Source: a virus
IMG/VR virus record: IMGVR_UViG_3300005548_000480
Location: 1 to 36,577 of that record
Direction: 5' to 3' (one strand)
Length of the DNA: 36,577 nt
This document shows positions 1-36,577 of this stretch, in pieces (positions within the stretch are counted from its first letter, which is position 1; each line of letters starts with the position of its first letter). The translations under genes were made by a program, and so were the position numbers. The notes under the pieces are model-generated. The model saw only the letters and a list, made by a program, of their open reading frames with translations. It made no database searches and was not told where the DNA came from.

Positions 1-948
1 CGTGATGTTGCTGCAGGTGCTCTGGATGAAGATAGCGGAGTTGGACTTCGTATTCGGCACGCCCCGCGGCATGTCGAAGTAATTGCCGATGATCCGGATG
101 TTGGCGCCGCCGCTCACCTGCACGCCGTCAGCGTGAGCCTCGGGATCGTTCCAGCCGAGCTGCGTGACGTAGCACCCCTGAATCAACACGTTGTGCAGGG
201 CCTTGAAACCGTCGCCGGCGATCTGGTGCACGTAACAGCCGAGCGCTGAGTAGCCGTCCCCATAGATCGCCGTAGCCTTGGCGTTCTTGAGCTCGCACCG
301 CTGGACCGTGATGCCCGTGCACTTGTCGCAACGGATGCAGAACTGCCCGCCGCCGGCGTCGATCACGCAGTTGATGAACGAGATGTTCTTCCGACCCGTG
401 ATCGTCACTTGGCCAGAGATTCGCAAATTCCGAAACGTCGCCCCGTCGGCAATCTTCAGGTTCTTTGCATCAGAAGCCGTGAGTGCGATGCCTGTCGTGC
501 CCGTGGTCGCTGCCGACGGACGGCTTGTCGGCGTCGGTACCGCGATCGGCCCCGTGGCTGGCGGCGGGATCGCCGGAGCGGCCACCGGCACAACCGTCAT
601 CGAGTCGATGTTTGGCCCGCCGGCGGACCCGTAGGACGTTCGAATCTTCGCGCCCGCCGGGATATTCACCTTCACTGGGGCCGAGTCGTGCCACCCAGCA
701 CTGCCGGCGAATGGGATCGCGACCTTGATCGCGCCGACCTCCAGCATCACCGGCCGGGCTGTTGTGCCGGGATTCTGGCCGTACAGCGTGACGAAGACTT
801 CGCCGGTATCGGTGACCTGGTTCCAATCCAGCCACCCGCCCGCCCCCGAGGAGCTGGGCCCGCCCGGGTTGACGTACGTCACGCCGGACGCCGTTTCAAC
901 GGTCGAGGCGGCGTCGTGTTTCGCGTTTTCGGCTTGGTAGACGCTCAT
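1..948 (-). CDS. CBM6/35-like module plus parallel beta-helix protein (tailspike candidate), C-terminus cut by window edge
   Basis: 316 codons are visible and the frame is open to the window edge. The ATG at 948 overlaps the upstream stop as ATGA. Residues about 3-120 look like a carbohydrate-binding module of the CBM6/CBM35 type: the start is YQAENA, the middle is a beta-sandwich pattern with GGWLDW and AGWHDS, and the end is GPNIDSMTV. A Pro/Ala/Thr-rich linker follows at about 120-145. The rest has the short repeated beta turns of a right-handed parallel beta-helix (for example RNLRISGQVTITG, then NVLIQGCYVTQ). This layout suits a polysaccharide-binding or depolymerising tailspike or fibre acting on the host surface. 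It could instead be a secreted pectate-lyase-fold enzyme. The module assignment comes from pattern recognition, and the catalytic residues, if any, would lie in the missing part. Confidence 0.72.
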   Translation of the reverse strand, partial: MSVYQAENAKHDAASTVETASGVTYVNPGGPSSSGAGGWLDWNQVTDTGEVFVTLYGQNPGTTARPVMLEVGAIKVAIPFAGSAGWHDSAPVKVNIPAGAKIRTSYGSAGGPNIDSMTVVPVAAPAIPPPATGPIAVPTPTSRPSAATTGTTGIALTASDAKNLKIADGATFRNLRISGQVTITGRKNISFINCVIDAGGGQFCIRCDKCTGITVQRCELKNAKATAIYGDGYSALGCYVHQIAGDGFKALHNVLIQGCYVTQLGWNDPEAHADGVQVSGGANIRIIGNYFDMPRGVPNTKSNSAIFIQSTCSNIT

Positions 949-1700
949 TCGTCACCTTTGAGTTCTTCGAACCCCCGCCCGATGCCTTGTCCTTCCTGCA
1001 GGTGCACACTCCGCAGGTGATAGATGATTTCCTCGGTGGGCGTGCCGTGGGCCGATTTCTTGAAGACCGTCGCGCCCCGCTCTTGTGCCTGTCTGATCTG
1101 GTCGTCATCGCCGCCGGTCATCACCACGCGAGCCAGCTGTGGACGATCCTTGAGGGCGTCGAGCACCAGCAGGCCGTACGGCGAATGCACCGACTTGGTC
1201 GCATCGGTCGGCTGCAGCACGCTGGGAATGTTCAGGTCGATCAGCGCGCAGTCGAAGGGCACGCCGCTTTGAATGCACGCCAGCGCCACCTCGAGACTGT
1301 TGGCTGGAATTACTTCAAATCCCCGCCGCTCGAGTGTGGTTCGCATCGCCAGCGCCGTGTTCGGATGATCCTCGACGTAGAGGACCGTTGTTTTTTCTTT
1401 CGGCACCGCGTTGTGGGCGGCGGCATAACGGTCGGCGTGGGCCTTGGCTTCGATCTCCGCCTTCTCCATTGCGATGCGGATCTCGCTCTCCCGATCCTTG
1501 CGGCGGTTTTCGCGGCTCTGGTAGTACACGCTCGCCAGGAAGCCGAGCACGCCCAGCAGGATAGTGCTTATCACGCCGCCGATCTGCGCCCACTGGTACA
1601 GGCTTGTCCGGCCTTCAGCGGTGATGGTGCCAACGACGCCCGCTGCTGGCATCAGCGGTGCGGCAACGGCGAGTACTTTGGCTTTGATTTCGTCGGTCAT
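945..1700 (-). CDS. Membrane-anchored response-regulator receiver (REC) domain protein
   Basis: 251 aa. The ATG at 1700 overlaps the upstream stop (ATGA); a GTG one codon earlier is possible. Residues 38-60 form one strong transmembrane helix, 62-97 a charged helical stretch (likely coiled coil), and 104-232 a CheY-like receiver domain. The receiver residues are present: acidic pair E110/D111 in LYVED, phospho-acceptor D155 in ALIDLNIP, T195 in VVMTGG, and K214 in FKKS. No histidine kinase and no output domain are seen. The gene sits between a lipoprotein and the spike gene in an overlapping chain, where phages often carry lysis genes. A phospho-controlled holin or lysis regulator, or capture of host phosphorelay signals, would fit the position, but this is inference. 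The receiver assignment is strong; the function is unknown. Confidence 0.8.
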   Translation of the reverse strand: MTDEIKAKVLAVAAPLMPAAGVVGTITAEGRTSLYQWAQIGGVISTILLGVLGFLASVYYQSRENRRKDRESEIRIAMEKAEIEAKAHADRYAAAHNAVPKEKTTVLYVEDHPNTALAMRTTLERRGFEVIPANSLEVALACIQSGVPFDCALIDLNIPSVLQPTDATKSVHSPYGLLVLDALKDRPQLARVVMTGGDDDQIRQAQERGATVFKKSAHGTPTEEIIYHLRSVHLQEGQGIGRGFEELKGDE

Positions 1701-2692
1701 CACGCCGCAGCCCTCACGGATTGAGGTTCATCGTTCTGGGCCGCCGCGATGGCGTCCTTGTCGTGGCCGAGGGCGTCTTGGGCTTCGTCCACAAGCGCCT
1801 TGGTCTGATCGTCCTGCACGTGATCGAGGATGCCGGCCTGTGGCGGGAATGGGTACGCGTTCCTTTCCGGAACGCCGAAGATCGCCTTGTCCTGATCGGG
1901 ATTGAGGAACTCGCGCACGCGCTGAGTGCTGTCGGTGAGCTGCACGATCGCCTTTTCCTGCACGAACAGCTGGTCGCGGTATTTCCAAAGCAGGCAGACG
2001 AGCAGGCCCAGCGCGATGACGGCCAGGCCGATGCCGATGATCGGAATCGCCAAGTCAGCAGCCAGGGAGATCGCCGGCAGCACCGTCCACATCAGGATGC
2101 CGGTGAGCCCTGCGCCAACAGCCGCATAGCCGGCACGGCGAATAATCGGCGTTTCTGAGCCGAAGATGACGGCGGCCGCGCCCAATGCCATTACGACGCC
2201 GAAGATGGTCACCCACGCGACGCGCGAGTGATTCAGGCTGCTGTCGCGATCCCGGATGGCTTGATCGCGCTCGTCGCGCATGCCCTCGTATTTCTTCTTC
2301 CACGCCGCGTCGTTGTCCACCACGAGTTGCTGCGCCGCCTTCAGTTCCGGTACCACCTTCGCCAGCTCGGCGATCGCGTTGAACTGCTCGCCCAGCGCGG
2401 CAGCCTGCCGCGTTGTCGCGCTGCGGATCCGTGAATAGTCCGGCTGCAGAATCGGCAACACCTTCGCCGGCGTCTTGCTCACGGCCGATTCCACCGCGGC
2501 GCCAATCGTCGCGTTAGCCTCGGAGGCTGTTGCGTTTGTGCGGCCTACGGTCGGCAGCAGGATCTCCGCCCGCGTGGCCGTCGAGCCCAGCTGCACCTCA
2601 GCCGCCGACGGCGTCGGCTTTGGCTGGGGTTCGCAGCCGATGAAAGGCAGTACAGCGAGGATGATGACGGTTGAGAGGGTTGAGAATTTCAT
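1700..2692 (-). CDS. Predicted lipoprotein with coiled coil and three transmembrane helices
   Basis: 330 aa from the ATG at 2692, which overlaps the upstream stop as ATGA; an earlier in-frame start would give an implausible Arg/Cys-rich leader. The N-terminus is a lipoprotein signal: Lys2, a hydrophobic stretch, then FIGC with the lipidation cysteine at residue 20, followed by a Pro-rich linker. Residues about 92-155 are Ala/Gln/charged and probably coiled coil. Three transmembrane helices follow at about 158-178, 188-211 and 213-236, then a hydrophilic tail of about 95 residues. A lipobox together with multi-pass segments is unusual. In this position a spanin-like or lysis role is possible, as is a surface-exclusion protein. 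No family was recognised. Confidence 0.68.
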   Translation of the reverse strand: MKFSTLSTVIILAVLPFIGCEPQPKPTPSAAEVQLGSTATRAEILLPTVGRTNATASEANATIGAAVESAVSKTPAKVLPILQPDYSRIRSATTRQAAALGEQFNAIAELAKVVPELKAAQQLVVDNDAAWKKKYEGMRDERDQAIRDRDSSLNHSRVAWVTIFGVVMALGAAAVIFGSETPIIRRAGYAAVGAGLTGILMWTVLPAISLAADLAIPIIGIGLAVIALGLLVCLLWKYRDQLFVQEKAIVQLTDSTQRVREFLNPDQDKAIFGVPERNAYPFPPQAGILDHVQDDQTKALVDEAQDALGHDKDAIAAAQNDEPQSVRAAA

Positions 2693-2772
2693 AGGAACCG
2701 TAAGCAAAGGGCTGCAACGATGCCGACACCGATCGCGGAGGCGATCCATTTCCCCGCCTCGGCCGGTTTCAT
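2689..2772 (-). CDS. Tiny single-pass membrane peptide, 27 aa
   Basis: Encodes 27 residues starting MKPAEAGKW and continuing with an Ala/Ile/Val-rich membrane helix that ends LRFL. The ATG at 2772 overlaps the stop of the gene before it, and its own stop overlaps the next ATG (2692), both as ATGA. This perfect double overlap in a translationally coupled chain is the main reason to call so short an ORF. It may be a holin-like or regulatory membrane peptide. Function is unknown. Confidence 0.5.
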   Translation of the reverse strand: MKPAEAGKWIASAIGVGIVAALCLRFL

Positions 2773-2849
2773 GGCAGATACCTCGCGATGACGATGTAGG
2801 CCGCCATTGCGCTCATCCAAACGACTGCAAGGATCTGCTCGATGCTCAT
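2769..2849 (-). CDS. Tiny single-pass membrane peptide, 26 aa
   Basis: Encodes 26 residues starting MSIEQILAVVW, with a hydrophobic helix and an ARYLP end. Start (2849) and stop (2769) both form ATGA overlaps with the flanking genes. With the 27-aa peptide downstream it makes a pair of miniature membrane proteins ahead of the lipoprotein and receiver genes. A holin/antiholin-like pair is conceivable, but nothing in the sequence proves it. Confidence 0.5.
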   Translation of the reverse strand: MSIEQILAVVWMSAMAAYIVIARYLP

Positions 2850-3100
2850 TGAGACAGCAGGTGCCGGCGAATGATCTCGTTGTCTTCGAGCCTGCTGCGG
2901 CGCCCGAGCGTGTGGCTGTCGCCAAACGTCATCACGGTCAGTTGCCCGCCGCTGTTGATGATCCGGCAGAAGCCGGCCGACACGACCGTCGTCATGGCGT
3001 TGACGATCGTGCAATGCTCCAGCAGCTGGGGAAACAGGATCGGAATCTCTAATCCGTGGGACAGCACGACGACGTATTTCAGGTCGGCGAGATCGCTCAC
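2846..3100 (-). CDS. Small conserved-looking phage protein, 84 aa, unknown function
   Basis: 84 aa from a GTG at 3100, preceded by GAGG about 6 bases upstream. The N-terminal half has the pattern LKYVVVLSHGLEIPILFP, then LLEH and VSAGFC, which resembles small proteins often seen in tailed-phage structural regions (from memory, not searched). The C-terminal half is hydrophilic (GDSHTLGRRSRLEDNE). It starts the overlapping run of five genes that leads to the spike gene. No enzyme motif is visible. Confidence 0.62.
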   Translation of the reverse strand: MSDLADLKYVVVLSHGLEIPILFPQLLEHCTIVNAMTTVVSAGFCRIINSGGQLTVMTFGDSHTLGRRSRLEDNEIIRRHLLSQ

Positions 3101-3120
3101 AAGAGCCTCATGTTCTAGAA

Positions 3121-3143
3121 ACGGCCGGCGGAGGACCGGCCGT
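3121..3143 (-). terminator. Intergenic hairpin, 8-bp perfect stem
   Basis: ACGGCCGG, a 7-base loop and CCGGCCGT form a perfect GC-rich stem between the connector-like gene (stop 3217) and the GTG at 3100. On the minus strand it is followed only by TTTCT, so termination would be partial. It may instead stabilise or process the mRNA. Confidence 0.5.
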
Positions 3144-3216
3144 CGACACGCACCACCGCCACAGCGTCGGCGTTCGCTGATATGGAAGGCGACTGGTGTC
3201 GGAGGAGAGGTCGGTA

Positions 3217-3570
3217 TCAGCGGGCCCGGCGGCCCTGCTGTTCAGCACGAAGATCGCGAACTACCTCGGCAATGCCCAGTATCTCGCCCGCCTGAAGGGT
3301 GTTGACCGTCCAGCCTTCGTCGCCGACGAAAATCACATCGGACGTGGGGACGAGTGCTCCGAAGTCGGCGACGGCGTACTCGATCATCCGCACGCGCTTC
3401 ATCTCGGGACCGGCCTGCGTCTGCACCAGGCGAGTATCTTCCGGCCCGACGTTAATGGCGGTCTTTTCAACCTTCGCCCCCGCGCCCGCCTTCTGCAGGT
3501 AGACAACGGTCCCCCGGTTGCCCGTCAGGACCGCGGCGGATCGCTTCAAAAGTTCTGAGTGAATGCTCAT
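3217..3570 (-). CDS. Small structural protein, possible head-tail connector (FII position)
   Basis: 117 aa from the ATG at 3570 (MSIHSELLKRS), directly after a strong terminator hairpin. The protein is mostly predicted beta strand (TGNRGTVVYLQKAG, then RVRMIEYAVADFG and TSDVIFVGDEG) with an Arg/Gln-rich end. In lambda-type head modules the gene after the capsid protein encodes head-completion or tail-attachment factors (FI/FII), and that is the basis of this call. No sequence motif proves it. Confidence 0.5.
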   Translation of the reverse strand: MSIHSELLKRSAAVLTGNRGTVVYLQKAGAGAKVEKTAINVGPEDTRLVQTQAGPEMKRVRMIEYAVADFGALVPTSDVIFVGDEGWTVNTLQAGEILGIAEVVRDLRAEQQGRRAR

Positions 3571-3577
3571 GAAAACA

Positions 3578-3610
3578 AAGGGCTGCGCCACGCCACGCGG
3601 CGCAGCCCTT
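3578..3610 (-). terminator. Rho-independent terminator after the capsid gene
   Basis: A perfect 12-bp stem (AAGGGCTGCGCC pairing with GGCGCAGCCCTT, 9-base loop) is followed on the minus strand by TGTTTTC. It lies 29 bases past the capsid stop and ends just before the next start codon at 3570, so it should strongly reduce read-through from the capsid gene into the connector and lysis-side genes. Confidence 0.85.
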
Positions 3611-3639
3611 CGGCTCAGTTTCTTCAGGAAAACGCCGGC

Positions 3640-4608
3640 TTACAGCGCGCCGGTGATCAACTGCCAGCATTCGGCGTAGTGGACGCGTTCGTCCACGTCG
3701 AAGCGGGCACGGACGACGTCGCCGCGGGTTCGCTCGTCGCGGTAGGTCTCGACGACCGTGCCGATGTCCGAGCCGTCCGCCGACCAGTGATAGGTGCGGC
3801 CGACGCTGGGCTCCTGCACGTCGATGCTCTTGGCGCGAACGCCAACGCCGACGACCGTCTTCGTCCACAGGCTACCCATGGAGAGGGTCTGCGTCTCCTT
3901 GCGGGCGGCCGTGTTGGTCTGCCCGCCGGCGACGATGACCTCTTCCACGTCGAACACCTGGGCGAGCACCATCGCGGTGATCTTGCTCGCTTCGGGATTC
4001 TGGAAGCCGGAGTACTTCAGCCGGTCGATGACCGAATCGCATTCGCGGCAGTGCTGGAATGCTTCCCAGTCCATCGCGACGACGTTGGGCATGAGGCCGC
4101 ACGCGTTGCGCACGGCGATCTTGCGGGTGAGGATGTCCGCGACCGGATCCGCCGAGGCGTGCGTGCTCCAGATGGTGCCCGCCGCAGCGTTGGTGAACGT
4201 GCCGGTATTGACCAGCCTCGTGCACACGCGCTTCTCGTGAGCACGCAGCACGGTGTCGCGTGCACGCTTGGTGGCCACCACTTCGGCGTCGAAGTAGCGG
4301 CGGTAAATCCGCTTGAGGCGGTCGTCGATCGGGACTTCGTGGCCATGGTCGACCGTGGCGTAGAAGTACTCGCCGAAGGTGAACTCGCTGCGGCCGTACG
4401 CGCCGGTGCTGGCGCGCTTGGTGTCCAGATCGCGCAGCAGTTCGGCGACGGGGATCTTGCCGACGTCGGCCGATTGCTCGGCGACTTCTGCGACCGGCAT
4501 CAGCCGGAGACCCACGAAACCGTTACGCGACGCGTCCAGGTCGATCTGTTCCATCGTCGCGCCCAGGTCGGGGCGATTGATGGCAGTGCTGGGAGAGGGA
4601 GAGCTCAT
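3640..4608 (-). CDS. Major capsid protein (lambda gpE-like)
   Basis: 322 aa from the ATG at 4608, with AGGAA a few bases upstream. The length, the position (after protease/scaffold and decoration protein) and sequence features fit the HK97-fold capsid family of lambda gpE type: a Pro-rich N-terminus, GEYFYATVDHGHEVPI-type N-arm and E-loop region, and long helical segments with RRYFDAEVVATKRARD. The central part contains MPNVVAMDWEAFQ, typical of proteins that query a fixed surface position in the capsid axial domain. It should form the shell together with the upstream decoration protein. A strong terminator follows. Confidence is high on role, moderate on subfamily. Confidence 0.85.
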   Translation of the reverse strand: MSSPSPSTAINRPDLGATMEQIDLDASRNGFVGLRLMPVAEVAEQSADVGKIPVAELLRDLDTKRASTGAYGRSEFTFGEYFYATVDHGHEVPIDDRLKRIYRRYFDAEVVATKRARDTVLRAHEKRVCTRLVNTGTFTNAAAGTIWSTHASADPVADILTRKIAVRNACGLMPNVVAMDWEAFQHCRECDSVIDRLKYSGFQNPEASKITAMVLAQVFDVEEVIVAGGQTNTAARKETQTLSMGSLWTKTVVGVGVRAKSIDVQEPSVGRTYHWSADGSDIGTVVETYRDERTRGDVVRARFDVDERVHYAECWQLITGAL

Positions 4609-4682
4609 TGCAGGTTCCTTGCCCCGATAGGGGAAAAGGCACCCGCCAGATGGGTGAAAACGCCAGAAAGGAGAGGTTCGAA

Positions 4683-4751
4683 AGGACCGGGCGTGGCGTT
4701 TCTGGCTTCGCCCACTACGGCAGAGTGATCAGCTCAGCCGCGCCCGGTCCT
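4683..4751 (-). terminator. Long-loop hairpin between decoration and capsid genes
   Basis: AGGACCGGGCG (4683-4693) pairs perfectly with CGCCCGGTCCT (4741-4751), and the stem can extend by about four more pairs inward including one G-T. On the minus strand it is followed by TTTCG. The 187-base gap between the two genes holds nothing else I recognise. It may be a partial terminator or an mRNA-processing or stabilising element that sets decoration:capsid ratios. Confidence 0.5.
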
Positions 4752-4795
4752 GTTCTTTCACGATTTGGCCCACAGCGTCACTGCGGGGTTACGAC

Positions 4796-5710
4796 TTAGT
4801 CGGGCACGACCGCCGTACGGACGGCGCCGAGCTTGGTGAGCGACTGCGCCACCCAGCCGGTCGTCGTGCGCTTGGTCACGACGATCAGATCCGTGTCGGT
4901 GCACAGGTATTCCTGCGTGCCGTCCGAATCGACGTCGTTGATCTTCGTGTTGCTGCTGGCCGGCGTGCGCAGCTCGAAGTTCGCGCCCGCGTTGGCCGCG
5001 ATGTTGATCGAGAAACCGATCGGAACGCTGGCGATCGCCGGAAGGACGATCCAGTCGTTTGCGTCGGTCGTCACGCCCGCCACCACGACCTGCGACACGC
5101 CCACCGCGATGGACGAGCCCGCGCCGCTGTCGGCCGCGGCCGTCAGGCTCTGGGTGTAATCGCTCTTCAGGTTGCCGGCGAAGTCGCCCGGCAACGTGTA
5201 GATGCGGGCGGCCGTCAGCGTGGCCGGCGGCTTGATCGTCGCCTTGTAGTCTCCGGTGCCGCCCGTCTGGGCTGCCAGTTCGATCGAAGGGTACGCCCCG
5301 TCGGTGTCGACCTCGAACGCCGCGGCGGTGGTGCCAGGCGTTGCGGCCGACAGGTCGGTGTTCTGCAACGGCAGAACCTCGATGATGTCGCCGTCGGCGC
5401 TGGCCGACTGCAGGGCAACACCGATGACGACCGTGCCGCTCGCGTCGATCTTGCCGTTCGCCGCGGCGTATACCGGGTTGAAGGCGGTGATCGCAGCGAG
5501 GGCCACCATCAGGCGGGTGCCTTCGGCAGACCACACTCGTACCGACCCGACTTCATCGTCGGTGGTGGTGGAGACTTCGAGCGTGCCCAGGCCGGGCACG
5601 GACGCGCCGGCGTAGGCGAGGACGCCGGCGGTGATCACCATCCGGCGGAAACGGTTCAGGGCCGCGCTGTTCGGGAAAGAACGCGTGGGCCCGGCAATGA
5701 ATTGGCTCAT
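4796..5710 (-). CDS. Capsid decoration/cement protein with extended C-terminal domain
   Basis: 304 aa from the ATG at 5710. Residues about 20-115 match the pattern of DUF2190-type capsid cement proteins: RRMVITAGVLAYAG, a small beta barrel, then NGKIDASGTVVIGVALQSAS and DGDIIEVLPL. A second beta-rich region follows (about 130-300) with Thr/Ala/Asp-rich strands, so the protein is about 2.5 times the usual cement-protein length. The extra domain is probably displayed on the capsid surface. It lies directly upstream of the capsid gene, as D lies before E in lambda. The N-terminal assignment is good; the C-terminal domain is unassigned. Confidence 0.75.
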   Translation of the reverse strand: MSQFIAGPTRSFPNSAALNRFRRMVITAGVLAYAGASVPGLGTLEVSTTTDDEVGSVRVWSAEGTRLMVALAAITAFNPVYAAANGKIDASGTVVIGVALQSASADGDIIEVLPLQNTDLSAATPGTTAAAFEVDTDGAYPSIELAAQTGGTGDYKATIKPPATLTAARIYTLPGDFAGNLKSDYTQSLTAAADSGAGSSIAVGVSQVVVAGVTTDANDWIVLPAIASVPIGFSINIAANAGANFELRTPASSNTKINDVDSDGTQEYLCTDTDLIVVTKRTTTGWVAQSLTKLGAVRTAVVPD

Positions 5711-5718
5711 GTCAGGTT

Positions 5719-5736
5719 CCCTGCTTTACGGCAGGG
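5719..5736. other. Leader hairpin just upstream of the decoration gene
   Basis: CCCTGC and GCAGGG pair around a 6-base loop, 9-26 bases before the start codon at 5710. No T-run follows on the minus strand, so this is more likely a 5' mRNA structure (stability or translation control) than a terminator. Confidence 0.4.
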
Positions 5737-5772
5737 CCTTTCTTGTTGAACTGAGGATCGATTCGTGGAAAA

Positions 5773-5806
5773 CACGGTCACCCCCCCTTGGGTGATATTC
5801 GCCGTG
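5773..5806 (-). terminator. Terminator-like hairpin after the protease/scaffold gene
   Basis: TCACCC and GGGTGA pair around a 6-base loop, and outer arms CACGG/CCGTG extend the stem across a 6-base bulge. On the minus strand the structure is followed directly by TTTTCC. It begins about 5 bases past the stop at 5812, so it should separate the protease/scaffold transcript from the decoration gene. Confidence 0.6.
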
Positions 5807-5811
5807 TACGA

Positions 5812-6348
5812 CTACTTGCCGCCGGACTGCATGAAGGCCTGGTGCAGCGCCGGATCTTCGGCGGCGATCTTCATCACCGCTTGCGCCCGGGTAATGCCCT
5901 TTTCCTTCACGAGCTGGTCGCGGCGTTCGATGAACGCGCTCGCGCCCGCGGCACCGTTTCCGGCGGCCGGCTGTTCGGCTGCGGCCGACGGGGTCGCCGG
6001 TACGCCCGGCCTCTTCGGGGTGGCCTCGGCGTTCGCTGCCGCAGTGCGACTGGCGACGCGGCTTTCGATCACGCCATGCGCGCTTTTAGCCTCGTCCATC
6101 GTCCACGCGTTTTTGGCGGCGGCCAGCACGAAGCTGGCGTTCGCCTCGCCCGGAAACGCAGCCTCGAGTTCGGCGATGCTCGCCGGCTTGGGTTCGGCCG
6201 CGGCGGGTGCGGGGTTCGGCGCGGTTGCGGTGGCCGGAGCCGTCGCCGGGGCGTTCGCAGCCGGCGTCTGCGGAGAAGCCACGCCCGCATCGGGTTTGGC
6301 TTCGGCGGGAGCGGTCGCTCCCGTTTGCTGCTGAGCAGTGTTGCCCAT
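5812..6348 (-). CDS. Nested scaffold protein from an internal start (Nu3-like)
   Basis: 178 aa, in frame with and identical to the C-terminal third of the protease (protease residue 352 onwards). The ATG at 6348 is preceded by a near-perfect Shine-Dalgarno AAAGGAGG at ideal spacing, which would have no purpose inside the protease gene unless translation starts there. The product begins MGNTAQQQTG, has an Ala/Pro-rich disordered stretch, then helical segments (SIAELEAAFPGE, and a C-terminal ERRDQLVKEKG helix). It should be the internal scaffold of the procapsid, made in excess over the protease fusion. Confidence 0.8.
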   Translation of the reverse strand: MGNTAQQQTGATAPAEAKPDAGVASPQTPAANAPATAPATATAPNPAPAAAEPKPASIAELEAAFPGEANASFVLAAAKNAWTMDEAKSAHGVIESRVASRTAAANAEATPKRPGVPATPSAAAEQPAAGNGAAGASAFIERRDQLVKEKGITRAQAVMKIAAEDPALHQAFMQSGGK

Positions 6349-7401
6349 GTCAGCCTCCTTTGGTGTAGACACGGCTTCGGAGCCCGCGGCGGAGGGTTGA
6401 TCCTCAGCAGCGTCCTCGGCCAGGGTAGATCCGTCGGCGGAACGTCCGCCGTCGGCTTGGGTCTGTGACCCTTGTTCGATTTTGTTGTCGGCGGCGGCGA
6501 TCGTCGCGCTCACCCGCCCCGGTACTTTCATCGCCGATAATCGCTTCATCGCGGCGTCGAAGCTCTCGATGTGATCGACTAGGCCCGCCGATTTCGCCTG
6601 CCGGCCGACGTGCACCCGCGCGTCGGCGAGTTTGCCCGCGGCGTCGGTGCTAATCCCGCGCCCCTTCGCGATTGCCTCCACGAAGACCGCGTGCATCGCG
6701 TCGATCTGCCGCTGCCACTCGGCGAGTTGCTTAGGTGTGATTTCCGTGCCCGGTACGCCAGCGCCTTTCGCTTCGGCGCTCTTGATGACGTGAACCTTCA
6801 CGCCCTGCTGCGCCGCCATCTGCGAGCGGTCCTGCACAACGGCCAGCACGCCGATCGATCCGACGGTCGCCGTCTCGTTCGACGCGATCCAGTTAGCCTG
6901 TGCGCCCAGCCAGTACGCGGCCGATGCCATCAAGCCGTCCGCGTACGCCGCCAGCGGCTTTTTCGCCGCGGCGTCGGCGACCTCTGTCGCCAGTTCTTCG
7001 GTGCCGCTTACCGTCCCACCCGGCGAGTCGTAACGCATCATGATTGCCCGCACACGGTCATTGGCGACTGCGTGCCGGATCGTGCGGCGGAGCATGACGG
7101 TGCTGGTCGAGTCCGACCAGCTGCTTTCCTGTTTCATCAGCGAACCGACAACGTCGATGATCGCAATGCCATCGGGTGTCAGTGTGTAGCTGTACATCGT
7201 CGGCGACTGCTCGCCGCTCGCCGCGACCGGCATCGCCGCCGACTTGCTACGCAGCTCGATCTGCTTGGCGATGTGCACGCTCCAGTCGATCTTCGCCGCG
7301 GTGTCGCGCAGTAGGTCTGCCGCCGATTCGAGGATCGCCCATACGCCCAGGTACTGGGTGAGGTATGGGGTCTGCATAGTGATGGTGATCGCTTCGCTCA
7401 T
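5812..7401 (-). CDS. S49 (SppA-type) capsid maturation protease fused to scaffold
   Basis: 529 aa from the ATG at 7401, which overlaps the upstream stop (ATGA). Residues about 75-290 form an S49/ClpP-crotonase-fold peptidase, as in lambda gpC. The nucleophile is probably S160 in DGLMASAAYW, with TVGSIGV after it, and the general base is probably K212 in the KSAEAKGAG context. Residues about 310-529 are low-complexity Ala/Pro/Gly/Gln-rich and then helical, as expected of a scaffold. An internal start at 6348 produces the scaffold alone. The protease should cleave the scaffold and itself during head maturation. This is the same C/Nu3 arrangement as in lambda. Confidence 0.88.
   Translation of the reverse strand: MSEAITITMQTPYLTQYLGVWAILESAADLLRDTAAKIDWSVHIAKQIELRSKSAAMPVAASGEQSPTMYSYTLTPDGIAIIDVVGSLMKQESSWSDSTSTVMLRRTIRHAVANDRVRAIMMRYDSPGGTVSGTEELATEVADAAAKKPLAAYADGLMASAAYWLGAQANWIASNETATVGSIGVLAVVQDRSQMAAQQGVKVHVIKSAEAKGAGVPGTEITPKQLAEWQRQIDAMHAVFVEAIAKGRGISTDAAGKLADARVHVGRQAKSAGLVDHIESFDAAMKRLSAMKVPGRVSATIAAADNKIEQGSQTQADGGRSADGSTLAEDAAEDQPSAAGSEAVSTPKEADMGNTAQQQTGATAPAEAKPDAGVASPQTPAANAPATAPATATAPNPAPAAAEPKPASIAELEAAFPGEANASFVLAAAKNAWTMDEAKSAHGVIESRVASRTAAANAEATPKRPGVPATPSAAAEQPAAGNGAAGASAFIERRDQLVKEKGITRAQAVMKIAAEDPALHQAFMQSGGK
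6354..6361 (-). promoter_or_regulatory. Internal ribosome binding site for the nested scaffold
   Basis: AAAGGAGG on the minus strand, 5 bases before the internal ATG at 6348. It is the strongest Shine-Dalgarno in this part of the window and decides the nested start. Confidence 0.8.
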
Positions 7402-7586
7402 GGTTTTTTCGCCGGGTTCGTGTCGTGCCAGTCCTGGATTGATCTCACGCCATTCACCATCAATTGCTGCGCGCTCGCCGCGGCGGCGTGCCGCGAGATG
7501 AACGGCTTACTGCTGGCGATGGTGTCCTCGCCGTCGAATAGGAACCACGCCCAGCCGTCGGCGAACGGTTTGATTTCAATGTGCAT
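7398..7586 (-). CDS. Small YegP/DUF1508-like protein
   Basis: 62 aa from the ATG at 7586. The pattern IKPFADGWAWFLFDGED, then SSKPFISRHAAAASAQQL, resembles one half of a DUF1508/YegP repeat: a beta hairpin carrying an aromatic core, followed by a helix after a Ser/Lys turn. Function of this family is unknown. Its stop overlaps the protease start (ATGA) and its start lies inside the preceding gene, so it belongs to the head operon. Assignment is from pattern only. Confidence 0.55.
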   Translation of the reverse strand: MHIEIKPFADGWAWFLFDGEDTIASSKPFISRHAAAASAQQLMVNGVRSIQDWHDTNPAKKP

Positions 7587-7851
7587 GGAGTCTCGCCCCT
7601 CGCGCTCTGGGCAGCGTCACGCCGCGCGGCGGCCGCAGTCGCGCCCGAAGCAATTCGAGTGACCGCCTCAAGGTGTCGCGTACGCCGTCGGCTTTGATCC
7701 CCGTCCGGCTGCTGATTTCATCGATTCCCATGCCCCCGCCGAACCGCATCGCCACCACTGGCTGGCAGTCTTCGGGGAGCATCCACAAAAGGCGTGCGAA
7801 TTCGGGCCTTTTGAGGGCATTTCTGGTTGCCAATTCCGCCGCTCTTAACAT
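7576..7851 (-). CDS. Small sigma-70 region 4-like helix-turn-helix protein
   Basis: 91 aa from the ATG at 7851. The core (residues about 20-70) reads like region 4 of a sigma factor: LLWMLPEDCQPVVAMRF, then GMGIDEISSRTGIKADGVRDTL as the helix-turn-helix, and RRSLELLRARL as the closing helix. The end is Arg/Pro-rich. It lacks regions 1-3, so it would act as a DNA-binding regulator rather than a full sigma factor. It is the last minus-strand gene before the inverted cassette, diverges from the amidoligase across about 100 AT-rich bases, and could control either side. Confidence 0.6.
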   Translation of the reverse strand: MLRAAELATRNALKRPEFARLLWMLPEDCQPVVAMRFGGGMGIDEISSRTGIKADGVRDTLRRSLELLRARLRPPRGVTLPRARGARLHAH

Positions 7852-7857
7852 CTTAAA

Positions 7858-7921
7858 AATCGCCGAATTTCGCCGTTTTTTCGCATATTTTGCTTGCTTT
7901 GGTAACGCTTTACGTTATACT
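7858..7921 (+). promoter_or_regulatory. Divergent AT-rich control region with plus-strand promoter
   Basis: A sigma-70-like promoter is visible: -35 TTGCTT (7894-7899), 16-base spacer, -10 TATACT (7916-7921), about 33 bases before the amidoligase ATG. An inverted repeat TAACG-N5-CGTTA overlaps the spacer and -10. Further left, AATCGCCGAA (7858-7867) is followed by a second TCGCCG copy; the same 10-mer recurs at 10517. These are operator candidates for the XRE protein encoded at 10007. The stretch is clearly more AT-rich than its flanks. Confidence 0.65.
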
Positions 7922-7954
7922 CTGCAAATCAACTTAACGAAGGGATTGGAACTT

Positions 7955-8770
7955 ATGAACGCGAGCGAAATTACATTCGGGATTGAGATCGAGACGACGA
8001 TTCCTGCCGGTGCTCTGCCGGTTGGTTCCTACACCCACGGCGCGCCGGTCGTGGCGCTGCCGGGTTGGACCGCCAAGTACGACGGTTCGATCCGCGCTCG
8101 CGGCAGCCGTCAGGGTTGCGAATTCGTCTCGCCGGTCCTGAAAGGCGCGGAAGGCGTCGAGTCGATGCTGGCGGCCATCCGCTACATCAAGTCGATCGGC
8201 GCGGAAGTGAACGCCTCGTGCGGCCTTCACGTTCACGTTGGCTTCGATAAAACGAACGTGGTCGCGAGCGTGAAACTGGCGACGCTGGTTGCCAACTTCG
8301 AAAAGGCGATCTTCGCCAGCACCGGAACCAAGTCGCGGGAACGCGGCACCTACTGCCGTCCGATGCAACAGTACGGCACCGCCGACCGGGCGCTGCAGTC
8401 GTCGCGCGGGAACCGCTACCACCTGTGCAATTTCGCCAGCGAACACGCGACGGTTGAATTCCGAGCATTCGCCGCAACGTTGAACGAAAGCAAGATCATC
8501 GGCCATGTCGCCATGTGCGTCGCGCTGGTCGAGCGGGCTTTGACCGCCAAGCGCGTCACAAACTGGGTCGCCCCGGCCGTGTCGGAAACGTCGCCGATCC
8601 GCCGCAACGGCGAAGGCCAGACCGCCCTGACCCGCTTGTTCTACCAACTCGGTTGGATCAAGGGCCGTACGTCGCACACGTTCGGAAACATCGCCCCGCA
8701 GGGCAAGGCGGCGATCGACGTTGCCAAGCGGGCGCTGATGAAGATGGCCCGCAAGTATGACGCCCGCTGA
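7955..8770 (+). CDS. Amidoligase_2 family enzyme (glutamine-synthetase-like COOH-NH2 ligase)
   Basis: 271 aa. The ATG at 7955 is chosen because it follows the promoter and GAAGGGA, and because the conserved FGIEIE motif starts at residue 8. Motifs in order: FGIEIE (8-13), KYDGSI (41-46), CEFVSP (55-60), CGLHVHVG (89-96), RYHLCNF (154-160) and TVEFRAF (166-172). These are the acidic and His/Arg residues that bind ATP and metal in the glutamine-synthetase-like fold of the predicted Amidoligase_2 family. Such enzymes are predicted to form amide or isopeptide bonds, often with ammonia from a linked class II amidotransferase, as encoded two genes downstream. The substrate is unknown. Confidence 0.85.
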   Translation: MNASEITFGIEIETTIPAGALPVGSYTHGAPVVALPGWTAKYDGSIRARGSRQGCEFVSPVLKGAEGVESMLAAIRYIKSIGAEVNASCGLHVHVGFDKTNVVASVKLATLVANFEKAIFASTGTKSRERGTYCRPMQQYGTADRALQSSRGNRYHLCNFASEHATVEFRAFAATLNESKIIGHVAMCVALVERALTAKRVTNWVAPAVSETSPIRRNGEGQTALTRLFYQLGWIKGRTSHTFGNIAPQGKAAIDVAKRALMKMARKYDAR

Positions 8771-8808
8771 TGGGCGTCTCGCTGAGGGGCGGGCGTTGTG
8801 CCCGCCCC
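8761..8808 (+). other. Two consecutive intergenic hairpins after the amidoligase
   Basis: CGCCC-N6-GGGCG (8761-8776) spans the stop codon, and GGGGCGGGC-N5-GCCCGCCCC (8786-8808) is a perfect 9-bp GC stem. No T-run follows, so these probably stabilise or process the mRNA between the first and second cassette genes rather than terminate it. Confidence 0.5.
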
Positions 8809-8843
8809 CGCGAATCGAGAGTCACAAGTTTTTGGAGAACGCA

Positions 8844-9266
8844 ATGCCTTACTCAGCCAACTATCCCGCGACCGTCGCCGAAGTGCTGGACGATTCGATG
8901 ACATTCAAGCCCGACGCCCTACGAGCCGTGCGGGAGCTGGCCGCCGCCAAGCCCTGGCGAATGTCGGCCGATGAACGGTTGGAACTCTTTCAGGCGACCG
9001 CCCGCAAGCTCGCGGCGGCCTATGGCATCGGCTGCCCGAGAGTGTCGCGCGGGACAATGGATTGCTACACGCCCCACAGCAACCGCATCTGGCTCACCGG
9101 CAAGATGTCGGTCGTAACGTTCCTTCACGAATTCGGCCACGCTCGCGGGTTTGATGAACGGCAAACATGCGGCTGGTCGATCAATTTGTTTCGCCGCTGT
9201 TTTCCGCGCAGCTTCGCCCGCTGCCGCCAGGTCAATCACACGCTCGTCAATGAAGGGAGCCGCTAA
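8844..9266 (+). CDS. HExxH-motif protein, predicted small zinc metallopeptidase
   Basis: 140 aa from the ATG at 8844, preceded by TTGGAGAAC. The zinc-binding motif HEFGH is at residues 95-99 inside VVTFLHEFGHARGF, and a conserved-looking tail follows: WSINLFRRCFPRSFARC and NHTLV. A third ligand could be E105 or H132. The N-terminal half is helical (EVLDDSMTF, DERLELFQATARKLAAAYG). The size and the HExxH helix suggest a minimal SprT- or ImmA-type metallopeptidase, but the subfamily is not recognised. Its place between an amide-forming ligase and a glutaminase-type enzyme suggests processing of the same peptide substrate or its product. Confidence 0.7.
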   Translation: MPYSANYPATVAEVLDDSMTFKPDALRAVRELAAAKPWRMSADERLELFQATARKLAAAYGIGCPRVSRGTMDCYTPHSNRIWLTGKMSVVTFLHEFGHARGFDERQTCGWSINLFRRCFPRSFARCRQVNHTLVNEGSR

Positions 9267-9268
9267 CC

Positions 9269-9991
9269 ATGTGCAGCATTTTTGGATTCATCGCCCGCAA
9301 GTCGTCGCCCGTTGATCTTCGCATCGTGCGAAACATCGTCGAGGCGAACATCCGCCGCGGCCCCCACGCCTTCGGCTTCGCTTGGATCGACTCGCGCAGC
9401 CGGTTGCATGCCTACAAGCAGTGCGGCCGCCTCACCGACATGCTGGGCGTACTGGCCATGGCCCGCGACGCTCGCATGCTGGTCGGCCATCTGCGCTACG
9501 CCACACACGGCGAGCCGGAGAACAACATCAACAACCATCCGCACCCCGTCGACGGCGGCTGGCTCGTTCACAACGGCATGGTTCGCAACTATGCCGAGCT
9601 GCTGAACGAACACGGGATCGCGCCCGTGAGCGAATGCGACAGCGAAGTTCTCGCGCACCTGATCGAGCGGTCGGAGGAGTCAAAGTACGTTCGCCGCGCG
9701 GCGGAGACCGTCGAGCAGACCGACGGCAACCTCGCGATGCTCGCCCTATGGGCGCGACCGAACAAGCTGATCGCCGTTCGTCGCGGCAACCCGCTGCACT
9801 TCGGCTATACGACGGCCGGGCTCTACATGGCCACGCTCGCCGACCGATTACCGGGCAAAGTGCGGCCGATGGCCGACAACTTCGCGATCGAGTTCAACAC
9901 CGCCGGCCAGAACACGCGAGCCGTGCAGCTCGATGAGCGTGCGGGCGTGGTGGCCGGACTGTACGATTTGGAAACCTACCGAGGCGGGTAA
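9269..9991 (+). CDS. Class II glutamine amidotransferase (Ntn-hydrolase)
   Basis: 240 aa from the ATG at 9269, two bases after the previous stop, with AGGGAG inside the preceding gene. Cys2 becomes the N-terminal nucleophile (MCSIFGF). The other class II residues are present: R76 in GHLRYATHG, N102-G103 in VHNGMVRN, and D124 in ECDSEV. No second domain follows, so it is a stand-alone glutaminase subunit that would release ammonia from glutamine, most simply for the amidoligase in the same operon. Genomic pairing of the two families has been described in computational surveys of amidoligases. The physiological product is unknown. Confidence 0.88.
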   Translation: MCSIFGFIARKSSPVDLRIVRNIVEANIRRGPHAFGFAWIDSRSRLHAYKQCGRLTDMLGVLAMARDARMLVGHLRYATHGEPENNINNHPHPVDGGWLVHNGMVRNYAELLNEHGIAPVSECDSEVLAHLIERSEESKYVRRAAETVEQTDGNLAMLALWARPNKLIAVRRGNPLHFGYTTAGLYMATLADRLPGKVRPMADNFAIEFNTAGQNTRAVQLDERAGVVAGLYDLETYRGG

Positions 9992-10006
9992 CCGCCGGGA
10001 GATCAC

Positions 10007-10294
10007 ATGGGACTCGACCGAGAAAAGATCAAAGCCGCTCGCGAACGGGCGGGCCTCACGCAACAGCAGGCGGGCGAGGCCATTGGCGCGAAGTCGACCG
10101 CCGCCAAGGTGCGTTGGTACCAGATCGAGGCCGGCACACAGGGCAATCCGTCATTGGAAACTATCGAAGCGGTCTGCCGCGTGCTGGGCGTCGGCGTGGA
10201 CGAGATCCTCGCCGCCGATTCGCCCGCGATGCCCCATCGCCGCGCGGCTCAGAACCGCAAGCGGCCATCGTCCTCGGCCGGATCGAAGGGCTGA
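10007..10294 (+). CDS. XRE-family helix-turn-helix regulator
   Basis: 95 aa from the ATG at 10007. Residues about 4-70 are a Cro/C1-type domain: REKIKAARERAGLTQQQAGEAIG, a recognition region KVRWYQIEAGTQG, then SLETIEAVCRVLGVGVDEIL. The tail is basic and Ser/Arg-rich. It lies 15 bases after the amidotransferase in the same direction and probably autoregulates the cassette through the repeats near 7858-7921 and 10517-10533. Its 3' end overlaps a convergent minus-strand gene by 46 bases. Confidence 0.85.
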   Translation: MGLDREKIKAARERAGLTQQQAGEAIGAKSTAAKVRWYQIEAGTQGNPSLETIEAVCRVLGVGVDEILAADSPAMPHRRAAQNRKRPSSSAGSKG

Positions 10295-10479
10295 CCGTCT
10301 TTCAGCACGAACGTGAGTGCGGTCTCGTGCTTCACGCCGAACAGTTCGACCTCTTTGATGCACTCGTCACACTGAAATACCGGCAGCAGCGCGGGCGAGT
10401 CGCCGACGCTGATCTCGCCGGACTGGGTGAGCAGGCGGTTGCATTTTGGGCACGGGAATTGGGCGAGCGAGTCACTCAT
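10249..10479 (-). CDS. Small zinc-ribbon protein
   Basis: 76 aa from the ATG at 10479. Two cysteine knuckles, CPKC (10-13) and CDEC (37-40), make a plausible zinc ribbon, followed by a beta-rich acidic tail (KHETALTFVLKDGQPFDPAEDD). It converges on the XRE gene with a 46-base overlap. Function unknown; small zinc ribbons of this kind can bind nucleic acid or protein. Confidence 0.6.
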   Translation of the reverse strand: MSDSLAQFPCPKCNRLLTQSGEISVGDSPALLPVFQCDECIKEVELFGVKHETALTFVLKDGQPFDPAEDDGRLRF

Positions 10480-10516
10480 CGCCCAACAGCATACATCGTC
10501 CTGACGCTGTGTGTCG

Positions 10517-10533
10517 AATCGCCGAAATCGGCG
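10517..10533. promoter_or_regulatory. Palindromic operator candidate
   Basis: CGCCGAAATCGGCG (10520-10533) is a perfect 6-bp inverted repeat around AA, and with its flank contains AATCGCCGAA (10517-10526), which is repeated exactly at 7858-7867 before the amidoligase. It lies in the 108-base gap between the zinc-ribbon and HNH genes, which diverge here. A minus-strand TTGACA lies close by, but no convincing -10 follows. Confidence 0.45.
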
Positions 10534-10587
10534 GTTGATTTGCCTGTCAAAGTGTTGTTACCTTGCCGTCCTGCGGAGCAAAACAAT

Positions 10588-11226
10588 ATGAGCATTTCAC
10601 TGGTTTGTCAGCGATGCGGCGCGGGGTACGAGCGTTCGCCCTATGCCGTGAAACGCAGTAAGTTCTGCTCGCTCGAATGCTTCTGGGCAGCCAAGCGGAA
10701 ATACCTTCCCGAAGAATCCAAACGGATCAGGATGCGCAATTGGAAGGTGGCGAACCGCGATAAGGTCCGTACCTGTTGGCGTCGCGGCGTACAGCGGAAA
10801 AAGGCCGCTGGATTATGTTTTGTCTGCGGAAAATTGCCGCCCGCGAACGGCCTCTTGCGCTGTGCGGGTTGTGAGGAAAAGAATCGCATTACCCGTCAGC
10901 GGTCCCGCGCAAAATTACGGCGGGAAGTGCTCGCCGCGTATGGTGGTGCCGTCTGTGCGTGCTGCGGTGAAACCGAGGAAAGATTTCTTACCATCGACCA
11001 CATTCACGGCGGTGGCGAACAGCACCGCCGAATCGTAACTGCGGCCGAGTTTTACCGCTGGCTGAGAAAGAATCAGTTTCCGCCTGGGTTTCAGGTTCTC
11101 TGCTTTAATTGCAACCTTGGTCGTTCGATTAATGGCGGCGTATGTCCGCACGTCTCTCGACAACATCAAGCGACCGGAATTATTCCGAACGCCGCTGCTT
11201 CTTCGGGACGGGCCGGCCCGACATAG
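10588..11226 (+). CDS. HNH endonuclease with N-terminal zinc fingers
   Basis: 212 aa from the ATG at 10588. The N-terminus has a CxxC...CxxxC knuckle (C7, C10, C27, C31), a second pair follows (C77, C80, C92, C95), and the HNH module is at about 120-190: CACC (123-126), IDHIHGGG (136-143) and CFNCNLGR (172-179), ending CPH. It resembles the stand-alone HNH enzymes of phages, which act as homing-type or packaging-associated nucleases. The last 20 codons overlap the convergent ABC-GNAT gene by 61 bases, so the end was probably extended when the gene arrived. GC is somewhat lower than in the surrounding head genes. Confidence 0.8.
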   Translation: MSISLVCQRCGAGYERSPYAVKRSKFCSLECFWAAKRKYLPEESKRIRMRNWKVANRDKVRTCWRRGVQRKKAAGLCFVCGKLPPANGLLRCAGCEEKNRITRQRSRAKLRREVLAAYGGAVCACCGETEERFLTIDHIHGGGEQHRRIVTAAEFYRWLRKNQFPPGFQVLCFNCNLGRSINGGVCPHVSRQHQATGIIPNAAASSGRAGPT

Positions 11227-12305
11227 CGGAACCCCGCCGTGATTCGGCTGCTGGCGGTCGCCCGCTTGTACTTTTCCGCGTCCTTGAATCCCTTCGAGCC
11301 GCTCGTCAGCCCGGGCTTTCGAATCATCGCCCAGAGCTTTGACTTGGCGCGATGGCGGATGAACGCCGGATGGCTCGTCGAGCTGTAGTACGGCACGCCC
11401 GTCGCGCGGTAGAGCGAAGCAACGTACTCCGAAGTCGCATTCCCCAGGCCGATTCCTTGGAATGTTGGCAAGCAGACGGTTCTGTGCTCGCGGTAGCTCA
11501 GGCCTTTGCTCGTGGGCGCGTGCATGACCGCCGTGAACGTCGCGGGCTCGCCGGCGATGAGGCCGATGAAGCAGGCGGCGTTGTTGTGGATCGAGTGGGC
11601 GAGGTAATGATGAGGTGCGAAGAGGGCCCAAGCCTTTCGATGCACGCGGACGATTTCCAAGCCGATGTCGGGTCGCCGAAGCCGCCCCCGAGTGTGCTCA
11701 CACAGCACACGTTGGCCGGGCGTGATGTCGATGACCCAGTCGGGCTCGAAGTACGGGACCGCGTCCGGATGAACGCAGAGCGCGACCAGTTGGCCGCCCC
11801 GCCGCCGAACCGCACTGGCGGCGGCGGCCGCCGCCACTTGGCGGGCCTGGGCGTGCACGATCGAACCGAATTCGTCGATCACCGCGCGGGCCGGTCGCTC
11901 GGCGAGCGTGCGGGCGAGATCCACGCGGAACTTGCCGCCGTTGCTGAGCGCGTGATACGGCTTCTTCCAGTCCGGCGGCGAGGAAAACCCCACACGGCTG
12001 AGCAGACCTGTGATGTCGTCGATGCTCATCCCCTCGGCGAACCCGTCAGCGATGCACATGTCGGTCGGCCAAGCCCAATCGCCTTGGTTGACCAGCTCGC
12101 CCGTGAATAACTCCGCGGCGATCGTGCTCTTGCCCGCCATCGAGGGCCCAACAATCACGCCGACCGACCATTCGGCGGGCAGCTTGATGTCGGTTTCCCA
12201 CTCCTGCACGCTCGTCGCATTGGTCGACAGATCGAACTTACCGCAGATCTGCATGAACCGCGGCGTGCGCTTGACGGTGATGTCTCGGCGGATGCTCGAC
12301 TTCAT
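11166..12305 (-). CDS. ABC-type ATPase fused to Mom-like GNAT domain (predicted DNA-modification enzyme)
   Basis: 379 aa. The ATG at 12305 overlaps the upstream stop as ATGA. Residues about 45-200 are an ABC ATPase: Walker A GPSMAGKST (53-61), signature LSNGGKF (120-126), Walker B AVIDEF (141-146) and H-loop H179. Residues about 215-379 are a GNAT fold with the acyl-CoA loop QGIGLG (283-288), an HHYLAHSIHNNA stretch and a YSSTSHPAF segment. This architecture matches the ABC-ATPase plus acetyltransferase family (COG2401-type) whose GNAT half is related to Mu Mom, which modifies adenine in phage DNA. Two ParB-type proteins sit just upstream. The likely role is DNA base modification against host restriction; the exact chemistry is inferred. 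Confidence 0.78.
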   Translation of the reverse strand: MKSSIRRDITVKRTPRFMQICGKFDLSTNATSVQEWETDIKLPAEWSVGVIVGPSMAGKSTIAAELFTGELVNQGDWAWPTDMCIADGFAEGMSIDDITGLLSRVGFSSPPDWKKPYHALSNGGKFRVDLARTLAERPARAVIDEFGSIVHAQARQVAAAAAASAVRRRGGQLVALCVHPDAVPYFEPDWVIDITPGQRVLCEHTRGRLRRPDIGLEIVRVHRKAWALFAPHHYLAHSIHNNAACFIGLIAGEPATFTAVMHAPTSKGLSYREHRTVCLPTFQGIGLGNATSEYVASLYRATGVPYYSSTSHPAFIRHRAKSKLWAMIRKPGLTSGSKGFKDAEKYKRATASSRITAGFRYVGPARPEEAAAFGIIPVA

Positions 12306-12514
12306 TTTCTGAATCCGCTGCAGCTGCTCGCCGCGACGGCTGCCATCTTGTCGAGATAACAGTCGCGGATGTCCTCGAAGGCCTTGCGCTCCGCCCATGC
12401 GATCGACTGGCTGTGCTGAAACTGCCGCACGTACGCGGCGCGGCACTTGTGCCATTCGCCCTGCCAGTGGCAAGGCAGATCGCCGACACACTCGATGGGC
12501 GCGACAGATGACAT
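12302..12514 (-). CDS. Small protein of unknown function, 70 aa
   Basis: 70 aa from the ATG at 12514, with its stop overlapping the ABC-GNAT start (ATGA), so the two are translationally coupled. It contains CVGDLPCHWQGEWHKC, an aromatic and Cys/His-rich turn, then a helix AWAERKAFEDIRDCYLDKM. Three cysteines and a histidine could bind a metal. Its place between a ParB protein and the ABC-GNAT enzyme suggests an accessory subunit of the same system. I do not recognise the family. Confidence 0.6.
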   Translation of the reverse strand: MSSVAPIECVGDLPCHWQGEWHKCRAAYVRQFQHSQSIAWAERKAFEDIRDCYLDKMAAVAASSCSGFRK

Positions 12515-12522
12515 GGGGATCG

Positions 12523-13425
12523 TCAGGCGGTTTTTCGCGCGGCGAGCTTCGGCAGCCGGCCGCGAATGTCTTCGGCCAAGCCGGTGAGGTTGTCACTCAC
12601 TTCTTCCAGCGCCTCGATCAGCTGCCGCTTGGACCGATTGTCGATGGCGTCGATCATGCTGCGGAGTTGAGCCGGCGGCATATCAAAGAAGATGCCGATG
12701 CGGTTGGAAAAATGCTCGAGGTACGCCTCAATCGTCGTGATTGACCGCTTGGTGCCGTTGGCCCGCGTGTGGGCGTCTTCGCCAGCAGCGGCTTTTTCCC
12801 TGATCACAATCCGTTGGGCGGCGACGAGCGACATGCCCTCCCCCCGCGTGATCTTCTTCGCCATCGACAGCTGGCGGCTTTGCGGTAGGCCCGTGAGGGT
12901 GAGCGCGACGCTGAACGCCAGCCGCGGCTTGTCCTCTTCGCCGTCGCAAACGAGCATGTCCTGCACGTCCTGGTGCAGCTTGAGCAGGCTCAGATGCTGG
13001 CTGACCCAGCAGACGCTCTTGCCGGCAATGCGTGCCATCTGCTCGATCGTCTTGCCGTTGCGCTGCATCCGGGCGAGCCCGGTGGCGATTTCGATGCAGT
13101 CGTGATCCTGCTTGCCGAAGTTGGCGGCGAAGCTGGCGACGAAGATCTCCTCGCCGCTGGCGTCGGCCCGCACTTCCGCGCGGAACGGCACGCCGACCAT
13201 GCGGCAGGCCCGCAGGCGCCGCTCGCCGTCGACGAGTTGGGCGTCGTACTTCGGATCGCCATCGACCAGCGTCACGATGCCCGGTGACGACTGCCCAATT
13301 TCGAAGATGCTGTCCGCCAGTTCCTTGATGCCCTTGAACCGCTTGCGCGGCTGATCCGGCAACGGGCGAACCCGCGCGGCATCGAACTCCTGAACATGCG
13401 TTTTGCTGGTTTTTGGGGTGGCCAC
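12523..13425 (-). CDS. ParB/Spo0J-family DNA-binding protein
   Basis: 300 aa from a GTG at 13425, whose G is the last base of the upstream TAG (TAGTG). Residues about 12-105 are the ParB N-terminal nucleotide-binding domain with VDGERRLRA (65-73). A helix-turn-helix follows at about 120-150 (KTIEQMARIAGKSVCWVSQHL). The C-terminal third is helical and charged. Unlike plasmid or chromosome ParB there is no ParA gene nearby. A site-specific DNA-binding role, possibly guiding the ABC-GNAT enzyme or packaging, is more likely than partition. Confidence 0.82.
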   Translation of the reverse strand: MATPKTSKTHVQEFDAARVRPLPDQPRKRFKGIKELADSIFEIGQSSPGIVTLVDGDPKYDAQLVDGERRLRACRMVGVPFRAEVRADASGEEIFVASFAANFGKQDHDCIEIATGLARMQRNGKTIEQMARIAGKSVCWVSQHLSLLKLHQDVQDMLVCDGEEDKPRLAFSVALTLTGLPQSRQLSMAKKITRGEGMSLVAAQRIVIREKAAAGEDAHTRANGTKRSITTIEAYLEHFSNRIGIFFDMPPAQLRSMIDAIDNRSKRQLIEALEEVSDNLTGLAEDIRGRLPKLAARKTA

Positions 13426-13661
13426 TACTTTGCCCAGGCTTTGTTACGCTTCTTCGGCGACTGCTTGCGGTCGAACTTGCGTGTTTCCGTCGGGTAGTAC
13501 ACCGATGGCGGGTTTCGCAGGACCGCCTGGTCGGCGTGTACTTCAACAAACTGCGTCAGCTGCTCGGCCTCGCGAATCTTGTCCGCCGCGGCCCGCGCAC
13601 CGGCGTTGTCGATGATGATCACGATCGCCGGGTTGTTGCAGTCGCAAGTTTGCATCGACAT
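13425..13661 (-). CDS. Small protein of unknown function, 78 aa
   Basis: 78 aa from the ATG at 13661, which shares one base with the upstream TGA (TGATG). The N-terminus has CDCNNPAIVIIIDNAGARAA, then a charged helix (DKIREAEQLTQFVEVHADQAV) and a strongly basic tail (RKFDRKQSPKKRNKAWAK). The tail could bind nucleic acid. It is tightly packed between the two ParB-type genes and probably works with them. I do not recognise the family. Confidence 0.6.
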   Translation of the reverse strand: MSMQTCDCNNPAIVIIIDNAGARAAADKIREAEQLTQFVEVHADQAVLRNPPSVYYPTETRKFDRKQSPKKRNKAWAK

Positions 13662-14347
13662 CAGGTCACGTTGGGCGCGGTGAATTCCCAGCCCAGTTCT
13701 TCGAGCTTTTTGATCTTGGCGGTCTGGTCCTTCTCGCCACTGCAGATGACGATCAACTTGAACACCGCCGGATAGCTCTGCTCTTCTCCTGGTGGCTCTT
13801 CGTCCGGCTTCTTCGGGGCGAAACGGTGGGCGGATTCGAAATCGCCGTCGTCGAGCGCGTCCAGAGCTTCGGTGGTCAGACCGAATTCCCCCAGATCAAG
13901 GTCGGGCAGTTCGATCTTCAACTCGTCCGACTTGCGCCGCAGGACCTCGATGTCGTACTCGCTGTTGTCGGCCGTGAGGTTGTCGGCTAGGCCGAACGCC
14001 TCCAACTCGGCGGGCGATAGGTTGCTCGGCACTGCGGCGATCCACTTCCAGCCGAGGATCGTCTGCCCCGCCTCGTGCCGGCCGCTACCGACCTTGATGG
14101 TCCGCGTGGCCGGGTCGAAGTGGACCATGTGCTGCTGGCCGAACCGTTTCAGGCTAGCGGCCGTCTGCGGCAGGTCCCGGTCCGTATGCAGCTTGGCATT
14201 TTCCGGATCCCGCTTGAGCGAGTCGATCGGCACCGCGAACTGTCGGAAATGCGGGGTAATATGCACTAGCTCGGCGGCCGGGACGGCGTGGCCCTCAAGC
14301 GTGTGCACGATCTCTGCGGATGACGCGGCGGGTCGGCGCTTGGCCAT
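13661..14347 (-). CDS. ParB N-terminal-domain protein (ParB/sulfiredoxin fold)
   Basis: 228 aa from the ATG at 14347, overlapping the portal stop (TAATG). Residues about 38-140 match the ParB N-terminal domain found in phage proteins beside terminase and portal genes: VPIDSLKRDPENAKLH, ASLKRFGQ, the GSGRHEA motif (87-93) that replaces GERR, and LADNLTADN. The C-terminal part is an acidic linker and a small domain (PAVFKLIVICSGEKD, then KIKKLEELGWEF). No HTH is obvious. This fold includes CTPases and nucleases; it may be a packaging or DNA-modification accessory. Confidence 0.75.
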   Translation of the reverse strand: MAKRRPAASSAEIVHTLEGHAVPAAELVHITPHFRQFAVPIDSLKRDPENAKLHTDRDLPQTAASLKRFGQQHMVHFDPATRTIKVGSGRHEAGQTILGWKWIAAVPSNLSPAELEAFGLADNLTADNSEYDIEVLRRKSDELKIELPDLDLGEFGLTTEALDALDDGDFESAHRFAPKKPDEEPPGEEQSYPAVFKLIVICSGEKDQTAKIKKLEELGWEFTAPNVT

Positions 14348-15924
14348 TACTTCTTCCCGCTCGGCGTGCCGGGCGCCGTACCGCTATCATTTTGCGTGTC
14401 GAGGCTGTCGAACGTCTGGCCGCCCTTGTATAGGTCGCGGTAGTAGAGGTCCCGCCAGGTGACGTCGCGGGCGTCGTCGCCGTATTTTTCCTTCAGCGCC
14501 TTGGTGGCGATGATCGCAGCCTCGATCCAGTGGCCGTTGGATTTGACGCTGTCCTTGACGAACTGCTTGAAGTCGCCGCCGTTCTCGGCGTGGAAGTCGA
14601 TCAGCGAAAGCTGCCCCGTCTGCAGGCGGATGGCCGCGGCGGAGGCGTCGTGCAGTGGCTGCGGATACGGCCACGCCGGCTTCTGCCACCAGTGCTTGAA
14701 GACCTTAATGCCCCGCTTCTGCGAGGCCCGAGCCATCGTCCGGTCTTCGGCGAGCATCTGCCGCGTGCGAAAGACGGCCGCTTGATTGTGAAACTGACCC
14801 TCAATGCGGCCGCGGGTGCTGATCCAGCCGAGCTTCGCCTGGTCGTACACGAAGCGGATGCTGGAAAAGCTCTCGCCGGTGCCGTCCATCATGCCCACGC
14901 AGTACGGCAGGCTGAGGTTGAGGCAGATCATCTGCAGCGTGTGCCGCAGGTGGGCGAGCGTTTCGCTCGACGGGATGTTCGCCGCCTTGAGCTCAAGGTC
15001 TTCGCCTTTGTTGCCGCGGATGAACGCGCCTGGCTCGATCTCTTCCAGCGTCTGCGTGGTGCCGTCGGATTTTACGATCTCCGTGCGGCTGCCGGTTTTG
15101 ACGTCGCTGACGTAGTTTTGGTCGCGCTTGAGGAACCAGGCGATCATCGCGGCGAACTGCTGTTTCACCAGCAGCGCGAAGTCAATGTCCTCGTACTTGC
15201 CAGCCTTGTCGAAGATCGGGTGGGCGGCGGTAATGCCGCGCGTCATCCGGATGCGGTGGCTGTCGCATACCTGCCAGACCTGCTCGTACCCTTCCTCGTC
15301 CAGGGCGTCGATCTGCACGAACTGGTCAAGTCGCAGCGAGCTGACCGGCGTCAGGGCGACCGGATCCTTGACGATCCAGTAACGCTGGTGACGCCTTCGC
15401 TCGTCGAGCTCAATGCCGTGAATGATTCGCCGGTTACGGACGAACGTCGGGGTGCGGATTTCGTCGGCCTCGTACAGCCGAACAGCTCCATCGTCCTGGC
15501 CGGCGGCAAAGACGTCGCCGTCAACGAAATCACTGAAGACGACGATCTTTTCCATCTCCGCGAACGTGCGGCGGCCGGCGGAGTCACAGCGGCGGCGGTC
15601 CTTCGCCCAGTCGATCCACGAGTCCTTCAAGTCGGTGTTGAGCTTTTCGTCGCCGGTGTCGGGCTCGTAGGAGAAGCCGGGGCCGACGAGGTTGATCACC
15701 GCCCGGTTGATCAGGAACTTGAAGTTTGAGTCGTCGCGGACCATGGCCCGCACGTACTCGCGCATGCGAATGAAATTCGCCTCGGAGTAGTAGTGCGTGT
15801 CGCCTGAGCCGCCGGAGCTGCTGATGCCCACGCGCTTGCGGCGGAAGCGGTTGTCGGTCATGCCGGCGTATTCCGCCTTCATGCCGCTCAGACTCTGCAT
15901 AGCGTTGGATGAAGGCGCGGGCAT
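14347..15924 (-). CDS. Phage portal protein (lambda gpB family)
   Basis: 525 aa from the ATG at 15924. Features of lambda-type portals are present: an N-terminal stretch with MREYVRAMVRDD, IDWAKDRRRCDSAGR, VVFSDFVDGDVFA, and the RPxx/GITAAHPIFDKAGKYEDI region, then DGTGESFSSIRFVYDQAK and a long C-terminal helix region ending in a disordered GTAPGTPSGKK tail. It forms the dodecameric DNA gate at the capsid vertex and docks the terminase. It lies after the terminase and one or two small genes, as in lambda, but the next genes are ParB-type rather than the protease, because of the inserted block. Confidence 0.9.
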   Translation of the reverse strand: MPAPSSNAMQSLSGMKAEYAGMTDNRFRRKRVGISSSGGSGDTHYYSEANFIRMREYVRAMVRDDSNFKFLINRAVINLVGPGFSYEPDTGDEKLNTDLKDSWIDWAKDRRRCDSAGRRTFAEMEKIVVFSDFVDGDVFAAGQDDGAVRLYEADEIRTPTFVRNRRIIHGIELDERRRHQRYWIVKDPVALTPVSSLRLDQFVQIDALDEEGYEQVWQVCDSHRIRMTRGITAAHPIFDKAGKYEDIDFALLVKQQFAAMIAWFLKRDQNYVSDVKTGSRTEIVKSDGTTQTLEEIEPGAFIRGNKGEDLELKAANIPSSETLAHLRHTLQMICLNLSLPYCVGMMDGTGESFSSIRFVYDQAKLGWISTRGRIEGQFHNQAAVFRTRQMLAEDRTMARASQKRGIKVFKHWWQKPAWPYPQPLHDASAAAIRLQTGQLSLIDFHAENGGDFKQFVKDSVKSNGHWIEAAIIATKALKEKYGDDARDVTWRDLYYRDLYKGGQTFDSLDTQNDSGTAPGTPSGKK

Positions 15925-15928
15925 GGGG

Positions 15929-16231
15929 TTAGCGAATTTGGCCAGTGAAATCGGCGTAGGTCACGCGCGGAGCGGACGAACTGGCGTCGGTCGGGGCGGG
16001 CGTGCCGCCGTTGTTGTCGAGCCACTGCTGGGCGGCGTCCTGCTGCTTCTGCAGCGATTCGATGTTGAACTGGGTCTGGCCTTCGCGCGTCCCGGACATG
16101 CTCGGCGTGAGCATGATCAGCTTCGCGCACGCGCCGATGAACGCCCGGCACTGCGTCACCGTCAAAAACGGGGGTACGTTCGACAGGTAGTCGTCGGTGG
16201 CAGTGGCAAGATGTTCGGCGATCGTGGGCAT
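15929..16231 (-). CDS. Small protein between terminase and portal (gpW position)
   Basis: 100 aa from the ATG at 16231. The helical N-terminus (IAEHLATATDDYLSNVPPFLTVTQCRAFIGACAKLIML) is followed by an ESLQKQQDAAQQWLDNN helix and a Ser/Thr/Pro-rich tail. Lambda encodes gpW, the head-tail joiner, at this place, and the size fits roughly. The sequence itself does not show the gpW pattern clearly, so this is a positional guess. Confidence 0.55.
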   Translation of the reverse strand: MPTIAEHLATATDDYLSNVPPFLTVTQCRAFIGACAKLIMLTPSMSGTREGQTQFNIESLQKQQDAAQQWLDNNGGTPAPTDASSSAPRVTYADFTGQIR

Positions 16232-16234
16232 GAG

Positions 16235-16795
16235 TTACGAGCCGAGCACCGATGCGGCGACTTCGTCGAGCAGCCAGCCGTAAACGTCGCCCTGGTTATT
16301 CAGCTTCATGCCGCGGTCGGTCAGCACGGCATACAGCCTTGCCTGCAGAATCGCCTGCTCGGCGGAAAGTTTGGGCTTGGGGTTGCGGTTGATGAACCCG
16401 CTGGCGTCGATCGCCGCGGCTGCTTGGAAGACGTCATTGTGCGTGAGCGGCTTCGGTGGCTCGGCCTGTGGCGACGTCTGCGGGATCGGCCTGACGGCTT
16501 CCACCGGCGGAATAGCCAACGTCTCGGCAGCCTGGCTTAAAAGCTGTGCAGTATTTGTGACGACCGTCGTTTCATCCTTCTGGACGTCGATGGTGACCGC
16601 CGCCGCGCTCTCCGCCTTCGGCTGTGTCGCGATTGCTGCGTCCAACGTTCCCTGCACCGCTAGCGCCTCGCCGATCTTTGCGTTGAGCTGCTTTAGCCGC
16701 TTGGGGCCGATCTGCGGGTCGGCCAGCCGCTGTGCTTCAGTCATCTCCGACCATTCGCGGAGCGTTCGGCCGTAGTATTTTTCGTTGAGGGTCAT
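16235..16795 (-). CDS. Structural-region protein of unknown function, 186 aa
   Basis: 186 aa from the ATG at 16795, preceded by AAAGG; the longer frame upstream overlaps the terminase and is rejected. The N-terminus (YYGRTLREWSEMTEAQRL, PKRLKQLNAKIGEALA) is helical. The centre is Ala/Thr/Pro-rich and probably disordered. The C-terminus (LSAEQAILQARLYAVLTDRG, VYGWLLDEVAASVLGS) is helical again. It follows the large terminase by 11 bases and precedes the gpW-position gene. It may be a packaging or head-vertex accessory; no family recognised. Confidence 0.65.
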   Translation of the reverse strand: MTLNEKYYGRTLREWSEMTEAQRLADPQIGPKRLKQLNAKIGEALAVQGTLDAAIATQPKAESAAAVTIDVQKDETTVVTNTAQLLSQAAETLAIPPVEAVRPIPQTSPQAEPPKPLTHNDVFQAAAAIDASGFINRNPKPKLSAEQAILQARLYAVLTDRGMKLNNQGDVYGWLLDEVAASVLGS

Positions 16796-16806
16796 GGAGT
16801 TGCCTT

Positions 16807-18879
16807 TCAGCGCTGGGTTGCGAGAAACTTTCGGCCATCGGGCATTCGCACGCCAGCAGGCTTGCCGCTGCTGGGCGGCGCGGGCGACGACTGGCGGGCC
16901 AGGTGCTCGGCGGTCGGCAATGCGAAGCACCGGCCGGGCCCGTGGGCGAGCGCGATCTGGTATGCCTCGAGGTCGTGGAAGTCGTGCCGAGCGCCGATGG
17001 TTTTCGTCGCGTACACCTGGACGATCGAGCGACCCTTCTTGATCCGCGTCTTCTGCACGGCCGCCAGATGGCGGTTGTAGTCGCGCTCGTCGTTGTCGTC
17101 GTTGAGCAGCCACTGGTCGACGGCAAAGACTTCGCCGGTCGCCGGGTTAGGCACCTGGAGCGTACCGACGATGTAGCTGGAGAGCAGATCCCGCCAGTAG
17201 ATCGGGTCGAGGAAATGCAGCCGCACTACGTACGGCGTTTTCTCGCCGGGCGGCTGGTAGGTCACGTCACGCCAGCGGATGTGCTCATCGAACGGCTTGC
17301 TATTGCCTTTGATGGGCAGCCGCCAGATCGGATCACGCAGGCACCAGCGGTAGACGCGGTCGGTGATCGAGCTTTCCTGTTCCTCGCGGTCCATGCCGCC
17401 ACCGGAGTCGATGAACAGCGGCGATGAGCCGGCACAGCGGAGCGGCGGATACAACTCGCCCTCGTAATGCCAGAGCGTGTCGTAGTAAATCGCCTCGATT
17501 TCTTCGAAGCTGCCGGCACGGCCGTGGTGCACGCGTTGGCTACGGAAATTCTGGCCCCACGCGCGGAGCGCGAACCAGAAATAATCCTTTTGACTGTCGA
17601 CGGTGAGGAGCAGCCGCGATGCCCACGGTGGAATCCTTCTCGCTGGCGGCGGCTCGAAGCCGGTCTCGTCGTTCGGTTTGCACTTGGCGGCGAACAGCGA
17701 CGCGGTCGTTGAAACCGTCGTGTCTTTGAACGGCTCGCCTTGCCAGAGGTTGTAGAAGTCTTTTAGCTGCTCTTTGCGGCCGTCGCATTTCACGAACTCG
17801 GCGGCGATCTCCGCCAGCGTGACGCTGAGGTCGAGCTGGGCGTGAATGTGGATGCCAGTCTGGTCGCCTTCGGGCATCTTGCCCTCGATGCGTCCGTCGG
17901 TGTGCAACCTCCACGACTGGTCCTCTGTGGCCCAGAAGCCGGTGTTGAGCGCGGTGCGGCGCTGTTTTTCCGTGATCCGGCCGTTCGCCTCGGGATGATG
18001 CTGGGCGCACAGCGGATTTTCACACTCAAGCCATGCCGCACGCCGGCCTTTAATGCGTGCTGCGCGGGCCTTGGCGTCGGGCAGATCGGTGAACTTTTCC
18101 CAGCGAACCTTGTCGAAGGTCAGTCGCTGCAGTGTGCCGCAGTGCGGGCACGCGATGTAGAAGTGCAGCTTGATCGAGCAGTCTTCGTAGCCGATGGCGA
18201 TAGGGCCTAGCGGCGTAGACGGCGTGGAGAGTGCGATCAGTAGCGAGATCCCGCCGGCCGCTTCGCCGTAAGTGCGGAGGCGGACGCGGGCTTCGGCGAC
18301 CGGATCGGCCTGCAGGCCCGCCGACGCGTACTTGTCGACCTCGTCGAGAACGACCAGAGCATACGGGTCGGACGCCATCGCCGACGGCGAGCCGGCCCAG
18401 GCGAGCGACAGCTCGAAGCCGTTGCTCAGCAGGATCGAGGTCAGTTTCTTGTCGCGCGTGCTTCCAGTGAGAAGCTTCCGGAGGACCGCTGTGTCTTCAA
18501 ACAGCGGTATGACGCGTTTGCGGACGATCTTGCGGCCTGATTTTTCGTCGGGCAGCACGAGCATCGCGGGCACCGGATCAAGGTGTGCGCGGTGACCGAG
18601 AATGTTGCGGACGCCTTCCGAAGCGCCGAACTGGGCCGATTTGAGGACCCAGATCTCGCGGACGCTGGGAATCGTCGCCAGTAACATGAGGCCGACGAGA
18701 GCCGGCTGGTTCGCGTTTCGCCACGGACCTGGGCGAGAGCTCTGCCGCTTGGAAAGCTCGCGGTATTTCTCGGCCCACTCAGCGGAATTCAGTTGCTCGG
18801 GCGGCGCCCATGCGCGGCGCTCGTCCTCGTCCCACAGAGGCGGATCAGTGAGCGACGGGGCTGGCGACGGCTGCTGCAT
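16807..18879 (-). CDS. Terminase large subunit (GpA family)
   Basis: 690 aa from the ATG at 18879, inside the end of the small terminase gene (35-base overlap). It has the non-classical Walker A of the GpA family, SAQFGASE (81-88), Walker B LVVLDE (175-180) and a C-terminal nuclease region with FIDSGGGMD. Cysteine pairs CPHC and a CENPLC group in the middle suggest a zinc-binding insert. It drives DNA packaging as an ATPase motor and cuts genome ends; GpA-type enzymes usually make cohesive (cos) ends. Full length for the family. Confidence 0.93.
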   Translation of the reverse strand: MQQPSPAPSLTDPPLWDEDERRAWAPPEQLNSAEWAEKYRELSKRQSSRPGPWRNANQPALVGLMLLATIPSVREIWVLKSAQFGASEGVRNILGHRAHLDPVPAMLVLPDEKSGRKIVRKRVIPLFEDTAVLRKLLTGSTRDKKLTSILLSNGFELSLAWAGSPSAMASDPYALVVLDEVDKYASAGLQADPVAEARVRLRTYGEAAGGISLLIALSTPSTPLGPIAIGYEDCSIKLHFYIACPHCGTLQRLTFDKVRWEKFTDLPDAKARAARIKGRRAAWLECENPLCAQHHPEANGRITEKQRRTALNTGFWATEDQSWRLHTDGRIEGKMPEGDQTGIHIHAQLDLSVTLAEIAAEFVKCDGRKEQLKDFYNLWQGEPFKDTTVSTTASLFAAKCKPNDETGFEPPPARRIPPWASRLLLTVDSQKDYFWFALRAWGQNFRSQRVHHGRAGSFEEIEAIYYDTLWHYEGELYPPLRCAGSSPLFIDSGGGMDREEQESSITDRVYRWCLRDPIWRLPIKGNSKPFDEHIRWRDVTYQPPGEKTPYVVRLHFLDPIYWRDLLSSYIVGTLQVPNPATGEVFAVDQWLLNDDNDERDYNRHLAAVQKTRIKKGRSIVQVYATKTIGARHDFHDLEAYQIALAHGPGRCFALPTAEHLARQSSPAPPSSGKPAGVRMPDGRKFLATQR

Positions 18880-19405
18880 GGGGGGCGGGCGCGGTGTTCG
18901 CCGAATCCGGCGACGACCACTTGCGTAGGATTTCCAGCACCCGTCCCTTGATCATCGTCTTCACATCGGTGTCGACGGGCAGGCCGTCGGGCATGTTCAT
19001 TAGTGCGGTTTTAACTTCGTGGATCTGTCTGAGGCGTTGACGCCTGCACTCATCGACGCGGTGGTAGACGCCCTTGTCGACGTCTAAATCGAAGTCGACC
19101 CGCGACTTGCGCGAGAGCTTGAGTGCCGCGTCGATCTTCTTCAGCGGCGACAGTTGCCTGAGCGACTCCGCCTGATCTTCGCCGCTCCCGCCCGCGCGGC
19201 TGGTCCGCTCGTCGTTAGCTGGGTTTTCGGCGAGCTCACGTTTTGCCCATGCCACGATCGCTGGTACCTGCGAAACGCGCCAAGGTCCGCGGCCAAAGGT
19301 CCAGTCATCCCTCTTCACCCACCGTCCCACAGCGACGTGGGACCTTTTAACCGCTTCTGCGAGCTGCCGGATGCTTGTGAGTGTTTTCGGGGAGCTCTTG
19401 GCCAC
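18845..19405 (-). CDS. Terminase small subunit (Nu1-like)
   Basis: 186 aa from a GTG at 19405; no ATG in frame fits. The N-terminus is a winged-helix/MerR-like DNA-binding motif of Nu1 type: LTSIRQLAEAVKRSHVAVGRWVKRDDW, then GPWRVSQVPAIVAWAK. A helical oligomerisation region follows (KIDAALKLSRKSRVDFDLD, HRVDECRRQRLRQIHEVK). The tail is Ala/Pro-rich. It should bind the packaging site and recruit the large subunit. A tandem repeat and a C-rich tract lie directly upstream, where a cos/pac site would be expected. Confidence 0.85.
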   Translation of the reverse strand: MAKSSPKTLTSIRQLAEAVKRSHVAVGRWVKRDDWTFGRGPWRVSQVPAIVAWAKRELAENPANDERTSRAGGSGEDQAESLRQLSPLKKIDAALKLSRKSRVDFDLDVDKGVYHRVDECRRQRLRQIHEVKTALMNMPDGLPVDTDVKTMIKGRVLEILRKWSSPDSANTAPAPHAAAVASPVAH

Positions 19406-19408
19406 CGT

Positions 19409-19424
19409 GGTAACCTGGTAACCT
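19409..19424. repeat. Tandem 8-bp repeat just upstream of the small terminase
   Basis: GGTAACCT occurs twice head to tail (19409-19424), 4 bases before the GTG start at 19405. In lambda-type phages the terminase-binding repeats and the cos cut lie next to the small-subunit gene, so this is a candidate terminase recognition element. It could also simply shape the translation start. Confidence 0.4.
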
Positions 19425-19474
19425 CGATTTTCGAATTCGGATATCGTTCAATGCGCGAGATCAATTAAACCGCG

Positions 19475-19492
19475 ACCCCTCCACCCCCCTCC
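19475..19492. other. C-rich/G-rich tract in the terminase upstream region
   Basis: The plus strand reads ACCCCTCCACCCCCCTCC, so the minus strand has runs of 2-6 guanines that could form a two-layer G-quadruplex. The rest of the 169-base gap (19406-19574) holds an AT-richer part (about 19425-19470) and no gene. I see no convincing promoter in it. Confidence 0.35.
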
Positions 19493-19574
19493 AAAGGACC
19501 CACGATTTTCTAATAGGAGGCTTCGGAGGGTGGCCGTCTATGTGCCGGCCTGAAGGGTTATCCCCCGCCCGAGA

Positions 19575-19826
19575 TCAGCTCGCCATTGCCAGCGGATTCA
19601 CGGGCGCGGTCGCTGCGTCAGCCAGCTGCCGGATCACCTCGTCGACCGACATCGGGTTGCCGCACGCGGCTAACGTGCGGGCAATGGCTCGACGACCTCG
19701 TTGACGCAACCTACATGCTGACTCCCTGCGTTGAAGGCCGAGCGTGGAGGCGATGTCTCGGTCCTTCATGCGCTTGTATTTCATGACGAGTGCCAACCGC
19801 TGTTTTGGAGAGACGGTTGTCATCAT
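19575..19826 (-). CDS. Small sigma-region-4-like HTH protein, late-regulator candidate
   Basis: 83 aa from the ATG pair at 19826/19823; a longer frame upstream has no coding character and runs through repeats. The core, SPKQRLALVMKYKRMKDRDIASTLGL, then ACRLRQRGRRAIARTL, is a helix-turn-helix like sigma region 4 with a basic closing helix. No clear Shine-Dalgarno precedes it. It is the last gene before the packaging and head genes, in the same direction, which is where phages often encode a late-gene activator. It is preceded by repeated sequence that may be its own control region. Confidence 0.6.
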   Translation of the reverse strand: MMTTVSPKQRLALVMKYKRMKDRDIASTLGLQRRESACRLRQRGRRAIARTLAACGNPMSVDEVIRQLADAATAPVNPLAMAS

Positions 19827-19846
19827 TGCTCTATTACACCCCGAAC

Positions 19847-19946
19847 TGTGACTATCAGTGTGACCATGTAGAGCACGCTTTCTATATGCTAAACAGCCTG
19901 AACCACTGCCACTTACAGCAATCTTCCAAGTGTGACTATCTGTGTG
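19847..19946. repeat. Pair of 16-bp direct repeats, 84 bp apart
   Basis: TGTGACTATCAGTGTG (19847-19862) and TGTGACTATCTGTGTG (19931-19946) differ at one base and are exactly 84 bases apart, about eight helical turns, so a bound protein would sit on the same face. They lie in the 139-base gap (19827-19965) before the HTH gene; a weaker ATCTGTGT match lies at about 20032-20039. Operator or iteron function is inferred. Confidence 0.55.
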
Positions 19947-19965
19947 CGATTTTGCCGGTACTGAA

Positions 19966-20763
19966 TCATCGGGGCCTAGATGAGTGGCTGGAGCGAGGCA
20001 GCTCTTTTCCGTGCACGCGTACTTCCCGGTCATCTGTGTATGACTCGCGCGGCGAGCCTGGCCCGGGCTCCTCACGTCGCACGCCTCCGCCCTGGCTGAG
20101 TTCTACAACGCGGTCGCCGCTGGGAATCGGATCGGTGATCTTATAAATCTTGCCGCTCTTTGGGCTCACCAACTTTCGATCACCCTTCTCGCGACCTCGC
20201 ATGAAGCCAATGCGGCGAATAGCCTCGGCGCTGCATGATGCTGGGAATTCGTAGTAGTCGGCTCCCTTCACACTCAGCAGATCCAGCTCGTCTTCCACGG
20301 CGATCGCCTGTGGTGGCGTCCATCGTGATGTTCCGGGGCCCGCGGTCGGAAGCTCGCCCTCTGCATGGTTGTTGCCGTTGCGGATCAGGCCGACCGAGCG
20401 AAGCAGGCGAACCGCGTAACGCCGGCCGTCGTTCGCGCTCATCGTTACAACATGATCATCTCCGACGAACCGAAGGCCGGGCGGGAGTTCGCCCAAGGTA
20501 ATCCATGCGACGTCCCAGGGCGGCGAGCAAACCGAGTGCGACACCTCGTAGTGGCGCCGCTCAATCTGGCGAGCCATCGACGCAGCGGTCTTCGCGCCCA
20601 GCGCAGTGATGCCCTCTGGCCCAGTCAGCCACGTCCAGCGTTCTGACGGCGATTTGTGCTTGATTACGTTCTTCCACTTGGCGCGTAGAACGTCCGCTAG
20701 CTGCACAGACCTTGTGTCGGCAACTGCGGATGATGCGTATTGCTGATTTGTTTTTCTGCCCAT
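19966..20763 (-). CDS. Unknown protein, 265 aa, with own promoter
   Basis: 265 aa from the ATG at 20763, preceded by GAGAGG. The N-terminal third is basic and helical (VLRAKWKNVIKHKSPSERW, AASMARQIERRHYEVS). The middle has WDVAWITLGELPPGLRFVGDDHV and RRYAVRLLRSVGLIRNG, and the C-terminus is Gly/Arg/Pro-rich. The mixture of basic helices and beta strands suggests nucleic-acid binding, but I recognise no domain. A good minus-strand promoter lies 60-88 bases upstream. GC is slightly lower than in the head genes. It may be an accessory or early-region gene. Confidence 0.65.
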   Translation of the reverse strand: MGRKTNQQYASSAVADTRSVQLADVLRAKWKNVIKHKSPSERWTWLTGPEGITALGAKTAASMARQIERRHYEVSHSVCSPPWDVAWITLGELPPGLRFVGDDHVVTMSANDGRRYAVRLLRSVGLIRNGNNHAEGELPTAGPGTSRWTPPQAIAVEDELDLLSVKGADYYEFPASCSAEAIRRIGFMRGREKGDRKLVSPKSGKIYKITDPIPSGDRVVELSQGGGVRREEPGPGSPRESYTDDREVRVHGKELPRSSHSSRPR

Positions 20764-20822
20764 TTCGCCTCTCAGTAACCACCGAGCCTGGTCGGTTCCT
20801 GAGACGACGATTTGCAGCGCGG

Positions 20823-20851
20823 ACTATAACCCGCGCCCGTGAAAACGCCAA
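20823..20851 (-). promoter_or_regulatory. Sigma-70-like promoter for the 265-aa gene
   Basis: On the minus strand: -35 TTGGCG (20846-20851), 17-base spacer, -10 TATAGT (20823-20828), about 60 bases before the ATG at 20763. It is one of the best promoter matches in the window. It lies in the 110-base gap between two minus-strand genes. Confidence 0.65.
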
Positions 20852-20873
20852 CGGGATTTCCGGCAGCGACAGA

Positions 20874-21164
20874 TCACATGGCTCCTGGCACCGCGCCCCC
20901 GCCCGTGTGTGGCTTCACAAAGATCATCATGGACATCGGCGTTCCGATCTTGGGCAGCGGTTCGCCGGCCCGCCCCGCCGCGGCCAATCGACGCAGGTCG
21001 CATGCTGCTGCAAGGTACGAGCCGCAGAAGAAGTACATCGGATCATCCAGTTCGAAGCCCGCCGCAACGACGTGCTCGCACAGCTTGAACGCGTCGCGCC
21101 AGCGCGCGATAGCGACACGGTCAAACTGCTCCCACTGCTCAGGGGTAAGATCGGCGGACCTCAT
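20874..21164 (-). CDS. Small protein of unknown function, 96 aa
   Basis: 96 aa from the ATG at 21164 (MRSADLTPEQWEQF). The predicted structure is helical: EQFDRVAIARWRDAFKLCEHVVAAG, DDPMYFFCGSYLAAACDLRRLAAAG. Three cysteines in the central part have no clear metal pattern. The tail is Gly/Pro-rich. GGAG lies only one base before the start, so initiation may be weak or the start may differ. The 141-base gap on its upstream side (21165-21305) has no gene and no promoter I trust. Confidence 0.55.
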   Translation of the reverse strand: MRSADLTPEQWEQFDRVAIARWRDAFKLCEHVVAAGFELDDPMYFFCGSYLAAACDLRRLAAAGRAGEPLPKIGTPMSMMIFVKPHTGGGAVPGAM

Positions 21165-21305
21165 CTCCGGATGGTAGAGACCCGGCCGGCGGTGGTGAAA
21201 CGTGGCGGCGAAAGACTGTTGAGCGTTGAACAGATCGACTTAGTTTTGGGCAAATAAAATGCGGTCACGAGAGGGTGTTTATGAAGGCTAACGCGTCCCG
21301 CGGGA

Positions 21306-22241
21306 TCATAAAGCCATTCGAGCGGCGGTGTCTCTGTATCGCGCGGGCGACCCTTCCTCGTATAGGCAGACCCAGTTACGCCCACCCTCCCGAAACAATC
21401 CGCTCTTTGGATATTGCGACGCTGACTGGTGGGACGGATTTACAAACTCCTTTATTAGAAGGGTATGTACCACGTAGGCAGAGCGGTGAACCTGGTGCAT
21501 TGGTTGGAACACCATGCAAACTGCGAGTACGCGAGATGTGCTCCTAAGGAAAGCTGGAATTGCCCGGTCGAATGCGGCGGAAAGCTCGTCCAGTTGCTTC
21601 GGCCAGCCGTCGTCGATGGGGGCGACCTCACGAGTTCCAGCAGCCCACTCCTGAGGCAAATGTAGAAATACGATCCCGGCAGCGCCCTTGGGCAGTTGTT
21701 TGCGTGCAGCCTCTAATGAATTTCGGATCGTCGCGTCGGACAGATCGCCACCTTCAACTTTTGCCTTCGTGTCGGCCGGACACCACAGTCCTTCGGCAAT
21801 ACGTAGACGCAAGTCATAGGACTCGCCTTTTACCTTGTTGGGCGTAACGAACTCGAATGGAATCTCGCTCATCACGAGCAGACGTGCAACGCGCAATTCA
21901 GCCACAACCGCCTCGATTTCACGCTCCGAGGATGACCTTTTTACGAGGTCTTCGAAACCCGGGTAGGGCTCGCAGTTATAAAGCAGTTCCGCTAACTCGA
22001 TCAGCCGCCACATGTGAATATCCTCATCCCTATTCGTCTGCGGCCCTGTTCTAAGGAATCCCTTTTTGGAACGTGTTGGCATTACGTGCGAGTCGAACCA
22101 ATGCTTGCCAAAATAATGCAATAACAGCCATGCGGCGAGGTTATACGGGCCCATTATCTCGCTCGTTGGCACCCCGAAATCGCGAACGAACGCACTCCTT
22201 AGCTTCTCAAAGTTCGGTTTCCGATATGCCATTGGCTCCAT
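21306..22241 (-). CDS. PD-(D/E)XK-like protein, low-GC accessory gene
   Basis: 311 aa from the ATG at 22241; a GTG at 22274 or an ATG at 22232 are alternatives, and none has a strong Shine-Dalgarno. The central part resembles a restriction-endonuclease fold core: helix EREIEAVVAELRVARLL, then SYDLRLRIAEGLWCPADTKAK, in which the two Asp and Lys of a D...DxK arrangement are visible. The N-terminal half has LLLHYFGKHWFD and HMWRLIELAELLYN. GC is visibly lower than in the neighbours (AT-rich third positions, several TTT/AAA runs), a sign of recent transfer. It may be a moron with a defence or nuclease role; the fold call is tentative. Confidence 0.65.
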   Translation of the reverse strand: MEPMAYRKPNFEKLRSAFVRDFGVPTSEIMGPYNLAAWLLLHYFGKHWFDSHVMPTRSKKGFLRTGPQTNRDEDIHMWRLIELAELLYNCEPYPGFEDLVKRSSSEREIEAVVAELRVARLLVMSEIPFEFVTPNKVKGESYDLRLRIAEGLWCPADTKAKVEGGDLSDATIRNSLEAARKQLPKGAAGIVFLHLPQEWAAGTREVAPIDDGWPKQLDELSAAFDRAIPAFLRSTSRVLAVCMVFQPMHQVHRSAYVVHTLLIKEFVNPSHQSASQYPKSGLFREGGRNWVCLYEEGSPARYRDTAARMAL

Positions 22242-22362
22242 TCGAATGGATTCATTCCAGTAAGCAAGTCCCACAGCTCTTTGAGACTATGGAACCGCCT
22301 ATAGGCCGCGCCGTCCCGCGGTCCGGCTTGATGCGGCGGCGGGCGGGTGTCACGATCACGGC

Positions 22363-22617
22363 ATGAAAGAGAACGACTTCACGGCAGCCGAGAATCTGAC
22401 CCGTGTCACCGTGGCCGGAGAGCAGCTCGGCATGCTCACCCAGATCAATACCGAGACGAAGCACGGCGCCGAGGTCGGGGCCCACATTGAGCGCGCCAAG
22501 TTCGAGATCTTTGCGGCGATCAAACTGCTGAAGTCGAAACTCGCCATCGAGCAGGACCACCATGAACTAGACGACGAGGAAGATGAAGGCGGCGGCGTCG
22601 ACCCGCTCAATCGGTAA
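22363..22617 (+). CDS. Small acidic plus-strand protein, 84 aa
   Basis: 84 aa from the ATG at 22363. The frame reads as a soluble helical protein (ENLTRVTVAGEQLGMLTQINTETKHGAEVGAHIERAK, IKLLKSKLAIEQDHHE) with a very acidic end (DDEEDEGGG). The antisense frame gives a poly-Ser/Trp sequence and is rejected. No Shine-Dalgarno is seen; a weak TTGATG-N17-CACGAT lies just upstream, so leaderless translation is possible. It converges on the DnaC-like gene with an 11-base overlap. Function unknown; small acidic phage proteins are often inhibitors or DNA mimics. Confidence 0.55.
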   Translation: MKENDFTAAENLTRVTVAGEQLGMLTQINTETKHGAEVGAHIERAKFEIFAAIKLLKSKLAIEQDHHELDDEEDEGGGVDPLNR

Positions 22618-23494
22618 TCGGGCTCAACGCTGCGGCGGGCACGACGAGCCGCCCACGCAGGTCCGGCCAGTCGCACAGGATGAACCCGCCGCCGTCGCAG
22701 ATCCGGCTGGCGACCCGCGCGTCGATGTCGGCTTCGAAATCCCCGATTGTTCCGTAGTTCCCGATCAGCACCGTCGCCGCTGATGCCTCATACCGTTTGA
22801 TCAGCAGCCGAAGCAGGATGCGATTCGCGTCCGGCGTATTCTTGTTGATCGTCCATTCATCCAGCACCAGCAGCGACACACGCAGGTGCTCCGTCTGGTA
22901 TTGCTCCGTCGCACGCAGGACTGGGCTTCGGTAGGTGCCCTGAACGTTGTCGACGTAGTCGGGCGCGCTGATGAACCGCGCGGAGCGGCCCGCGGCGCAG
23001 TAAGCGTTGATCAGACCACAAGCCAGATGCGTCTTTCCCGGCCCGATGTCGCCCCCCAGCACGTAGATGCCTGGATGATCGATCGCCCGACGCAGCTGGG
23101 CGACGGCCGCGGTGTACTTCTTCAGTACGGGCTGGCCTTCGATCTCCTCGGGGATGGCGCTCAGGTCGTTCAGGCTGGCGTGGCGGTACTTCGGCGGCAC
23201 GTTCGCCCGCCTGAAGCACTCGGCCGCTGCCTCCGACCGCTGGGCCCGCAGTTCCGCCTCTTGCTGCCGGCGGAGCGTGTCGTCATCGACGATGGTCACC
23301 TTGGGCATCTCGATCTTGGGCGGAGCCGTCTGGTGCTGTCGCGCGGCGGCGATTTTGCGTGAATGCTCGGCACTCCGCTGCAGGATCGCCTCTGCCTCGG
23401 CATCACTTAGCGACGACTTGCGGAATGGGACGTCGCGCCCCGGCAAAGCTTCCTGCTGCGCTGTTGGCTGCTGATGGGTTTTGGGTGTGTCCAT
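22607..23494 (-). CDS. DnaC/IstB-like helicase loader ATPase
   Basis: 295 aa from the ATG at 23494, with AAAGGTG at good spacing. The N-terminal 90 residues are Gln/Glu/Arg-rich and helical, as in loaders that grip the helicase. The AAA+ core has Walker A GGDIGPGKTH (147-156), Walker B LLVLDEW (about 212-218) and a sensor-1 IGNYGT. A WPDLRGR segment near the end may carry the arginine finger. It should load the replicative helicase, probably the host DnaB, at the phage origin. It overlaps the upstream replication gene by 92 bases, and both starts look real. Confidence 0.82.
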   Translation of the reverse strand: MDTPKTHQQPTAQQEALPGRDVPFRKSSLSDAEAEAILQRSAEHSRKIAAARQHQTAPPKIEMPKVTIVDDDTLRRQQEAELRAQRSEAAAECFRRANVPPKYRHASLNDLSAIPEEIEGQPVLKKYTAAVAQLRRAIDHPGIYVLGGDIGPGKTHLACGLINAYCAAGRSARFISAPDYVDNVQGTYRSPVLRATEQYQTEHLRVSLLVLDEWTINKNTPDANRILLRLLIKRYEASAATVLIGNYGTIGDFEADIDARVASRICDGGGFILCDWPDLRGRLVVPAAALSPITD

Positions 23495-24362
23495 GGTGAT
23501 TCACCTTTCGATTGGCTGGTTCAACGAGAAATTTCGGGAGCAGGCTGCCGGAGAGCAGCATTGGCAGCGCGTGGCCGTTCAGGAATCCATCGTCGCACGC
23601 GAGATACCGCAGCAGCACGGCCTTGGCGTCCTCCATCGATCCGCCGCATGCGGTCAAAAGCTCGGCCATTTTCACGCCGTCGACCTTTCGAAACGGGTAC
23701 GGCTTGCCGTACTTTTCCTGCCACTTTTCGATGAAAAAGCGGATCAGTTCAGCATGCGGACTGTCGGATTTCGCCCTGCTTTTTCTGGCCTCTGCTGCTT
23801 TTTCTTCGCCCGGAGGAAATAAAATCGGGGAAGTGGGTGGGGATAGAGAGAGGGGTACGGGGAGAGAGGAAGGGGCGGGAGAAACCCCACGGCCAATCTG
23901 GCGCGCACTTAGCGCGTTAGCTGACGCGTTAGCTAACCCCCCCGCCTCACTGTCATCCTGAGCGACACCCTCAGATTTCCGGGCGTTTCTATGCGAGAAG
24001 ACGTTAGATAACGCCCCCTCCGGATTGCGCTCGGCGAAACGCCTTTGGCGGGCGGCGTTCGACTCCCGCGCGTGGTGCACCCGTACCAGGTACGGCGAGT
24101 GGAGGTCGCGCCCAGCCGAACCGAACATCAGACCGGCCTCTTTAAGCTCCGCCAGCAGAGAGGAAGCCTTGGCGGAATCGCAGCCGGCCACGCGGGCGAG
24201 CTGTGAGACGGACATGGGCTTGCTGTTCTGCCGGAGGTGGCCCGGCGTGTCTGATTCATCGATCACGTAGCGCATCGTGCACCACAACCCTCTCGCCTCG
24301 AGCGAGCAGAGTCCTAGCTGCTGGCGGAGATCCGCCTCGATTTCCCTCGCTGACTTGGCCAT
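23403..24362 (-). CDS. Phage replication protein with N-terminal winged helix (O-like)
   Basis: 319 aa from the ATG at 24362, with GGAG 4 bases upstream. Residues about 5-95 form a winged-helix domain (AREIEADLRQQLGLCSLEARGLWCTMRYV, MSVSQLARVAGCDSAKASSLLAELKEAG). A Ser/Pro-rich disordered linker follows (PAPSSLPVPLSLSPP). The C-terminal domain (ELIRFFIEKWQEKYGKPYPF, MAELLTACGGSMEDAKAVLLRYLAC, PKFLVEPANR) resembles the helicase-loader contact regions of phage O/DnaT-type replication proteins. With the DnaC-like gene next to it, it is the likely origin-binding initiator. The origin was not located. Confidence 0.72.
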   Translation of the reverse strand: MAKSAREIEADLRQQLGLCSLEARGLWCTMRYVIDESDTPGHLRQNSKPMSVSQLARVAGCDSAKASSLLAELKEAGLMFGSAGRDLHSPYLVRVHHARESNAARQRRFAERNPEGALSNVFSHRNARKSEGVAQDDSEAGGLANASANALSARQIGRGVSPAPSSLPVPLSLSPPTSPILFPPGEEKAAEARKSRAKSDSPHAELIRFFIEKWQEKYGKPYPFRKVDGVKMAELLTACGGSMEDAKAVLLRYLACDDGFLNGHALPMLLSGSLLPKFLVEPANRKVNHHGHTQNPSAANSAAGSFAGARRPIPQVVAK

Positions 24363-24397
24363 CGTTCTCCATTCCCACAACGTCATCCTGAGCGATC

Positions 24398-24610
24398 TCA
24401 GGCCGCTTCCGTGCTGATCTTCCCAAACGCCGCGCGGTGCTCGTCAGCGATCGCCCGTGCACCCGCGCCCAACTCGATCCACGCCGACTCCATCCGCCGC
24501 CGGCAGTCCGAGCAGCCCGCCGGCAACCGCCACTCCGGGTCCTCCTGGATGATCAGGACGATCTCCGCCGTCGTCAGGAGGTTGAGGATGTCGAGCAGGC
24601 CGTGGATCAT
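24398..24610 (-). CDS. Small protein coupled to the methyltransferase, 70 aa
   Basis: 70 aa from the ATG at 24610, overlapping the methyltransferase stop (ATGA). The first part is hydrophobic-helical (GLLDILNLLTTAEIVLIIQ) without being a clear membrane segment, followed by GCSDCRRR, a possible half of a zinc knuckle, and a charged helix (SAWIELGAGARAIADEHRAAF). It is placed between the methyltransferase and the replication protein. I do not recognise the family. Confidence 0.6.
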   Translation of the reverse strand: MIHGLLDILNLLTTAEIVLIIQEDPEWRLPAGCSDCRRRMESAWIELGAGARAIADEHRAAFGKISTEAA

Positions 24611-25797
24611 GCCGCCGCCTCCGCCGGGATGAGATCGGCCAGCGTCATCTGCTTGTCGCCGTCGCCCTTGGCCTTCTCGCGGGCCCGCTCGACGTTCTTC
24701 AATGCGTTCGCGTGGTACGACTCCTTCAGCTCGAAGCCGACGGCGTTACGCCCGAGCTCCAGGCATACGGCCGCCGTCGAGCCCACGCCCATAAAGGGAT
24801 CGAGGACGCGAACGTCGGGCTGCACGTCGATCGGGTTGCTGTAGATCAGCAACAGGCGGCGGATCACTTCAAGCTGAAGCGGGCAGACGTGTTTCTCCTC
24901 TGTGCTCTCCCGCGCGGAACGTGCGCCGTCGATGATGTCGAACTCGTCGACGTCGCCCCACACGCCAGAGGCCCACTTGATCCAGTCATCAGCCGACAGC
25001 CAGCCCATAGAATTGGGCGCGCCCACCTGCCGGCCCCACTCCCGCACGTATTCGCCGTACGCGATCGCGTCGGGCCTGCCGATCTCTGTGTAGAACGCCT
25101 CCCGACGGCCGGGTTTCGACCCGGGCTTGTAGACCAGCGGTCGCACGGGCGTGATCACGTCGCCGGGCTTCTGAAAGACGAGCACGTAATCGTTGGGCGC
25201 CATCGCCCAGTTGGTCGACGATCGGCTGTGCCCCGTCTTGAACTGCAGGGAGTGCAGGCTCAGTCGCTGTGCCATCGCCTGCGGATCCTTGGGGATGGCG
25301 ATCTCGCTCACCACGGGAATGCCCAACAGCTGCCGCACCGCCAGGCCGAGGAGTTTGGGGTTGTCGCCGAACTGGGTGATCAGGTCGTGCAGTTGCTCGG
25401 CGCGGATGGGGGCGGGGCCAGCCTGCGTGACCGCCTCGGCGTTAAAGAGGAAGCCGCCGGCCCGGAACATGTCGATGACGGCGCCACGGAAGTCACGACG
25501 GCCGGAGAAGCCGTGCTGATTCTTGTACGCCAACAACTGCTGGATGTGGATGCAGACGTTGCAGCCCGGCTTTGTCACGCGCAGCAGCTCGCCGATGACG
25601 AACCGCATGTTGAGCGCGAAGCGTCCGCCGCGGATGTCGATCGTTGAGCCGTTGTTGCCGACGTCCTCGAGCTTGCCCGAGTAGGTGAACAACTCCTCGA
25701 ACGGGATCGAGGTCACGGTGAGGTCGACCGAATCTGCCGGCAGATGTTCAGCCATGCCGGTGATGCAGTCAGTGTTATAGATTTCTGTTGAGGTCAT
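24607..25797 (-). CDS. DNA methyltransferase, beta-class (N4/N6 type)
   Basis: 396 aa from the ATG at 25797, with AGGAG 8 bases upstream. Motif IV is early, TSIPF (29-33) after VDLTV, and motif I is near the C-terminus, LDPFMGVGSTAAV with GFELKESY, the order of beta-class amino-methyltransferases. The usual (S/D)PP(Y/F) is changed to SIPF, so the base-flipping loop is not canonical. The long middle region (about 90-330) would hold the target-recognition domain. No cognate restriction gene is next to it, so this is an orphan phage methylase that protects the genome or marks regulatory sites. Confidence 0.85.
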   Translation of the reverse strand: MTSTEIYNTDCITGMAEHLPADSVDLTVTSIPFEELFTYSGKLEDVGNNGSTIDIRGGRFALNMRFVIGELLRVTKPGCNVCIHIQQLLAYKNQHGFSGRRDFRGAVIDMFRAGGFLFNAEAVTQAGPAPIRAEQLHDLITQFGDNPKLLGLAVRQLLGIPVVSEIAIPKDPQAMAQRLSLHSLQFKTGHSRSSTNWAMAPNDYVLVFQKPGDVITPVRPLVYKPGSKPGRREAFYTEIGRPDAIAYGEYVREWGRQVGAPNSMGWLSADDWIKWASGVWGDVDEFDIIDGARSARESTEEKHVCPLQLEVIRRLLLIYSNPIDVQPDVRVLDPFMGVGSTAAVCLELGRNAVGFELKESYHANALKNVERAREKAKGDGDKQMTLADLIPAEAAA

Positions 25798-25801
25798 AAG
25801 G

Positions 25802-25828
25802 TTGCTCCTGTGCTGCGCGCGGTAGAAT
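25802..25828 (+). promoter_or_regulatory. Weak promoter candidate for the plus-strand membrane gene
   Basis: TTGCTC (25802-25807), 15-base spacer and TAGAAT (25823-25828), ending 8 bases before the ATG at 25837. If used, the mRNA would be nearly leaderless, which fits the lack of a Shine-Dalgarno. Spacer length is short, so confidence is low. Confidence 0.35.
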
Positions 25829-25836
25829 CCGCCATC

Positions 25837-26421
25837 ATGATTGATCCACTTTTCACCACCGCTCGGTGGCACCGCGTTGTCGCCTGCACTGTTTTCGTTT
25901 TGGCCACAGTCAGCCCTGGTGTTATCTTCTTGAGCTATTTCGCACCGGTCTTCTTTCATTCCGCGGACTACGTTCGCCTGGTCTTGGGGGTGACAGCCGT
26001 CAGTGTGCCGCTGCTACTCTTCCATGCTTTTATGATCGGCGAACAGATCCAAGCCGTATCGGAGTCGGCCATCAACCAAGATCCGGATCGCATACTTGAG
26101 TACCGCCTCGCAAACCGCCGGGTCAGACGTGACAGCCTTGGGCTCGCCGCCGCCTTAGTGTTCGCTGAGGTATATCTTTCGACGGGCACGTGCTTCTTGT
26201 TCAACATCACGAGCATGAAATTCGGCATTCTCCTGACGGTTGCAGTTGCCTGCGCACTCACGTTCGTCCTCGATCGTCGATGGGGAAAGTCGCTAGACGA
26301 CGCGTCAAAACACTGGGTCCTTCGCCAAATCCAAATGGACGCCGCTCGCAAGAAAAGAGTTAAAATCACGCCGCCCTCCCCGCCGACGGCACCAGCGACC
26401 GACGCGCCGACACATAATTAG
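25837..26421 (+). CDS. Multi-pass membrane protein on the opposite strand, moron candidate
   Basis: 194 aa from the ATG at 25837. Four hydrophobic segments are visible (for example VVACTVFVLATVSPGVIFLSYF and GILLTVAVACALTFVL), with a cytoplasmic-looking loop rich in Arg/Asp between the second and third (EYRLANRRVRRDS) and a Pro/Thr-rich tail. It is inserted against the direction of the replication operon, between methyltransferase and helicase, and has lower GC than both. Its last 56 bases overlap the helicase 3' end. Such isolated membrane proteins in phages often alter the host envelope or block superinfection; no family was recognised. Confidence 0.7.
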   Translation: MIDPLFTTARWHRVVACTVFVLATVSPGVIFLSYFAPVFFHSADYVRLVLGVTAVSVPLLLFHAFMIGEQIQAVSESAINQDPDRILEYRLANRRVRRDSLGLAAALVFAEVYLSTGTCFLFNITSMKFGILLTVAVACALTFVLDRRWGKSLDDASKHWVLRQIQMDAARKKRVKITPPSPPTAPATDAPTHN

Positions 26422-28276
26422 CCTCCATCTCAGCGACCGCTTCCTCATGCTGACGGCCGCGGCGGATCAGTGCGTCGTACATCTGCCCTTCAAGTTCACG
26501 GATCACCGGGATGTGCACGCGCACGCTCACCGTCTGGCCGTGCCGGAACGCCCGCCGCACGGCCTGATAGAACGTCTCGTAGCTGAAGGTGAACCCGTAG
26601 AAGAACATCGACGTGCAAGCCTGCAGGTTCTGGCCGTAGCCGATCATGCTGCCGCGGCTGATCAGCACGTCGCTCTTGCGCTCGCGGAATCTCCGAAGGA
26701 TCTCTTTACGCGGGTGGCCCTTGGGCGTCGCGCCGGTGAGCGTGTCGATCACGAACTGCCGATCGGCGCCGGAAAGGCCTGCACGCCCCGCGGCCTTCAC
26801 AAGCTCCTCCTGCAGGATGGCCGTCTCGGCATCGAACACGGTCCAAACCAGCACATGATGGCCGGCGAGGACCTCCTGAATGATCAAGTCGGCGACGAAG
26901 GCGGGCTTCTTCGAATCGATCCGCCGCACCGGCCGGCCGAGCAGCAGGCGGGAGTCGCCGGCAGGTACCGCGATTCGCTTCGACTTGGGTTTCACCGCGG
27001 GTACCGGCTTGTCAGCGTCGCCGGCGTCGGGCTCGATAGCCTCGGGGATCAGATCGGTGGGCACATCGCCCGTGGGCTCGTCCTTTGCTGAATCGCCCGC
27101 CTTCTTGGCGTCAGTGTCCTTCAGGTATATGAACCCCTTCGCCGCCTGGCTGAGCCGATTGGCGGCGATCGCGTTCAACTCGCCCGCGAACATCATCCCC
27201 ACGTTTGCCTCCGCCACGTTGCGGGTGTCGGCGTTGTAATCCATGACCAGCTCACGCTGCTCGGGCGTCATGGGGATTTCGTGCGTGAAGTACTGCGGAT
27301 CCGGCGGCGGCGTCCAGTTCTTCCGCCAGCCGTACTTCTTCGGATCCCGAACGTAGATCGACCAACTCGCCATCCACTCGAAGAATGCGGCGCGGGCGTG
27401 CTGCTTAATTGTCCAGCGGTGCGTCTTCGGGTCGCGCGTGAAGTACGTCCAGATGATCTGCTGGGCGGCGTCGGCGATGCTCTCTGCCCGCATCCTCTCG
27501 AGGAATGACGCCTGAGAGGCGAACTCCATCAGCTCGTTGGGCGCGGGCGTGGCGGTGAGGGACAGCTTGTATTCGATGCCGCGGGCGGATTTGATGATTG
27601 CCCACTTCTGACGGCCGCCACTGGCCTTGAGCCGCGACGACTCATCGAGCGCGAAACCGGCCAGGTGCCGCAGCTCGTTCACGATCATGCCGTCGCCGGC
27701 GGCCTCGTCGTAATTGAACTTTTCATAGTTGGTCACCGCCAGCTTCGCCGCCGTCGGCTCGCCGTCGATGCAGCCCGTGGCGCACCACTCTTTCATGTGG
27801 GCTCGGTTGTCGATGCGGATGATAGGCAGGCTGTCGCCGTAGAATTGCGCCGCCTCGCTGAGCCACTGATCGACCAAGTCGTTGAGCGTGATGAAGAGCA
27901 CGCGCCCACCATGCGTGATGTGCGTGACTTGTCGGCCCCATTCCAGGCCGTCGAGCGTCTTGCCTAGGCCACAGTCCGACCAGATGGCGTACCGCTTGGC
28001 GTCGACCGCCATGCTGATGATCGCCGCCTGATCGTCGTACAGCCACGCCGGCAGCAGCGTAGGATCCAGCCGACTGCCGGGAACCTGCACGCCCAGCAAC
28101 ACCGCGAACCGCGCGGGCGCCATCACGCCGGCGGCCATGCCGTCGACGTCGGGCACGATCTCATACTCCGGCAAACGCTTCACGCGCTTGAACAGGTCGT
28201 AGGATTCCCCGGCTGAGAAGTCGGAAAACATCACCCGGAGGCGATCGCCAATGAATTCAATGTTGGGCGCTACCAT
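26366..28276 (-). CDS. SF2 helicase (SNF2-like), phage replication/recombination
   Basis: 636 aa from the ATG at 28276, with GGAG 5 bases upstream. Motif I DCGLGKT (101-107), motif II with LDESS (210-214) replacing DEAH, motif III-like LSLTATP, a divided C-terminal RecA domain with ISRGSMIGYGQNLQ, and motif VI QAVRRAFRHGQ. About 80 residues of charged insert (with Asp/Lys/Pro-rich runs) separate the two lobes. It is of the phage SNF2/DEAD-like class that remodels DNA or forks rather than unwinding long duplex. It is the last gene of the early chain before the moron and methylase. Confidence 0.85.
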   Translation of the reverse strand: MVAPNIEFIGDRLRVMFSDFSAGESYDLFKRVKRLPEYEIVPDVDGMAAGVMAPARFAVLLGVQVPGSRLDPTLLPAWLYDDQAAIISMAVDAKRYAIWSDCGLGKTLDGLEWGRQVTHITHGGRVLFITLNDLVDQWLSEAAQFYGDSLPIIRIDNRAHMKEWCATGCIDGEPTAAKLAVTNYEKFNYDEAAGDGMIVNELRHLAGFALDESSRLKASGGRQKWAIIKSARGIEYKLSLTATPAPNELMEFASQASFLERMRAESIADAAQQIIWTYFTRDPKTHRWTIKQHARAAFFEWMASWSIYVRDPKKYGWRKNWTPPPDPQYFTHEIPMTPEQRELVMDYNADTRNVAEANVGMMFAGELNAIAANRLSQAAKGFIYLKDTDAKKAGDSAKDEPTGDVPTDLIPEAIEPDAGDADKPVPAVKPKSKRIAVPAGDSRLLLGRPVRRIDSKKPAFVADLIIQEVLAGHHVLVWTVFDAETAILQEELVKAAGRAGLSGADRQFVIDTLTGATPKGHPRKEILRRFRERKSDVLISRGSMIGYGQNLQACTSMFFYGFTFSYETFYQAVRRAFRHGQTVSVRVHIPVIRELEGQMYDALIRRGRQHEEAVAEMEANYVSARRSLVPSAGRAA

Positions 28277-28509
28277 ACGATCTCCGTTACTTGGGGCCGC
28301 TGCTGGGCGGCCCGCTTTTCGTTTTCAATCCGCAGTTCTTCCCGGCCGACGGCCGTTGCCGATACCAGGCCTCCGCTCTCCTTTGACCAGCTCACCCAGC
28401 CGTGCCGCCCGAACTGCTGAACGGCGTCCCACTCCGCGTCGGTGAAAACCGTGTACAGCACCGGCGCGGCGGCGACGCGGGCGAGGATGGAGCGCGCGAA
28501 CGTGGTCAC
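28270..28509 (-). CDS. Small protein of unknown function, 79 aa
   Basis: 79 aa from a GTG at 28509 that forms GTGA with the upstream stop, preceded by GGAGG. The sequence includes TTFARSILARVAAAPVLYTVFTDAEWDAVQQFGRHGW, a compact helical start with aromatic residues, and an acidic/basic helix at the end (AVGREELRIENEKRAAQQ). The stop overlaps the helicase start region by 7 bases. No family recognised. Confidence 0.62.
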   Translation of the reverse strand: MTTFARSILARVAAAPVLYTVFTDAEWDAVQQFGRHGWVSWSKESGGLVSATAVGREELRIENEKRAAQQRPQVTEIVW

Positions 28510-28949
28510 GTGGATTTCCTCCGCGCTTTCTTCTTCCGATTCGGATAACCCATCACCAGGTGACCGATCGTCAACACCACCTCCGGACGCGGCGTGCCAG
28601 CGATTTGGAAGCACCGTGCGGCGAGTTGCAGGTACTGCTCGCCATCACCTTTCCAGTCCGCCGGTGACTTTTCCGGCAGCGGAACGACAACACCGTGCTC
28701 GTTCACCTTGGGCTCGTCGGGGTTGTCCATCTGCAGCACCGCAGCAAATAGGCCGTTCACGCCGAGCGCGCGGGGGAAATCGTGCATCGTGAAGTCGCCA
28801 ACAACCTTGGGAGGTCCTTCCGCCGATTGCTGGATGACGCAGATGTCGAAGTCCGACAGCAGCTCCCGGGTGTTACGCCGACAGGCGAGGATGCGAATGC
28901 GCCCGCCGTAGCCGATCGTGATCTCGCACTTGTGGATGATGTCCTTCAC
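28506..28949 (-). CDS. Small protein of unknown function, 147 aa
   Basis: 147 aa from a GTG at 28949 (GTGA overlap), with AAGGAG upstream. Beta-rich start (DIIHKCEITIGYGGRIRILACRRN), then DFDICVIQQSAEG, a loop with HDFPRALGVNGLF, and a basic end (NRKKKARRKST). The mixed beta layout with a basic tail could bind nucleic acid. No family recognised. Part of the overlapping early-gene chain. Confidence 0.62.
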   Translation of the reverse strand: MKDIIHKCEITIGYGGRIRILACRRNTRELLSDFDICVIQQSAEGPPKVVGDFTMHDFPRALGVNGLFAAVLQMDNPDEPKVNEHGVVVPLPEKSPADWKGDGEQYLQLAARCFQIAGTPRPEVVLTIGHLVMGYPNRKKKARRKST

Positions 28950-29221
28950 GCCGGCAACTCCTTCATTTCGCCCCACGACTTCACCCGCATCGTCACTTCG
29001 AACCGCTGCTGCTTTCCGTTGTGGTCCTCAACCAGCACGACGGCCGTGTCGTCGACCACCGCCAGCTCGTCGAGCGCTACGATCTCCGCCGCGTGCGACG
29101 CGTTCCTGCAGCCCAGGCATTCCACCCAGCCGCGCGTCACGGCGTCGCCAGACACCTTCTCGACGAGGGCGGCGTAGTCGCCGGCGTCGACCTTGGGCTT
29201 TCTGGTATCGATCGCGCTCAT
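28946..29221 (-). CDS. Small protein of unknown function, 91 aa
   Basis: 91 aa from the ATG at 29221 (ATGA overlap with the gene before), preceded by GGAGG. Helical start (DAGDYAALVEKVSGDAVTRGW), a VECLGCRN cysteine pair, then two beta strands (DDTAVVLVEDHNGKQQRFEVTMRVK). Possibly a single-knuckle zinc or beta-barrel-like protein. No family recognised. Confidence 0.62.
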   Translation of the reverse strand: MSAIDTRKPKVDAGDYAALVEKVSGDAVTRGWVECLGCRNASHAAEIVALDELAVVDDTAVVLVEDHNGKQQRFEVTMRVKSWGEMKELPA

Positions 29222-29499
29222 GCGGCAACCTCCGCCGCTTTCGCCGGCGCCAGAATCGCTCTGGTCCACAACTCCAACTCATCCAGAGTCGCTGAATTGA
29301 GCCGGCCGGGAACCTCATCTGCAGGCACGCCGATCACGCCGGCTAGCATGGCGAACTCCATTGCTTCGAGGTCGATCTGCAGCCGACGATCAATCGCGTC
29401 GCCAAGTGCGGCCTTCGCACGGGCCACAGCCGCGCCACGGCTCGCCTGGCGGGGATTGCCCTTCCTCGCTGTGGATTTACTGGCCGCTTTTCGCGTCAT
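29218..29499 (-). CDS. Small protein of unknown function, 93 aa
   Basis: 93 aa from the ATG at 29499, with a G-rich Shine-Dalgarno (GGGGG). The first 28 residues are strongly basic and Ala/Ser-rich (KAASKSTARKGNPRQASRG), suitable for DNA binding. Then come helices (ALGDAIDRRLQIDLEAMEFAMLAGVIG, SATLDELELWTRAILAPAK). Start and stop both overlap neighbours. No family recognised. Confidence 0.6.
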   Translation of the reverse strand: MTRKAASKSTARKGNPRQASRGAAVARAKAALGDAIDRRLQIDLEAMEFAMLAGVIGVPADEVPGRLNSATLDELELWTRAILAPAKAAEVAA

Positions 29500-29711
29500 C
29501 TAATTTCCCCCAGATCTTGAATCGCTTTACGAAGGGCGGTTTTCTGCCACTCGGTCCATTGCGGAAGATCGCGCATCGCCAGCCGGAGATCTGACGCGAC
29601 CGATCGCGCAATGACCCGATGCCGATGACGCAGCCCGTTTCGGGATTCGACCTGTGCGTCGCTCAGGCCATGGGCCAGCTTGTCGAGGGTGCGTACGGAG
29701 TCGCCTTTCAT
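29496..29711 (-). CDS. Small protein of unknown function, 71 aa
   Basis: 71 aa from the ATG at 29711 (MKGDSVRTL), overlapping the preceding stop (ATGA). Helical and basic: DKLAHGLSDAQVESRNGLRHRHRVIARSV, then DLPQWTEWQKTALRKAIQDL. It may be a small nucleic-acid or protein-binding factor. It lies just after the J-domain-like gene. No family recognised. Confidence 0.6.
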   Translation of the reverse strand: MKGDSVRTLDKLAHGLSDAQVESRNGLRHRHRVIARSVASDLRLAMRDLPQWTEWQKTALRKAIQDLGEIR

Positions 29712-30382
29712 ACAGCACCGCCATCCCCGGACAGTCCGTGATGTAGATCGAGGAGCGACTTGGAGCCCTGCAGCTTCGCCCATTTGTCAGGTTCGCCGTT
29801 GGCGTCGGGATGCAGCACCGCGGCCGCACGTCGGTACGCGGCGCGATACGTGTCTACTGACTGAATCACCCGGAGGTACGGAACTCCGCCGCCTTCGTTG
29901 GCAACGAACACCGCGGCCTCGTCGATCGTTAGGACGGCCGGATGTTCTGGACCGGGCGGCGGCAGCGCCTTGAAGCCGAGGTACTGCTCGGCGTTCTGTG
30001 TGACTCCGTACCGATCGATGCGGCGGAGATCCTCGAGTGCGATCGCGACGGCGCGGAGGTTGGATTCCCAATGGGTGAAACGATCGGCCGGGAAGGACAA
30101 CGGCACACGTACGCGCTGGCCAAACTTATCGCGCACAACCTTTACGAATGACACGATCACGCCGGGATGATCTGGTGTCGCATCAGCGTACGGACCGCCG
30201 TCCTTGCGAAAATGCTCGGTCGCGAGCTGAATGACGGCCGACTCGGCGTGCACCATCCGCAGCTCTCGCTCCAGCTGGCGCATCGTGCCGCTAAAGCCGC
30301 TCTTAAATGGGGCGCGAGTTCGCTCGCTGCGATCCCGCAGCTTGCCTGGCCACCGTTTGATTGGTCCGTAGGAAATGCTCAT
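29708..30382 (-). CDS. Phage protein with C-terminal J-domain-like (HPD) region
   Basis: 224 aa from the ATG at 30382 (ATGA overlap). The N-terminal two thirds have SAVIQLATEHFRKDGGPY, VIVSFVKVVRDKFGQRVRVPL and ESNLRAVAIALEDLRRIDRYG. At residues about 175-215 the pattern TYRAAYRRAAAVLHPDANGEPDKWAKLQ has the HPD tripeptide (191-193) between two helices, as in DnaJ-type co-chaperones. The following helix is short, so the domain is compact or partial. It could recruit host DnaK to a phage replication or assembly complex; that is inference from the motif. Confidence 0.65.
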   Translation of the reverse strand: MSISYGPIKRWPGKLRDRSERTRAPFKSGFSGTMRQLERELRMVHAESAVIQLATEHFRKDGGPYADATPDHPGVIVSFVKVVRDKFGQRVRVPLSFPADRFTHWESNLRAVAIALEDLRRIDRYGVTQNAEQYLGFKALPPPGPEHPAVLTIDEAAVFVANEGGGVPYLRVIQSVDTYRAAYRRAAAVLHPDANGEPDKWAKLQGSKSLLDLHHGLSGDGGAV

Positions 30383-30777
30383 CGCTGAATCCCGGCTTTC
30401 GGGGCGGACTCGTCGCCCTGTTTGAGGTGAGAGCCGTCGGCGCGCACGCCGGCGCGATGCAGGTGATCCACAGCCTTTTGGATATTTTCGAAATCGCCAA
30501 CACAGACCACGCCAACGAGGTAGGAAAACTGGCTTTGTTCACCGCCGAGCAACACATCCCGGATCGCACAGAGCCAACGGGAGAGCCATTCACCAACGAG
30601 CATCTCGCCGGCGGTGAGGAGTTGTGTGACGTCACCGCAGTCGGCGCCGCACGCCATGTCGAGAAGCCGTCGCTTGAGAGCGGCTTTCTCCGCTTCCGCC
30701 CGATCCATATCGGACAGCACCTGCGTTATCCGTTGCTTGACGGCTCGTTTCGATAACTTCTTGGTAGTCTTTTTCAT
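30379..30777 (-). CDS. Small protein of unknown function, 132 aa
   Basis: 132 aa from the ATG at 30777, with a strong AAGGAG Shine-Dalgarno. The N-terminus is basic (KKTTKKLSKRAVKQRITQVL), then helical (SDMDRAEAEKAALKRRLLDMACG, with a CGADCGDV cysteine pair) and LLTAGEMLVGEWLSRWLCAIRDVLLGG. The C-terminus has VGVVCVGDFENIQKAVDHLHRAG. Could be a DNA- or protein-binding accessory; no family recognised. Confidence 0.62.
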   Translation of the reverse strand: MKKTTKKLSKRAVKQRITQVLSDMDRAEAEKAALKRRLLDMACGADCGDVTQLLTAGEMLVGEWLSRWLCAIRDVLLGGEQSQFSYLVGVVCVGDFENIQKAVDHLHRAGVRADGSHLKQGDESAPKAGIQR

Positions 30778-30800
30778 CTAAATCTCCTTCGATCGACGTC

Positions 30801-31142
30801 CTACCTCTTCTTCGCCCCGAACCCCGCAACCAGCGGCGGACGGAGGAAAGACCACGATCCATTCCGCTCCCGTCGATACACCGGCAGGAACGCCGGGCCG
30901 TGAACGATCGCCTGGTGGCTCGCCCAGCCCCGCTTCGTGTAGCCCTCGCTGCCGTTGCCGATGTTGCGGTTGCCCGCAAACGCCCGCCAGCGCCAGCCCG
31001 CACGCGGCGAGTAGTAGACCTCGACGAAATCGCTGAATTCGTTCTTGGGCTCGGGGACGTTCGGCACGCCCTTGATGAGCGTCTTCAGTCGGCCCGACAG
31101 GTCTTTCCAAGTCGGATTCCGCTTCTTCATCTTCTTCTTCAT
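30801..31142 (-). CDS. YegP/DUF1508-like protein, 113 aa
   Basis: 113 aa from the ATG at 31142, with AAAGGAG upstream; a longer frame before it is rejected as it lacks coding character. Basic start (KKKMKKRNPTWKDL), then the core VEVYYSPRAGWRWRAFAGNRN, GSEGYTKRGWASHQAI, which resembles the DUF1508/YegP repeat (aromatic hairpin, GY-S/T turn, helix). The end is basic. It is the second protein of this pattern in the window (the other is at 7398-7586). Function unknown. Confidence 0.6.
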   Translation of the reverse strand: MKKKMKKRNPTWKDLSGRLKTLIKGVPNVPEPKNEFSDFVEVYYSPRAGWRWRAFAGNRNIGNGSEGYTKRGWASHQAIVHGPAFLPVYRRERNGSWSFLRPPLVAGFGAKKR

Positions 31143-31324
31143 CGGAAACTCCTTTGCCAGTTGAGGGCAGCCAGCGTGACCGCCTCGTCGTACGTCGCCA
31201 GCACGATGCGTCCGCGCGGCTCGCCGCTGTCGTTGCACCAGGCCGCCACGGTGAGAGTCGTCACCGGCAGGACCTGCCGATCGACGACCCACCAATATCG
31301 AATCGTGTTTTTCGCACTCACCAT
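31139..31324 (-). CDS. Small protein of unknown function, 61 aa
   Basis: 61 aa from the ATG at 31324, overlapping both neighbours (ATGA at its end). It is a beta-rich sequence (TIRYWWVVDRQVLPVTTLTVAAWCND, PRGRIVLATYDEAVTLA). It could be a small stand-alone domain that pairs with the YegP-like protein next to it. No family recognised. Confidence 0.55.
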   Translation of the reverse strand: MVSAKNTIRYWWVVDRQVLPVTTLTVAAWCNDSGEPRGRIVLATYDEAVTLAALNWQRSFR

Positions 31325-32049
31325 CGCGACGGCTCCTTCCGCTCCTGCGGTTCCAAGAAAGGAATGCCGCAGAGTTGAAAGTAGGTCGCCTCATCCGGCG
31401 CGGGGATCACCTCGGCCGGCTTTAAATTCGTGCCTTGGCAGTCGCCGCAGAGAGCGCCATGACCAGGTGCGCCGATCTGTGAGCACGGCTCGCAACGCCA
31501 CACCTTGCCGTCTTTATTGCGTCGGTTCTGACCGCGCAGGCGGGTGACGAGCCACTGGCTGTACTCCGCCGGCCCGGTGCGGATGGCGAGGACCGATCCC
31601 CAGTTGTCAGCGGCGGCCATGAAAATCTCGTGGTTGAAGCCACGGAAATCGACGCCGCGGTACTTGTCGCCCCAGCGATAGACCGGGATTTCCTTCGCCG
31701 GGCCGTTCGCTTTGAAATCATCGCCCCGCTTAAAGGTGACGTTCGGGTCGATGCGCGTGCTGTAAACGTGCTTCGCAACCGTGCCGTCGGCTACCAGCTC
31801 GTCGAGCCGATGCCAGACGAGGTTGACGGTTTCGGTCACCGAGCTGGCGAACAGTCCATCGCCGGGAACTGTCCGCGCGGCGAATTGCGGCATCACGACG
31901 TGTTCGACGTCGCCAACTTCAGACTTGCGGCGGCGCAGCGAGCCGGCGATCTCCCAGTCGGCGTAGCTGCCGCGCGGGAACAGATCCCGAAATGCCTCCG
32001 CGTCGCGCAGGGCGTCGGCGTACGAACGTTTGGTGGCGGTAGTGCTCAT
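31318..32049 (-). CDS. DNA polymerase beta-like nucleotidyltransferase with zinc ribbon
   Basis: 243 aa from the ATG at 32049, preceded by GGAGG. The nucleotidyltransferase core is clear: GSLRRRKSEVGDVEHV (36-51), with the catalytic pair in GDVEH (D47, E49), and later VDFRGFNHEIFMAA and RTGPAEYSQWLVTR, the third strand and the substrate-binding segment of PolX-type enzymes. A CEPC...CGDC zinc ribbon follows near 180-200 and the end is acidic. It may add nucleotides to DNA ends or to a protein or small RNA. It is shorter than true polymerase X, which also has thumb and PHP or lyase domains. Confidence 0.75.
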   Translation of the reverse strand: MSTTATKRSYADALRDAEAFRDLFPRGSYADWEIAGSLRRRKSEVGDVEHVVMPQFAARTVPGDGLFASSVTETVNLVWHRLDELVADGTVAKHVYSTRIDPNVTFKRGDDFKANGPAKEIPVYRWGDKYRGVDFRGFNHEIFMAAADNWGSVLAIRTGPAEYSQWLVTRLRGQNRRNKDGKVWRCEPCSQIGAPGHGALCGDCQGTNLKPAEVIPAPDEATYFQLCGIPFLEPQERKEPSRW

Positions 32050-32567
32050 GCTGATCCTCCCAGCCGCCAGATGTGCGTAGGGAACCACTCGCCGGTCGAA
32101 CGCCTTACAGTCCTGGCGAGCTGCGGGCCGACCTCGTCGCACCATTGAGCCCCGGTAACGATCAGCGAATTGCAGTCGAAGACGAGGTCGACGCCCCGCT
32201 CGCTCCACGTGGCGATCCAGTGTGTGAAGCCGTATCCCCAGCGAGCATTCGCGCCCGCGTCGCACCACGGCCCGTCCCACTGCACGCGCACCAACGACGG
32301 CGTCGCATCGAACATCTCCGCGACCGAAAAGAATTTGCCTCGCGTGAACTTCGGTGGGCGCACCACGGCGAAGGTTTTGCGGAAGAACGCGAGCCCCGCC
32401 TGCATCATGGTGGGATTCGTGTATCCCTTATCCTGAAATCCGGGTAGCGCGTGCCGCACAGCGTCGAGCGGCTGCTGGACAGCAAACGCCAGGGCCGACG
32501 GCCCGCAGTTGCAGCCCCAAGCGTCGTTAGCGGCGTTCAATTCTCGAGCAGTGAACAGGAGTTTCAT
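32046..32567 (-). CDS. Papain-like (C39-type) cysteine peptidase candidate
   Basis: 173 aa from the ATG at 32567, preceded by GGAGGTG. A papain-like arrangement is visible: Cys in GCNCGPSALA (C21), His in FTHWIAT (H116) and Asp or Asn in FDCNS (D131/N133). The length matches a minimal C39/NlpC-type domain. It could cleave a phage or host protein, or a cell-wall peptide, and is the only candidate for a lysis enzyme seen here. The overlap on both sides (ATGA) places it in the early chain rather than a lysis cassette. The fold call is based on motif spacing. Confidence 0.65.
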   Translation of the reverse strand: MKLLFTARELNAANDAWGCNCGPSALAFAVQQPLDAVRHALPGFQDKGYTNPTMMQAGLAFFRKTFAVVRPPKFTRGKFFSVAEMFDATPSLVRVQWDGPWCDAGANARWGYGFTHWIATWSERGVDLVFDCNSLIVTGAQWCDEVGPQLARTVRRSTGEWFPTHIWRLGGSA

Positions 32568-33016
32568 TCCCCACCTCCGGCCGGTGGGGCCGCCGCGAGC
32601 TTGCTGTTCTTCCCACGCCAAATGAAATCCATGGGTCGGCGATCGAAGAACACGAACAGATGTCGCATGTTGCTCACGTTCACGACGTCGGCGTCACGCG
32701 GGTACGCCTCTACGGCGTCAAGGTCGCCATACCCTGCCTGGTGCTTCAGTGACTGCAGCTCGTCCCAGGTGATCCCGTCTTCAAAGCGGTGCTTGCCGAC
32801 CGTCGTTCGATTGATCGACAGCCGAATGACCCCAGCCGAATCAGTGGGGTACACCTGAAGGAGAAATCCGCGACTGCGGAACACGCGGACCGGCGGACGC
32901 GCCATGACGCGGCACCCTTCCGACCATTCCTCACGTGGAATTTCCACTAGGTGCCAAGGCCACTTCTCGTTCTCTCGCTTCAGCGTTCGGCCAACGGCTG
33001 TTCTTAGATCGCTCAA
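32564..33016 (-). CDS. Conserved phage protein, DUF7694-like, 150 aa
   Basis: 150 aa from a TTG at 33016 (TTGA overlap), preceded by GGAGGTG. The pattern RVFRSRGFLLQVYP, RLSINRTTVG, DGITWDELQSLKHQAGYGDLDAVEAYP, VVNVSNMRHLFVF resembles the small phage proteins grouped as DUF7694 (from memory). Its function is unknown. The end is PPAGGGE, encoded by the next gene's ribosome binding site. Confidence 0.65.
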   Translation of the reverse strand: MSDLRTAVGRTLKRENEKWPWHLVEIPREEWSEGCRVMARPPVRVFRSRGFLLQVYPTDSAGVIRLSINRTTVGKHRFEDGITWDELQSLKHQAGYGDLDAVEAYPRDADVVNVSNMRHLFVFFDRRPMDFIWRGKNSKLAAAPPAGGGE

Positions 33017-33240
33017 TTGCCACCTCCAGCCGGTGCCGCCGTCGACACGTGGCCGTGCTTGTGGGCCCGGATCGCCGCCAGCACGTCGTTGACTGAGTCG
33101 AACAACCGCTCGTGCCCAGTCTCCGGGTCGGCGATGAAGTCACCGCCGGGGATCTTGCCGATCACCTTGCCGGGCTGACGCGCGGATTCGTAGTAGCCGC
33201 TGCCGTCGGCGAAATTTTTGGGAGGGATCGGTTTGCTCAC
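33013..33240 (-). CDS. Small protein of unknown function, 75 aa
   Basis: 75 aa from a GTG at 33240 (GTGA overlap), with GGAGGTG 4 bases upstream. Sequence: SKPIPPKNFADGSGYYESARQPGKV, then GGDFIADPETGHERLFDSVNDVLAAI and a His-containing helix. The end APAGGGN comes from the ribosome binding site of the next gene. No family recognised. Confidence 0.6.
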   Translation of the reverse strand: MSKPIPPKNFADGSGYYESARQPGKVIGKIPGGDFIADPETGHERLFDSVNDVLAAIRAHKHGHVSTAAPAGGGN

Positions 33241-33794
33241 GACACACCTCCAGACATGACAAACTCCACCGGTCGGGTCGCGTGCGGAAGGTAGAGCGGA
33301 TGCCGTGGGCGACCAGACTGCGTGAAGCCCATGCAAAGCAGTTTGCGGCCCGCGCGAGTAACGAGGTCGTACACCTGGCGATCGCGCCCCAGGTAGCATC
33401 CGTGCGTGCCCCACGCGGCGATCACGATCGGGCACACTTCCCAGAGGTCGAGAATGAGCTGATTGCAGTGTTCGATTTGGCCGACCGGCGCGATGGGGTC
33501 CGTTGCCTTCTTCAAATCCTCCGGATCAGTCGCACGAAAATTGAATAGGTTCATTACGGCTAGACCTGAGCCGCCAAGTTGCCGGCTGAACGCAATGCAC
33601 TGACGAATGGTGTTGTCATCGGTCTCGCCGTCCGCAGTCGATGGGTTGAGCATGATCCAGCCGACCCAGTCACGGCGGCCAATGGATTCGATCGGGCCCC
33701 AGTGGCGCGAGAGCGACCAGCGGTAGCGGCCGTCGGCGCTGATCGCCGCGTCGCGCTCCATGCTAGGGAGACCGGGGAAGAGGGTTTCGCTCAC
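33237..33794 (-). CDS. DUF1643-family protein
   Basis: 185 aa from a GTG at 33794, with GGAGGTG. The family pattern is clear: IMLNPSTADGETDDNTIRQC, then LAVMNLFNFRATDPEDLK, PIVIAAWGTHG and a final HPLYLP. DUF1643 proteins are widespread in phages and bacteria. Their function is not established. The GTG is chosen because it fits the overlap with the gene after it and the ribosome binding site; an upstream frame extension lacks support. Confidence 0.8.
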   Translation of the reverse strand: MSETLFPGLPSMERDAAISADGRYRWSLSRHWGPIESIGRRDWVGWIMLNPSTADGETDDNTIRQCIAFSRQLGGSGLAVMNLFNFRATDPEDLKKATDPIAPVGQIEHCNQLILDLWEVCPIVIAAWGTHGCYLGRDRQVYDLVTRAGRKLLCMGFTQSGRPRHPLYLPHATRPVEFVMSGGVS

Positions 33795-33886
33795 GCGACA
33801 CCTCCGGTATTTCCCGATGGCAGCGGCCACACCGGGCTCAATAGGATCAGTCGCTCAAGGGGGACGTTCCTGATCGGAGGCGCAGC

Positions 33887-34159
33887 ATGGCCAAGAAGAC
33901 GAGCAAGAAGTCCGCTAAACGCGCGAAGTCGGCAAAGAAGGTCTCGGAGACCGCGTACGGCAAGCGCACGCTGATCAAACCAAAGGGTGACGCGCGGTTC
34001 ATCCGCCGCGACCCGCTGGGCCGGATCCGGGAGAGCGACGACATGGGCCGCTCCCTGAAGCAGGACCGCCGGAAGAAGTCTAAGAAGGTCGTTGCGTCCG
34101 GAATGGGCGACAAGGGCGATCGGCCGCCGCGATCCAAGAAGGGCATGAAGAAGGGGTGA
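33887..34159 (+). CDS. Small basic Lys-rich protein on the opposite strand
   Basis: 90 aa from the ATG at 33887, preceded by GGAGG. The first 20 residues are Lys/Ala/Ser-rich (KKTSKKSAKRAKSAKK), then YGKRTLIKPKGDARFIRRD, GRIRESDDMGRSL and a Lys/Gly-rich tail (GDKGDRPPRSKKGMKKG). The middle resembles a conserved bacterial small protein with the GDxR(Y/F)xRRD pattern (from memory). The basic composition suggests nucleic-acid binding. It runs against the early operon, so it is probably an inserted accessory gene. An antisense frame spans it (see findings). Confidence 0.7.
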   Translation: MAKKTSKKSAKRAKSAKKVSETAYGKRTLIKPKGDARFIRRDPLGRIRESDDMGRSLKQDRRKKSKKVVASGMGDKGDRPPRSKKGMKKG

Positions 34160-34164
34160 AGTTG

Positions 34165-34407
34165 TCATGCTGCCTCCGAATCGTCTTCAAAGACGGCGAT
34201 GACCTGCTTCGCCCAGTCCGGCCGGCCGGCGTCGCGCGGCACGCGCAGGCCAAGCAGCTGCGACAGCTCCACCCACCGCTCACGCGGGCACTCCGGCGGC
34301 GTGTAGATGGCAGAGGACTGGATCGACGTCAGCCCAGCCCGCAGATGAACCTGCTCGAGCGGGACCAGGGCCAGCATCTTGTCGATGGTGTCGCAGATGG
34401 ATTTCAC
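34165..34407 (-). CDS. Small protein of unknown function, 80 aa
   Basis: 80 aa from a GTG at 34407 (GTGA overlap), with GGAGGTG. Helical: MLALVPLEQVHLRAGLTS, RERWVELSQLLGLRVP, DWAKQVIAVFEDD. The end, EDDSEAA, is acidic. The downstream neighbour is the inserted plus-strand gene. No family recognised. Confidence 0.6.
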   Translation of the reverse strand: MKSICDTIDKMLALVPLEQVHLRAGLTSIQSSAIYTPPECPRERWVELSQLLGLRVPRDAGRPDWAKQVIAVFEDDSEAA

Positions 34408-35162
34408 GCGGGCACCTCCGTCGGCGCCGGCTTATCTTCCGGGGCGAACTTCGCCGCTACTTTGCGGATCTTGTTGATCGGGAGTCCGTCAACGTCCGCC
34501 TGCGATTTGACACCCAGCGCCGCGATAATGGCTTTGCATCCGTCGTTCTTGCCCGCCTTCACGAGCCGGGCGACCAGCGCCTTGCGTTCCTTTCGCTCGG
34601 CCCGGTCGGCGATGATGTCGTCGCGGGTGATGGTGAATCGCTTCTCGACTTTGTTGCTGTAATCGTCCGCCGCCTGCGCTTTGTACGAGCACGCCGTCAG
34701 CGAGCCTCCGCCGTCTGCAGTGACAGAATCGCCGGGGGCAAACGAGGTGACGGTCACCCGCTTACCTTTCCAGTTGAACTGAAAGCCTACGGCCAGGCGT
34801 TCACGTTGGCGGCTGCTCGCCATGTGGGCGTAATGATGGTTTCGACCGAGATCTACGTCGTCGGCGATGAACGGTGCACGGCCCTGCCATGCCTCAAAAC
34901 TTTGCGCGGCTGCAATGTTTCCTTCGGCGATGGCTTGGGTATAGATCCATTCGACGCTATCCCCGCACCACCGGCTAAACCGGTACTTGCCAGCGACCTT
35001 CGCCAGCGTGTCCTCTGCGAATTCGAAGCCGGCACCGACCGCAAGCCGCAGAGCGCCACGCATGGCGTGGTTGAGACGCTCCCACGAGTGAGATACTTCA
35101 CTGTTAGCCTGCTCCCAGACGAGATCGAGCAGTTGAATGACGGGGTCATTGTTGGATTTCAT
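34404..35162 (-). CDS. Protein of unknown function, 252 aa
   Basis: 252 aa from the ATG at 35162 (ATGA overlap with the PP-loop gene). The N-terminal half is helical (QLLDLVWEQANSEVSHSWERLNHAMRGALR, SFEAWQGRAPFIADDVDLGRNHHYAHMASS). The centre has beta strands (RVTVTSFAPGDSVTADGG). The C-terminal part is charged and helical (EKRFTITRDDIIADRAERKERKALVARLVKAG). It is translationally coupled to the DndC-like enzyme and may be its partner. No family recognised. Confidence 0.65.
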   Translation of the reverse strand: MKSNNDPVIQLLDLVWEQANSEVSHSWERLNHAMRGALRLAVGAGFEFAEDTLAKVAGKYRFSRWCGDSVEWIYTQAIAEGNIAAAQSFEAWQGRAPFIADDVDLGRNHHYAHMASSRQRERLAVGFQFNWKGKRVTVTSFAPGDSVTADGGGSLTACSYKAQAADDYSNKVEKRFTITRDDIIADRAERKERKALVARLVKAGKNDGCKAIIAALGVKSQADVDGLPINKIRKVAAKFAPEDKPAPTEVPA

Positions 35163-36577
35163 TTGCCATCCCCCGGCAGGATCGGGAGCAGCAGTTGGCG
35201 GCTGCCGTCGATGTACTGATCCTCATAAAGCTCGTCGGCGAGCGGCTCGTCGCCGGTCCAGCCGTTGGGCCACTGATTCACGCTCATCAGCTCTTCAATC
35301 CGTGCGACCTCGCTCGCGTTGAGAATGTCGATCTCCGGCCGGCCGGCAGCTCGAGCGGCGGCATTCACTGCAGTTTGGATGGCGAGGATTTGCAGCAGCG
35401 CCCATCGGCGGGCCTCCATCGTCAGCGGCCCCATTCGGTTCTGGTTGGATGTGAGCTTGCCATCCTTCCGCATTTCGCCCGGCGGCTGCCGCAGTCGGTT
35501 CTTCGGCTCGCGCAGTTCACGGTAGATCGCACGCAGGTCCAGCAGCGGCGCAAGATGACCCCACTGTTCTGGAAACACGCGGAGCAGGTTTTCGAGAGCG
35601 AGATCGCGAGTGGCGAGCGGGCAGCCGACGCAGCCCGTGCGGGCGTTGGAGTCGGCGGGATCTTCTTCATCTACGCCGTACGCCACGGCGACGAGCTTGG
35701 TCGGGAAGCCGTGGAACGGCAGCGCGGTCTTTCGGGCCGGAGCGGCGGCGAGCCACTCATCCATCGGCATGCCAGGCGGGATCATCGAGTCGTGCCCGTC
35801 GTTGCCCATCAACCAGTCCCAAATCAGACACGTCCGGAAGTGCAGGAGTGGGCTCAGCTTGTCGCAGACCGCGTCCGGAAGGTCTCGCTGATACCAGCCC
35901 TGGCCGCACTCCGCGCCGTTGCGGCTGCAGGCGACGGCGATCCGAGCATCACGCGCGGCCGACTCCCCGATCCGGACGCCAATGAGCATCAGCGGCTTCT
36001 GTGGAGGATGTTCGGTCCAGAAGTCACATGGGCGGCAGTAGACCCAAAAGGTGCCGTCGTGATCGTTGTCCGTTGCGTCAACGGCGGGCTTGCCGCAGTG
36101 GCAACATAGATTCGACTGCTCGACGGCCGCGGCCAGACGACGCAACTCCATCTCCATCGGCTCGACTTTGATCTGTGCCGTGCACCAGCGGAGCGTGTTG
36201 TTGTTCGGCGGGGGAACGCCCCGCCCGAGCATGTAGACGAAGAACCGCTGATCCATCTCCGCCATCACCGTGCGGCATTCGATCCAGTCGCGTTTGGCCA
36301 AGTCGGCCATGATCGCCTGGGCCGATAGCCAGAGCGGCGGCAGCTCCATGCGGGTATCGCCGTAGAGGACGTACATCTTCCGCGGCCGTGGAACGCGCCC
36401 GGTTTCAATCAGGTGCACAACCAGCGTCACCATCGCCGTCGAGTCCTTTCCGCCGCTAAAGGCAACAGACCAGACGTCATGCCGGGCGCCGTACTCACGC
36501 AGCGATGCCGCGGTCAGCTCGATCGCCTCTTCCGACGTCATGCGGGCATCGTCAAAGATGGTGGGCTGACTGCTCAC
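35159..36577 (-). CDS. DndC/PAPS-reductase-like PP-loop enzyme with zinc-ribbon insert
   Basis: 472 aa from a GTG at the window edge; an upstream start cannot be excluded. The PP-loop SGGKDS (41-46) is preceded by WSVAF, and VLYGDTRMELP (70-80) follows. The segment LGRGVPPP, then LRWCTAQIKVEPM (129-141) matches the DndC type better than CysH. Later come GVRIGES (200-206) with R209, and TGCVGCP (C316, C319). C132 with these two and one more cysteine could hold an Fe-S cluster as in DndC. An insert at about 158-184 (CCHC...CRPC) is probably a zinc ribbon. Enzymes of this type sulfurate DNA with partners DndD and DndE, which are absent here. Possible roles are DNA modification, or another adenylation chemistry. 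Confidence 0.8.
   Translation of the reverse strand: MSSQPTIFDDARMTSEEAIELTAASLREYGARHDVWSVAFSGGKDSTAMVTLVVHLIETGRVPRPRKMYVLYGDTRMELPPLWLSAQAIMADLAKRDWIECRTVMAEMDQRFFVYMLGRGVPPPNNNTLRWCTAQIKVEPMEMELRRLAAAVEQSNLCCHCGKPAVDATDNDHDGTFWVYCRPCDFWTEHPPQKPLMLIGVRIGESAARDARIAVACSRNGAECGQGWYQRDLPDAVCDKLSPLLHFRTCLIWDWLMGNDGHDSMIPPGMPMDEWLAAAPARKTALPFHGFPTKLVAVAYGVDEEDPADSNARTGCVGCPLATRDLALENLLRVFPEQWGHLAPLLDLRAIYRELREPKNRLRQPPGEMRKDGKLTSNQNRMGPLTMEARRWALLQILAIQTAVNAAARAAGRPEIDILNASEVARIEELMSVNQWPNGWTGDEPLADELYEDQYIDGSRQLLLPILPGDGK

Follow-up and report, generated by a model that had tools for sequence, protein, structure and literature searches.

A predicted zincin-like protein linked to the amidoligase of phage amidoligase–glutamine amidotransferase cassettes, and the repeated loss of its HExxH motif

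Introduction

Pairs of an amidoligase and a class II glutamine amidotransferase (GATase) are already known from phages, including phiEco32, LUZ24 and Phage-ZRK32. The first-pass annotation of the DNA analyzed here regarded such pairs as survey predictions only, but published descriptions annotate them in cultured phages (phiEco32, LUZ24, UFV-P2, OM43 phages and Phage-ZRK32). The passages on these phages give no biochemical assay of the pair's activity; one of them suggests a role in cell-wall modification directed against superinfection (PMC10580990, citing Iyer 2009).

In phiEco32 and LUZ24, whose clusters are cited as having been analyzed by Iyer et al. (2009), relatives of the two enzymes described below adjoin each other, and the clusters additionally contain ATP-grasp and UPF0131/GGCT-type genes. 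Phage-ZRK32, a phage of Planctomycetota, likewise encodes an amidoligase and a glutamine amidotransferase; it is set apart by its description, which adds GGCT and glutathione synthase and, in the relevant passages, makes no mention of a HExxH protein (PMC10945688). Two other systems offer partial parallels. In MurT/GatD peptidoglycan amidation, as outlined in the summary of PMC3267633, a ligase-type subunit acts with a separate glutaminase subunit, and the phage pair may work in a similar manner; by that outline, however, its proteins (Mur-ligase-like MurT) belong to families other than those of the phage pair. The Pup ligase PafA and Dop share the COOH-NH2 ligase fold superfamily with the phage amidoligase.

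The cassette analyzed in this study is located in a 36,577-base IMG/VR virus record (GC content of approximately 63%), the whole of which is referred to as the window. As in the phiEco32/LUZ24-type module, an amidoligase and a class II GATase are encoded in one operon. Unlike in those phages, a gene for a HExxH protein, termed HEX, lies between the two, and the set has its own promoter and is placed among head genes; no match to HEX or to the neighboring Zn-ribbon protein was found in the phiEco32 and LUZ24 stretches searched. In the literature surveyed, mostly at the level of titles and abstracts, a zincin partner of the amidoligase–GATase pair is not described. The new elements are HEX as a linked third component and its repeated conversion into a pseudo-peptidase. 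Phage amidoligase–GATase pairs have repeatedly been annotated, and HEX turns these two orphan enzymes into a testable three-protein system. We consider it probable (about 60%) that the cassette encodes a split glutamine-dependent amide synthetase, with HEX as its dedicated third component, in a moron-like locus acting on the host.

Genetic organization of the cassette

Four plus-strand ORFs had been proposed to interrupt the head gene region, and all were found at the predicted positions and on the predicted strand. They encode the amidoligase (7955–8770), HEX (8844–9266; ATG at 8844 with GGAGAACGCA upstream, stop at 9266), a stand-alone GATase (9269–9991) and an XRE/HTH protein (10007–10294; HTH_31/HTH_3). 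The cassette is flanked by genes for an S49 head-maturation protease (5812–7401, minus strand) and the portal protein (14347–15924, minus strand), and the window also contains the major head protein gene (3640–4608). The location within the head operon was correctly assigned, but the stretch is cargo-rich, since Zn-ribbon, HNH, ABC-ATPase/GNAT and ParB-like genes also separate the cassette from the portal gene.

The Zn-ribbon gene (10249–10479, minus strand; two CxxC motifs in an alignment of four) is convergent with the cassette and overlaps the 3′ end of the XRE gene. It is followed by the HNH gene and by a gene encoding an ABC-ATPase fused to a GNAT-like domain (11166–12596, minus strand; phrog_11143, 271 bits; weak ABC_tran match). 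On the other side, a small sigma-70 region 4-like protein (7576–7851, minus strand; PF08281 just over the cut-off) is encoded next to the head protease gene.

The amidoligase and the glutamine amidotransferase

The motifs FGIEIE and CGLHVHVG, on which the proposal of an amide-forming ligase had been based, are present in the amidoligase, which matches PF12224 (COOH-NH2 ligase/glutamine-synthetase-like fold) with 73.5 bits against a gathering cut-off of 22. Its predicted catalytic residues are intact: E11, E13, D43, E56, H92, E168 and R170 are invariant among 58 relatives. Foldseek comparison of the AF2 model (pLDDT 96.9) returned YbdK (E = 1.5e-4), GshAB, glutamine synthetase, PafA and Dop, consistent with a glutamine synthetase-like fold. 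The protein is accordingly annotated as a predicted ATP-dependent amide-bond-forming enzyme. Among five aligned amidoligases, that of locus L003 (5006–6052) carries an extra C-terminal segment, FPVGTRVTVEYPGGFGFQHGQEGMVV, absent from the other four.

The GATase consists of the glutaminase domain only (GATase_6, glmS-like) and matches GlmS structures (E = 6e-22). The assignment as a glutaminase-type ammonia source was borne out by an alignment of five sequences, in which C2, R76, N102, G103 and D124 are invariant. All four motif patterns (Cys2/R/HNG/D) were recognized in 57 of 67 distinct sequences. Six others failed the arginine pattern alone, yet read GHCRYATHG, and the GATase of L055 failed the N-terminal Cys pattern alone, yet reads MCGLF, so that the fault lies with the patterns; the GATases of L106, L035 and L088 are contig-edge fragments too short for a verdict. 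The motifs are therefore kept by every copy long enough to be judged. No match to the GATase was obtained in the collection of named phages at 1e-8, which places its closest relatives outside that collection.

Distribution and linkage of HEX

A search with an amidoligase profile yielded 80 viral and 30 genome loci. The 12 closest genome loci all derive from Planctomycetota MAGs; the phage host is therefore probably a planctomycete, with the caveat that phage contigs may be misplaced by binning. In HMM scans, two dozen phage or Planctomycetota loci carried the amidoligase along with HEX and GATase, usually with a convergent Zn-ribbon gene; this recurrence is not due to chance. Many further loci contain the amidoligase and GATase but not HEX.

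The first-pass annotation had named lack of conserved linkage of the HExxH gene as grounds for discarding its proposal. Linkage was found when loci were retrieved with a HEX profile alone. This gave 15 loci, reduced to 13 after three near-identical contigs were merged, and an amidoligase is encoded in the same record in all 12 that could be tested (divergent in L086); L088, cut by a contig edge, was set aside. In one of the retrieved records, a 112-kb phage, the two genes are approximately 13 kb apart. Only the profile scan detected these relatives, as a scan of viral contigs with the single HEX protein found none. Geobacillus phage GR1, which also encodes an amidoligase, was the single HEX match among 50,697 named phage records. 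HEX is thus a genuine linked partner of the amidoligase. The three genes do not form an obligate trio, given the HEX-less loci and four fragmentary HEX-positive records in which GATase was not found; the latter suggest that HEX follows the amidoligase more closely than it follows the GATase.

The possibility that HEX is a chromosomal gene of planctomycetes was rejected: it was detected in one of 392 planctomycete genomes, the seed itself, in a search that for most genomes scored 10 of the first-look candidates. When locus L100, on a 228-kb Planctomycetota contig, was examined for phage head genes, the related-phage proteins used as queries matched nothing in the stretches flanking the cassette, and Pfam matches there were few.

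Two of the neighboring genes also recur. In 21 loci (a few of which share a contig) and in L098–L100, the Zn-ribbon gene stands alongside the complete three-gene cassette, and the ABC-ATPase/GNAT gene is found near 18 distinct HEX-positive cassettes versus one HEX-negative locus. The XRE gene is not conserved: phmmer detected no XRE relative in any related locus. Its proposed role as the regulator of the unit is consequently unsupported, and it is treated as a local neighbor outside the conserved unit.

HEX is a predicted zincin-like protein that has repeatedly lost its active-site motif

HEX does not belong to a known family as judged from Pfam, NCBIfam, PHROG and PADLOC, none of which gave a match, and comparison of its sequence profile with the PDB produced only chance-level matches. 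The protein is confidently modeled by AF2 (pLDDT 94.8) as a small zincin-like fold; this and the other structure models are of single proteins, and the underlying alignments do not include Geobacillus phage GR1. One viral protein matches the model with a TM-score of 0.69. No PDB match is significant, and the similarity to PprI/IrrE (the best hit, E = 0.55) and ArdC is weak. HEX resembles the zincins PprI/IrrE, ArdC and SprT-like proteins in its HExxH helix and, weakly, in fold, but differs from them in its HExxH-x5-Glu spacing and in the absence of the motif from half of its family.

The PprI/IrrE match, together with the XRE gene adjoining the cassette, could point to an ImmA/IrrE-like switch, in which HEX would cleave the XRE repressor and the two enzymes would be mere cargo. 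Given the weak fold scores, the lack of XRE relatives in related loci and the position of the GATase gene between HEX and XRE, such a switch appears highly improbable.

The description of HEX as zinc protease-like holds for the window protein, which carries the full zinc-site motif (HEFGHARGFDE, with Glu105 as the probable third zinc ligand), but not for the family. In an alignment of 29 HEX proteins, HExxH is intact in 14 and missing from 15. Glu105 is kept in all 14 intact proteins versus 2 of the 15 motif-less ones (Fisher p = 1.8e-6, a value inflated by relatedness), i.e. HExxH and Glu105 have been lost jointly in most of the latter. HEX also has a conserved WSxNLFxxxFPRS tail; S123 does not vary, and W111, F116 and P121 persist in most copies. 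The HEX tree requires at least four changes of motif state, two of them forced by well-supported branches, most inner branches being weak. In L013 (5955–6629) HEX is split across two frames, reflecting either a frameshift or an assembly error.

Motif-less HEX proteins are mostly still linked to an amidoligase. In the three motif-less pairs analyzed, selection is purifying (omega of 0.24, 0.15 and 0.37), intact pairs giving values of 0.14–0.31, in comparisons that are few and partly saturated. Since related phages keep the protein after loss of the active site, HEX seems to have a role beyond cleavage, and an HExxH motif in a single phage protein does not necessarily indicate that proteolysis is what selection preserves.

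These data bear directly on the make-and-cleave logic of the first-pass annotation, according to which a capsid or host protein would receive a peptide mark from the amidoligase and GATase, and this mark would be trimmed or removed by HEX acting as a zinc protease. The confident zincin-like model and the intact HExxH and Glu105 of the window protein and 13 relatives are compatible with such a cycle, and PafA/Dop, described in the consulted part of PMC7947786 as an opposing ligase/hydrolase pair, provides a precedent. Nevertheless, the loss of the motif from more than half of the family, the switches on the tree and the purifying selection on motif-less pairs leave it unsupported as the defining logic of the unit. 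Moreover, no tag-like small protein, Pup-like or otherwise, was recognized, and the promoter and antisense placement described below do not suggest modification of the virion. We regard make-and-cleave as unlikely.

Another explanation is that the cassette is a host metabolic gene set, the pair being of benefit to the host's nitrogen or amino-acid metabolism, a role put forward for Phage-ZRK32. In the passages concerned, PMC10945688 reports that this planctomycete phage encodes an amidoligase and GATase alongside GGCT and glutathione synthase, and describes effects on host growth, but the link made there from genes to growth is inferential. No GGCT/UPF0131 or ATP-grasp gene was found among the scanned subset of window ORFs (the window may be a fragment), and metabolism would assign no role to a pseudo-peptidase. 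This explanation seems quite unlikely.

Promoter and placement of the cassette

The proposed sigma-70-type promoter (7894–7921, plus strand) is present upstream of the amidoligase gene, with boxes TTGCTT (7894–7899) and TATACT (7916–7921) separated by N16 and matching the consensus at 8 of 12 positions, but it was not reported by a single-sequence promoter scan of the window. Support was obtained by comparison. The pattern TTGnnn-N16-18-TAnnnT was sought within 120 bp upstream of amidoligase genes and in 200 shuffles, and occurred in 15 of 23 HEX-positive loci (shuffle mean 0.77, maximum 3) and 10 of 22 HEX-negative loci (mean 0.89, maximum 4); taken together, 25 of the 45 loci carry it, where shuffling yields about 1.7. 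As the pattern was chosen after the upstream regions had been viewed and the loci are related, these counts are not blind and not completely independent. Upstream of the GATase, used as a control, there was a small excess (3 of 18 versus 0.23 in shuffles).

The cassette is antisense to the terminase or portal gene in the window and in L015, L083, L009 and L099, and has the same sense as the head genes in L004 and L010. A promoter of its own and antisense placement are typical of prophage accessory (moron) loci (PMC7067206), which the cassette resembles in both respects. For this reason the capsid-modifying role considered earlier is not favored. A tyrosine recombinase scored above the cut-off in four of eight related phage records; no integrase or tyrosine recombinase was found in the window.

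Possible function of the cassette

In the proposed split amide synthetase, the stand-alone GATase would free ammonia from glutamine, and the GS-fold amidoligase would activate a carboxylate with ATP and join it to ammonia or another amine. The presence of a GATase points to ammonia, not to a protein amine, as the acceptor, which would distinguish the system from PafA/Dop. HEX, as the dedicated third component, would most likely bind the substrate peptide or dock on the ligase; the window protein, with its full zinc-site motif, may also cleave. Because the zinc site is gone from about half of the family and the protein is nonetheless kept, the shared task of HEX is probably binding or specificity rather than proteolysis.

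Running off its own promoter, antisense to the head genes, the set would be expressed like a moron, possibly in lysogeny. This placement suggests that its target lies in the infected or lysogenic host (cell envelope, host protein or small peptide) and not in the virion. Tentatively, HEX could be an amidoligase subunit of a new class: a factor for substrate recognition, derived from a zinc-peptidase fold and repeatedly turned from enzyme into pure binder, which might provide phages with a tunable peptide- or envelope-amidating complex. As a linked partner seen here almost only in phage sequence, and alternating between intact and motif-less forms, HEX offers a handle on what the amidoligase recognizes.

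Other genes of the window

Two further minus-strand genes were noted. The first (945–1703) encodes an unusual fusion of a holin-like N-terminus to a receiver domain of the response-regulator type (PF00072; its 32.4 bits exceed the cut-off). The second (35162–36577) encodes a PAPS-reductase-like protein (phrog_12882, 457 bits in three stretches) and runs off the end of the window.
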